DNA from: a virus
Strand: one strand, 5' to 3'
IMG/VR virus record: IMGVR_UViG_3300036760_000338
Location: 1 to 38,668 of that record
Length of the DNA: 38,668 nt
Within the stretch, counting starts at the first letter, position 1, and every line of letters begins with the position of its first letter. Shown piece by piece: positions 1-38,668 of this stretch. A program made the position numbers and the translations under genes. The notes under the pieces are model-generated. The model worked only from the letters and a program-made list of their open reading frames with translations, was not told the origin of the DNA and made no database searches.

Positions 1-127
1 GTGAGCATAAGTCGCCATGAAACTCATTTGCTTACCTGACACCGGCTCGTAGTCGGGCCCGTAATTTATTAGCCACTCCCACATCTGGACTATCTGAAAA
101 TGTTGTAGGGCATGATAAGTTTCTTCG
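1..127. repeat. Terminal direct repeat, left copy (circular overlap)
   Basis: These 127 bases are identical to the last 127 bases of the window (38542-38668). An exact overlap of this length at both contig ends is what a de Bruijn assembler with k=127 leaves on a circular or circularly permuted molecule. The repeat lies inside a single open reading frame that is continuous across the join, so it is unlikely to be a genuine functional terminal repeat. Confidence 0.95.
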
Positions 128-528
128 AACCAACGAATGGCCGGTCTTATTGGTCTGCAATCTGCATCTATCCACGCAAGATACCCCACTTTGGGGTCTA
201 TCTGTTTAGCCCTCGCAAAACCTTGCGCCAGCATGCTTTCTTTAAACCACATTTCATGGTCACTTCTTAGTTGAACGTGATATGGGTTATTTGGCTCGGT
301 AACCATGAATGGGCGGTCACCAAGCTGAAGTTCAACTGTGATTAATTTAACCCCAGCCTCTTCTACCATCTCCTTAAAATACCAATATAATTCATACCGT
401 CTTTTGTACCTCGCACTATTACTAATCGGAGTAATCACATAAAAGTGACTTAAATCCGCTTGCGGTTTATGTGGGTGCGGATTGGTATGGATGTGTTTCG
501 GAAGGGCTCGCTCAAATGGATGCGACAT
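1..528 (-). CDS. Glycosyltransferase, N-terminal part (continues at 38541)
   Basis: N-terminal 176 residues of a 349-aa protein whose remainder lies at 38020-38541 once the circle is closed. The start ATG is at 528, with residues MSHPFERALPKH. The sequence resembles GT-A fold family 2-like glycosyltransferases: an early segment YVITPISN, a YLAWIDADC segment carrying a DxD-type metal/nucleotide-sugar motif at residues 121-123, and a conserved Trp-rich stretch after it. Such enzymes transfer a sugar from a nucleotide-sugar donor; the acceptor here is unknown (phage DNA, virion protein or host surface glycan). The gene is the last large member of a minus-strand row beginning near 1335. Family assignment is fairly sure, substrate is not. 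Confidence 0.8.
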   Translation of the reverse strand, partial: MSHPFERALPKHIHTNPHPHKPQADLSHFYVITPISNSARYKRRYELYWYFKEMVEEAGVKLITVELQLGDRPFMVTEPNNPYHVQLRSDHEMWFKESMLAQGFARAKQIDPKVGYLAWIDADCRPIRPAIRWFEETYHALQHFQIVQMWEWLINYGPDYEPVSGKQMSFMATYAH

Positions 529-538
529 AAGCCTTTCT

Positions 539-766
539 TTACAACTTTACAGTTTCAATAACTAAGTCGTGATGAATGATGTTTCGCCATTTAAGTTTTG
601 GCTCGGGCTCACCACAACTTGCACATACTTTTGGAACGGTAGTTTCATACGTGACCGTTTCATACTCGCAAGCCGCGCAGACATATCCATTTTCAGTGAC
701 TACGATTTTTTTTCTTTTAATTTGTCTACCGCAGTCTCTAGCTTCTTTGATTTCTCTTTCGTTCAT
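539..766 (-). CDS. Small zinc-ribbon protein
   Basis: 75-aa protein with two CxxC knuckles (CAAC near residue 32 and CASC near residue 48), the usual spacing of a four-cysteine zinc ribbon. The N-terminus is basic (GRQIKRKKI). A GGGGGA Shine-Dalgarno-like stretch lies about five bases before the ATG. It ends 10 bases before the glycosyltransferase start, so the two are probably cotranscribed. I do not recognise a specific family. It may bind nucleic acid or simply be a stable zinc-folded accessory protein. Confidence 0.65.
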   Translation of the reverse strand: MNEREIKEARDCGRQIKRKKIVVTENGYVCAACEYETVTYETTVPKVCASCGEPEPKLKWRNIIHHDLVIETVKL

Positions 767-797
767 TTCAGTCCCCCGATATTAGAAGGAGGTTACC

Positions 798-1007
798 CTA
801 ACCAATATATTTTTTAAAGTCAGCAAGAGCTTGTTTCTTTGCTTCTGGGTTTGGAACCTCTGGATTTTTAATGTTATCCAAAAGCTTACGCAGTAATTCC
901 TTCACCTGTTCAGGTATGCGCTTTGATTTCAGAAGTAGGTTAATGAGAAGCGGGAGCCCGAGTCTAATCACCAGGCTGACGATAAGATTTATCAGGACCA
1001 CTGGCAT
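798..1007 (-). CDS. Small membrane-anchored hypothetical protein
   Basis: 69-aa protein with a hydrophobic N-terminal half (MPVVLINLIVSLVIRLGLPL and following), then a basic amphipathic helix (KSKRIPEQVKELLRKLLDN) and a charged tail. It could be a membrane-associated holin-like or accessory protein, but no family is recognised. The ATG lies two bases after the stop of the gene at 1009-1335 (TAATATG) with no clear Shine-Dalgarno sequence, which suggests translational coupling. Confidence 0.6.
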   Translation of the reverse strand: MPVVLINLIVSLVIRLGLPLLINLLLKSKRIPEQVKELLRKLLDNIKNPEVPNPEAKKQALADFKKYIG

Positions 1008-1008
1008 A

Positions 1009-1335
1009 TTAAGCTACCGGCTTTTGAAATAGGTGAGCAAGCACGCGCAATTCTACGGCCACGTGTATGGCCGACTTAACCGCAACTTCTATTTTTTCGT
1101 TAGGGATATCAAATTTTGCGGCGAGGTCATCTACTTGCTTTGCTTCAGCATCGTCCATGTCCAGATATTCCAAAACGATAAGGCCCGCATCTTCCAGAGC
1201 TGGTTTAACTTTCCGTGCAGCTTCTAAAGCTTCTGGGAGATCCCCAAGGCCAACACCGTCTGCCAATGCAGAAACTAGTTTGCCCACTGAAAGTCCAAGG
1301 TCCACTGCTTCTAAAATATTTTTGACATCCGCCAT
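1009..1335 (-). CDS. Hypothetical helical acidic protein
   Basis: 108-aa, almost wholly helical, acidic protein with many Ala, Leu, Asp and Glu residues and no cysteine. Nothing in it points to an enzyme. A purine-rich GGGGGCGG stretch precedes the ATG. It is the first gene of the leftward row that runs through the origin to the glycosyltransferase, and is followed immediately by the membrane protein at 798-1007. The pairing of a soluble helical protein with a small membrane protein is the only clue to its role. Confidence 0.6.
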   Translation of the reverse strand: MADVKNILEAVDLGLSVGKLVSALADGVGLGDLPEALEAARKVKPALEDAGLIVLEYLDMDDAEAKQVDDLAAKFDIPNEKIEVAVKSAIHVAVELRVLAHLFQKPVA

Positions 1336-1376
1336 ACCGCCCCCAATCTTTAATTATACTATCAAAAGGAGATTAC

Positions 1377-1490
1377 ATGCCAAAGGAAGTAAGATGCAAG
1401 CGCTGTGGAGTACACATAGGTGGTTTTTATAAGATACTGCCTAACGGGAAGTTCTTATGCGCCGCATGCATGCAGCATGAAAAAAAGTAG
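1377..1490 (+). CDS. 37-aa mini zinc-ribbon protein
   Basis: Short rightward gene in a divergent gap: ATG at 1377, TAG at 1488-1490, preceded by GGAG at 1368-1371 with five bases of spacing, which strongly supports translation. The product holds CKRC at residues 7-10 and CAAC at 28-31, a compact four-cysteine zinc ribbon with little else around it. A TATACT box lies at 1355-1360, a possible -10, although the nearest TTGACA (1322-1327) is too far away (27 bases). It abuts, without overlap, the convergent RusA gene at 1491. Function unknown. Confidence 0.65.
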   Translation: MPKEVRCKRCGVHIGGFYKILPNGKFLCAACMQHEKK

Positions 1491-1853
1491 TTAGTCTGCC
1501 TGTACCTCTACTTTAATCTTGCCAGACTTGGGCTTAGTTTTTTCCCACCTATAGTCAGGCATAGAAATGTTATCCAGCTTGTCATTTTCTATTATTCTTG
1601 CGTCCACTAGCCCATCAACACAATGTTTGAAGCTAGACACTAGGTTGTCGGGATCTGGTGAAATAGCGGAGCACCTAGTGAGAATTAGGTGCGCTTTTTT
1701 AAGTGGTCGAGGGGGACGTTTACCTGCGCACATATACATGACAAGCTGCCTCCACTTTTGAGCTTCCCTTGCCTTAACTGTCCAGTGTTTACGACCGACC
1801 GCGTTAGTCATTTGAGGTAATCCACTGATTTCTATTTTAAGATTGTAAGCCAT
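1491..1853 (-). CDS. rusA: RusA-like Holliday junction resolvase
   Basis: 120-aa protein matching the RusA endodeoxyribonuclease family in length and pattern. The core SPDPDNLVSSFKHCVDGLVD spans residues 66-84: acidic residues D67 and D69, N70, K76 and D80, followed by D91 in IIENDKLDNI. In RusA the clustered aspartates bind metal and the lysine aids cleavage of four-way DNA junctions. In phage such enzymes resolve recombination intermediates and branched DNA before packaging. It fits with the ERF-type annealing protein and the exonuclease further right. It starts divergently from the endolysin gene, 14 bases away, with no clear Shine-Dalgarno sequence. Confidence 0.9.
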   Translation of the reverse strand: MAYNLKIEISGLPQMTNAVGRKHWTVKAREAQKWRQLVMYMCAGKRPPRPLKKAHLILTRCSAISPDPDNLVSSFKHCVDGLVDARIIENDKLDNISMPDYRWEKTKPKSGKIKVEVQAD

Positions 1854-1867
1854 GATAAGTTTTTAGC

Positions 1868-2215
1868 ATGAAGTTACTGGAAGCGCAGTTTGAGTTTGTA
1901 AAAAGCCTTACAAGACTTTTTACGTGGGCAGAACTTAATGGATACGATTTAACTTTGGGTGAAGCATACAGGCCGGATTGGGTAGCTAAGGAATACGCTA
2001 AGCAACACAAGGGAATTGTTAACTCGTTACACTGTTCACGGTGCGCGATTGATCTCAATTTATTTAAGCGTGGAGTGATGATGGTTTCAGTAGAGGACTA
2101 TCGGCCAATGGGAGAGTTTTGGATCTCGATGTCTATTCCAGAGCTTGATCATAGGTGGGGCGGGGTTTTTAACGACGCAAATCATTTTTCAGTTTCCATA
2201 GATGAGCGCGGTTAG
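1868..2215 (+). CDS. Endolysin, M15 family peptidase
   Basis: 115-aa protein with the zinc-ligand pattern of M15 D-Ala-D-Ala carboxypeptidase / L-Ala-D-Glu endopeptidase endolysins: SLHCSRCAIDLNLF at residues 53-66 supplies H55 and D62, and DHRWGGVFNDANHFS near the C-terminus supplies the third ligand H106. GEAYRP near residue 31 also fits the family. It should cut peptidoglycan stem peptides to release progeny. No signal peptide or wall-binding domain is seen, so it needs a holin to cross the membrane. Small membrane proteins encoded at 2562-3031 are candidates. It is one of few rightward genes in the left third. Confidence 0.9.
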   Translation: MKLLEAQFEFVKSLTRLFTWAELNGYDLTLGEAYRPDWVAKEYAKQHKGIVNSLHCSRCAIDLNLFKRGVMMVSVEDYRPMGEFWISMSIPELDHRWGGVFNDANHFSVSIDERG

Positions 2216-2535
2216 CTATCTAGCATAAATTTGTCATCGCCGTCATCCCTATCATCCAACAAAAGCTCTTCAACCCTGCCAAGTCTATCCACGATGTTTT
2301 TGATGGCTTCGTTTAGAGCCTTTAGGCGTCTTGTAGCGGCTTCTTCTGGAGGTACAAGAATTCCCAGTGTGTCTTCATCGGTTCTATCAAAGCGCATTAG
2401 GTCTCTTTCTATTACGAAACCAACATTACATTCCATGCAACGGCGTTTATCCGTTGGAATTTCGCTTAGTTCCTTAAATATAGTAAGTGACCCGCACTGC
2501 CTGCATTCCAATTCGTATGACAAGTTACACCCCAA
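2212..2535 (-). CDS. Zinc-ribbon protein with acidic C-terminus
   Basis: 107-aa protein with CRQC near residue 12 and CMEC near residue 33, a four-cysteine zinc ribbon, then a helical segment (LKALNEAIKNIVDRLGRVEE) and an acidic end rich in Asp. The start is TTG at 2535 with no strong Shine-Dalgarno sequence, so the exact start is uncertain. Its stop overlaps the endolysin stop by four bases in convergent orientation. The opposite-strand frame (2231-2539) is Ser-rich with no domain and I take it as a shadow. No family recognised. Confidence 0.55.
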   Translation of the reverse strand: MGCNLSYELECRQCGSLTIFKELSEIPTDKRRCMECNVGFVIERDLMRFDRTDEDTLGILVPPEEAATRRLKALNEAIKNIVDRLGRVEELLLDDRDDGDDKFMLDS

Positions 2536-2561
2536 TTAGGATTATGGGCTATAATAAATGA

Positions 2562-2798
2562 ATGGGGAAGCTTGCGACTCTTGCTCTCCTCCTATTCACA
2601 TTTATAGCGGCACGGCAAATTTACGATGAGGGGGTTCCCTGTTTACGTATAGGGGACAATTGTGAGGAGACGCCTTATCAATTCAAAGACGATAGCCTTA
2701 GTCTGCCTTACGAAAGTGAGGGGGAGTCCTCTATTCCTTCGGAAGAATTTGAGGACGGGGACTCCCCATTCGGGGATGAGGATTATGTGGAGGCATAA
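2562..2798 (+). CDS. Small protein with N-terminal signal or membrane anchor
   Basis: 78-aa protein: a hydrophobic N-terminus (KLATLALLLFTFIAA) followed by a strongly acidic, Ser/Glu/Asp-rich tail expected outside the cytoplasm. No lipobox cysteine follows the hydrophobic part. Together with the next gene, and one gene away from the endolysin, it could belong to the lysis cassette, for example a pinholin or an inner-membrane spanin-like partner, but that is inference. A TATAAT box at 2550-2555 is only six bases before the ATG, so an mRNA made from it would be nearly leaderless. Confidence 0.6.
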   Translation: MGKLATLALLLFTFIAARQIYDEGVPCLRIGDNCEETPYQFKDDSLSLPYESEGESSIPSEEFEDGDSPFGDEDYVEA

Positions 2799-2800
2799 AA

Positions 2801-3031
2801 GTGGAAATGAATGCAGAAATAATGGGTATCATTTCAGGTGTGGCGTCTAGCGTTGTCACGGCGGCGGTAGGCTATGGGATATTGAGTAATAAGGTTGATC
2901 GCCTAGAAAAGGACATGGAAAAACTTGTTTCGTTAGAACTCTTTCAGGCAACTATTTCACCACTAAAGGATGACATCACAGAGATTAAGGCAGGCCTGAA
3001 AGAACTTCTGCTTAGAACGTTGAAAACCTAG
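2801..3031 (+). CDS. Membrane-anchored coiled-coil protein, possible holin or lysis accessory
   Basis: 76-aa protein with one hydrophobic segment (GIISGVASSVVTAAVGYGIL) followed by a heptad-type charged helix (KVDRLEKDMEKL and onward). This TM-plus-coiled-coil layout is common among small phage lysis-associated and holin-accessory proteins, but there is no decisive motif. The GTG at 2801 is favoured over the ATG at 2807, because GGAGG at 2789-2793 is seven bases from the GTG. The gene starts two bases after the preceding stop, implying cotranscription. Confidence 0.65.
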   Translation: MEMNAEIMGIISGVASSVVTAAVGYGILSNKVDRLEKDMEKLVSLELFQATISPLKDDITEIKAGLKELLLRTLKT

Positions 3032-3087
3032 TACTTCATTTATAGCAAGTTTACCTTAGTTTACGGTTTGAACCTTATAAGGCCGCG

Positions 3088-3154
3088 CCCCCGGTTTTTG
3101 TAACGTCTGTACAGTGTCTTTTGGGAAAGTCATGTTTCAGAGCAAAACCGGGGG
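3088..3154. other. 11-bp inverted repeat around a gene end
   Basis: CCCCCGGTTTT at 3088-3098 and its exact complement at 3144-3154 are separated by 45 bases. The right arm lies just inside the 3' end of the leftward gene at 3130. There is no T-run in the usual place for an intrinsic terminator, so this may be a transcript-end structure, a binding site, or chance. Confidence 0.35.
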
Positions 3155-3357
3155 ACACGATAAACTAAGTTGGCGTTTCGCCTCATTTGCATTGTTATTG
3201 AAAAAGTCTCTAACATTTTATCAGCGCAGATGACCTCTTCTAATGCCCTTACTAGGATTTGGTTTTTTTCGTATAAAGTTTTTTCGTGTTCTTCAAGTAA
3301 TTGATTACATCTTTTAGCAACATCTCTTTTTCTCTCTATTCCAAAGTTTAATTGCAA
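3130..3357 (-). CDS. Hypothetical helical protein
   Basis: 75-aa basic helical protein (KRDVAKRCNQLLEEHEKTLYEKNQ) with no recognisable domain. The only available start is a TTG at 3357, inside the end of the Lar-like gene (44-base overlap), with no clear Shine-Dalgarno sequence, so translation would rely on coupling. It is the last gene of the leftward operon. It could be a spurious frame, but it is open, has plausible protein composition and sits in the right place. Confidence 0.45.
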   Translation of the reverse strand: MQLNFGIERKRDVAKRCNQLLEEHEKTLYEKNQILVRALEEVICADKMLETFSITMQMRRNANLVYRVPRFCSET

Positions 3358-3496
3358 TATTTTTATCTAATGAAAAAGGTCCCTGACAGCCACATCTAAC
3401 ACAAAGGATACAATAATGGCCCCCAAAAAGTCTGAGCATACATGGACCAATGATTGGTACTCGTCTACAGAATGGACAGGCTTTAAGTTTTTTCAT
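3314..3496 (-). CDS. Lar-like zinc protein (restriction-alleviation type)
   Basis: 60-aa protein starting at the ATG at 3496 (MKKLKACPFC). It matches the small Lar-family zinc-ribbon pattern: CPFC at residues 7-10, then CVRCGCQGPF and a closing IAIKLWNR. In Rac prophage, Lar modifies type I restriction activity; many phages carry small Lar-family proteins of untested function. The reading frame is open upstream through the Gly-rich array (to 3718), but the ATG with GGGG about a dozen bases upstream, and the family boundary, favour 3496. Copies of this gene's start region recur in the tandem duplication at 3828 and 4150. Confidence 0.75.
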   Translation of the reverse strand: MKKLKACPFCRRVPIIGPCMLRLFGGHYCILCVRCGCQGPFSLDKNIAIKLWNREKKRCC

Positions 3497-3503
3497 TTGT
3501 TTT

Positions 3504-3749
3504 CTAGTCCCCATGCCCGGACCCATTCCCGGACCCATATCCGTCCCCTGACCCACACCCGGATCCGTTCCCTGACCAATACCCGTCCCCTGACCCATAC
3601 CCTGACCCATACCCATATCCGGACCCATACCCACACCCGGATCCGTTCCCGTCCCCATACCCGGACCCGTCCCCATACCCGGACCCATACCCATACCCGT
3701 CCCCGTCCCCATACCCATACCCGGACCCGTCCCCGATTATTGTTTCCAT
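3504..3749 (-). CDS. Gly-X repeat ORF, copy 1 (left)
   Basis: 81-aa frame METIIGDGSGYG followed by near-uninterrupted Gly-X dipeptides. It is one of three homologous frames, one per tandem unit. Its ATG lies inside the duplicated fragment of the upstream gene, in the -1 frame relative to that gene's end. In relatives I recall, Gly-Tyr/Ser/Asp tails of this kind are C-terminal extensions of the protein that ends at 4393. Here it could be a separate reinitiated product or a relic. Confidence 0.3.
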   Translation of the reverse strand: METIIGDGSGYGYGDGDGYGYGSGYGDGSGYGDGNGSGCGYGSGYGYGSGYGSGDGYWSGNGSGCGSGDGYGSGNGSGHGD

Positions 3750-3837
3750 ATTTTCACCGATTCTATATTTTCCTTTGCAGCTTCGGTTAACTCAACGTCA
3801 ACAGGCATAGCAAACTTACTCATCGATCATTTGTTTT

Positions 3838-4071
3838 CTAGTCCCCATTCCCGGACCCGTCCCCATTCCCGTCCCCTGACCCATACCCATATCCGGACCC
3901 ATTCCCGTCCCCATACCCGGACCCATATCCGTCCCCATTCCCGTCCCCATACCCGGACCCATACCCGGATCCGTTCCCGTCCCCATACCCGGACCCATAT
4001 CCGGACCCATTCCCGGACCCATTCCCTGACCCATACCCATATCCGGACCCATACCCGATTATTGTTTCCAT
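3838..4071 (-). CDS. Gly-X repeat ORF, copy 2 (middle)
   Basis: 77-aa frame with the same [12 protein letters not shown] start and Gly-X composition as copies 1 and 3, two dipeptide pairs shorter. The upstream gene fragment in this unit lacks 27 bases but keeps its own frame up to the same TAA that overlaps the METII start. Expression is uncertain. Confidence 0.3.
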   Translation of the reverse strand: METIIGYGSGYGYGSGNGSGNGSGYGSGYGDGNGSGYGSGYGDGNGDGYGSGYGDGNGSGYGYGSGDGNGDGSGNGD

Positions 4072-4159
4072 ATTTTCACCGATTCTATATTTTCCTTTGC
4101 AGCTTTGGTTAACTCAACGTCAACAGGCATAGCAAACTTACTCATCGATCATTTGTTTT

Positions 4160-4405
4160 CTAGTTCCCATGCCCGGACCCGTCCCCATGCCCGGACCCAT
4201 ACCCATACCCGTCCCCGTCCCCATACCCATACCCATTCCCGGACCCATTCCCGGACCCATTCCCGGACCCATATCCGTCCCCATTCCCGTCCCCATGCCC
4301 GGACCCATACCCATACCCGTCCCCATATCCGTCCCCATTCCCGTCCCCATACCCGGACCCATACCCAAACCCATATCCGGACCCATACCCGATTATTGTT
4401 TCCAT
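4160..4405 (-). CDS. Gly-X repeat ORF, copy 3 (adjacent to intact gene)
   Basis: 81-aa frame whose ATG at 4405 lies 11 bases upstream of the TAA (4393-4395) of the intact gene at 4393-4677, in the -1 frame. It encodes METII followed by Gly-X dipeptides (X = Tyr, Ser, Asp, Asn, with single Phe and His). The start/stop overlap is right for reinitiation after the upstream gene. I see no standard X-XXY-YYZ slippery heptamer that would argue for programmed frameshifting instead. Confidence 0.4.
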
Positions 4406-4677
4406 ATTTTCACCGATTCTATATTTTCCTTTGCAGCTTTGGTTGTAGTTAGGATTTCAATTGCTTCGGTTAACTCAACGTCAACAGGCATAGCAAACTT
4501 ACATTCATCGGGACATTTCACCCCCTCCATTGCAAGCTGACTTAAAGATGCGGCCCCCTTCCAATACCAGATGCGCCTAGCATTGCTTAGTTTCACTTCT
4601 TTGCCTTTTTTAGAAACCAAGTTTCCGGCAAATACCCCGGCAGAATAGGTTCTTACTATTACATATGGTCTTTTCAT
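4393..4677 (-). CDS. Conserved phage protein, DUF6948-like
   Basis: 94-aa protein beginning [20 protein letters not shown], with [17 protein letters not shown] near residue 35 and a TEAIEI segment near residue 70. I recognise it as the small phage/environmental family often labelled DUF6948, whose members commonly end in a long Gly-Tyr/Ser/Asp repeat tail; the exact DUF number is from memory. Function unknown. AAGGAG ahead of the ATG is a good ribosome site and overlaps the end of the small gene at 4681. Here the repeat tail is out of frame and separated by a TAA, which is unusual for the family. Confidence 0.7.
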
Positions 4678-4680
4678 TTT

Positions 4681-4794
4681 TTATCGCTCCTTTTTATGTT
4701 CATATTGGTACATGACGTAAATCCCAACACAGGCAACAAACCAAAACAACAGACCCTTAGCCACGAGCCCCATAACTATTTGGTAGTAAATCAC
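4681..4794 (-). CDS. 37-aa single-pass membrane protein
   Basis: Very short gene. GTG at 4794 overlaps the TGA of the preceding gene as GTGA, and the frame runs to TAA at 4681-4683. The peptide has one hydrophobic span (GLLFWFVACVGIYVMY) followed by a basic tail (EHKKER), a typical inner-membrane small protein with its C-terminus in the cytoplasm. An internal ATG at 4773 is a second possible start (30 aa). The AAGGAG serving the next gene lies inside its last codons. Function unknown; similar mini membrane proteins surround it. Confidence 0.5.
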   Translation of the reverse strand: MIYYQIVMGLVAKGLLFWFVACVGIYVMYQYEHKKER

Positions 4795-4985
4795 TTAGAG
4801 CAATCGGTGTGCATATGTTTCAGGTGCGCATCAACTTTGTTCCATAGCTGCCTGCCTAGGGTTTTTGAAATGTATATTTCATCTACCAAGGCAGTCAGGT
4901 GAACTATCACTACTGAGGCGGTAAGGGCCATTACAATGGTTTGTACTACGGATAGAGTGAGCACCATTTTTTCGAAGTCTTTCAT
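4791..4985 (-). CDS. Small membrane protein
   Basis: 64-aa protein with a central hydrophobic span (LTLSVVQTIVMALTASVVIV) and a basic, His-containing C-terminus. Its ATG overlaps the TGA of the lipoprotein gene upstream (ATGA), so the two are translationally coupled and may act together. A lipoprotein next to a one-span membrane protein recalls inner- and outer-membrane spanin pairs, but no spanin signature is clear, so this is only a possibility. Confidence 0.55.
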   Translation of the reverse strand: MKDFEKMVLTLSVVQTIVMALTASVVIVHLTALVDEIYISKTLGRQLWNKVDAHLKHMHTDCSK

Positions 4986-5149
4986 TTTCTCACTAATGTA
5001 TATTCGGTGGTATCGCCGTCTTGAACGCTAACGAGCTTATAGTGATCGACTGCGTTTCTGGCTTGTTCTTTTGCTTTTTCCATAGCTGAATCGAGTGGAC
5101 CGGCATTGGTACATCCGGCTAGTATCGTTAATAGAATTAGGTATTTCAT
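4982..5149 (-). CDS. Small lipoprotein
   Basis: 55-aa protein starting at the ATG at 5149, which follows AAGGAG; the open frame extends further upstream but lacks such a site. MKYLILLTILAGC is a short lipoprotein signal with lipobox LAGC and C13 as the predicted lipidated residue, leaving a mature peptide of about 43 residues with a helical segment. It would be anchored in the inner or outer membrane. It could be an outer-membrane spanin-like (Rz1-type) lipoprotein or a surface-exclusion factor; neither is proved. Confidence 0.65.
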   Translation of the reverse strand: MKYLILLTILAGCTNAGPLDSAMEKAKEQARNAVDHYKLVSVQDGDTTEYTLVRK

Positions 5150-5171
5150 TTTATTTTCTCCTTTTTTGTTT

Positions 5172-5429
5172 TTACGGTAAATCGTCATCATTAATTATGT
5201 CAAAGAACCTGCTCGGCCAAGTTGCGTTATTGTCTCTTAAGCGCACGTACTTTCTCCAGGCCAACTCCCTTTGGCAGACATCTTCGTCTAGTCTTGGCCG
5301 CCATCCCATGCGTCCGGCATTAATTTTTTTGTGTAGGAAGTGCCCACCCGTACAGCAGTCGCTTATTGGTTGAGTGGCTTCCCATTCTCGTAGGGCTGTT
5401 AATGTTTCAGACGGATTAGTTATTTCCAA
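5172..5429 (-). CDS. Hypothetical Cys/Trp-containing protein
   Basis: 85-aa protein reading LEITNPSETLTALREW, then CCTGGHFLHKK and an Arg/Trp-rich second half. No family recognised. I chose the TTG at 5429 because GAGG lies six bases upstream and the overlap with the preceding gene shrinks to 14 bases. The same frame is open to TTG at 5459 without a ribosome site. It belongs to the leftward operon of very small genes. Function unknown. Confidence 0.5.
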   Translation of the reverse strand: MEITNPSETLTALREWEATQPISDCCTGGHFLHKKINAGRMGWRPRLDEDVCQRELAWRKYVRLRDNNATWPSRFFDIINDDDLP

Positions 5430-5598
5430 GTGGTGCCTCGCTTTTGATAGGTTCAACAATGGTGTCTAGGGCTTTAAATTCTTCTGTGTCTGGGTTCGGG
5501 TATTTTACTTGAACGGCAAGAGCTGCAACAACGATGAGGAACAAAAGCCAAGAGTACACGCTAACCCCAAAGATTCTTTTATCTAAGTCGATCCCCAT
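5416..5598 (-). CDS. Small membrane protein
   Basis: 60-aa protein with one hydrophobic span (SVYSWLLFLIVVAALAVQV) between a short charged N-terminus (MGIDLDKRIFG) and an acidic tail. AGAGG about seven bases before the ATG supports the start. It overlaps the gene upstream by 20 bases and the one downstream by 14, as usual in this compressed operon. The role is unknown; several neighbours are also one-span membrane proteins. Confidence 0.6.
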   Translation of the reverse strand: MGIDLDKRIFGVSVYSWLLFLIVVAALAVQVKYPNPDTEEFKALDTIVEPIKSEAPLGNN

Positions 5599-5701
5599 TT
5601 GTTCCCTCTATTTTAAAAAGGTCCTTGTCTATTTTACTTACCAGCCAGTAAACGAAAAATATTGGTAATGCGAACGGCATTAGTAGCATTTTAAAAAACA
5701 T
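5579..5701 (-). CDS. 40-aa membrane protein
   Basis: Short gene from the ATG at 5701 to TAA at 5579-5581. It encodes MFFKMLLMPFALPIFFVYWL followed by a Lys/Asp-rich tail, so a single membrane span near the N-terminus. A G-rich stretch (GGGGGTGAG) is a weak ribosome site. It starts nine bases after the stop of the gene at 5710 and overlaps the next gene by 20 bases. No family recognised. Confidence 0.45.
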   Translation of the reverse strand: MFFKMLLMPFALPIFFVYWLVSKIDKDLFKIEGTNGDRLR

Positions 5702-5709
5702 TCTCACGC

Positions 5710-5889
5710 TCACCCCCCTATTTTATCTTCGCCGATGTCCTCAATCTTTTTAAGACTGTTATTAAGGGCTGTTTCATATCCGTCTAGATAAGACGTTCTG
5801 ATTTGTGCCATTACCAGATTTTCTACGTTTGTAATTCTAGTTTTAATTTCCCTTAAAGCATCAAATATTTGGTCTATGTCTTCATTCAC
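5710..5889 (-). CDS. 59-aa coiled-coil protein, coupled to the ERF gene
   Basis: Frame from a GTG at 5889 that overlaps the TGA of the ERF-type gene as GTGA, to TGA at 5710-5712. The peptide (NEDIDQIFDALREIKTRI and onward) has a heptad-like helical pattern and no cysteine. The start/stop overlap implies it is translated by ribosomes finishing the annealing protein, so it could be a small partner of that protein. This is an inference from gene order only. Function unknown. Confidence 0.5.
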   Translation of the reverse strand: MNEDIDQIFDALREIKTRITNVENLVMAQIRTSYLDGYETALNNSLKKIEDIGEDKIGG

Positions 5890-6521
5890 ATTGTGCCCCT
5901 TGATTTTGATAAGCCCTTAAGTTTTTCAATAGCCTGAGAAGCCAAGAAATTCGTAAGTCCCGCGCGTGTAGGGGTACCGTATTGCTCTTGTAACCAGTCA
6001 GACGTTTCGCTAGCAGTCCAGCCCAAGCCTTCTACTATGGATGCGATGTAATCTAATTGTTTCTTACTAGGCTTTGCAGGGTCGGTATTTTGCGTGGGCA
6101 CCGCTTCACTGTATGTTTTGTGTGTAATGGTCACCTCAGCCCTTTGGCCATCATCATCTTCCGTTGCCAGACCGATTATTGCACAAAGGGCATAGCGCTT
6201 TGCGTAGGTAACGGCACTTCCCATTGCCTGTGGGGAATTGTCTTTGGCTATGAGTGGATACCAGCCACGAATCCATTCACCGGACTCATGCAAAAGTGTT
6301 GTAACTAAAAGGTTTTTGTCAGTTGTTTGAATAACGCAAAGACCGTTTTTGGACAGAACGGGTAACGCTGTTTCAAGACACCCTGATAGGTCTGCATAGT
6401 GTGATTTAAAAAATGGGTTAGTAGCCGTCTTAAGTGCCGGCTTCATAGTTGCCTGAACTTTACAAAGAGCGACGGCCAACTTTCCAACAGATTCAGATTG
6501 GTAGGCTAAGTGTGCTTCCAT
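5886..6521 (-). CDS. ERF-type single-strand DNA annealing protein
   Basis: 211-aa protein matching the ERF family of phage recombinases. The N-terminal core has SVGKLAVALCKVQATMKPAL, NPFFKSHYADL, a GL-x-VIQ segment, LLHESGEWI, and the hallmark GSAVTYAKRYALCAIIGL followed by EDDDG. ERF proteins form rings that anneal complementary single strands and allow recombination or genome circularisation without RecA. The C-terminal part (from about residue 150) is a variable helical region. GAAGGA precedes the ATG. It lies downstream of a promoter and an intrinsic terminator within its own leader, and is followed by a coupled small gene. It likely works with the exonuclease at 7827 and RusA at 1491. 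Confidence 0.9.
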   Translation of the reverse strand: MEAHLAYQSESVGKLAVALCKVQATMKPALKTATNPFFKSHYADLSGCLETALPVLSKNGLCVIQTTDKNLLVTTLLHESGEWIRGWYPLIAKDNSPQAMGSAVTYAKRYALCAIIGLATEDDDGQRAEVTITHKTYSEAVPTQNTDPAKPSKKQLDYIASIVEGLGWTASETSDWLQEQYGTPTRAGLTNFLASQAIEKLKGLSKSRGTM

Positions 6522-6591
6522 GTTTTCCTTCTACAAATAAAAAAGCCCCCGAGGCGTATTGCTTACCTCGGGAGCCATATCTTTCGTTCAT
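6493..6591 (-). CDS. Possible 32-aa leader peptide before the ERF gene
   Basis: Frame from ATG at 6591 (MNERYGSRGKQYASGAFLF) to TGA at 6493-6495, with AGGA about five bases upstream. It runs through the whole terminator hairpin at 6545-6575 and overlaps the ERF start by 29 bases in another frame. Ribosomes translating it would melt the hairpin, the geometry of translation-coupled attenuation. There is no run of one amino acid typical of biosynthetic leaders. It may be chance. Confidence 0.25.
   Translation of the reverse strand: MNERYGSRGKQYASGAFLFVEGKHGSTLSLPI
6536..6575 (-). terminator. Intrinsic terminator/attenuator in the ERF leader
   Basis: Minus-strand hairpin GCTCCCGAGG / CCTCGGGGGC (6575-6566 and 6554-6545; ten pairs with one U-G) with an 11-base loop, followed by TTTTTTATT. 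This is a good rho-independent terminator. It sits between the gene at 6678 and the ERF start at 6521, about 24 bases before the ATG. Confidence 0.85.
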
Positions 6592-6652
6592 GTCATCCTA
6601 ACAACAACGAAAAGAACACCAAACTGGTCGCAATACTGTTAAAACTACAATC

Positions 6653-6681
6653 GATATAAGACGATTAATTTATGGCGTCAA
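6653..6681 (-). promoter_or_regulatory. Sigma70-like promoter for the ERF operon
   Basis: On the minus strand, TTGACG (6681-6676), 17 bases, then TATATC (6658-6653). The -35 overlaps the stop codon of the upstream gene. The expected start is near 6646, giving a leader of about 125 bases that contains the hairpin at 6545-6575. Confidence 0.55.
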
Positions 6682-7091
6682 GCACATTTTGGACAATAAT
6701 ACGGTGGAAGAAAAATGTTCTTTCCATCCCAGTTTATGGCAAAAGTCTTCTTACATTTGTCGCAAAGATAATAAGAAGATACGCGCAATTCATTTGATGT
6801 TCTGGCGGGGGCATTGGCTAGCTTTGCATTTACCTTACCGAAGTTATCCTGAAGGCACCTAAGACTATGGTTTTTATTCACAAACCAATCATCGTTCATT
6901 CTAAGATATATTTTGATAGCGTCGGTAAGCCTGTCTAAGCCCACCTTTTTTATTAGGTCTTTAATCACAGTCTGGTCAGCTTGTTCGTTAATAAACACGG
7001 GTTGCGTTTTGTAACGTCTTTCGTATTCAGCAATATAGACTTCCTTTGCTGTGACTGTTCCAAGCGTTAATTCAAGTTCTAGTATTCCCAA
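6678..7091 (-). CDS. Hypothetical protein with C-terminal zinc ribbon, possibly replication-linked
   Basis: 137-aa protein. Residues 1-95 are helical (EYERRYKTQPVF, LKIYLRMNDDWFV-like pattern), resembling small phage replication-associated proteins of the kind found beside primosomal genes. Residues 109-136 carry CDKC and CPKC, a zinc ribbon. The start is a TTG at 7091 preceded by GGGAGAGG. It lies between the HNH nuclease and the ERF gene, among DNA metabolism genes, so a role in replication or recombination is likely, but no catalytic motif is seen. Confidence 0.6.
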   Translation of the reverse strand: MGILELELTLGTVTAKEVYIAEYERRYKTQPVFINEQADQTVIKDLIKKVGLDRLTDAIKIYLRMNDDWFVNKNHSLRCLQDNFGKVNAKLANAPARTSNELRVSSYYLCDKCKKTFAINWDGKNIFLPPYYCPKCA

Positions 7092-7210
7092 GACACACCT
7101 CTCCCGTTAGATTAATTCCATTTTATCGACGATTTATCAATCAAATTGCTGCGGTGCTAAGTATCTAATCTCCTAACCCAAAAAGTTTCCACTTGACCTA
7201 CGCTGCAAAT

Positions 7211-7275
7211 AATTAAAACTGAATTTTCCGCTTTTCTTTTTTTTATTTTTTTTTCTTTTTTAATTTTAATAAATT
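7211..7275. other. Poly-pyrimidine/poly-purine tract between genes
   Basis: The plus strand is almost pure T here (with a few C, A and G), the minus strand almost pure A, over about 40 bases between two leftward genes. It carries no hairpin and does not look like a terminator for the minus strand. It may give a bent or easily melted segment. I see no gene in the 183-base gap 7092-7274. Confidence 0.5.
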
Positions 7276-7709
7276 CAATCCGAAGACGTAGTCGTAGGAT
7301 TGACTCCCTGTTTCCTAATTATGGTTCTTTGAACAAATGGTTGTTTGATTTGACATCCCTTATTCAACCTATGGAGAGTTTCAATAAGTCTATTAGCTTT
7401 CTTTTGTGCTCTTTTAATCTTACGAGGATTTCTTAAAGCTTGATGAAATTGTTTTGAGGTTGGTCTGCTCCAGTTAATGCAATCAGAATTACTTTTACCA
7501 AGGTTACAGTCTTCGCAAAGAATCTGAAGATTGGATATGAGTAGCTCAAGTCTTGGGTGTGTTGACCTTGGTTTAATATGGTCAACATGTAATTTAATAC
7601 CGTCTTCTCGTGGGCTTCTACCACAGGCAGAGCAACATCCCTTACTAGCACGGATGGCTGCATAACGGATAACTCTCCACTCCCTAGATATATAAAAAGA
7701 ATCGCCCAA
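7275..7709 (-). CDS. HNH endonuclease
   Basis: 144-aa protein with a classic HNH core: CSAC at residues 26-29, LHVDHIKPRS at 40-49 (H41, D43, H44 of the beta-beta-alpha-metal site) and LQILCEDCNLGKSN at 61-74, with the second zinc knuckle CEDC. The basic C-terminal half (RKIKRAQKKANRLIE) may bind DNA. The start is a TTG at 7709 after a GGGG stretch. HNH proteins in phages are either homing nucleases or nicking helpers in packaging; away from the terminase and inside the recombination block, either is possible. Confidence 0.85.
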   Translation of the reverse strand: MGDSFYISREWRVIRYAAIRASKGCCSACGRSPREDGIKLHVDHIKPRSTHPRLELLISNLQILCEDCNLGKSNSDCINWSRPTSKQFHQALRNPRKIKRAQKKANRLIETLHRLNKGCQIKQPFVQRTIIRKQGVNPTTTSSD

Positions 7710-7826
7710 TGCCCAACCCCAGTTGATTTTCTAATGTGCGACTTGATAATTGATTTTAACGCTGATAGGCTAGAACCAATTAATCGTCGCTGATTATTTA
7801 TAGCGCTTGGCTCGCTGAAAAGCAAG

Positions 7827-8570
7827 TCAGGCGCTTTCTTTTTGTGGCACGATCACCTTATACCGGGTTAGATACCATCCAAAACATGCCTGACATTGCA
7901 TTTGCTGCCTAAGCCCAGAGGCATTTCCCCTAACACCCTTTTTTGTAACGTGGGAACTCCCGCAGTTAGGGCAACCCTCTCTCTCCTGAAGTTTAGCCAT
8001 GGAAGGATGATTCTGAATATAGGGTAAAAACCGCATATACACCTTTTCTAAAAGCGCTACGTCTTGCAAATTATAAGAACGCATCCTCTCCCATGCCTCG
8101 CTATCCCCCGCCATACACTTCAACCACAAGTCAAAGCCTTCGTGCTTTACTTTACGGCCCAGGCCTAAATGCTGGCCCAAATCATCTAGGGAATTTGAGT
8201 TAAATGAGAAGTAGCGTTTTGCAACAAGCTTCGTATCTATCGACGTTATAATCTTAGTAGGCTTCAACTTATGGTATAGGAACCGAGCCCGGGACTTCTT
8301 AATATCAAACTGATTTCCATTGTGAGCCACAATTATATCCGACTCATTAAAGAGCCGATGGATATGGACCGCTAAAGCTTTATCGTCCTTACAATCAAAG
8401 TCTTTCCTACAAAGGCAAAAAAGCTTAGACTCACCCACCCACTTCCACGCCACACTTAAAAGCTCCCACTCCTTAGCATAGGCAATGATGTTGGTTTCCC
8501 ACTTGGTCCACGAATAACCAAGCGAAGGTGATATTTCGATGTCGAACAAAAGAACCCGAGGTTTCTTCAT
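7827..8570 (-). CDS. DEDD-type 3'-5' exonuclease with C-terminal zinc ribbon
   Basis: 247-aa protein with the three exonuclease motifs of the RNase H-like/DnaQ fold: LFDIEI (D10, E12), DIIVAHNGNQFD (D89) and YNLQDV (Y166, D170; the YxxxD form, DEDDy). Residues 200-229 add a ribbon CPNC...CQAC like those of transposases and replication proteins. It looks like the proofreading domain of a family-B polymerase standing alone, with no polymerase gene in the genome. It could trim DNA ends for the ERF annealing protein. AGGAG precedes the ATG at 8570. It is the first gene of the leftward block. Confidence 0.85.
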   Translation of the reverse strand: MKKPRVLLFDIEISPSLGYSWTKWETNIIAYAKEWELLSVAWKWVGESKLFCLCRKDFDCKDDKALAVHIHRLFNESDIIVAHNGNQFDIKKSRARFLYHKLKPTKIITSIDTKLVAKRYFSFNSNSLDDLGQHLGLGRKVKHEGFDLWLKCMAGDSEAWERMRSYNLQDVALLEKVYMRFLPYIQNHPSMAKLQEREGCPNCGSSHVTKKGVRGNASGLRQQMQCQACFGWYLTRYKVIVPQKESA

Positions 8571-8660
8571 GAACGACTCCTGTTTTATTGGATTTTTTGG
8601 GGAGGCCAGTATAGTCTATCACACGATGATGTGGCGGTGGATTATCGGAAGCCGATTGTT

Positions 8661-8700
8661 TTAAAAAGAAACCCCCAATAGACACTATGTCTATCAGGGG
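8661..8700 (-). terminator. Minus-strand intrinsic terminator upstream of the exonuclease gene
   Basis: Hairpin with a seven-pair inner stem (ATAGACA 8678-8684 with TGTCTAT 8688-8694), a small internal loop and a four-pair CCCC/GGGG base, followed on the minus strand by TTTCTTTTT. It lies 90 bases before the exonuclease ATG and has no gene upstream for several hundred bases, so it ends either a short RNA or unwanted antisense transcription. Confidence 0.65.
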
Positions 8701-8990
8701 CTCCCTCGTAGCATTTCTATCCGAACTATGTTTCCCGAATATATCCTATCACTGACTAAAACTTATACACCTACCTTGATCGCAATCTGGTCCCAGGACC
8801 GTCAACACTCAACTACAGAAACAGTGAAATTGAAAAATACTTTGGAAAATCAAACATTTCTGAGTTTTCGAAGGAAATTGAGTTGAAAGTTGATGCAAGC
8901 AGCAAGGCGGAAGGAAAATCGGCCAATGTTTGACAACGTGCGTTTAAATGCCCCAGGACGCGAAAGTAAGGCCTTACCCTTATCCCAGCA

Positions 8991-9018
8991 TGGTCAGAAT
9001 CAGGCTATAGGCTATAAT
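8991..9018 (+). promoter_or_regulatory. Rightward promoter candidate
   Basis: TGGTCA (8991-8996), 16 bases, TATAAT (9013-9018). The -10 is perfect, the -35 matches four of six. The GGCTATA element is duplicated just upstream of the -10. Confidence 0.45.
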
Positions 9019-9068
9019 TTGTAGATTGTGAAATTACGTAACTATGCGTTATTACTAGGCTAATGTGG

Positions 9069-9097
9069 TTGACTTAATGCGTTATAGATAGTATAGT
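9069..9097 (+). promoter_or_regulatory. Strong rightward sigma70-like promoter
   Basis: TTGACT (9069-9074), exactly 17 bases, TATAGT (9092-9097), five of six matches in each box. Expected start near 9104, giving a leader of about 36 bases with a small GGGC/GCCC hairpin before the AAGGAG of the gene at 9140. Likely the main early promoter of the rightward operon. Confidence 0.75.
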
Positions 9098-9128
9098 TTG
9101 GATGTGGGCAATTAAGCCCGAAACAAGG

Positions 9129-9459
9129 AGTTCCAGCTAATGAAAAAATCCAATAAAATACCCAAGGACATTGCTAAGTCAGTAGACGACTTTGCCATCT
9201 TACGAGACAAGATAAAGGCCCTAACAAGCCAGCTACAACTTCATAAAGATACGATCAGGGCTTATATGCATGAAACAGGGCAATCGGTCTGTGAAATCGA
9301 TGACCAAGTAGTCACCCTAACCATACAGGAAAGAGAATATTTCGATTTAACAACGGCCAAAAGAGTTCTTCATAAGAACGCCTTGGCACCGTTTCTTACA
9401 ATGAAAGAAGCCGAAATATTTAATGTAAGAGCGGCTAGCAAAAAAGCTTAGCTGGAACT
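9129..9459. repeat. 12-bp inverted repeat joining gene start and stop
   Basis: AGTTCCAGCTAA at 9129-9140 (the last A is the first base of the ATG) and its exact complement at 9448-9459 (spanning the TAG stop). In the mRNA, the ribosome-site/start region could pair with the stop region of the same gene. The right arm can also form a local CTTAG/CTAAG hairpin, so two alternative folds exist. Confidence 0.7.
9140..9451 (+). CDS. Hypothetical early protein
   Basis: 103-aa protein: a long N-terminal helix rich in Lys and Gln (LRDKIKALTSQLQLHKDTIRAYM), then a short beta-rich middle (SVCEIDDQVVTLTIQERE) and a helical end. Small phage proteins with this helix-plus-strand layout are common and uncharacterised. 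It is the first gene after the strong promoter at 9069, so likely highly expressed early. AAGGAG lies 10 bases before the ATG, and the start and stop regions are linked by a 12-bp inverted repeat. Function unknown. Confidence 0.65.
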   Translation: MKKSNKIPKDIAKSVDDFAILRDKIKALTSQLQLHKDTIRAYMHETGQSVCEIDDQVVTLTIQEREYFDLTTAKRVLHKNALAPFLTMKEAEIFNVRAASKKA

Positions 9460-9507
9460 AAGAGCCCGCTAGTCGGCGTTGTAGGCTAGTTTTTAAGGAG
9501 TACTTAT

Positions 9508-10167
9508 ATGAAAAACATGATTAAAATTCTAATGACCTTACAATTAATCGCTTGTAGCTCAACCCCACAAATAACCAGGTGGACATCGCCAGACTTACGG
9601 GCAGCAATCGACCCGTCGGGAATAGACAGCGAGCAATACGTTAAATTGCAAGCAGCCCTCATTGCCACAAATAAGTTCTTTATCGTCGATAGAGGCACCG
9701 GCTTTAAAGCCGTTGTTAAAGAGCAGGATCATCAGTGGGGAACTAAATATAGTAACTACCATGATGACGATACCGCAAATACCTTCGAGCGCTTTGGCGA
9801 CAAGGAACGCTATGCAAGACTTAAAAAACTGTATGGCGTTGGCAGCATCATAATCGCGTCCACTAAATGCGGTGCGGTTCAAGGCATGTGGAGCTACTAC
9901 GGGCTTTGCGAACAATACCTAGCACTCATAAATGCCAGCACCGGGGAAGTGATCACTGCGGTTAGTGGAAAAAGCGAAGATGGCGCAGTTAATTACTATG
10001 GCTCAATAGTCATCCCACCGAGCTGGGATAATACGGTAGAGAAATTCGTAAAATCCATTCCCAGGGAATACGTCCCAGAACAATACGACAATAAGATGCA
10101 GTTTTTTCGTGAAGTCGTAAAGGAAGATGCCCAACGTCACCGCGAAGTAAAAGCGGGCGGACTTTAA
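9508..10167 (+). CDS. Phage-encoded lipoprotein, CsgG/LpoB-like
   Basis: 219-aa protein with a short lipoprotein signal (MKNMIKILMTLQLIACSS; lipobox LIAC). The body has YVKLQAALIATNKFFIVDRG followed by a helix with VKEQDHQ, a YGVGSIIIAST strand and LALINASTGEVI. This order resembles the alpha/beta fold shared by CsgG (curli secretion) and LpoB/FlgT-type lipoproteins, in which a strand giving V-D-R is typical. There is no obvious pore-forming insert. AAGGAG seven bases before the ATG supports the start. Sitting second in the early operon, it would coat the periplasmic face of infected cells; superinfection exclusion or host-envelope control is a reasonable guess, unproved. Confidence 0.65.
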   Translation: MKNMIKILMTLQLIACSSTPQITRWTSPDLRAAIDPSGIDSEQYVKLQAALIATNKFFIVDRGTGFKAVVKEQDHQWGTKYSNYHDDDTANTFERFGDKERYARLKKLYGVGSIIIASTKCGAVQGMWSYYGLCEQYLALINASTGEVITAVSGKSEDGAVNYYGSIVIPPSWDNTVEKFVKSIPREYVPEQYDNKMQFFREVVKEDAQRHREVKAGGL

Positions 10168-10188
10168 AGGGACAATGTTATTAGGAAT

Positions 10189-10503
10189 TTAAGGATGTAA
10201 CTCGCGGGGGTGAATAAATTTACCCCCGGTTAGTTCCCAGCCAGACAACAACAACCATTCAAATAATGACCAATTTTTCCGGGCAAATGTAACAATACCC
10301 ATTTGATGAGCCGCAGAATGGCAACGCCTACAACTTGGGTACACATTCCACGAAGCGTCATCCCCACCCGCCCCGCGGGACTTAACATGACACGGATCTG
10401 AGGGAATTGAACCGCAGACAATACAAGGTTTACAATGGAAAGAATCGAGAAGCCCGCGATTGACAACACGCTGAGGTTTCACCATTGATTTAAATACTAT
10501 CAC
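10189..10503 (-). CDS. HNH-like zinc nuclease (DUF968/Ref type)
   Basis: 104-aa protein with CIVCG, then DPCHVKSRGAGGDD and CRRCHSAAHQMG, a zinc-bound His-Cys arrangement like phage Ref/DUF968 and NinG-type recombination nucleases: two cysteine pairs, with a catalytic-type His in CHVKSRG. The frame starts at a GTG at 10503; the ATG at 10485 (MVKPQRV) is at least as likely. It is the only leftward gene between the two early rightward clusters and starts 20 bases from the divergent gene at 10524. Likely acts on DNA during recombination. Confidence 0.75.
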   Translation of the reverse strand: MIVFKSMVKPQRVVNRGLLDSFHCKPCIVCGSIPSDPCHVKSRGAGGDDASWNVYPSCRRCHSAAHQMGIVTFARKNWSLFEWLLLSGWELTGGKFIHPRELHP

Positions 10504-10523
10504 AGTTTAAATTTTGTAACCAC

Positions 10524-10769
10524 ATGCAGCAATCTGACATCAGAATACACCCAAAATTAACCACAGTATCAGTGTCAAACGAGGGGCATATCTATTCTAA
10601 CAAAACTGGGAAAATGAGAAAAACATGGAAAACGAAACACGGCTACATGCTTTTGAGCCTTTGGAGATTGGGTTTAACTCAAGAAGAGATAGCCGGAGCA
10701 TTAGAATATTGTGTACCAACAATCATCAGAGCATTGAAAAAAAATGGATATAAAAGCACAAGAAATTAA
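10524..10769 (+). CDS. NUMOD4-like plus helix-turn-helix DNA-binding protein
   Basis: 81-aa protein. Residues 14-46 (SVSNEGHIYS, then GYMLLSL) resemble the NUMOD4 domain at the N-terminus of HNH homing endonucleases, and residues 48-77 (GLTQEEIAGALEYCVPTIIR) look like a helix-turn-helix of the kind at their C-terminus. The HNH nuclease core that normally lies between is absent. It may be a homing endonuclease reduced by deletion and kept as a DNA-binding protein or regulator. It overlaps the ParB-like gene by 26 bases. No Shine-Dalgarno sequence is visible. Confidence 0.6.
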   Translation: MQQSDIRIHPKLTTVSVSNEGHIYSNKTGKMRKTWKTKHGYMLLSLWRLGLTQEEIAGALEYCVPTIIRALKKNGYKSTRN

Positions 10770-11196
10770 ACTCGTCCCAATTTCAGAAATCAAACTCAAC
10801 CCGCGTAACTCTAACAAACACACCACACAACAAATAGAAAGGCTTGCAAACATAATTAAATATCAGGGATTTAGAGAGCCGGGCGTTATCTCCAATCTAT
10901 CAGGAGTATTAATTGCAGGTGAGGGGAGATATTTGGCGGCAAAGAAATTAGGTTTGGATAAAATGCCAGTAACCTACCAAGACTTTATTGATGCGGAGCA
11001 GGAGTACGCATTCGGGGTTTCAACAAATGCAATAGCTTCATGGGCACAACTAGACCTAAAAGCTATAAACCTAGACCTACAAGACCTAGGCCCAGACTTT
11101 CAAATTGATATGCTCGGAATTAAAAACTTCACAATAGATCCATCTGAGAAAGAAGAAAAACCCACCTGTGATGCCTGTGGACAAAAAATTAAATGA
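10744..11196 (+). CDS. ParB-like nuclease/DNA-binding domain protein
   Basis: 150-aa protein with a ParB N-terminal-type domain: PISEIKLNPRNSNKHTTQQI, then IIKYQGFREPGVIS and GVLIAGEGRYLAAKKLGL, the conserved order seen in phage ParB/Srx-fold proteins. Many phage versions sit next to terminase or DNA methylase genes; here there is no methylase and the terminase follows 1.4 kb on. The C-terminus ends in CDACGQKIK, half a zinc knuckle. It may bind or nick DNA near the packaging genes. The stop overlaps the next start as ATGA. Confidence 0.8.
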   Translation: MDIKAQEIKLVPISEIKLNPRNSNKHTTQQIERLANIIKYQGFREPGVISNLSGVLIAGEGRYLAAKKLGLDKMPVTYQDFIDAEQEYAFGVSTNAIASWAQLDLKAINLDLQDLGPDFQIDMLGIKNFTIDPSEKEEKPTCDACGQKIK

Positions 11197-11408
11197 ATAT
11201 CTGTAAGCAAGTAGAAGATTTTATTAAAGAATATGGTAAAGAAGAGTCCCGAATACTTAAAGACGGGGCCTTTAAATTTCAAATGCCTAACCTAGGCATA
11301 ATCACCATCCTCATAGAACATAACCATGTTAAAAAAGTTAAGCTCTATGACGGTTCAGAGCACTACTGGTTAAATGAAAAAGAAGAAAAACCTGATACAG
11401 TAAAGTAA
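11193..11408 (+). CDS. Small hypothetical protein
   Basis: 71-aa protein (MNICKQVEDFIKEYGKEESR and onward) with an early helix and then a beta-rich middle (LGIITILIEHNHVKKVKLYD). No motif recognised. Its ATG overlaps the TGA of the ParB-like gene, so it is translationally coupled to it. It belongs to the run of small genes before the terminase. Confidence 0.6.
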   Translation: MNICKQVEDFIKEYGKEESRILKDGAFKFQMPNLGIITILIEHNHVKKVKLYDGSEHYWLNEKEEKPDTVK

Positions 11409-11420
11409 CGGGAAGACAAA

Positions 11421-11621
11421 ATGATACCTGGCTTTGAAAAATTGAAAAAACAATACGAAGATAAGCTCTCTATGCTAGGCAAACCAGTTGAAATCAGAGC
11501 TAAAGAACACGATTTAATCGAAATAGAAATTGATGGTAATGTGTATGAAATCCCACATGCCCTGGCACTAGATAGCGCAGAACCTCAGCGTGCATTAAAC
11601 TGGTTTAATAGGTACCTTTAA
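11421..11621 (+). CDS. Small hypothetical protein
   Basis: 66-aa protein with an N-terminal basic helix (GFEKLKKQYEDKLSML) and a beta segment (HDLIEIEIDGNVYEIP). No recognised family. GGGAAG precedes the ATG. The TAA overlaps the small terminase start as TAATG, so expression of the two is linked. Confidence 0.6.
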   Translation: MIPGFEKLKKQYEDKLSMLGKPVEIRAKEHDLIEIEIDGNVYEIPHALALDSAEPQRALNWFNRYL

Positions 11622-12058
11622 TGGGTAGACCAGAACTAAAGATTGATGCAGAGCAAGTAAGAAACTTATCAAAGGCTCAATGGAGCGTTGAGTCAATTGC
11701 GACGCATTTCAAATGCGACCCACAGACAATCTACAACCGTTTTTCGGGAGAACTTAACGCGGGCAGGCAGGACTTAGCCAATCTAATTTGGAATAAATTA
11801 CTTCAGCGCGGCATTAAGGACAATTCTGACCGTGTACTCATACACTTAGCTGAGCGCGTCTTAGGACCGATTGTCAGGGAACTCAAAATTAGTGAAGAGC
11901 CAAAGTTCCAAAACAAAGAAGAAGCTGTGCAGAAGCTCAAAGAAGTTTTAAGTAGACTTGAAAGAGAAGTTGAACTTAAAGTAATTGCACCAGTAGAATC
12001 AACCGAAGCCATTGAAAGACCAAATCAAGATACGATCCCTGAAACAGTCGGACCTTGA
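11621..12058 (+). CDS. Terminase small subunit (candidate)
   Basis: 145-aa protein that begins MGRPELKIDAEQVRNLS and has a helix-turn-helix region (WSVESIATHFKCDPQTIYNRF) at residues 21-41, then a helical oligomerisation-like stretch and an acidic tail. This layout (GRP start, HTH near residue 30, GR-x-x-L after it) is typical of phage small terminase subunits that recognise the packaging site. It lies two genes upstream of the large subunit, as expected. Identification is by pattern and position. The C-terminal 47 bases overlap the next gene. Confidence 0.75.
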   Translation: MGRPELKIDAEQVRNLSKAQWSVESIATHFKCDPQTIYNRFSGELNAGRQDLANLIWNKLLQRGIKDNSDRVLIHLAERVLGPIVRELKISEEPKFQNKEEAVQKLKEVLSRLEREVELKVIAPVESTEAIERPNQDTIPETVGP

Positions 12059-12431
12059 GTTCGTCTTTGCTTCCTGGCTTAACTCATACAAATTCGGCTC
12101 TGAATTCGCTAAGCGCATCACACACGATATTTACTTCAGGCGTCATCACGCAATCATAGATAGAATTTTTGACCGTAAAGGTATAGTCCGAGTGGCTCAT
12201 CCAATCGATGACCCAGACATAATACTAGGGTTTCTAGTATTTGAAGGGACTAAAGAAGACCCTATAATTCACTTTATCTTTGTGAAGCGAGCGTTTAGAA
12301 ATATGGGGGTTGGGGGAAGCCTCTTACGTGGGTTGGATTTATCTCGGGCCTTCTTTACACACTTCACAAGGGACGTAGATTGGATATTAAAGAAATACCC
12401 TTCTATGAAATACGATCCATACGCTCTTTAA
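12012..12431 (+). CDS. GNAT-like acetyltransferase fold protein
   Basis: 139-aa protein resembling the small GNAT-like proteins often found between terminase genes of short-tailed phages: IRSLKQSDLEFVFASWLNSY, later IILGFLVFEG, then FIFVKRAFRNMGVGGSLLRG, the last like the acetyl-CoA-binding motif (R/Q-x-x-G-x-G/A). It might acetylate a protein or small molecule, or may have lost catalysis. The frame begins with a TTG at 12012 inside the upstream gene with no clear ribosome site, so the start is uncertain. Confidence 0.7.
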   Translation: MKDQIKIRSLKQSDLEFVFASWLNSYKFGSEFAKRITHDIYFRRHHAIIDRIFDRKGIVRVAHPIDDPDIILGFLVFEGTKEDPIIHFIFVKRAFRNMGVGGSLLRGLDLSRAFFTHFTRDVDWILKKYPSMKYDPYAL

Positions 12432-12441
12432 GGAGAAGAAA

Positions 12442-12681
12442 ATGAAAATAAAACAAATCGAAACGCATATCGGAATTACTTTAATGGGTTCGGTCACTAC
12501 ATGCATAGATAGCGAACGCTTCAAGTGTGACATTGACTGGGCTCTTGGTGCCAAAGGTGACACCATAGGGTTCCACGTGAAACACAAGGGGAAGCATATC
12601 GGCATTCCATTCACTAACGTGAAACAATGGGTACTCATAGATGACGCCAATACAACTACTGGAACTCTCAAAGCTTCATGA
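12442..12681 (+). CDS. Hypothetical beta-rich protein
   Basis: 79-aa protein with alternating strands (GITLMGSVTTCID, DTIGFHVKHKGKHIGIPF) and no known motif. AAGGAG before the ATG supports translation. It overlaps the large terminase start by 41 bases, so it is coupled to terminase expression. Function unknown. Confidence 0.6.
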   Translation: MKIKQIETHIGITLMGSVTTCIDSERFKCDIDWALGAKGDTIGFHVKHKGKHIGIPFTNVKQWVLIDDANTTTGTLKAS

Positions 12682-14107
12682 CGCGGTATCAAAACTTACA
12701 AAGGAAAAATTCTGCCTAGAGGATTATTGCTTTGATAAACAACTCGAATTCATTAAAGATCCCGCCCCTTTTAAAACGGCAGTATGTTCTAGACGCGCTG
12801 GAAAAACGATTGCTGCAGCCGCCTATCTCATCCACTCCGCATTACAAAGAGAAGGGGTTGTTTGTCTTTACATCACACTTTCAAGGGCCAATGCAAAACG
12901 CATTATTTGGCCCGAACTGTGTGAAATCAATAGACGGTTCGAGTTAGGCGGTAAGGCAAATGAATCCGAACTTAGCATCAAGTTTCCGAATAGGTCTGTT
13001 ATCTATGCGTCTGGCGCGTCAGATAAAACGGAAATCGAAAAATTCAGAGGCCTTCCTATTTATCTCTGCAATATCGATGAGGCCCAGTCATTTCGCCCTT
13101 ACATACAAAATCTCGTGGATGAGGTTATCTCTAAAGCTCTATTCGATTATTCGGGAACACTATGCCTCACTGGTACGCCTGGACCTGTGCCATCGGGATT
13201 TTTCTATGACTGTGCGCAGTCTAGAGAATGGTCTCATCATGCCTGGACAATGTCAGAGAATCCATGGCTTCTCCGTAAGTCCGGGAAAAATGCTAGTGAA
13301 CTCATTGAGCGAGAACTTAAACGGAAAGGTGTCGGACTAAATGACCCGACCATTCAAAGGGAATGCTTTGGTAAGTGGGTTGTGGATACAAATTCGCTCG
13401 TTTTTAAATACAACCCTAGTTCGAACCACTATGACTTTTCTGATCCTAAGCATATTTCTGTTAGTCCTTGGCGGTTTGTCATTGGGATTGATATTGGATT
13501 TGACGACTCGGATGCAATCGCAGTTTTAGGCTACAATGAAAGGCTTCGGGCCTGCTACCTATTCGAGGAAATAGTTACAGCAAAGCAAGGGATTACAGAA
13601 CTTGTGAAACAAATCTATGAGATGAATCACAAGTACAAACCGGATAAAATCGTTATGGATACAGGGGGCCTCGGAAAGAAAATCGCGGAAGAAATAACCA
13701 CTCGCTATGCTATCATGATAGAGCCAGCCGAAAAGGCCCGCAAATTTGAATTCATTGAACTACTAAACGATGCCCTCAGAACAGGGAGGTTCTATGCAAG
13801 TAAATTTTCCCGATTTGCTCAGGACGCCGCTTTACTCGAATGGGACAAAGACCCTGAATACAAAGATGAGAAGCTGCGTATCAAAGATTCTTTCCATTCT
13901 GATATTCTTGACGCATCGCTTTACGCATTTCGTGAAAGCTTTCATTGGCTTTATGAGGCGGAACCTGAAAAGATTCTTCCTGGAACGCCGGAATGGTTTA
14001 AAAAAGAAGAGGAGCGCATGGAAGAGGCGGCGATCGAGGCGCTTACGAAACAAAAGGAGATGGACCCGTGGAGTCAACCGATAGAAAGCCTAAACGAATG
14101 GCAATAA
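12641..14107 (+). CDS. terL: Terminase large subunit
   Basis: 488-aa packaging motor. The ATPase half has Walker A CSRRAGKT (49-56), Walker B YLCNIDEA (141-148) and coupling motif LTGTP (176-180). The RNase H-like nuclease half has FVIGIDIGFDDSDA (D284), IVMDTGG (D340) and FHSDILDASLYA (D421, D424), the expected metal ligands. It translocates DNA into the capsid through the portal and cuts it. The length is normal for the family. It starts at the ATG inside the preceding gene. The packaging type (headful or cohesive end) cannot be told with confidence, but a circularly closing assembly fits headful packaging. Confidence 0.96.
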   Translation: MTPIQLLELSKLHDAVSKLTKEKFCLEDYCFDKQLEFIKDPAPFKTAVCSRRAGKTIAAAAYLIHSALQREGVVCLYITLSRANAKRIIWPELCEINRRFELGGKANESELSIKFPNRSVIYASGASDKTEIEKFRGLPIYLCNIDEAQSFRPYIQNLVDEVISKALFDYSGTLCLTGTPGPVPSGFFYDCAQSREWSHHAWTMSENPWLLRKSGKNASELIERELKRKGVGLNDPTIQRECFGKWVVDTNSLVFKYNPSSNHYDFSDPKHISVSPWRFVIGIDIGFDDSDAIAVLGYNERLRACYLFEEIVTAKQGITELVKQIYEMNHKYKPDKIVMDTGGLGKKIAEEITTRYAIMIEPAEKARKFEFIELLNDALRTGRFYASKFSRFAQDAALLEWDKDPEYKDEKLRIKDSFHSDILDASLYAFRESFHWLYEAEPEKILPGTPEWFKKEEERMEEAAIEALTKQKEMDPWSQPIESLNEWQ

Positions 14108-14328
14108 GCGCAGAAGAATTTGAAAAGTTTTGTAAAATAGCAAAGTCTTATAATATAAAGAAATGCATAATTGGGGATTTGAATTTAGAGTTCGCAGAAG
14201 AAACCGCTCACTTTGTTCGCCCTAGCGATAACGGTTCTGCCGCTCCAACACTCACACAAGGGATGCCCACAGAAGATCAATTCCAGCTGTGGTCAACTGA
14301 TTACATGCCGGATAAGGAGCCCACATGA
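14068..14328 (+). CDS. Small hypothetical protein between terminase and portal
   Basis: 86-aa protein with a helical start (SAEEFEKFCKIAKSYNIK) and an acidic, Pro/Thr-containing tail. No motif. The GTG at 14068 has AAGGAG eight bases upstream and overlaps the terminase end by 40 bases; an ATG at 14098 is an alternative. Its TGA overlaps the portal ATG. It may assist packaging or head assembly. Confidence 0.6.
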   Translation: MESTDRKPKRMAISAEEFEKFCKIAKSYNIKKCIIGDLNLEFAEETAHFVRPSDNGSAAPTLTQGMPTEDQFQLWSTDYMPDKEPT

Positions 14329-16253
14329 TTGATTACACTTCTTTTAGTGGTACAGGAACCGAACGCGGTCCCATTTCTTATGATAGGCAATGGTGGAAAC
14401 TAAAGCAGGAAGAGATACCAGCCGCAATAAACGGGGTTACTCTGTTTCTAAACACTCATCAATCTAGAAGACTAACGCAAAACCTTTTATCCACAAGGCT
14501 ATACGGCAATTTGAGCATAATGGGATTAAACGGAATAACCTATTCAAAGGTCGCTTCAGTACAAAATGCATTGAAAGATAGAATTTCTTACAACGTCGTA
14601 CAAAGCGTTGTAGATACTCTCACCTCAAAGATTGCAAAGAATAAACCAAAACCGTTGTTTCTCACTTCTGGTGGGGATTACAAACTACAACGCAAAGCAA
14701 AGAAGCTAGACAAGTTTTGTGAAGGTATCTTTTACGAAAATGAATATTACAAAATCGCCACGCAAGTGTTTAGAGACGCCTGTATATGGGATGCCGGGGT
14801 TATCCACGTTTACAATGCCCAAGGCCGAGTAAAGATGGAACGTGTCATTCCCCTTGAGTTATATGTGGATGAGGTGGAGGCGTTCTACGGTAACCCCAGG
14901 CAATTACACTGGGTGAAAAACGTGGACCGGGCGATGCTGCTAGACATGTTCCCCGGAAAGAAAAAGGCGATCATGGAAGCCGATGAGGTTTCTCCAGACG
15001 CTATTGGCGGATATGAAAATATTTCTGATGTTGTGACTGTTAGACAATCTTGGCATCTGCCCAGTGGTCCGGGTGCCAAGGACGGAAAGATGGTTATTAG
15101 CACTACAAAAGACGTTTTGGAAATTTCTGATTGGGAGAGGGACTGCTTTCCCTTTGCGTTTTTACATTACAATAAAAGGTTGTTTGGTTTTTGGGGGCAG
15201 GGGCTAGCAGAGCAACTCCAAAACATTCAATTAGAAATAAATAAACTCTTGTGGGTCATTCAACGCTCAATGCATTTGGCTGGCAGCTTTAAAGTCCTAT
15301 TAGAAAATAGTTCCAAGATAGTAAAAGAACACCTTAACAACGATATTGGCGCAATTGTGAATTACACGGGCACCCCCCCGCAATACATCACCCCTCCAAT
15401 AGTTCAACCCGAGGTATATCAGCATTTAATGACCCTTAAAGAAATGGCATACGAGCAAGCCGGGATATCTCAATTGTCAGCCGCATCTAAAAAGCCGCAA
15501 GGACTAGACTCAGGAAAAGCTCTGCGCGAATACAATGATATCGAAACCGATAGGTTTATGACTACGGGCCAAGACTTTGAGAGGCTTGCATTAGATACGG
15601 CTAGACTCTGTGTAGCCGAAGCTAAGACAGTTTATGAGGATGAGGGTGAGTATGAGGTAAAGGTTCCTGGCAAGAAATTCATCGATACTATCGATTGGGG
15701 GGACGTGGACCTGCCAGACGATTCATATACGCTTCAACTCTACCCGGTCAGCTCTTTATCTAAAGACCCCGCAGGCCGCTTGCAAGAAGTCCAAGAGTAT
15801 GTGCAGGCCGGATTCATCACGCCGCGCGCTGCAAGGCGTCTATTAGATTTCCCGGATCTTGAACAGGAAGGGAACTTATCCACCGCTCAAGAAAATTACG
15901 TTCATGAAATACTAGAAAAGATGATTAATGGTGTGATTTTAGAGAATGGGGAAGTTGTCATTTCTGAAAAAGACAATTCGTCTGCCTACACTGCTCCCGA
16001 ACCACAAGACAATTTAGATTTGTGCAGTGAGTTAGCCCTAGAATATTATTCACAAGGCAAGTGTAATGGGTTAGAAGAAGAAAAGTTGGATCTCTTAAGA
16101 CAGTTCATGGATCAGGTAGACCTTTTATCCGCTGGTGCACAAGCCGCCGCTCAACAACAAATGATGCAAGCTCAAATGGCTGCGCAGCCGCCCGCACCTC
16201 CAGTCCCCATGAATCCGTCCCCGCTGGTTTCGCAAGAGCCAATGGTTGCATAA
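14325..16253 (+). CDS. Portal protein
   Basis: 642-aa protein directly after the terminase and before the scaffold, with the length and layout of podovirus portals. Cues are the long alpha/beta core, GFWGQGLAEQLQNIQLEINKLL-like helices after FPFAFLHYNKRLFGFW, and a C-terminal helical, Gln/Ala/Pro-rich tail (AQAAAQQQMMQAQMAAQP) resembling a portal barrel. It should form the dodecameric vertex through which DNA enters. The ATG overlaps the preceding TGA. The motif is less sharp than for the terminase but position and length make the call strong. Confidence 0.88.
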   Translation: MIDYTSFSGTGTERGPISYDRQWWKLKQEEIPAAINGVTLFLNTHQSRRLTQNLLSTRLYGNLSIMGLNGITYSKVASVQNALKDRISYNVVQSVVDTLTSKIAKNKPKPLFLTSGGDYKLQRKAKKLDKFCEGIFYENEYYKIATQVFRDACIWDAGVIHVYNAQGRVKMERVIPLELYVDEVEAFYGNPRQLHWVKNVDRAMLLDMFPGKKKAIMEADEVSPDAIGGYENISDVVTVRQSWHLPSGPGAKDGKMVISTTKDVLEISDWERDCFPFAFLHYNKRLFGFWGQGLAEQLQNIQLEINKLLWVIQRSMHLAGSFKVLLENSSKIVKEHLNNDIGAIVNYTGTPPQYITPPIVQPEVYQHLMTLKEMAYEQAGISQLSAASKKPQGLDSGKALREYNDIETDRFMTTGQDFERLALDTARLCVAEAKTVYEDEGEYEVKVPGKKFIDTIDWGDVDLPDDSYTLQLYPVSSLSKDPAGRLQEVQEYVQAGFITPRAARRLLDFPDLEQEGNLSTAQENYVHEILEKMINGVILENGEVVISEKDNSSAYTAPEPQDNLDLCSELALEYYSQGKCNGLEEEKLDLLRQFMDQVDLLSAGAQAAAQQQMMQAQMAAQPPAPPVPMNPSPLVSQEPMVA

Positions 16254-16266
16254 AGGAAAATAATAA

Positions 16267-17241
16267 ATGAGTTTAGAAAAAGCCATGGCCATATTAGATG
16301 CAGCAGCCGTAAAGAACCCATTGGTTCCCATCCCAGCCGCCGCTCAACCGGAAGTGATAACCAAGGTGGATAACGCAGCCGTAGTACAAGATATTAAGTT
16401 TGATTTAAAGACCGACTCGTTAAAGCCAGAAGAAGCCCCTAAGGAAGAAAAGAAAGAACCGGAAAAGGTAGAGGAGAAGCCAGAAGAAAAGCCAGAAGAA
16501 GAAGAAAAGATGTCTAAGCGCTTTGCCATGCTTGCAAAGAAAGAAAAGGCATTGTTCGCGCAGGATCAAAAAAACAAAGCAGATAGAGCAGAAATAGAAC
16601 TAAAGCTTAAGAAGATAGAAGAATTTGAAACCCTAAAAGCAAAGGTGAGGGACAACCCCACGCACGCACTAGATGTTCTTGGGACTAACTATGATGACCT
16701 AACAAAGTTTCAATTGACCGGAAAAATGCCTAATGGACCAGATCAAAAGATAGAACACCTATCTAAGCTAATAGAACAAATGCGTGCAGACTCAGCTTCT
16801 AGGGAAGCAAAGGCACTGGAAGATGCTGAATTGTCAAAGAAAGCACGGGCAGAAGAAACAGCTAGTGCATTCCAAGGGAAAATAAGAGATTATACAAAGA
16901 GTAACTCGGATAAGTACGAACTTATCTGCTTGAACGAAGCGAACCATCTAGTCTTTAATAAAATCGCAAAGCATTTCGATGACACGCAGCGACTGTTATC
17001 GATTGAAGAAGGCAGCGATTTAGTAGAAAAAGAACTAGAAGTTCTAGCAGAAAAAAACGCACGGTCCAAAAAGTTACTCGCAAGGTTAACTCCGCAACCT
17101 CAAGGCGGGGATAAGAAGCAACCTACACAAGCGCAGCCACGCACACTCAACAATAACATGACGTCTAGTGCTCCGTCTCTTTTACCCCCGGCTACGGAAC
17201 GGGAAAGAATGGAACGGGCGCTCGCCGCACTCTCTAGGTAA
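16267..17241 (+). CDS. Scaffold-like protein
   Basis: 324-aa, highly charged protein between portal and capsid. Residues 57-85 are a Lys/Glu/Pro-rich stretch (EEAPKEEKKEPEKVEE), followed by long coiled-coil regions (NKADRAEIELKLKKIEEFE; SKLIEQMRADSASREAKALE) and a Gln/Pro/Ser-rich end. This is the usual composition and place of a head scaffolding protein, which directs capsid assembly and then leaves. No protease domain is seen. AAGGAAA precedes the ATG. Confidence 0.8.
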   Translation: MSLEKAMAILDAAAVKNPLVPIPAAAQPEVITKVDNAAVVQDIKFDLKTDSLKPEEAPKEEKKEPEKVEEKPEEKPEEEEKMSKRFAMLAKKEKALFAQDQKNKADRAEIELKLKKIEEFETLKAKVRDNPTHALDVLGTNYDDLTKFQLTGKMPNGPDQKIEHLSKLIEQMRADSASREAKALEDAELSKKARAEETASAFQGKIRDYTKSNSDKYELICLNEANHLVFNKIAKHFDDTQRLLSIEEGSDLVEKELEVLAEKNARSKKLLARLTPQPQGGDKKQPTQAQPRTLNNNMTSSAPSLLPPATERERMERALAALSR

Positions 17242-17280
17242 GTACTTAGAGGGACACTAAAAATTTAATAGGGGGTTCCA

Positions 17281-18504
17281 ATGGGACAATATCTCGATCT
17301 ATCAGCGATGAACGCTGCGTTAAAAGAACTATATTCAGGACAAGTAGTTGAGGATTTGGTCTATGCAGACAATCCGCTTCTGGCCATGGTGAAGAAAAAC
17401 ACAGATTTTGGTGGAAAATATAAACCCATCCCAATCATCAACGGCGTGTCTCAAGGGCGGTCGTCTGTATTTGCAAATGCGCAAGCCAATCAAAGCGCAA
17501 TGCAGATTCAGTCTTTCCTTTTGACTCGTGCATCGGATTACAGTTTAGCCAGCATTGATAACCAGACGATGCTTGCAAGCCGAACGGATAAGATGTCCTT
17601 TCTCGAAGGAAGTAAAATTCTTGTCGATGGGGCGCTTCGTTCCTGCACACTGTCTTTAGCATCGGCCCTTTTCCGTAGTGGAACAGGTTCAATCGGTGCC
17701 ATTTCATCGATCAGCACGGGCGTTATTACGCTTACGGTTGCTGGTGATGTAGTGCAGTTTGAAATTAACCAGGTTCTACAAGCCAATGCATCGGACGGTG
17801 GAGCTTCTCCGCGATCCGCGCTTGGTTATGTGGTTGCTGTTAACCGACAGGCTGGCACAGTCACTGTGGCCGCGTCTCAAGGCGGTGCAGCTGCATCACC
17901 TTCGGGATGGACTGCTGCTGATTTTCTATTAGTGCAGGGGGATAACAACGCCAAGATTAAGGGACTTTCGGCTTGGATACCAGCCACAGCCCCAACATCT
18001 TCGGACAGTTTCTTCGGGGTTAATCGCTCCGTAGACACCGTTCGTTTGGCCGGGCTCCCGTATTCGGGTACAGCCCAGTCAATTGAGGAGGCCCTAATTG
18101 ACTCTAGCTCGCAGTTAGCAAGAGAAGGTGGAAAGCCGAACGTGTTCGTAACCAACTTCACTAGCTATTCGGGTCTAGAAAAGGCGCTCGGAACAAAAGT
18201 TCAGTATGTCGATATGAAAGCGACAGCCGAAATTGCCTTTAGAGGGATGCTCGTTAATGGAGCGGCCTCTACAATTAAGGTGTTCCCAGACCGAAGCTGC
18301 CCCGCAACGCTTGGATATTTGCTCCAAATGGATACGTGGGCTCTTGAATGTTTGGGCGATGCGCCACAAATTCTCCGTTATGGCGACGGCTTAGAAATGC
18401 TTCGCATTTCGAATGCAGACGCTGGAGAAATCCGAGTTGGGTATTACGCGAACCTGTCATGTCGCGCACCCGGCTGGAATTCAGTCGTTTCGCTTTCTTC
18501 TTAA
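17281..18504 (+). CDS. Major capsid protein
   Basis: 407-aa protein right after the scaffold. It starts YLDLSAMNAALKELYSGQVVEDLVYADNPLLAM, with mixed alpha/beta content and a middle Gly/Ser/Ala-rich insert (about 145-215) as in HK97-fold capsids with an extra surface domain. The N-terminal arm and a YYANLSCRAPGWNSVV end resemble capsid proteins of uncultured podoviruses. A GGGGG ribosome site precedes the ATG and a terminator-like hairpin follows the gene, consistent with very high expression. Confidence 0.88.
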   Translation: MGQYLDLSAMNAALKELYSGQVVEDLVYADNPLLAMVKKNTDFGGKYKPIPIINGVSQGRSSVFANAQANQSAMQIQSFLLTRASDYSLASIDNQTMLASRTDKMSFLEGSKILVDGALRSCTLSLASALFRSGTGSIGAISSISTGVITLTVAGDVVQFEINQVLQANASDGGASPRSALGYVVAVNRQAGTVTVAASQGGAAASPSGWTAADFLLVQGDNNAKIKGLSAWIPATAPTSSDSFFGVNRSVDTVRLAGLPYSGTAQSIEEALIDSSSQLAREGGKPNVFVTNFTSYSGLEKALGTKVQYVDMKATAEIAFRGMLVNGAASTIKVFPDRSCPATLGYLLQMDTWALECLGDAPQILRYGDGLEMLRISNADAGEIRVGYYANLSCRAPGWNSVVSLSS

Positions 18505-18513
18505 TTTATGACT

Positions 18514-18545
18514 GGGTTCGGGGTTTAGGCCCCGGACCCTTTCTT
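18514..18545 (+). terminator. Intrinsic terminator after the capsid gene
   Basis: GGGTTCGGGG (18514-18523), six-base loop, CCCCGGACCC (18530-18539): ten pairs including one U-G, followed by TTTCTT. It sits between the capsid gene and a small virion-type gene, so it probably lets capsid mRNA exceed downstream tail mRNA. Confidence 0.8.
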
Positions 18546-18558
18546 ACAGGGGGTTTAT

Positions 18559-18975
18559 ATGGCTATGACAGCCACAATTGCTTTATCACCGTCTAGCACA
18601 GTGCTGACAGAACAAAAACTTACCGCTTCCGTTACAGTTTCTAATAGTGGAGCGAGCGCGGTAAACATAACCGGGATTCAGGGTAACGCCATTGCCACTG
18701 GCGCAACCGCAGCGACTTACAATTCCGGCGTATCGATTGGAACGGTTAACACCGGACCCAACGCAATACTGTCAGTTCCGGCGGGGGGCACCTTAGTTAA
18801 AACATTTGATTTACGGTTTCACGGCCCGCAATCTGGTTCACTGACCTCAGGTTCATTTTCAGATGGGTTTAGCGTTAGCGCGCTTTGCTCTTCGGATGAC
18901 GGATCTGTTTTTAGTCCCACTGCGGCAACAATTACCGTAAATTCTGCGGTGTCTTTTCCTGCAGCACAGCAGTAG
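18559..18975 (+). CDS. Ig-like virion protein, possible head decoration
   Basis: 138-aa beta-rich protein (TATIALSPSSTVLTEQKLTA, many Ser/Thr/Gly) directly after the capsid. It looks like an Ig-like sandwich and could decorate the head surface. The next gene (18985) is a paralog: both share LSP-S/T-S/T near the start, a FHGP/FHAP motif in the second half and an A/S-TI-x-V end. Unlike that paralog it has no signal peptide. A GGGGG ribosome site precedes the ATG. Confidence 0.65.
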   Translation: MAMTATIALSPSSTVLTEQKLTASVTVSNSGASAVNITGIQGNAIATGATAATYNSGVSIGTVNTGPNAILSVPAGGTLVKTFDLRFHGPQSGSLTSGSFSDGFSVSALCSSDDGSVFSPTAATITVNSAVSFPAAQQ

Positions 18976-18984
18976 GCTAGGAGC

Positions 18985-19506
18985 ATGCTAATGAAAAATT
19001 CATTGATCGTTATTATAAGCCTGCTCATTCCTGTAATCGCAAATGCAGCGGACCCGACTTTCAGTGCGGTACTAAACTTATCTCCAACTACATCAATCAT
19101 AGAAAGAAAAGTTGGTGCTAGCATTGTTATTTCATCTATTGGGGGATCGAGCTTACTTGGAGCGAGTGTTGTAGCTGTGGTGCCAAGGGTGTGGGTTACA
19201 AACACCGGAAGTTCCACAACATCATTTGCTTTTGGTAGTCCGTATCTTGGACCTGGAGCGAATAGGTACACGCCTGGACAGACGAATCTTTTCGGTAGCT
19301 CGCTTACTATGCAGCCGATTGATTTTATCTTCCATGCGCCGAGTATCTATCCCGCTTATGGGAACTCCCTGCAAGTCGGTTCACAGACATACAGTGTACG
19401 AGCGGATGTTTTACTTGATAACGGAACAACTTTGTACAGCTCAGCGTCGACTATAAAGGTACTGCCAATCGCATTACCTGATAGTCAGCAATCGGGCTGG
19501 CACTAA
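18985..19506 (+). CDS. Paralogous Ig-like protein with Sec signal peptide
   Basis: 173-aa protein with a clear signal peptide: MLMKNSLIVIISLLIPVIANA and likely cleavage at ANA-A. The mature part parallels the preceding gene (LSPTTSIIERKVGASIVIS, then FIFHAPS and STIKV). A Sec signal on a protein encoded between the capsid and tail genes is unusual, because virion proteins assemble in the cytoplasm. It may be exported to the periplasm or outer membrane. It sits immediately after its unsignalled sister. Confidence 0.65.
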   Translation: MLMKNSLIVIISLLIPVIANAADPTFSAVLNLSPTTSIIERKVGASIVISSIGGSSLLGASVVAVVPRVWVTNTGSSTTSFAFGSPYLGPGANRYTPGQTNLFGSSLTMQPIDFIFHAPSIYPAYGNSLQVGSQTYSVRADVLLDNGTTLYSSASTIKVLPIALPDSQQSGWH

Positions 19507-19533
19507 CTGATTTGCTTCAAAGTGAAGTGAGTC

Positions 19534-19561
19534 CTTATCGACAGGGGGCGAAGTCGATAAG
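19534..19561 (+). promoter_or_regulatory. Strong hairpin in a 93-base gap
   Basis: CTTATCGAC (19534-19542) and GTCGATAAG (19553-19561) form a perfect nine-pair stem around the ten-base loop AGGGGGCGAA, and a smaller CTTCA/TGAAG hairpin lies just before (19515-19527). No T-run follows, so this is not a standard terminator. It may be an RNase processing or mRNA-stability site before the gene at 19600. Confidence 0.5.
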
Positions 19562-19599
19562 TAATCCGCCCGTCCCATAAGGGAAAAGGAAAGAAACAA

Positions 19600-20016
19600 A
19601 TGGCTAATCGATGGACTAATCAATTTTCAAAAACATTTGAAAAAGAAGTAAACTCTATTTTCTGTCAAATCTCTTTCGGAGCGTCTGGAGCACCTACTCT
19701 AGCCACTTCGAATGTGACAAGCGCATCCCTTAAAGGTGTCGCTAGTGTGTCTCGTACTAGTACGGGGCTTTTTGTGCTTACCCTGCAAGATGCGTGGGTT
19801 AAGCTTCTGTACTTTTCTGGTAGCTGGGATACTTCCGGCGCATCGGGTGCCGCTCCAGTGGGACCGATTATTTACGTAACGACTAATTCGATTACAGCCA
19901 GTCCCGGCGTTATCACTTTCAAGACCGGCGACTATGTAAATGGTGCGGTTGCCGATCCTGCCAGTGGTGAAATACTGCGTCTTAAAATCGTAGTGGGTAA
20001 TTCGACGGCGTACTAA
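19600..20016 (+). CDS. Virion structural protein
   Basis: 138-aa protein beginning MANRWTNQFSKTFEKEVNSIF, with IFCQISFGASGAPTL, then KGVASVSRTSTGLFVLTLQDAWV and a GEILRLKIVVGNSTAY end. I recognise the pattern from many uncultured podoviruses, where a small protein with the FGA-x-GAPTL signature lies between capsid and tail genes and is taken as structural. The exact role (head or neck) is unknown. A purine-rich site precedes the ATG. The TAA overlaps the next start. Confidence 0.7.
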   Translation: MANRWTNQFSKTFEKEVNSIFCQISFGASGAPTLATSNVTSASLKGVASVSRTSTGLFVLTLQDAWVKLLYFSGSWDTSGASGAAPVGPIIYVTTNSITASPGVITFKTGDYVNGAVADPASGEILRLKIVVGNSTAY

Positions 20017-20270
20017 TGACGCCTACTGATTTAAAGAACAGAAATACTCTTGTAATAATTGGGGGTGGAGACATGCCGGAAAATATGGAAGATAGTATGG
20101 ATGCGCGCATGGGACTTGTCTCCTGCGCCGAAGATGTTTTGGCAGCTATTAAAGAAAATGACCCCGAAGCGTTGGCAGATGCTCTAGAGTCTTGCTGGTT
20201 AATGTGTGAAAGCATGGAAGGTGACGAAGATCAAGGCCCACCAGAAGAGGGAATGTTAGGGGAGGTCTAA
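20016..20270 (+). CDS. Acidic small protein
   Basis: 84-aa acidic protein. The first 19 residues are unlike the rest, and an internal ATG at 20073 (MPENMEDSMDARM) follows a GGGGGTGG ribosome-like site and may be the true start. The second half (EDVLAAIKENDPEALADALESC) is a helical pair like small phage assembly helpers. It ends immediately before the head-tail connector. Confidence 0.55.
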   Translation: MTPTDLKNRNTLVIIGGGDMPENMEDSMDARMGLVSCAEDVLAAIKENDPEALADALESCWLMCESMEGDEDQGPPEEGMLGEV

Positions 20271-20987
20271 ATGTCCACCTTAAGTCAGGCAACCCTAAGC
20301 GAAATTAGAACCCTGTCAAAGCAGTACGCAGACATGGTCAGTTCTAATTTCGTTACCGATGCAGAGTGGAACTCCTATATAAACCTCGCTTACTTTGAGC
20401 TGTATGATTTATTGGTTCAAAAGTACGGGGATGATTATTACGTGGCTGCCCCATATTCCTTCACGACAGACGGAACTACTCAGCAATATACTCTCCCAAG
20501 TAATTTTTATAAATTCATGGGACTAGATTTACAGCTAAGTAATTCCAATGACTCGTGGGTGACTATTCGACCATTCATGTTCACTGAAAGGAATAGGTAC
20601 GCAGTCCCAAACTTCCAAAGCTTCTATGGAATAACCAATGTTCGTTATCGATTAGCCGGTAACACCCTATTTCTAACGCCTACCCCAACCTCTGGGCAGA
20701 ACTTTAGAATGTGGTTTATTCCAATCCTCACAGAACTAAGCGCAGATACTGACGTAGTGAAAGGAATTTCTGGATGGCAAGAGTACCTTTGTCTTGATGC
20801 AGCAATCCGGGCTCTTATAAAGCAAGAGTTGGACGTTTCTGCACTGTCACAAAGAAAGCAGGCGTTGATTGCTCGCATTGAATCAGCCGCAGCTAATAGG
20901 GATGCCGGTAACCCACAGACGGTTAGTGATAGCAGGGGTTCAGACGTATGGCAGTATGGCGGAGGCCCTTGGACATGGGGAAATTAG
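20271..20987 (+). CDS. Head-tail connector / tail tubular A-like protein
   Basis: 238-aa protein with a helical start (LSQATLSEIRTLSKQYADMV, then FVTDAEWNSYINLAYFELYDLL), a beta core with DGTTQQYTLPSNFYKFMGL and a C-terminal helical hairpin. This is the familiar adaptor/tail-tube A layout of podoviruses that joins the portal to the tail. It sits where expected, ahead of the tail nozzle protein. Confidence comes from pattern and position. Confidence 0.75.
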   Translation: MSTLSQATLSEIRTLSKQYADMVSSNFVTDAEWNSYINLAYFELYDLLVQKYGDDYYVAAPYSFTTDGTTQQYTLPSNFYKFMGLDLQLSNSNDSWVTIRPFMFTERNRYAVPNFQSFYGITNVRYRLAGNTLFLTPTPTSGQNFRMWFIPILTELSADTDVVKGISGWQEYLCLDAAIRALIKQELDVSALSQRKQALIARIESAAANRDAGNPQTVSDSRGSDVWQYGGGPWTWGN

Positions 20988-21305
20988 ATGGCAAACCTAG
21001 GAAAAGTCTCAGTCCTAAACACCGATGACAGGATACTCAATCAACTACAAGATAACTTCGCTCAAAAACTAAATAACATCCTAGCCCTACCCTTTTTACA
21101 GGGAAACTTTCTAGATGACGTGGTTTTGGCGAGTGGGGATAACACAATTAATCATAAATTAGGCAGAGACTTGGTTGGTTGGGTAATCACCCTACAAAAT
21201 GCGTCCGCTACAATATATGATAAACAAGATTCTAATACTGACATTGCAAATACTTTGGTTTTGAATTCATCGGCAATTGCAACGGTGACAATTTATGTTT
21301 TTTAG
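20988..21305 (+). CDS. Small tail/virion protein
   Basis: 105-aa protein with NNILALPFLQGNFLDDVVL, then a beta part NTINHKLGRDLVGWVITLQNASATIYD and an end in VTIYVF. Such proteins are common just before tail-fibre genes in podoviruses and are usually called structural. Start follows the connector stop directly. No enzyme motif. Confidence 0.7.
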   Translation: MANLGKVSVLNTDDRILNQLQDNFAQKLNNILALPFLQGNFLDDVVLASGDNTINHKLGRDLVGWVITLQNASATIYDKQDSNTDIANTLVLNSSAIATVTIYVF

Positions 21306-21314
21306 GGGGAAGTA

Positions 21315-22394
21315 ATGAAGAAAGTTCTAATCGGATTAGGGGTTTTAGTGGCGGTGTCCACGGTTTTATTTGCCGCTACGACTAACATGGGACTGGACTT
21401 ACCAGTAGTCGGGAGCACAACTGGACCGGCTTGGGCCACGATGATTAACCAAGCCTTTCAAGTTGTAGACTCTCACTCTCACGCTCCAGGCAGCGGAGTG
21501 CAGATTTCTAACGCGGGGGTATCCACATCCGCAGCTATCGCTAGAAGTAAACTAGCGTCAGGCGGCGGAAGCTTAGTTTTAATTAACGATACCGCAGGCG
21601 TCATGAGTTCAGAGACTACCTTAGCTGTGCAAAGGGGTGGAACTAACTTAAGTGGCTATACAGCCGGGGATATTCTTTACGCTTCTAGCCCAACTGCTTT
21701 ATCTAAATTGCCAATTGGAACTTCCAGCCAGGTTCTAAAGGTTGCTACCGGACTACCATCGTGGGCCACACTTCCAAGTAATACTGCCCCCACTATTCAA
21801 AAATTTCTTTCTAGCTCAGGTACATATACAACACCAACATTCCCATCTCCAATTTACATAGTTGTTGAAATGGTTGGCGGTGGAGGTGGCGGTGCAGCGA
21901 GAACATCCAATGGCGGTGCTACCGGGGGGAACTCTACCTTTGCTGGGATGACGGCTAGTGGAGGCGTTGGTGGAAATGTTGGCGCAAGCCTTGGTGGTGC
22001 GGGCGGCGCGGCTTCGCTAGGTAGTCAAACGGGATTGGCGATTGCCGGCGCAAGTGGAGGCTCGGGGCTTGCAAATACTACGATTGCCATTTCCGCACCC
22101 GGCGGTACCGGGGGAAATTCTTATTTCGGCGGCGGAGGCGGCGGAGGCGCCGGTGCTTCTGCTGGGCAGGCAGCTGCGACAAATAGCGGATCTGGTGGTG
22201 GAGGCGCGGGTAGTGTCGGCTCAACCGATGCCGGTTCTGGTGGCGGTGCCGGGGGATATGTAACGGCATCAATTTCGTCTCTATCGGCCACATATGCTTA
22301 TGCCGTTGGAGCTGCTGGTGCCGGGGGTGCAGCGGGCACCGTCGCTGGTGGGTCTGGTGCAGCGGGGTTTATTATTGTTTACGAATATTACTAA
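21315..22394 (+). CDS. Fibre-type glycine-rich protein with Sec signal peptide
   Basis: 359-aa protein. Residues 1-22 (MKKVLIGLGVLVAVSTVLFA) form a signal peptide; then MGLDLPVVGSTTGPAWATMI and VVDSHSHAPG, the usual N-terminus of podovirus fibre proteins. Residues about 185-359 are a glycine-rich domain (several GGGGGG runs) ending GFIIVYEYY, as in adhesive fibre tips. The export signal on a fibre-type protein is unexpected. GGGGGAA precedes the ATG. It may be carried to the cell surface, or the hydrophobic start may serve as a virion anchor. Confidence 0.75.
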   Translation: MKKVLIGLGVLVAVSTVLFAATTNMGLDLPVVGSTTGPAWATMINQAFQVVDSHSHAPGSGVQISNAGVSTSAAIARSKLASGGGSLVLINDTAGVMSSETTLAVQRGGTNLSGYTAGDILYASSPTALSKLPIGTSSQVLKVATGLPSWATLPSNTAPTIQKFLSSSGTYTTPTFPSPIYIVVEMVGGGGGGAARTSNGGATGGNSTFAGMTASGGVGGNVGASLGGAGGAASLGSQTGLAIAGASGGSGLANTTIAISAPGGTGGNSYFGGGGGGGAGASAGQAAATNSGSGGGGAGSVGSTDAGSGGGAGGYVTASISSLSATYAYAVGAAGAGGAAGTVAGGSGAAGFIIVYEYY

Positions 22395-22402
22395 AGGAAT
22401 AA

Positions 22403-25400
22403 ATGCCCTTACAAAAACAAATTGTGCCAATTCAACTTGGGGATGGTTTAGACACCAAGACAGATCCCAAGCAAGTTGTGCCCGGAAAAATGCTTACGTT
22501 AGAGAATTGCTCCCTTAAGAAAATAGGAAAGTACAAAAAAAGGAATGGCTTTACTCAGCTAGCTAACTTTGGGACTACCTGCACCGGGTTTGTAACCAAA
22601 AAAAAGGACTTGCTGGCCTTCGGATCAGGAGCAATCAAAAAATATAACGCTGACGACTCCGTCTTTATTGACCAAACATCTAACTCCTCTCAGTCTAATT
22701 TGCTTTATGACCCGTGCGCAATTTCTAGCAGCTCATCCATAACAGGTGGGTCAAATATTTCCTATTTTGATTCTTGTGTAGCCAATAATATCCGCTTAGT
22801 AGCATGGATAGACGCTACTACTCGGTCGTACTACCAATTATTTAACGCAGATACGGGCTCATCTATTAGTGGCGTAACCCCGCAGGCATTAACTGGGCTA
22901 ACAGGAATAAAAACAATTGCCATTGGGGATTACCTAGTAATTTTCTATGTACTCGGGGGTGTTTTATATAGAACCGCCGTTGATTCACTCAACCCAACCC
23001 TAGGGGTATCAGGTATCGGAACAGCCGCCGTCGTTAGCTCTAGCATTAACACTACGTCATCCGTGTTTGATGTATGCCTACTAAATAACACTCTTTACGT
23101 GTCTTTCTATACCAGCGGTGGGGCCATCACGACTCAGTTAATAGATTCAGGGCTGACAAACGGAATTAATAGGACGTTTGCATCTAAAGACTGCACCTTT
23201 GGTATAGCTACCGCCGCCGATACATCACTTAATCAAGTATGGGTAGCGCACGTTCCAACCGGGACAGACAACGCTAAATATTTTATTGTCGATAACGAGT
23301 TAAATGACGTGCTTACGTCAACTAACTTTGCTGCAACGTCAGCCACGCTAAGGGTTGAAAATGTTGCTATGATAGTTAGCGCTGGAAGCGGCAGAATATT
23401 TTATGATATCTCGCAGGTGTACACCGCCGGCGATTCTAACGTAGGATTTTTGTATACCAATCACGCGTATAGACAAAACGCCACAAGCTCTGGAACTTTA
23501 GCCACGGTATTCGACCTTAAAAACAGTGCCAGCATAATTAGTAAACCATTTAGCTATACTCTCAATGGTGTAAGCACGGTGTGTATTATGCTCGGGTATA
23601 ACGGGCACAGTCAGGGATATGGATTTGTTGTAAATGAGTTTGGTAATATTCTGGCAAAAGTTGGCTTAGGTGGAATTGCGGCGGGCTATTTATTTTCATC
23701 ATATGACCATCGAGTAAATACCAATGCCTTTACCATGGGCTCAGTCCCTGAAGTTATCACCATGTCCGCCACTAAGATTACCATCCCCATACTACAAGAA
23801 ACCGCCGTGGGCTCAGACCCTAACATATCAGGGGGATTTGCTTTTTCTTACGGGGTTAATATAGTCACCCTAGATTTTGCCAATTCAAACAACTTACAAT
23901 TCGTGGAAACGGCTACGCAAGCACACATTACAGGTGGGTTTTTGTCCCACTATGACGGTGATGTTTTTGTTGAGAATGGATTTCTTACCATTCCAGAACC
24001 CCCGCAGCGCATAACTGGATTTACTGGGGCCGGTACCAATTACTTTCAAACCGGGACTTACCAATGGGTGTTGGTATACGAATGGTTTGACGCCCAGAAC
24101 AACTTTCATCAAAGCGCCGCCTCGGAAATAAAAACCGTCGTATTTTCATCAGCCAAGGACGAAGTGGACGTTTTAATTAACCCCAATTCTTTTTCTTATA
24201 AAAGTGCGGCCACATATTTATCTATTTATGGAACTGAAAAAAATGGAAGTATTTTTTATAGATTAACCGCAGTCCCTTCAAATAAAATGCTTACTGTTAG
24301 GGATAACTACAATGCCGGTGCCGGAAGAACTGGTTACCCGCAGCTATATACAACGGGTGGAGAGTTAGACAATGACCCGATGCCGTCGCCGAGCGCAATA
24401 TTTAAGTATCGAAATAGAGTGTTCATAGTTCCCTCTGAAACACCAAACACACTTTGGTATTCTAAATCTGAGATTCAAGGAATACCCGGCACCCCCATAG
24501 AATTTTCACAGTTTTTAACTTACCAAGCCAATACATCTAACGGGAACGTGGTTACCGGAACGCAAATCGACGATAAGTGTGTGCTGTTTAAGCCAACGTC
24601 TCTTTTTTACTTTGTTGGCGATGGTCCTAACGCTACTGGCTCGGGTAACGACTTTACCCCGGCATCTCAAATCCCTTCGGCAGTAGGAACAGCGGAGCCC
24701 AGAAGTGTTGTGGGGTTTCAAAACGGAGCTATATTTAAATCCCTTCAGGGCTGGTACCTAATCGATAGATCCCTAAACGCTACCTACATAGGCGCAGACG
24801 TAGAGGCTTATAACAATGATACGGTGGTAAGCGCCACGTTAATGGAGGACTCTACTGAAATCAGGATTGTCCTAAGTAGTAACGTGGCCATAGTTTACGA
24901 TTGGTTCATCGGAAAATGGATGGTTCACAAAAACTACACATCCGTTTCCGCTAGCAATTATAACAACGCGTATACAAGGATTCTATCCAGCGGAGAATTG
25001 ATTCAGGAAGATGATTCTTTCAGTGATAACGGGCAGTACATCCCATTAAAAATGCAAACGTCTTGGCTTTCATTTGCCGGGCTTCAGGGATTTCAAAGGG
25101 TTTACAAGCTTATAATACTCGGGGATTACGTCTCTGCACACGCAATTAGGGTGAGCATACAGTATGACTTCAACCCCAATACTTTTCAGACCGTTGAATT
25201 TAACCCGGCTACCATTTTAGATTCTACCAATACTTTCGGATCGGGAACCCCGTATGGAACAGATAGCCCGGACAATGTTTTTGGGGGAATAAGCTTTGCG
25301 AATTCTCAGAACTACCAATGGAGAATTTTCACTACTATTCAAAAGTGTGAAACGATTCAAATCACGATAGAAGATGTTTATACCGGGACTATTGGGGAGA

Positions 25401-25483
25401 GTTTTTCGTTGTCTGGTTTAGCTTTTGAGGTTGGTGTTGAGGGTGGAGTGATGAGACTCCCAGCATCTCGGAGCTTTGGGTAA
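22403..25483 (+). CDS. Large tail protein, tail tubular B / nozzle-like
   Basis: 1026-aa protein, the largest gene of the tail module. It opens QIVPIQLGDGLDTKTDPKQV and GKMLTLENCSLKKIGKYKKRNGF, the signature start of podovirus tail-tube B proteins, and is beta-rich throughout, with repeated short motifs like those of propeller or barrel folds. It should build the tail nozzle through which DNA leaves. The TAA overlaps the next gene start (TAATG). Confidence 0.8.
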   Translation: MPLQKQIVPIQLGDGLDTKTDPKQVVPGKMLTLENCSLKKIGKYKKRNGFTQLANFGTTCTGFVTKKKDLLAFGSGAIKKYNADDSVFIDQTSNSSQSNLLYDPCAISSSSSITGGSNISYFDSCVANNIRLVAWIDATTRSYYQLFNADTGSSISGVTPQALTGLTGIKTIAIGDYLVIFYVLGGVLYRTAVDSLNPTLGVSGIGTAAVVSSSINTTSSVFDVCLLNNTLYVSFYTSGGAITTQLIDSGLTNGINRTFASKDCTFGIATAADTSLNQVWVAHVPTGTDNAKYFIVDNELNDVLTSTNFAATSATLRVENVAMIVSAGSGRIFYDISQVYTAGDSNVGFLYTNHAYRQNATSSGTLATVFDLKNSASIISKPFSYTLNGVSTVCIMLGYNGHSQGYGFVVNEFGNILAKVGLGGIAAGYLFSSYDHRVNTNAFTMGSVPEVITMSATKITIPILQETAVGSDPNISGGFAFSYGVNIVTLDFANSNNLQFVETATQAHITGGFLSHYDGDVFVENGFLTIPEPPQRITGFTGAGTNYFQTGTYQWVLVYEWFDAQNNFHQSAASEIKTVVFSSAKDEVDVLINPNSFSYKSAATYLSIYGTEKNGSIFYRLTAVPSNKMLTVRDNYNAGAGRTGYPQLYTTGGELDNDPMPSPSAIFKYRNRVFIVPSETPNTLWYSKSEIQGIPGTPIEFSQFLTYQANTSNGNVVTGTQIDDKCVLFKPTSLFYFVGDGPNATGSGNDFTPASQIPSAVGTAEPRSVVGFQNGAIFKSLQGWYLIDRSLNATYIGADVEAYNNDTVVSATLMEDSTEIRIVLSSNVAIVYDWFIGKWMVHKNYTSVSASNYNNAYTRILSSGELIQEDDSFSDNGQYIPLKMQTSWLSFAGLQGFQRVYKLIILGDYVSAHAIRVSIQYDFNPNTFQTVEFNPATILDSTNTFGSGTPYGTDSPDNVFGGISFANSQNYQWRIFTTIQKCETIQITIEDVYTGTIGESFSLSGLAFEVGVEGGVMRLPASRSFG

Positions 25484-25857
25484 TGGAAGCCCGTAAACTT
25501 ACATTGCATGATTTAAAAGAAGTGAATCAGTGGTTGGTGGACAGAAAATGTAGGCAGCTAACAGCCGAGGAGCTCCCGAAGAACGGCTTCATAGTGCCGG
25601 ATGTTTGCTCACTATTACTTTATGTAACAGACGGGGACATTGGACTTCTAGAGGCGTTGGTATCTAATAAAGATAAGCTGCCTGGAGTTAGAAGTGAGGG
25701 GCTTGCAATGGTTATTCAATCGGCGGTTGATAAAGCAAAAGAAGTGGGCGTTAAAAGATTGGTTTTTATGACAGTTAACAAAACAGTAATGCACTACGGC
25801 GAACGTTTTGGTTTTAAGACAGAAGAACCGTATAATTTATATTTAAAGGAGCTATAA
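25483..25857 (+). CDS. GNAT-like protein in the tail module
   Basis: 124-aa protein with TLHDLKEVNQWLVDRKCR, then LEALVSNK and a C-terminal RLVFMTVNKTVMHYGERFGF, which matches the last strand/helix of GNAT acetyltransferases. Similar small proteins occur after tail-nozzle genes in several podovirus groups. The acetyl-CoA loop is weak. It overlaps the preceding stop and ends one base before the next gene. Possible modification of virion proteins. Confidence 0.65.
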   Translation: MEARKLTLHDLKEVNQWLVDRKCRQLTAEELPKNGFIVPDVCSLLLYVTDGDIGLLEALVSNKDKLPGVRSEGLAMVIQSAVDKAKEVGVKRLVFMTVNKTVMHYGERFGFKTEEPYNLYLKEL

Positions 25858-25858
25858 A

Positions 25859-27031
25859 ATGGGATTACCAGGACTGATTGGTGGAGCGCTGGGACTAGGT
25901 GCCGCTAAGTTAGCGGGGGATGCTACGGACGCTTCCGGCGGAGCAATGGGTTTACCGCCTGGTGTTGGCCCAGCCAATTACAGCTACGCGCTTACGGACG
26001 CGCTTGGAAGAATGAACGGTTCTTTTAGTGGTGCCGATCAAGCTAGGGGCCAACAACAAGATTATATCCAGCAATTACTCGCCGCATCTCAAGGGCAAGG
26101 CCCGTCAGCGGCTCAGCTTCAACAAGATTCTGCATTTCAGCAAGCTAACAAATCCGCCGCGTCACAATCCGCTGCGGGAAGGGGAATTAACCCAGCTCTT
26201 GCGGCAAGAATGGCGTCTCAAGGACAATCCGCAAATTTAGCTAGTGCAGCGCAGCAAGGAAGTCTTTTAAGGGCTCAGGAACAATTGGGTGCTAGAGGAC
26301 AGCTTGGGGGGGCTCTTTCAAACTTAAGGCAACAAGATGTTAGCCAAGCCTTAGCCAATCAACAAGGCGTTGGGATGTTGGGCGGACTACAAGGGCAGCA
26401 ACAAGAAATCAGTGCCGGTATCGGAAAAGCCTCTGCCGCTAATAGGGCCGGGTTAATTGGTTCCACAATTGGAGCGGTTGGATCTTTGGGTGCTAAGGCT
26501 GCTACCGGCGGTGCTGGTGGCGGTGCTGGTGGCGGTGCTGGTGGCGGATCTGGTGGCGGCGCGGTGATGGGGCCTGGATATAACTCCGGCGGAGAAGTGG
26601 ATGACCTGTCTGGACACTCTAAAGATTCGAGGGGATTTTTAACTGCCCTCATGAAGGGTGGGGGATTAGTTCCGGGTATACCTACTGTCGACGGAGATTC
26701 TCCGCGAAACGACAAGGTTCACGCGATACTATCACCAGGGGAAATTGTTATACCCAGATCAATTGCGGACAACCCTAAAAAGGCAATGGCTTTTATAGAT
26801 GCCATTAATAAACACAAGGAAAGTGACGTTGAAAGCTACGGTGATGTTGTTGCCTCTAAGAAGGGTGTTGCCGGGGACGAACTAGAATTGTCTCATGGCG
26901 GATCGGTATGCAAAAACTGCGGTGGCGTAGTACAAAGTTATGAGGATGGTGGGTATGCCGAAAACCTACCCTGCCGGAATTCTGCATGTAAAAGTTATGG
27001 GGAGCCTCATCCGAATTGTATGTGTTACTGA
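25859..27031 (+). CDS. Internal virion protein with Cys-rich C-terminus
   Basis: 390-aa protein. The first half is Gln/Ala-rich helical (QQDYIQQLLAASQGQGPSAA; QSAAGRGINPALAARM), then a Gly-rich linker made of 12-base DNA repeats near 26509-26550, then VPGIPTVDGDSPRNDKVHAIL and LSPGEIVIPRSIAD, a motif recurrent in phage internal proteins. The end carries CKNC, PCRNSACKSYGEPHPNCMCY with seven Cys and a His, likely zinc-bound. Probably ejected with the DNA or part of the core. ATG follows the GNAT gene by one base. Confidence 0.75.
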   Translation: MGLPGLIGGALGLGAAKLAGDATDASGGAMGLPPGVGPANYSYALTDALGRMNGSFSGADQARGQQQDYIQQLLAASQGQGPSAAQLQQDSAFQQANKSAASQSAAGRGINPALAARMASQGQSANLASAAQQGSLLRAQEQLGARGQLGGALSNLRQQDVSQALANQQGVGMLGGLQGQQQEISAGIGKASAANRAGLIGSTIGAVGSLGAKAATGGAGGGAGGGAGGGSGGGAVMGPGYNSGGEVDDLSGHSKDSRGFLTALMKGGGLVPGIPTVDGDSPRNDKVHAILSPGEIVIPRSIADNPKKAMAFIDAINKHKESDVESYGDVVASKKGVAGDELELSHGGSVCKNCGGVVQSYEDGGYAENLPCRNSACKSYGEPHPNCMCY

Positions 27032-27050
27032 TAATCGAAAGGTTTAGCAA

Positions 27051-28799
27051 ATGGATAAAGAAAAAAATTTAGATCCAAGCAGCGCAATGCTTCTATCTGA
27101 AAAGGATGATGTATTTAATATTTGGCGCGGTGATAAAGAGATAGAAGTATCAAAAAAAGGATTGAGTGAAAATACCCATAACATTTTACGCTCCCTACCA
27201 AGGGCAGTGGGAATAGAAATGGCCAGCAGCGGTGCTATTGAGCAACCCACTTCCGACGCTCCAATGGAGGCACCGAAAGACCCAAGTGCAGTAAGTGCCG
27301 AGGCTCCCGTGGCCGATCCAGAAGCCCCACCCGCACCGATGTTTAATGAAGATTCAGCAGCGGTTAAATCAATAGACGAAACCCTTAGAAAATATGGGGC
27401 TAAATACCCGCAGCACGTAGCGAAATTGAAGGAGGATCGGGATAAGTTAACCGATCCGAGTAATCCCGCAAACTTTCCAGGTAGGGTGCCTCAAATACTA
27501 AGGCTACTTCCAAGCGCGGATGCGGCAGGGAAAGAAAAATTACAAAAAGAGCTGTCTGAGTTCGGTTACGTATTCCCTGCGGACAAAAAAGTTCCTGAGA
27601 TTCCCCCGCCTGCATCAGAAGCCCCGGTTGGAGATCAAATATCTAAAGCATATGGGCCAGAACAAGGGCCCGCGGCGCCCTTTGCTCCAGAAAAAACGAC
27701 TCAACAAATTGCCTCGCCCGCACCGGCTCAGCCATTACGTGAACCGGGTACACCCTTTACCCAAGCCGAAAAAGAGTTAGCTGCATATCACAATAACATT
27801 TTAGATTGGAACAGAAAATTTGAGCAGCGAACACAAAACAGAAAACAATTAGAAACTGACTATAGGAACGGTAGGATAGACCCGGAAAAGATATGGGAAA
27901 CCGGCGCGTTCGGAAGTGGATCAGGCGGAAAGGCATTAAACCAAATGCTTGCTGGGTTTAGCATTCTCTTGGGAGGTATTGGGCAGGGGCTAACTAAATC
28001 AGCCACTAACCCCGCATTGGAAGTTATTAACAGAGCAATGGATCAAAATATTGCACTACAAAAAGCTAACTTTGAAAAAATGGGTAAGCAACTATCTGAC
28101 TGGGATGAGGAAGAAAATAGACTTAGAACGGCCATGTTAACCGGGATAAAAACAAAGGTTGAATTAGCTGGAGCAAAAACCTCAGACGTTAACGCTAAAT
28201 TAAACGCCGCCAAAACATCCGTAGAAATAGAAAAGTTGATGCAGGAAAGAGACGCAACCGCTGCCGCTAATGCAGTTTATAAAGACCAGCCTGGTGGAAT
28301 TACAGCGGCCACAGCACCCTCCGCAGTAAAATGGCGTGGACAGATAGTCGGACCCCATATGGGCGGTAAAGAACAAGCTCAAAAGCTAAACGACGAATTA
28401 ATAGAACACGAAGCTAACATGAGTGATTTTGACCAACTGAAAGGTATGTTTGAAAAGACCCCCGCTGGAGGAATAAAGGACTACAGCGTTTTTAAGACCG
28501 CGGCATCTTATATCCCCGGAACTGATACAAAGGAACAGCACGATGCCGCAAAGGTAATAATAGAAAGGATCGCAAGAAGAATAAAAAAGCAGGGAGCAGT
28601 TAAGGGCGGTGTTACCGAAGAAGGTTTAAAGATGTTCACCAAGGCCGTTGGCGGTGACCCAACATCCCTTAATTCAAGAGAAGCGTTTAAGGTGCTCAGC
28701 AACGCCTCTGCGGCAGAACAGGCAGAGGTTGATAGAAAGCTTCGCAGTGGTATACACGGTTACAAACCAATTAAAGAATCACCGGCAAAAACCAAATAA
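27051..28799 (+). CDS. Internal virion/ejection-type protein
   Basis: 582-aa protein, Ala/Pro/Glu-rich at residues 65-110 and 190-240, then long helical and coiled-coil stretches (ELAAYHNNILDWNRKFEQRT; GAKTSDVNAKLNAAKTSVEI). A hydrophobic Gly-rich piece (MLAGFSILLGGIGQGLTKS) near residue 305 might insert in membranes. Position after the Cys-rich protein and before another such gene matches the podovirus ejection-protein trio. AAAGG precedes the ATG. Its TAA overlaps the next ATG. Confidence 0.75.
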   Translation: MDKEKNLDPSSAMLLSEKDDVFNIWRGDKEIEVSKKGLSENTHNILRSLPRAVGIEMASSGAIEQPTSDAPMEAPKDPSAVSAEAPVADPEAPPAPMFNEDSAAVKSIDETLRKYGAKYPQHVAKLKEDRDKLTDPSNPANFPGRVPQILRLLPSADAAGKEKLQKELSEFGYVFPADKKVPEIPPPASEAPVGDQISKAYGPEQGPAAPFAPEKTTQQIASPAPAQPLREPGTPFTQAEKELAAYHNNILDWNRKFEQRTQNRKQLETDYRNGRIDPEKIWETGAFGSGSGGKALNQMLAGFSILLGGIGQGLTKSATNPALEVINRAMDQNIALQKANFEKMGKQLSDWDEEENRLRTAMLTGIKTKVELAGAKTSDVNAKLNAAKTSVEIEKLMQERDATAAANAVYKDQPGGITAATAPSAVKWRGQIVGPHMGGKEQAQKLNDELIEHEANMSDFDQLKGMFEKTPAGGIKDYSVFKTAASYIPGTDTKEQHDAAKVIIERIARRIKKQGAVKGGVTEEGLKMFTKAVGGDPTSLNSREAFKVLSNASAAEQAEVDRKLRSGIHGYKPIKESPAKTK

Positions 28800-30379
28800 T
28801 GGCTAGCGAAACCTCAAATTCAGTTAACGTAATTAATCCATCCGGCAAGGTTGTGAGCATTGATGCGGATCAGTTACAGCAAGCCATTACTTTGGGGGGT
28901 TATAAAGAAGCCTCTGCAAAGGATTTGAGATATCAAGAAATAGAAGAAAAATACGGGGGTGATTTAGAACAACAAGCAAAAGCCTTTGGGGAAGGTGTAC
29001 TTAAAGGCGTTCCAATCGTTGGTGGAAAAATATTAAAAGCCATAACTGAGAAAGAAGCCAGAGAGGCCAGAGAGGAACTTTACCCCGGATCTGAAATGAT
29101 AGGAGAGGGGGCTTCGGTAGCTGGGCAATTGGCGCTCCCATTTTCTCCATTAGCCGGAATAGCCAAGGCGGGCCGTGCCGCAGAGGGTTTAGTTTCCGCC
29201 ACAGAAGTGGCATCACCAATTTTTAAGACAGCTCAAACCATCGCCGCAAAAGCTAGCGGATCTGCCGTCGATACCGCACTCTATGAACTGGGCAGGGAGG
29301 TAAATGAATCCGATCTTGGAGAAACGGATTTAACTGGAGAAATGGCTTTGGCAGCATTAAAAAGGGGGGCGGTAGCTGGGTTTGTAGGCGGGGCTTTATT
29401 TTCTGGAGCCACGTCAGCCTCAAAAGCAATAAAAGAATCGGCCATGTTTAATTCACTAAAAGAAGGGGGCCACCTTTCTGGAGGAGTTGCTTCCGGTGTG
29501 CTAAAAAAGGCGGCTAACAAGTTTATCCCGGAAACAATGGGGTTAAAGGATTTAGTTGTAGAAAAAATAGACAAAAGCATTACGCTAAGAGCGGTTGATT
29601 ATGCCGCTAGGGCCACTGCAAAAGTAATAGACTCCGGGGTGACCGATATTTTTAGCGCAGAGGCTCTGCCACTAGTCACGTCGAGTGCTTTTTCCCGTTC
29701 AGACAAAAGCCCACAAGGGGAAAAAGAAAAAAGAATTGAAGAGTTTAATAAACTACAGAATGAAATAACGGAACTTAAAAATAACCCGGATAGGTTTATT
29801 AGAGTGTTGTCTGACAGCACAGACGCGTTGTCATCCGCAGCCCCAAATCTAACGGCTTCAGTGATGGCTAGTAATGTAAGAGCTGTAAACTATTTAGATC
29901 AAATATTACCAAAGCCCCCCCCACAGGCCGCGCTATCTGCTCCGTGGGTAGCAAACCAAACAGAAATATCTAGCTTTATTAAGGGGTATGAGGCCGTTAA
30001 AAACCCTACGATAGTTCTTAAGCAAATAAAGGATGGAACTCTTTCGCAGAAATCCGTTGAAGCGGTAAGAGTTGTTTATCCTCAAATGTATAAGACAATG
30101 CAGGTAGAAATATTAGATAGGCTAACCTTACAAAATAATAAGATACCAAACAAAACTCGAAACATGCTCACCCTGTTTTTTGGTGAACCATTTACGAATT
30201 CAATAAAACCGCAGGCCATTTTAAGAAATCAAATGATTATGAATGGCCCATCGCAGCAAAGTGGAATGGATACGGCGGCGCCAAGAGCTGGTAAGACTAC
30301 TCAAGGTGGGCTTGGAAAATTAGATTCAGCTGATAGAATTTTGACTTCAATGCAACGTTCAAGTGAAAGGAAATCATGA
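28799..30379 (+). CDS. Internal virion/ejection-type protein
   Basis: 526-aa protein with a small beta start (VNVINPSGKVVSIDADQLQQ), then AKAFGEGVLKGVPIVGGKIL and several Ala/Gly-rich hydrophobic helices (GAVAGFVGGALFSGATSASK), the kind of amphipathic segments seen in ejection proteins that form a channel across the cell envelope. The second half is helical and basic. It is the third member of the internal-protein trio. Its TGA overlaps the next ATG. Confidence 0.75.
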   Translation: MASETSNSVNVINPSGKVVSIDADQLQQAITLGGYKEASAKDLRYQEIEEKYGGDLEQQAKAFGEGVLKGVPIVGGKILKAITEKEAREAREELYPGSEMIGEGASVAGQLALPFSPLAGIAKAGRAAEGLVSATEVASPIFKTAQTIAAKASGSAVDTALYELGREVNESDLGETDLTGEMALAALKRGAVAGFVGGALFSGATSASKAIKESAMFNSLKEGGHLSGGVASGVLKKAANKFIPETMGLKDLVVEKIDKSITLRAVDYAARATAKVIDSGVTDIFSAEALPLVTSSAFSRSDKSPQGEKEKRIEEFNKLQNEITELKNNPDRFIRVLSDSTDALSSAAPNLTASVMASNVRAVNYLDQILPKPPPQAALSAPWVANQTEISSFIKGYEAVKNPTIVLKQIKDGTLSQKSVEAVRVVYPQMYKTMQVEILDRLTLQNNKIPNKTRNMLTLFFGEPFTNSIKPQAILRNQMIMNGPSQQSGMDTAAPRAGKTTQGGLGKLDSADRILTSMQRSSERKS

Positions 30380-30711
30380 AAACTAGTAATGTCGTTTTAT
30401 TAAGTGCAGTAGACGGGGGTGTCACGGAAGCCTCTGCCGGAATTTCAGTGGGGTTTTATCAGGATTTTACGGTACATGCATTCACTACGGGGACAGCCGC
30501 TGGTACTCTGGTTATACAGGGGTCCAATGACGTTTCTGCGACTCCCAGTAATTGGGCAGACGTAGCCAGCACATCCGCTGCAATGACGTCTTCTACGCCG
30601 TATCTAAAATCTGTCAGTAACGCGCCCTTTGAGTGGATTAGGGTGTCGTACTCCGGCGCATCGGGTACCGGGAATTTGACAGCCCGCCTAAAGGCTAGTG
30701 GTTATTATTGA
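30376..30711 (+). CDS. Small beta-rich virion protein (paralog 1)
   Basis: 111-aa protein with AGTLVIQGSNDVSATPSNWADV, FEWIRVSYSGASGTGNL and a short C-terminal strand. The pattern (G-T-x-x-I-x-G/A-S-N, later W/S-x-I-R-x-S-Y and SGTG) is shared by the gene at 31811, which stands just beyond the Wzy-like gene. Likely a fibre or baseplate component with a beta-sandwich fold. The ATG overlaps the ejection-protein stop. Confidence 0.7.
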   Translation: MKTSNVVLLSAVDGGVTEASAGISVGFYQDFTVHAFTTGTAAGTLVIQGSNDVSATPSNWADVASTSAAMTSSTPYLKSVSNAPFEWIRVSYSGASGTGNLTARLKASGYY

Positions 30712-31829
30712 TGATCGGATTAGAGCCTATAATAGGCTTAGACGGCTCGATCCTTTCCGGATGGTTTTACGGGCTGGTCTTTGTTTCCCTAATTATTTCC
30801 GTACTCACGTATAGGGTTATTGGGGTTTTACCAGCGCTCGGATTTTTCTATTTCTCTTTAAGTGCGCTTCGAGTTTTTGCGTATGCCGATAGCAGGTATG
30901 TGCCAGAGGCGCTCTACTACATTCCACTGTGCTATTCGTCCCTGCTAGCTTACGCGGCTTTGCTGTCCATGACGGGGGCTGCCTTTTGCTTGCGAACGCT
31001 TCACATTAAAGAGTGCTTGCCGGTAGGAATGATGTGGCTCGGGGTGATAAATTCCTTGGTCGTTCTGTGGGGGTATAAGACCGGGGAAGGCCTTTTGTGG
31101 CAAGGCATAGGATACAGCGGCTTTTTAAATTACTCGGGGATGAATGGCACACTAATCGCCTATTCAATCCCCTTTTTCTTATGTACTAAGCAATCCTCAT
31201 TGGTAGGACTAGCTCAATGGGCCTTTTCGTTGATTGGCTTATGCTTATGCGGCACTGCAATAATTCTTTCTAAGTCCAGCATTCCATATGGTGTGGTTTC
31301 GGTGACGCTTCTAGCCATTGGGATACATCGATTTAGTTTTAAAAAGATTTCGGTGATTATGGCTGCGGCTATCCCTTTGATAGTCGGTGCCCTAGTCGAT
31401 TTTCATGGGCTCAGGGGCCTGTTAGATTCGGGGTATAGGTTTACGGCATACCGAACATTCATGAAAATGTGGTGGATACATGACAGTCACCTATGGGGTT
31501 CTGGGTTTGGGACATTTTTGGTATTAGGTAAAATAATTCAAAACAAAACTGGCTTTATGAATGGGTTTATTTGGAATTTTATGCACTCTGATATTTTACA
31601 GATTTTGTTTGAAACGGGTTTTGTGGGTCTGATTTTATTTACTGCCCTTGTAACGCAGGTAGGCAAGCGACTTTACAAGCAGGCGGAGCCTCAATTTTTT
31701 GCATTATTTTGTGGTATAATTTCTAGTGCCTTATTTGATTTCCCCTTTAGGCATTTTATCATTGTTTTTATTTCTCTAGCCGTGGCCATCGTGGCCTACT
31801 CGAGGGAAAAGTGCCAAAAAATCAGCTAA
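30711..31829 (+). CDS. Wzy / O-antigen ligase-like membrane protein
   Basis: 372-aa polytopic protein with about ten hydrophobic segments. The large loop and last segments carry the Wzy/WaaL signature: SGYRFTAYRTFMKMWWIHDS, then WGSGFGTFLVLG, FMHSDILQILFETGFVGLIL, that is G-x-G-x-F followed by H-x-D-x-L-Q-x-x-x-E-x-G-x-x-G. Enzymes of this family polymerise or attach O-antigen or other glycans outside the inner membrane. Serotype-converting phages such as D3 are known to encode alternative Wzy proteins. Start: ATG at 30711 overlaps the preceding TGA (TGATG); a TTG at 30708 is also in frame. It is the only polytopic membrane protein of the late operon. Confidence 0.82.
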   Translation: MIGLEPIIGLDGSILSGWFYGLVFVSLIISVLTYRVIGVLPALGFFYFSLSALRVFAYADSRYVPEALYYIPLCYSSLLAYAALLSMTGAAFCLRTLHIKECLPVGMMWLGVINSLVVLWGYKTGEGLLWQGIGYSGFLNYSGMNGTLIAYSIPFFLCTKQSSLVGLAQWAFSLIGLCLCGTAIILSKSSIPYGVVSVTLLAIGIHRFSFKKISVIMAAAIPLIVGALVDFHGLRGLLDSGYRFTAYRTFMKMWWIHDSHLWGSGFGTFLVLGKIIQNKTGFMNGFIWNFMHSDILQILFETGFVGLILFTALVTQVGKRLYKQAEPQFFALFCGIISSALFDFPFRHFIIVFISLAVAIVAYSREKCQKIS

Positions 31830-32155
31830 AAAACTATGTTCTAGTGGATGCGGTGAGCACAGCTGCGGGTTTTAGTTCTGACCCAATTGACGTGGAGTTT
31901 TTAGACAATATTGGATTTAATGTGGATTGGACAGGAACCACAACCGGAACTATTACGATAGAGGCGTCTAACACAACGGTTTCCGGTTCTTTCAAGGCGC
32001 TTACCTTTGACCCAGTATTGGCCCAGCCGTCCGGTTCTGCTAGTGGGTATCTAATTAGCGTAAATCAAACCCCCTGGTCTTTTATACGATTTTCTTACGC
32101 TAGAACTTCCGGCACCGGGACTATGACGGTCTCAGTGGCGGCAAAGGCGGTATAG
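31811..32155 (+). CDS. Small beta-rich virion protein (paralog 2)
   Basis: 114-aa protein, related to the gene at 30376: VDWTGTTTGTITIEASNTTVSG, then WSFIRFSYARTSGTGTMTVSV. The start GTG at 31811 has GAGGG about five bases upstream and overlaps the end of the Wzy-like gene by 19 bases. Likely a fibre or tail-tip component. The Wzy-like gene thus lies between two members of one small virion family. Confidence 0.7.
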   Translation: MPKNQLKNYVLVDAVSTAAGFSSDPIDVEFLDNIGFNVDWTGTTTGTITIEASNTTVSGSFKALTFDPVLAQPSGSASGYLISVNQTPWSFIRFSYARTSGTGTMTVSVAAKAV

Positions 32156-33547
32156 GTGTCGTCGTATGAGTGGCCTCCAGAAGGTAGCACCGCCGCTACT
32201 GGAATTACTAGCATCAATAGTGATACTACCGCGGCGCAATTAATTGTAGGCGGTACCGGGATTTCCGTTGCCACAGCTGCGGGTTCTACAACGATAACAA
32301 ATACCGGCTTTTCTGGCACGGGTTCCGGGACAGACAATCACATTGTTAGGTGGGATGGGACTACTAACATCCAAGATTCTTCCGTCATTATTTTAGACGG
32401 TGGGCAAACGCAGTTTGTTGCTGGGACTGCAGGAACCCCAAGCGTGATTTTTTCTACTGATACTACTACTGGATTCTTTCGCCCAGCCGCAAACCAAGTT
32501 GGAGTATCGATAAGTGGAACTGAGCTATTTGAATTTAACGTCAATGGGCTTTTATTTCCCAACACCATAACCACCGGATCGGGTGGGCAATCTATAATAG
32601 ACGCCCAGTTAATAAACTTTTCCACTACTTCCAACTCACACGGAATTCATTTAGTTACTAATCGTACTGGTTCCGGCGTTCAGGGATTCAATTCTGGGAT
32701 TTATGTAGAAGTGCCAACTGGGAGTAACACCGCCGCCAACTTTAACTCGGCTATGGTGCTGAGCGTCTCGGTTGCCGGTAAGGGAACCAGTCTCACGGGT
32801 AACGCCGCAAATGTATGCCTTAGTACTTATACAAATTCAAATACCGCAATTGGCCATAACTATGGCGTTGGGATTGTGGTGGAAAATGGACAACGGAACG
32901 TGGGGGTCACTGCCGCTGTAAATGCCACGGCCAGGGCTACCGCAAACTCAACGGCGGTTCATGGTGCTGCGAGTAGTCCCGGAAATACTACTTATTGTGC
33001 TGGATTTTTTGAGCTAAGTACGTCTGCCGTTTACTATGAAACCGTGGCCCCGGTTATTGCTGCTCTAATTGCAGATAACGGAGGTACCACAGCGGATATA
33101 TTGGTAGCTAGGGATAACGCTACAACTGTATTTTCGGTAATTGATGGCGGGCACACTGTAATAGGCGGGGATACAACTGCCAGTGAACTAAGGATTTTAG
33201 AGGCTAGCGGTTCTGGGACTAATTACTCCGCGTTTAAGGCCCAAGCCCAAGCGGCGAGTGTAACCTATACGCTTCCCGCAGCCGATGGAACTAGCGGATA
33301 TCAACTAACAACAAATGGAAGTGGAACGCTAACGTGGGCTGCGGCTGGTGGATCGATACCAGAACTTACCTCCGATCCAGGATCCCCCACAGCCGAAAGC
33401 GCATGGGTTTTATTTACAACCGGAACCCCAACGTTATCCCATTCTATCGTGACGCTTGGCTTAACGCTTCCCGGCTCGGGTGTGGCGAGCTATCAATTTA
33501 GTTACAGGACTTTAGAATCAACCACGGTTAGAGTAACTTTAACCTAG
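32156..33547 (+). CDS. Tail fibre protein
   Basis: 463-aa Gly/Ser/Thr-rich protein, beta throughout, with TSINSDTTAAQLIVGGTGISVA near the start and DNHIVRWDGTTNIQDSSVII, a sequence typical of trimeric fibre shafts and tail-collar proteins. The end (VASYQFSYRTLESTTVRVTL) is beta-rich. Starts with GTG directly after the previous TAG. Probably recognises or binds the host surface. Confidence 0.75.
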   Translation: MSSYEWPPEGSTAATGITSINSDTTAAQLIVGGTGISVATAAGSTTITNTGFSGTGSGTDNHIVRWDGTTNIQDSSVIILDGGQTQFVAGTAGTPSVIFSTDTTTGFFRPAANQVGVSISGTELFEFNVNGLLFPNTITTGSGGQSIIDAQLINFSTTSNSHGIHLVTNRTGSGVQGFNSGIYVEVPTGSNTAANFNSAMVLSVSVAGKGTSLTGNAANVCLSTYTNSNTAIGHNYGVGIVVENGQRNVGVTAAVNATARATANSTAVHGAASSPGNTTYCAGFFELSTSAVYYETVAPVIAALIADNGGTTADILVARDNATTVFSVIDGGHTVIGGDTTASELRILEASGSGTNYSAFKAQAQAASVTYTLPAADGTSGYQLTTNGSGTLTWAAAGGSIPELTSDPGSPTAESAWVLFTTGTPTLSHSIVTLGLTLPGSGVASYQFSYRTLESTTVRVTLT

Positions 33548-33556
33548 GAGAAAACA

Positions 33557-35233
33557 ATGGCAGATAACGTACTTGTCACCCAAGGAACCGGAACAACAAT
33601 GGCCACGGACGATATAGCGTCCGTTCAGTACCCTAGAGTAAAAGTTTCTTGGGGGGTTGACGGCGCTGCGGTTGACGCATCCGCATCAAACCCATTCCCA
33701 GTAGTTCAAACAGGAACTTTAAATGTCGGAACGGTGACTACGATAACCTCTATTACAACCGTAGCTCCAGGTGCCGGAACTATAGCAAAATCCGAAGATG
33801 TTGCGTCTTTGGATGCCGATGTGGGCGTCCCCTCAATGGCCGTGCGCAAAATATCGCCCGCAAATACTTCTGGAACAGACGGGGACTATGAGTTTTTGCA
33901 AATGTCAGCTGGAAGGTTATGGGCATCCGCAACAATAGATTCAATTCCTAGTGGAGCGGTTGCAAGTGGAGCCTTTGCGTCTGGCTCAATAGCTTCCGGT
34001 GCCCTCGCATCGGGTTCTGTATCTTCAGGTGCAATTGCCTCGGGTGCCGTCGCCTCAGGTGCAATAGCCTCTGGAGCGGTTGCAAGTGGAGCCTTTGCTT
34101 CCGGTTCCATTGTTGCCGGTGCGATAGCTGCAGGTGCCTCAAGTTTCGTAAAATTAGAAGATGTTGCTTCTGCGAGCGCCGATGCCGGGGTTCCTGCAAT
34201 GGCGATCCAGTTAGCCACACCGACAGATTTAGCAGGAACAGATGCGGACTATGCGATGCTGCAAATGTCTGCCGGAAGATTATGGGCATCCGCTAAGATT
34301 GATACGGCATTGCCAGCAGGGACAAACGCAATAGGTAAGCTCGCCGCAAATAGTGGTGTTGATATAGGAGATGTGGATGTTACCTCAGTTATTCCAGGAA
34401 CCGGGGCCACTAACTTAGGAAAAGCTATTGATACTGCGCTCGGTGCTACTGACACCGTGGTTGGTATGGGTGTTGTTAGGGATGACGCGCTTACTACCCT
34501 AACCGAAATTGACGGAGATATTTCCATTGGAAGGGTCACATCTACTGGCCGGCTTTGGACCTCAGCAACAATAGACGCCGCTTTACCAGCCGGGACAAAC
34601 GGTATTGGGAAACTTACCGCTAACGCTGGTGTGACAATTGGAGCGGTGGAAATTGCAGCGGCACAGACCTTAGCGACCGTAACCACGGTTGGCACGGTGA
34701 CCACAATTACAACCGTAGCTCCAGGAGCCGGAACAATTGCCAAGGCTGAGGATGTCGCCTCAGCGGATGCGGATGTTGGTGTACCGTCCATGGTGGTTAG
34801 AAAGGCCGTTCCCGCAAATTCTTCTGGAACAGACGGGGATTATGAGTTTGCCCAAGCTTCCGGGGGCAGACTATGGACGATAACTACTGAGAACACGGAT
34901 TCAATTAACGTTGCCGGCGTTGCAACTGTACCAAAGTTTGCGGTCATTGATTTAGCTGGTAGTGGTGATAACACCATACTCGCCGCAGTAGCGTCTAAAA
35001 AAATACGTGTTCTAGCACTATTCCTTATATCAGCCGGAACGGTAAATGTAAGATTTGAGTCCGGGGCAAGTGGGACTGCCTTAACTGGACAAATGAACTT
35101 AGTGGCAAATGCCGGATTTGTATTACCGTATAACCCGCTTGGTTGGTTCGAAACCGCGTCAGCTACACTCTTAAACCTAGAGCTTTCAGCAGCCATTTCA
35201 GTGGATGGAAGCTTAACTTATGTGGAAGTTTAA
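33557..35233 (+). CDS. Tail fibre with SGA pentapeptide repeats
   Basis: 558-aa protein. Residues 131-195 are 13 or so copies of a five-residue A-S-G-A-x repeat (15-base DNA repeats, two of them nearly identical over 26 bases). Flanking parts contain a module used three times (GTDGDYEFLQMSAGRLWASA, GTDADYAMLQMSAGRLWASA, GTDGDYEFAQASGGRLW). The last 90 residues (TILAAVASKKIRVLALFLIS; TGQMNLVANAGFVLPYNPLG) are a known-looking phage virion end domain. GGAGAAA precedes the ATG. Confidence 0.75.
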   Translation: MADNVLVTQGTGTTMATDDIASVQYPRVKVSWGVDGAAVDASASNPFPVVQTGTLNVGTVTTITSITTVAPGAGTIAKSEDVASLDADVGVPSMAVRKISPANTSGTDGDYEFLQMSAGRLWASATIDSIPSGAVASGAFASGSIASGALASGSVSSGAIASGAVASGAIASGAVASGAFASGSIVAGAIAAGASSFVKLEDVASASADAGVPAMAIQLATPTDLAGTDADYAMLQMSAGRLWASAKIDTALPAGTNAIGKLAANSGVDIGDVDVTSVIPGTGATNLGKAIDTALGATDTVVGMGVVRDDALTTLTEIDGDISIGRVTSTGRLWTSATIDAALPAGTNGIGKLTANAGVTIGAVEIAAAQTLATVTTVGTVTTITTVAPGAGTIAKAEDVASADADVGVPSMVVRKAVPANSSGTDGDYEFAQASGGRLWTITTENTDSINVAGVATVPKFAVIDLAGSGDNTILAAVASKKIRVLALFLISAGTVNVRFESGASGTALTGQMNLVANAGFVLPYNPLGWFETASATLLNLELSAAISVDGSLTYVEV

Positions 35234-35665
35234 ATGGTAGAGGCCCTAATCGACCTAGCAACCGGGAACGTTATCGTCGTTAAACCGCTCGGTTCTATAT
35301 GGGGTAAGGAGGAGGTGAATAGGGTTATTAAGATAGATGACCCGGCCCTCGCCCTTGAAATAAACAATAAAGAACACAAGGTGTTCCCATATGCAGTTAT
35401 AGAAAGAGTGACAATAAAGGATTCTCTTGGAAATATTCGTTTCACACGAAACAACATGGTGGTTAGTTCCTTGGTTAAAGTAAAAGTTGTTGCCTCAGAA
35501 ATTGAAGCTACCAAGGTATTAAAAGAAGGAATTCTCACTGCCGCTGATTCTGTTACACCATTAGCTACGGCCACAATTAGTGAAGTCCTGGCCGTTCCGG
35601 ATAAAACAGACCCGGGCGCTGAAGTGCTAGTAACCAAAGATCCATTACCCGCGGTGAAACCCTAA
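35234..35665 (+). CDS. Hypothetical virion-associated protein
   Basis: 143-aa protein with a beta-rich first half (IDLATGNVIVVKPLGSIWGK, KVFPYAVIERVTIKD) and an Ala/Val/Thr-rich C-terminal half. No motif recognised. The ATG immediately follows the fibre stop (TAAATG) and the TAA overlaps the spike start as TAATG, so it is made together with the tail spikes. The antisense frame here (35230-35637) is a shadow produced by codon bias. Confidence 0.6.
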   Translation: MVEALIDLATGNVIVVKPLGSIWGKEEVNRVIKIDDPALALEINNKEHKVFPYAVIERVTIKDSLGNIRFTRNNMVVSSLVKVKVVASEIEATKVLKEGILTAADSVTPLATATISEVLAVPDKTDPGAEVLVTKDPLPAVKP

Positions 35666-36666
35666 TGGCCACAGTTAAAACAGTTGGAACTGGAAAAGAT
35701 TATACGACGCTAGCAGCATGGTTTGCTTTTGCTGGTACCCAAGCCTCAGCTTCGCAGAGCGCTGAGTGTTATGCGGGAAGTGATTTAGGTAATGTAACGA
35801 TGAACACTTCAACCGGAACTATTAGTTCCGTAAACTTTTATACAATATATGCCGCCGCAGGAAACCGACACGATGGCATAACGCCAAGTACTGGGGCACG
35901 GCAAAACGGCATCGGTTTTATCGTTGGAATGGAGATTCGACTACAATACACACAAGTTATCGGAATGGCTTACTTAGGTAACGGGGATTATACAGACGGC
36001 CAAATTGGTATTTTCGCAGATAACTGCACTATTGACGGTTGTTTAGCGGTGACTACCGGCTCCGCGGTTGGTTTCAATGTTGACAATGCCTTCATTGCCA
36101 CAATCACAGCAGGGCTTTGTAAAAACTCTATCGGCAGAGACACAACATACCCATTTTCGGCTAACGCCCTTGCCATCACTGCAAATGTTAGCGTCACCTG
36201 TACGTTTGATAACTGCACTGGACTAGCAGTCAATGCGGCGTCTAACGCCTATTCCCCTTATGCTGACGCACAACCTACATTTACAGCAACGGCTACCGAA
36301 AATCATAATAATTGCTTTGGCGGCAATTCTGATTCAGACGACTACTTTAAAATCTTCCAAGGTTCGGGTGGAACAGAAACCATAAACATGACTAATACCA
36401 ATTGCGGGAGTGAGGATTTAACTGCCGATGACTTTGGCGGGAGTGGCAATTTAGTTAGCGTTGTGCTTACAGATACCTTTGTGAACACATCTGGGGGTGA
36501 CCTTTCGTTAAAACCCGGTGCCGTACTTCGCAACGCCGGACTATCTTTAGTTGGAACCGTTGACAACGACATACTCCAGCGTGGTAGACCACAACAAGGT
36601 ACCTATGATATTGGTGCCCACGAATATCCATCTAGAATAAGAACACTCACGGGAGTTGCGGTATGA
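35665..36666 (+). CDS. Tail spike, beta-helix type
   Basis: 333-aa protein beginning TVGTGKDYTTLAAWFAFAGT and closing with GRPQQGTYDIGAHEY, both hallmarks of right-handed beta-helix proteins: a Y-T-T-L-x-x-W start and a D-I-G-A-x-E-Y end. The middle is Asn/Gly/Thr-rich with many short strands (CTIDGCLAVTTGS, CTFDNCTGLAVN). Probably a receptor-binding or polysaccharide-recognising spike. No acid pair was assigned as catalytic. Confidence 0.75.
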   Translation: MATVKTVGTGKDYTTLAAWFAFAGTQASASQSAECYAGSDLGNVTMNTSTGTISSVNFYTIYAAAGNRHDGITPSTGARQNGIGFIVGMEIRLQYTQVIGMAYLGNGDYTDGQIGIFADNCTIDGCLAVTTGSAVGFNVDNAFIATITAGLCKNSIGRDTTYPFSANALAITANVSVTCTFDNCTGLAVNAASNAYSPYADAQPTFTATATENHNNCFGGNSDSDDYFKIFQGSGGTETINMTNTNCGSEDLTADDFGGSGNLVSVVLTDTFVNTSGGDLSLKPGAVLRNAGLSLVGTVDNDILQRGRPQQGTYDIGAHEYPSRIRTLTGVAV

Positions 36667-36800
36667 AAAAATATATCCTTACGCAAGAATTACTTCAGTC
36701 TATCGCAAATGTTTTACAAGACAGGCCCTACAAGGAAGTGTTTTTAGTTATGGATCAATTGCGGGCGTTAAAGCCGGAACCGGAAGATGAGTCTAAGTAA
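36663..36800 (+). CDS. 45-aa small protein at the end of the late operon
   Basis: ATG at 36663 overlaps the spike stop (ATGA); the frame ends at TAA 36798-36800. The peptide MKKYILTQELLQSIANVLQD, then RPYKEVFLVMDQL and an acidic tail, is a two-helix mini protein of a kind common at the end of phage late operons. Function unknown. It meets the leftward mini gene at 36793 with an eight-base convergent overlap. Confidence 0.6.
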   Translation: MKKYILTQELLQSIANVLQDRPYKEVFLVMDQLRALKPEPEDESK

Positions 36801-36888
36801 AACCGCGATGCTTCCCGCAAAGTTTGCAGACGTAAATATACCCACCGTCAAATTCCATGAGATACCATTCATGTTCGTGGATCTCCAT
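36793..36888 (-). CDS. 31-aa mini zinc-finger-like protein (paralog a)
   Basis: Frame from the ATG at 36888 to TAG at 36793-36795, encoding MEIHEHEWYLMEF, a Gly-Gly turn, then YVCKLCGKHRGF. The pattern H-x-H/C-x-W-x-L ... Y-x-V-C-x-L-C-x-K is shared with the adjacent gene at 36869, so the two are tandem paralogs. The His and Cys could bind one zinc. An AGAGG lies about 12 bases upstream, rather far. Confidence 0.45.
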   Translation of the reverse strand: MEIHEHEWYLMEFDGGYIYVCKLCGKHRGFT

Positions 36889-36991
36889 AGGATATAGCTA
36901 CCTCTTTTTTTTGACAGAGATTACATACCCAATACCAAGTGTTGTTTATTCTAACTAAGGCCCAGTCGCAGTTATGTTTCTTCTTTTTCAT
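36869..36991 (-). CDS. 40-aa mini zinc-finger-like protein (paralog b)
   Basis: Frame from an ATG at 36991 (or 36994/36997 in frame) to TGA at 36869-36871: KKKKHNCDWALVRI, NNTWYWVCNLCQKK, then a short tail. It shares with the gene at 36793 the H-x-C/H-x-W-x-L and Y/W-x-V-C-x-L-C spacing. It overlaps paralog a by 20 bases and the upstream gene by 20-26. A 40-residue His/Cys protein of this size can fold only around metal. Confidence 0.5.
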   Translation of the reverse strand: MKKKKHNCDWALVRINNTWYWVCNLCQKKEVAISYGDPRT

Positions 36992-37190
36992 CATCATCCC
37001 TGAACGGGCGGACGATTCGTTCTACTTTAATGAGTTCATCTGATTTTAATTCGTGTGGCTCAAACCTAAGGCGTTTACCGCAAGCGCATTTTCCGAGAAT
37101 AATTCCACGGCCTAGGAACTGATTGAAAATATCTAAATCAGGACAATAAATTACACGCTGCCTGTAAGACATTTTGTAATTCTTTTCCAT
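36972..37190 (-). CDS. Small Cys-containing basic protein
   Basis: 72-aa protein (MEKNYKMSYRQRVIYCPDLD) with GKCACGKRLRFEPHEL, a C-x-C-G-K knuckle, and an acidic end. GGAGG seven bases before the ATG makes the start certain. It is the next member of the leftward row after the endonuclease at 37208. Together with the two mini paralogs that follow it makes a trio of tiny His/Cys proteins. Function unknown. Confidence 0.65.
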   Translation of the reverse strand: MEKNYKMSYRQRVIYCPDLDIFNQFLGRGIILGKCACGKRLRFEPHELKSDELIKVERIVRPFRDDDEKEET

Positions 37191-37207
37191 GCGTTACCTC
37201 CTGTTTT

Positions 37208-37981
37208 TTATGAAAAATTCGGTGACTTCCAAGAAATCTGTTGAAGCGACCCGGTGAATGCCTTTTTAATCGGCCAACCCGCACTTAGTCGACGTCTCAC
37301 TGTAACCCTCTTCACGCCCAACTTCATACACCACTCGCTGAGTGTTTTGCGCTTCCCATTTATATTATACATCTTGGGCCGTAAAACCTCCCCATAAACA
37401 GCTTCGCGTGGAGACACCCCCCTTTTAATACGACCTCGTATGGTAGCTGGTTTTTTTCCGACCAACTCAGCCCACTCAAAAAGGTGGAGCCTTTTTCCTT
37501 CTATCGTAAGAAAAACGCAGTAATCCCTGTTCCTCTGCTGTTCTTTTCGCGTTGCCCACCGGCAGTTTTTCTTAAAGTATCCTTTTTTGTTATCTATCCT
37601 ATCAATAGAATGCTTCTCTGAAGTAGGCTCCCCCATGTCTTCATAAAACAATTCAAATCTTTTCCACCTTGAACAGACCAAAATCCCCTTTCGGTGATAA
37701 ATTGCCCCTACCTTGCATCGCTTTATCATCGATGCCCACGCCTGATAAACCTGCGTCCCAAACTTCCCGTGCTTTCTGTTCCACCAATGATCTTCCGACA
37801 AGCACCCGCAAGATTTTGTAGAGCCCTGCCCCAAACACTTAGTAGATGCTATTTTGGTTTTTCCACAGTCGCACTTGCATAACCATAGGATGTGGCGGTC
37901 ACGCCTCTCCACCGGCTTTACCGCAACTAGTTTCCCGTATCGTTTTCCAGAAAGGTCTTTTGCTGTTCTGTATAACTTCAT
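37208..37981 (-). CDS. Homing-endonuclease-like HNH/AP2-type protein
   Basis: 257-aa protein of a family common in phages: DLSGKRYGKLVAVKPVERRD, LWLCKCDCGKTKIASTKCL, KSCGCLS (zinc site), HGKFGTQVYQAWASMIKRC, GILVCSRWKRFELFYEDMG and SIDRIDNKKGYFKKNCRWAT, the last giving the nuclease-type D-R-x-D-N-x-x-x-Y and N-C-R-W. The end adds two HTH-like repeats (WAELVGKKPATIRGRIKRG; WCMKLGVKRVTVRRRLSAG) for DNA binding. It probably spreads by cutting phages that lack it and sits directly downstream of the glycosyltransferase. Confidence 0.8.
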   Translation of the reverse strand: MKLYRTAKDLSGKRYGKLVAVKPVERRDRHILWLCKCDCGKTKIASTKCLGQGSTKSCGCLSEDHWWNRKHGKFGTQVYQAWASMIKRCKVGAIYHRKGILVCSRWKRFELFYEDMGEPTSEKHSIDRIDNKKGYFKKNCRWATRKEQQRNRDYCVFLTIEGKRLHLFEWAELVGKKPATIRGRIKRGVSPREAVYGEVLRPKMYNINGKRKTLSEWCMKLGVKRVTVRRRLSAGWPIKKAFTGSLQQISWKSPNFS

Positions 37982-38019
37982 TCACTGCGCAAATTATGCC
38001 AAGGGTGTATGATGGTCAA

Positions 38020-38668
38020 CTAATAAACTTCAAGACCGTCTTCGTGTCTGCTGGCCAGGTATGCACGTATCTGGTCGCGCATTCGTATCTGACGAGGCTC
38101 CCACGTCTCTAACTGTAGAAGTCCTTGGCTATCCGGTTTCACATCCGTATAGGGGTTGTACTGGTTCTGCACTAATATCTGTGACCTGGACCCGTAAAAT
38201 CTTTTGGACTTGTCGCCATGCCAATGATGAGCGAGGGTTCCTTTCACGAATCCAACGTCACGCTTTATCCATCGCTCACAGCGAGTTTGATACTCCATTA
38301 GGTAATGACCAAACGCGGAGAGCTTGTTGTATTCACCAGGAAACTGCTTGAGAGCCCCAACCAGCGCATGCGCGTAGTGCCAATCTGCACTTCCTAACAC
38401 GGCGCGTTCTGGTAAACCACCGGTTGCATCCAACGCCCCAACGTTAGCTGCCCACGCAAGCCCCGGTCTTCCAAGCGCCAATTTCCCATAACCATCAGGC
38501 ATATCAGAAAGGTTTTTATCGTCGGGAACTTGAAATCCATAGTGAGCATAAGTCGCCATGAAACTCATTTGCTTACCTGACACCGGCTCGTAGTCGGGCC
38601 CGTAATTTATTAGCCACTCCCACATCTGGACTATCTGAAAATGTTGTAGGGCATGATAAGTTTCTTCG
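38020..38668 (-). CDS. Glycosyltransferase, C-terminal part (start at window base 528)
   Basis: C-terminal part of the 349-aa glycosyltransferase whose first 176 residues are at 1-528; the unique portion here is 38020-38541 (residues 177-349). The frame continues unbroken through the 127-base repeat. It contains GLAWAANVGALDATGGLPER, LGSADWHYAHALVGALKQF, LAHHWHGDKSKRFYG and a closing QIRMRDQIRAYLASRHED. The GADW-like and HHWHG segments are conserved in this phage glycosyltransferase group and probably lie in the acceptor site. The stop at 38020 is 38 bases before the endonuclease start. Confidence 0.8.
   Translation of the reverse strand, partial: EETYHALQHFQIVQMWEWLINYGPDYEPVSGKQMSFMATYAHYGFQVPDDKNLSDMPDGYGKLALGRPGLAWAANVGALDATGGLPERAVLGSADWHYAHALVGALKQFPGEYNKLSAFGHYLMEYQTRCERWIKRDVGFVKGTLAHHWHGDKSKRFYGSRSQILVQNQYNPYTDVKPDSQGLLQLETWEPRQIRMRDQIRAYLASRHEDGLEVY
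38542..38668. repeat. Terminal direct repeat, right copy
   Basis: Exact copy of window bases 1-127 (GTGAGCATAAGTCGCC at its start). Removing one copy gives a closed circle of 38,541 bp in which the glycosyltransferase frame is intact. Confidence 0.95.

Follow-up and report, generated by a model that had tools for sequence, protein, structure and literature searches.

The phage genome analysed here encodes, inside its structural operon, an integral membrane protein of the GT-C_B (Wzy_C/WaaL/SEDS) superfamily, an assignment that is well supported. The window, by which we mean the whole stretch of viral DNA that was analysed (38,668 nucleotides), carries the gene on the plus strand at 30711..31829, and computation established the superfamily and fold of the product, two of its three catalytic residues, its operon position and its place in a phage-specific clade. 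As the most likely reading, held with middling confidence, we suggest that the protein is a late glycan transferase remodelling the host surface.

A complete phage genome with the membrane gene in its structural operon

The window begins and ends with the same 127 bases, and this end repeat indicates a complete genome of 38,541 bases (about 38.5 kb) that was assembled as a circle. Profile searches returned phage-family matches for its terminase, portal and capsid proteins, with capsid and portal being SU10-like. Relatives of the capsid are encoded on more than 500 viral-contig stretches; among genome contigs they appeared on two MAG contigs only, possibly misbinned, and the capsid, portal and membrane proteins had 0 matches among 50,697 cultured-phage records. 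The phage had been described in an earlier note as having no visible integrase, which was borne out for tyrosine integrases: a search of the whole genome with PF00589 gave no match.

All genes of the locus lie on the plus strand. The large protein preceding it (28799..30379) is probably an ejection or internal virion protein, judging from its position and homologues, and its C-terminal part is conserved among relatives. It is followed by small beta-rich protein A (30376..30711, 111 residues), the membrane protein, small beta-rich protein B (31811..32155, 114 residues, GTG start) and a tail-fibre-like protein (32156..33547; phrog_28766 tail fiber protein, E 1.8e-7). The ORF tool placed the start of the membrane gene at TTG 30708; we adopted ATG 30711, giving 372 residues, because a TGATG stop/start overlap at 30709..30713 couples the gene to the preceding one. 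At its other end the membrane gene shares 19 bases (31811..31829) with the gene for protein B. Two relatives show such an overlap with the start of a small beta-rich gene as well, of 41 bases in G013 (capsid 85% identical, with a homologue of the membrane protein of 37% identity at the same locus) and of 17 bases in G078. The three reading frames, the TGATG and the 19-base overlap were found as first described. Given that each gene overlaps the next one from 28799 through 32155 without a break, the membrane gene belongs to the structural operon, in agreement with the position originally claimed for it. Its description as inserted between two paralogues is true of this phage and fails elsewhere, since the flanks differ: an ejection-type protein and one paralogue in G013, a fibre-like protein with a signal peptide and one paralogue in G078.

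Proteins A and B are indeed related (47% over 32 residues, E 2e-7 by BLASTP), and about 20 relatives have members of their family at this position. In relatives, protein B is usually encoded by the first gene after the large ejection-type protein. In one relative (L211) the small-protein domain occurs inside fibre-sized proteins of 446 and 945 residues, making the label of virion genes, given earlier to the small pair, a fair one. We took a signal peptide flagged on 30376-30711 to be a false call.

The membrane protein has Wzy_C similarity and a WaaL-like fold

The membrane protein matches Pfam Wzy_C (PF04932) with an E value of 1.3e-4 and 22.2 bits, the similarity covering the C-terminal Wzy_C region. 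This score is below the curated Pfam cut-off of 31.7 bits, which is a technical threshold and not a biological feature, and it is uninformative because the experimentally known D3 Wzy-beta (phrog_19842) likewise falls short of the cut-off with 21.9 bits. Both motifs reported earlier, G-x-G-x-F and H-x-D-x-L-Q...E-x-G, are present, the former as GSGFGTF and the latter as MHSDILQILFETGFVG, which fits H-x-D-x-L-Q...E-x-G-x-x-G. O-antigen ligases carry the motif H-[NSQ]-X9-G-XX-[GTY], and the membrane protein matches it exactly with HS-X9-GFVG.

Scanning viral contigs for the pattern H-x-D-x-L-Q-x-x-x-E-x-G-x-x-G yielded 47 stretches, 45 of them in frame, and almost every one falls in a polytopic ORF of about 330-560 residues. 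In a 30-sequence alignment made from these hits, 27 of the members match Wzy_C at E<=0.01 (best 5.7e-18), while PglL_A (PF15864) is absent from the Pfam matches of all 30 at that threshold. Matches to the family profile are present in 183 of 398 Pseudomonadota genomes.

With the 30-sequence alignment, AlphaFold2 gave a model with a pLDDT of 87.9, and with a two-sequence alignment one of 41.5. The best PDB fold match of the model is the WaaL ligase 7TPG (Z 16.6, 298 residues aligned, 4.2 A), followed by RodA/FtsW with Z 10-11.5 and by the remaining folds with 8.5 or less; with WaaL clearly first in the comparison, a different transporter fold was rejected. Profile search and structure prediction on 30711-31829, the checks named in the earlier note, thus revealed Wzy_C/WaaL similarity and no other transporter fold, and the Wzy/WaaL-like class proposed there is upheld by the Wzy_C profile, the WaaL fold and two catalytic residues. 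The protein had been called roughly 10-span; a membrane protein it is, and the helix count was slightly low, the confident model having about 11-12 membrane-length helices (with 9 hydropathy peaks). Searches of PDB sequences with the two- and 30-sequence profiles found nothing, and no viral protein was matched with confidence when BFVD was searched by fold. When the family was aligned with the single E. coli WaaL by hhalign, the His-motif region alone aligned, and weakly. Viral contigs were searched with the membrane protein and the 28799-30379 protein as single queries, and genome contigs were scanned with the two-sequence membrane-protein alignment; none of these yielded a relative.

Catalytic residues and a phage-only clade

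The 30 phage sequences were set beside a comparison set of the same number, comprising E. coli WaaL, D3 Wzy and 28 cellular matches (from the 30 best places among the 398 Pseudomonadota genomes, an ORF being obtained for 28). R243 (codon 31437..31439) aligns with R288 of E. coli WaaL, the second Und-PP-binding arginine, and is shared by all 30 phage and all 30 comparison sequences. H292 (codon 31584..31586) aligns with WaaL H338, the proposed acceptor-activating histidine, and its column holds His in 28/30 of the comparison set; within the phage set the motif residues H, D, L, Q, E and G were fixed by the search pattern and do not count as independent evidence. S190 (codon 31278..31280) occupies the column of the first Und-PP-binding arginine (R215 of E. 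coli WaaL, R191 of the solved ligase structure). This column has Arg in 27 of 30 comparison versus 5 of 30 phage sequences, and in none of the 18 members of the clade to which the window protein belongs, most of which carry Ser or Thr at position 190; position 188 is basic in many clade members, not in all. E. coli WaaL R215, R288 and H338 correspond to PglL R224, R298 and H349 (PMC3643930).

The 18-member clade is phage-only, with an SH-aLRT support of 96 in a tree made without the first-Arg column, a quick build with long branches. Four members that were checked had 0 matches in the 50,697 cultured-phage records. The clade has no PHROG and is a previously unlisted family, so far only from uncultured phages. 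Because the defining arginine was tested for and is absent, the window protein should be classed neither as WaaL nor as PglL; it is a separate variant within the Wzy_C superfamily. With the first Und-PP arginine missing clade-wide, activity is not assured. Its loss does not imply inactivity, because SEDS polymerases also retain the second arginine alone (PMC10920833).

The distribution resembles that of a mobile accessory gene

A survey of related genomes for the gene, another check foreseen at the outset, was positive in 2 of 47 SU10-like records, namely the window and G013. Two more carriers, G078 and G110, came from the motif scan; their capsid family is that of the window, and in all four carriers the gene lies inside the tail/fibre cluster. 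Other clade members have it at other sites: between helicase and primase genes in L246, near DNA polymerase in L229. A terminase gene is found in 13 of the 18 clade records, window included, end repeats of 123 or 127 bases in the window and seven others, and a tyrosine integrase was seen in three. Such a pattern is typical of a mobile accessory gene, one residing mainly in phages that show no sign of lysogeny.

Exported proteins are frequent upstream of the family gene

At 15 of 29 family loci the immediate upstream same-strand gene encodes a protein with a Sec-type signal peptide. The figure is 36 of 301 for the remaining same-strand genes of those loci (Fisher p 1.5e-6) and 5 of 216 for genes on random viral contigs, signal peptides being called by a simple home-made rule and not by SignalP. 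The call upstream of the L229 gene is evidently false; the remaining 14/29 are still significant. Several of the upstream proteins are fibre- or decoration-like and most are Ser/Thr-rich (17-28%). Some are mutually homologous, so that not every case is independent. The pairing lies mostly outside the clade of the window, which contributes 3 loci, and some exported fibre-region proteins occur in Wzy-negative relatives too.

No exported protein adjoins the membrane gene in the window. Two genes elsewhere on its plus strand encode proteins with Sec-type signal peptides, both possible partners of the enzyme: a post-capsid protein of 173 residues (18985..19506, N-terminus MLMKNSLIVIISLLIPVIANA) and a virion-type protein of 359 residues (21315..22394, MKKVLIGLGVLVAVSTVLFA) with weak virion matches to phrog_863/9770. 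The signal peptide of the former is shared with the G013 homologue, most relatives' homologues starting after it; that of the latter also occurs in G013 and in the fragment L132 and is absent from nearly all other listed homologues. As exceptions, L132 and, by eye, L031 carry a signal peptide, and G078 is without one on its homologue of the 21315-22394 protein.

Discussion

If the protein is a late glycan transferase remodelling the host surface, it would be an inner-membrane GT-C_B transferase with its active site facing the periplasm, and its donor would be an oligosaccharide on host undecaprenyl-pyrophosphate. The enzyme would be translated together with the tail and fibre genes, suggesting late production. 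It would move host glycan onto a surface acceptor to give an altered or capped O-antigen or capsule, with the outcome that cell and debris would bind fewer sister or competing phages. By analogy with the Wzy enzymes of D3 and of an Acinetobacter prophage, use of host Und-PP glycan and an altered cell surface appear plausible, and we infer the activity, donor, acceptor, timing and benefit of the enzyme alike. D3 is a precedent for phage glycan conversion by a Wzy-type enzyme (PMC4815439; also PMC9658991), and for lytic phages whose genes modify O-antigen, receptor masking and superinfection exclusion have been put forward (PMC12373910). Standing against the surface-glycan reading are the clade-wide absence of the first Und-PP-binding arginine, the fact that the Wzy-carrying phages in the cited literature are temperate while no integrase was found here, and the frequent pairing with exported virion-like proteins, which points to another acceptor, one that the earlier note had left out of account.

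One such acceptor would be protein. A PglL/PilO/PglS-like protein O-oligosaccharyltransferase, transferring host lipid-linked glycan onto Ser/Thr of a Sec-exported phage protein, seems rather unlikely to us, and is a serious rival because the bacterial protein O-glycosyltransferases of the superfamily usually adjoin their target, as bacterial pglL genes do in 21 of 31 cases (PMC3643930). The candidate acceptors would be the 18985-19506 and 21315-22394 proteins in the window and the upstream-encoded protein in other carriers. The excess of upstream signal peptides and the Ser/Thr-rich, partly fibre- or decoration-like nature of the upstream proteins favour this possibility, but the signal-peptide calls come from the home-made rule, the pairing is mostly foreign to the window clade, and Wzy-negative relatives also export some fibre-region proteins. 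Likewise, the window and G013 share two virion-operon signal peptides that most relatives' homologues are without, whereas PglL_A is not among the members' Pfam matches and the first catalytic arginine, conserved in PglL, is absent. PilO is also without the PglL_A motif (PMC3643930), and unlike the pilins served by PglL/PilO/PglS, the exported neighbours of the window family are fibre- or decoration-like. It is unlikely that the phage has an O-glycosylation system of its own in which an enzyme without the first arginine coats Sec-exported fibre or decoration proteins with host glycan in the periplasm, the 30711-31829 protein here acting on the 18985-19506 and 21315-22394 proteins; were protein glycosylation true, the coat could mask receptors or present a host-like glycan.

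Replacement of the first arginine, by Ser or Thr in most of the clade, would also suit a non-catalytic or dominant-negative protein that blocks Und-PP glycan or host Wzy/WaaL partners by binding them, leaving rough, phage-resistant cells, and phage inhibitors of O-antigen polymerase do exist, such as the D3 Iap peptide (PMC12373910). We regard this as quite improbable: at identities of only about 20%, the sequences still retain R243 with the W/Y that follows it, H292 and the G-x-G motif, a pattern suggestive of selection for catalysis, and SEDS enzymes have the second arginine alone (PMC10920833). That an inert host gene was caught by chance in the contig, or that the assembly is mistaken, is hardly credible: the distribution is patchy among the SU10-like relatives, but the gene occupies the same place in two related phages with intact frames and tight translational coupling, the phage-only clade includes terminase-bearing records, and nearly all motif hits are in-frame polytopic ORFs.

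Few Wzy enzymes are known from phages so far, and their carriers are temperate and serotype-converting. The existence of a separate phage-only clade, mostly in integrase-less genomes, implies that reworking of host glycans may extend to lytic phages, a point of relevance to superinfection, adsorption and phage resistance. The tie to exported virion-like proteins yields a testable idea, phage-encoded protein glycosylation, and the absent arginine is a natural test case for how O-ligases work.

D3 Wzy-beta and VarioGold VG_p25 are also phage-encoded Wzy_C membrane proteins. The window enzyme is not of the D3 type cited in the earlier note: neither the window protein nor its aligned family had a PHROG match, the phage collection gave no match, and Ser stands where D3 Wzy keeps the first arginine. 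No direct similarity of D3 Wzy or VG_p25 to the window family was detected, hhalign of the family against the single D3 Wzy gave nothing, and the D3 protein as query found only 12 collection records, none of the window kind; with a separate phage-only clade besides, direct descent from D3 was rejected. The D3 kind is described as a separate conversion gene in temperate phages. Acinetobacter prophage wzy1Ph/wzy2Ph, set beside the window enzyme by description and not by sequence, are phage-borne Wzy genes altering the host surface glycan, through lysogenic conversion of the capsule (PMC13228068).

Among cellular enzymes, WaaL (CAZy GT121) is closest in fold and shares the Wzy_C domain, the second Und-PP arginine, the acceptor-activating histidine and H-S-X9-G-XX-G; it differs in having the first arginine and, unlike the window enzyme, does not sit in a phage tail operon. 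Cellular relatives have 418-634 residues as compared with 372 in the window protein. The SEDS proteins RodA/FtsW (GT119), second-best in fold, resemble the window clade in keeping the second arginine alone, and have Asp where the O-ligases and the window family have His.

Genome ends and an end-spanning gene

The window carries an exact 127-base repeat at its two ends (1-127 = 38542-38668), and the record is therefore a complete, circularly assembled genome. End repeats of 123 or 127 bases are also present in seven of the records that carry a Wzy-like gene. Spanning the contig ends on the minus strand is a gene of at most 355 codons (1-546 and 38020-38668), in which a DxD-like motif, WIDADCRP, is suggestive of a GT-A glycosyltransferase. 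Homologues of its product were found in the relative G013 (28.5%) and in the viral contig G030 (42.6%). Pfam returned no match for the product when the window and G013 parts were tested. In another SU10-like phage, G110, a family-2 glycosyltransferase gene and the Wzy-like gene overlap (15831-17715 of L331), suggesting a small glycan module.

Virion-operon proteins and other genes

Sec-type signal peptides were predicted by a simple home-made rule on two proteins of the window's virion operon (18985-19506 and 21315-22394), and these are common to the window and G013; in most other relatives, the homologues start downstream of the signal-peptide part. A predicted exported protein and a Wzy-like gene also follow shortly after genes that look like capsid genes in four other viral contigs (L239, L220, L259 and L264), a position resembling that of the 18985-19506 product. 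The small beta-rich domain encoded at 30376 and 31811 recurs within two fibre-sized proteins of the relative L211 (4851-7688, 945 aa; 7697-9037, 446 aa).

Elsewhere in the window, a ParB_N-domain protein (10744-11196) looks shortened because it has 150 aa, compared with 386-395 aa for its homologues in G078, an SU10-like phage, and the viral contig G073. The minus strand also holds a match to the restriction-alleviation protein Lar (3314-3718), narrowly above the Pfam cut-off, and two HNH-endonuclease genes (7275-7709 and 37208-37981), one of which matches phrog_374.
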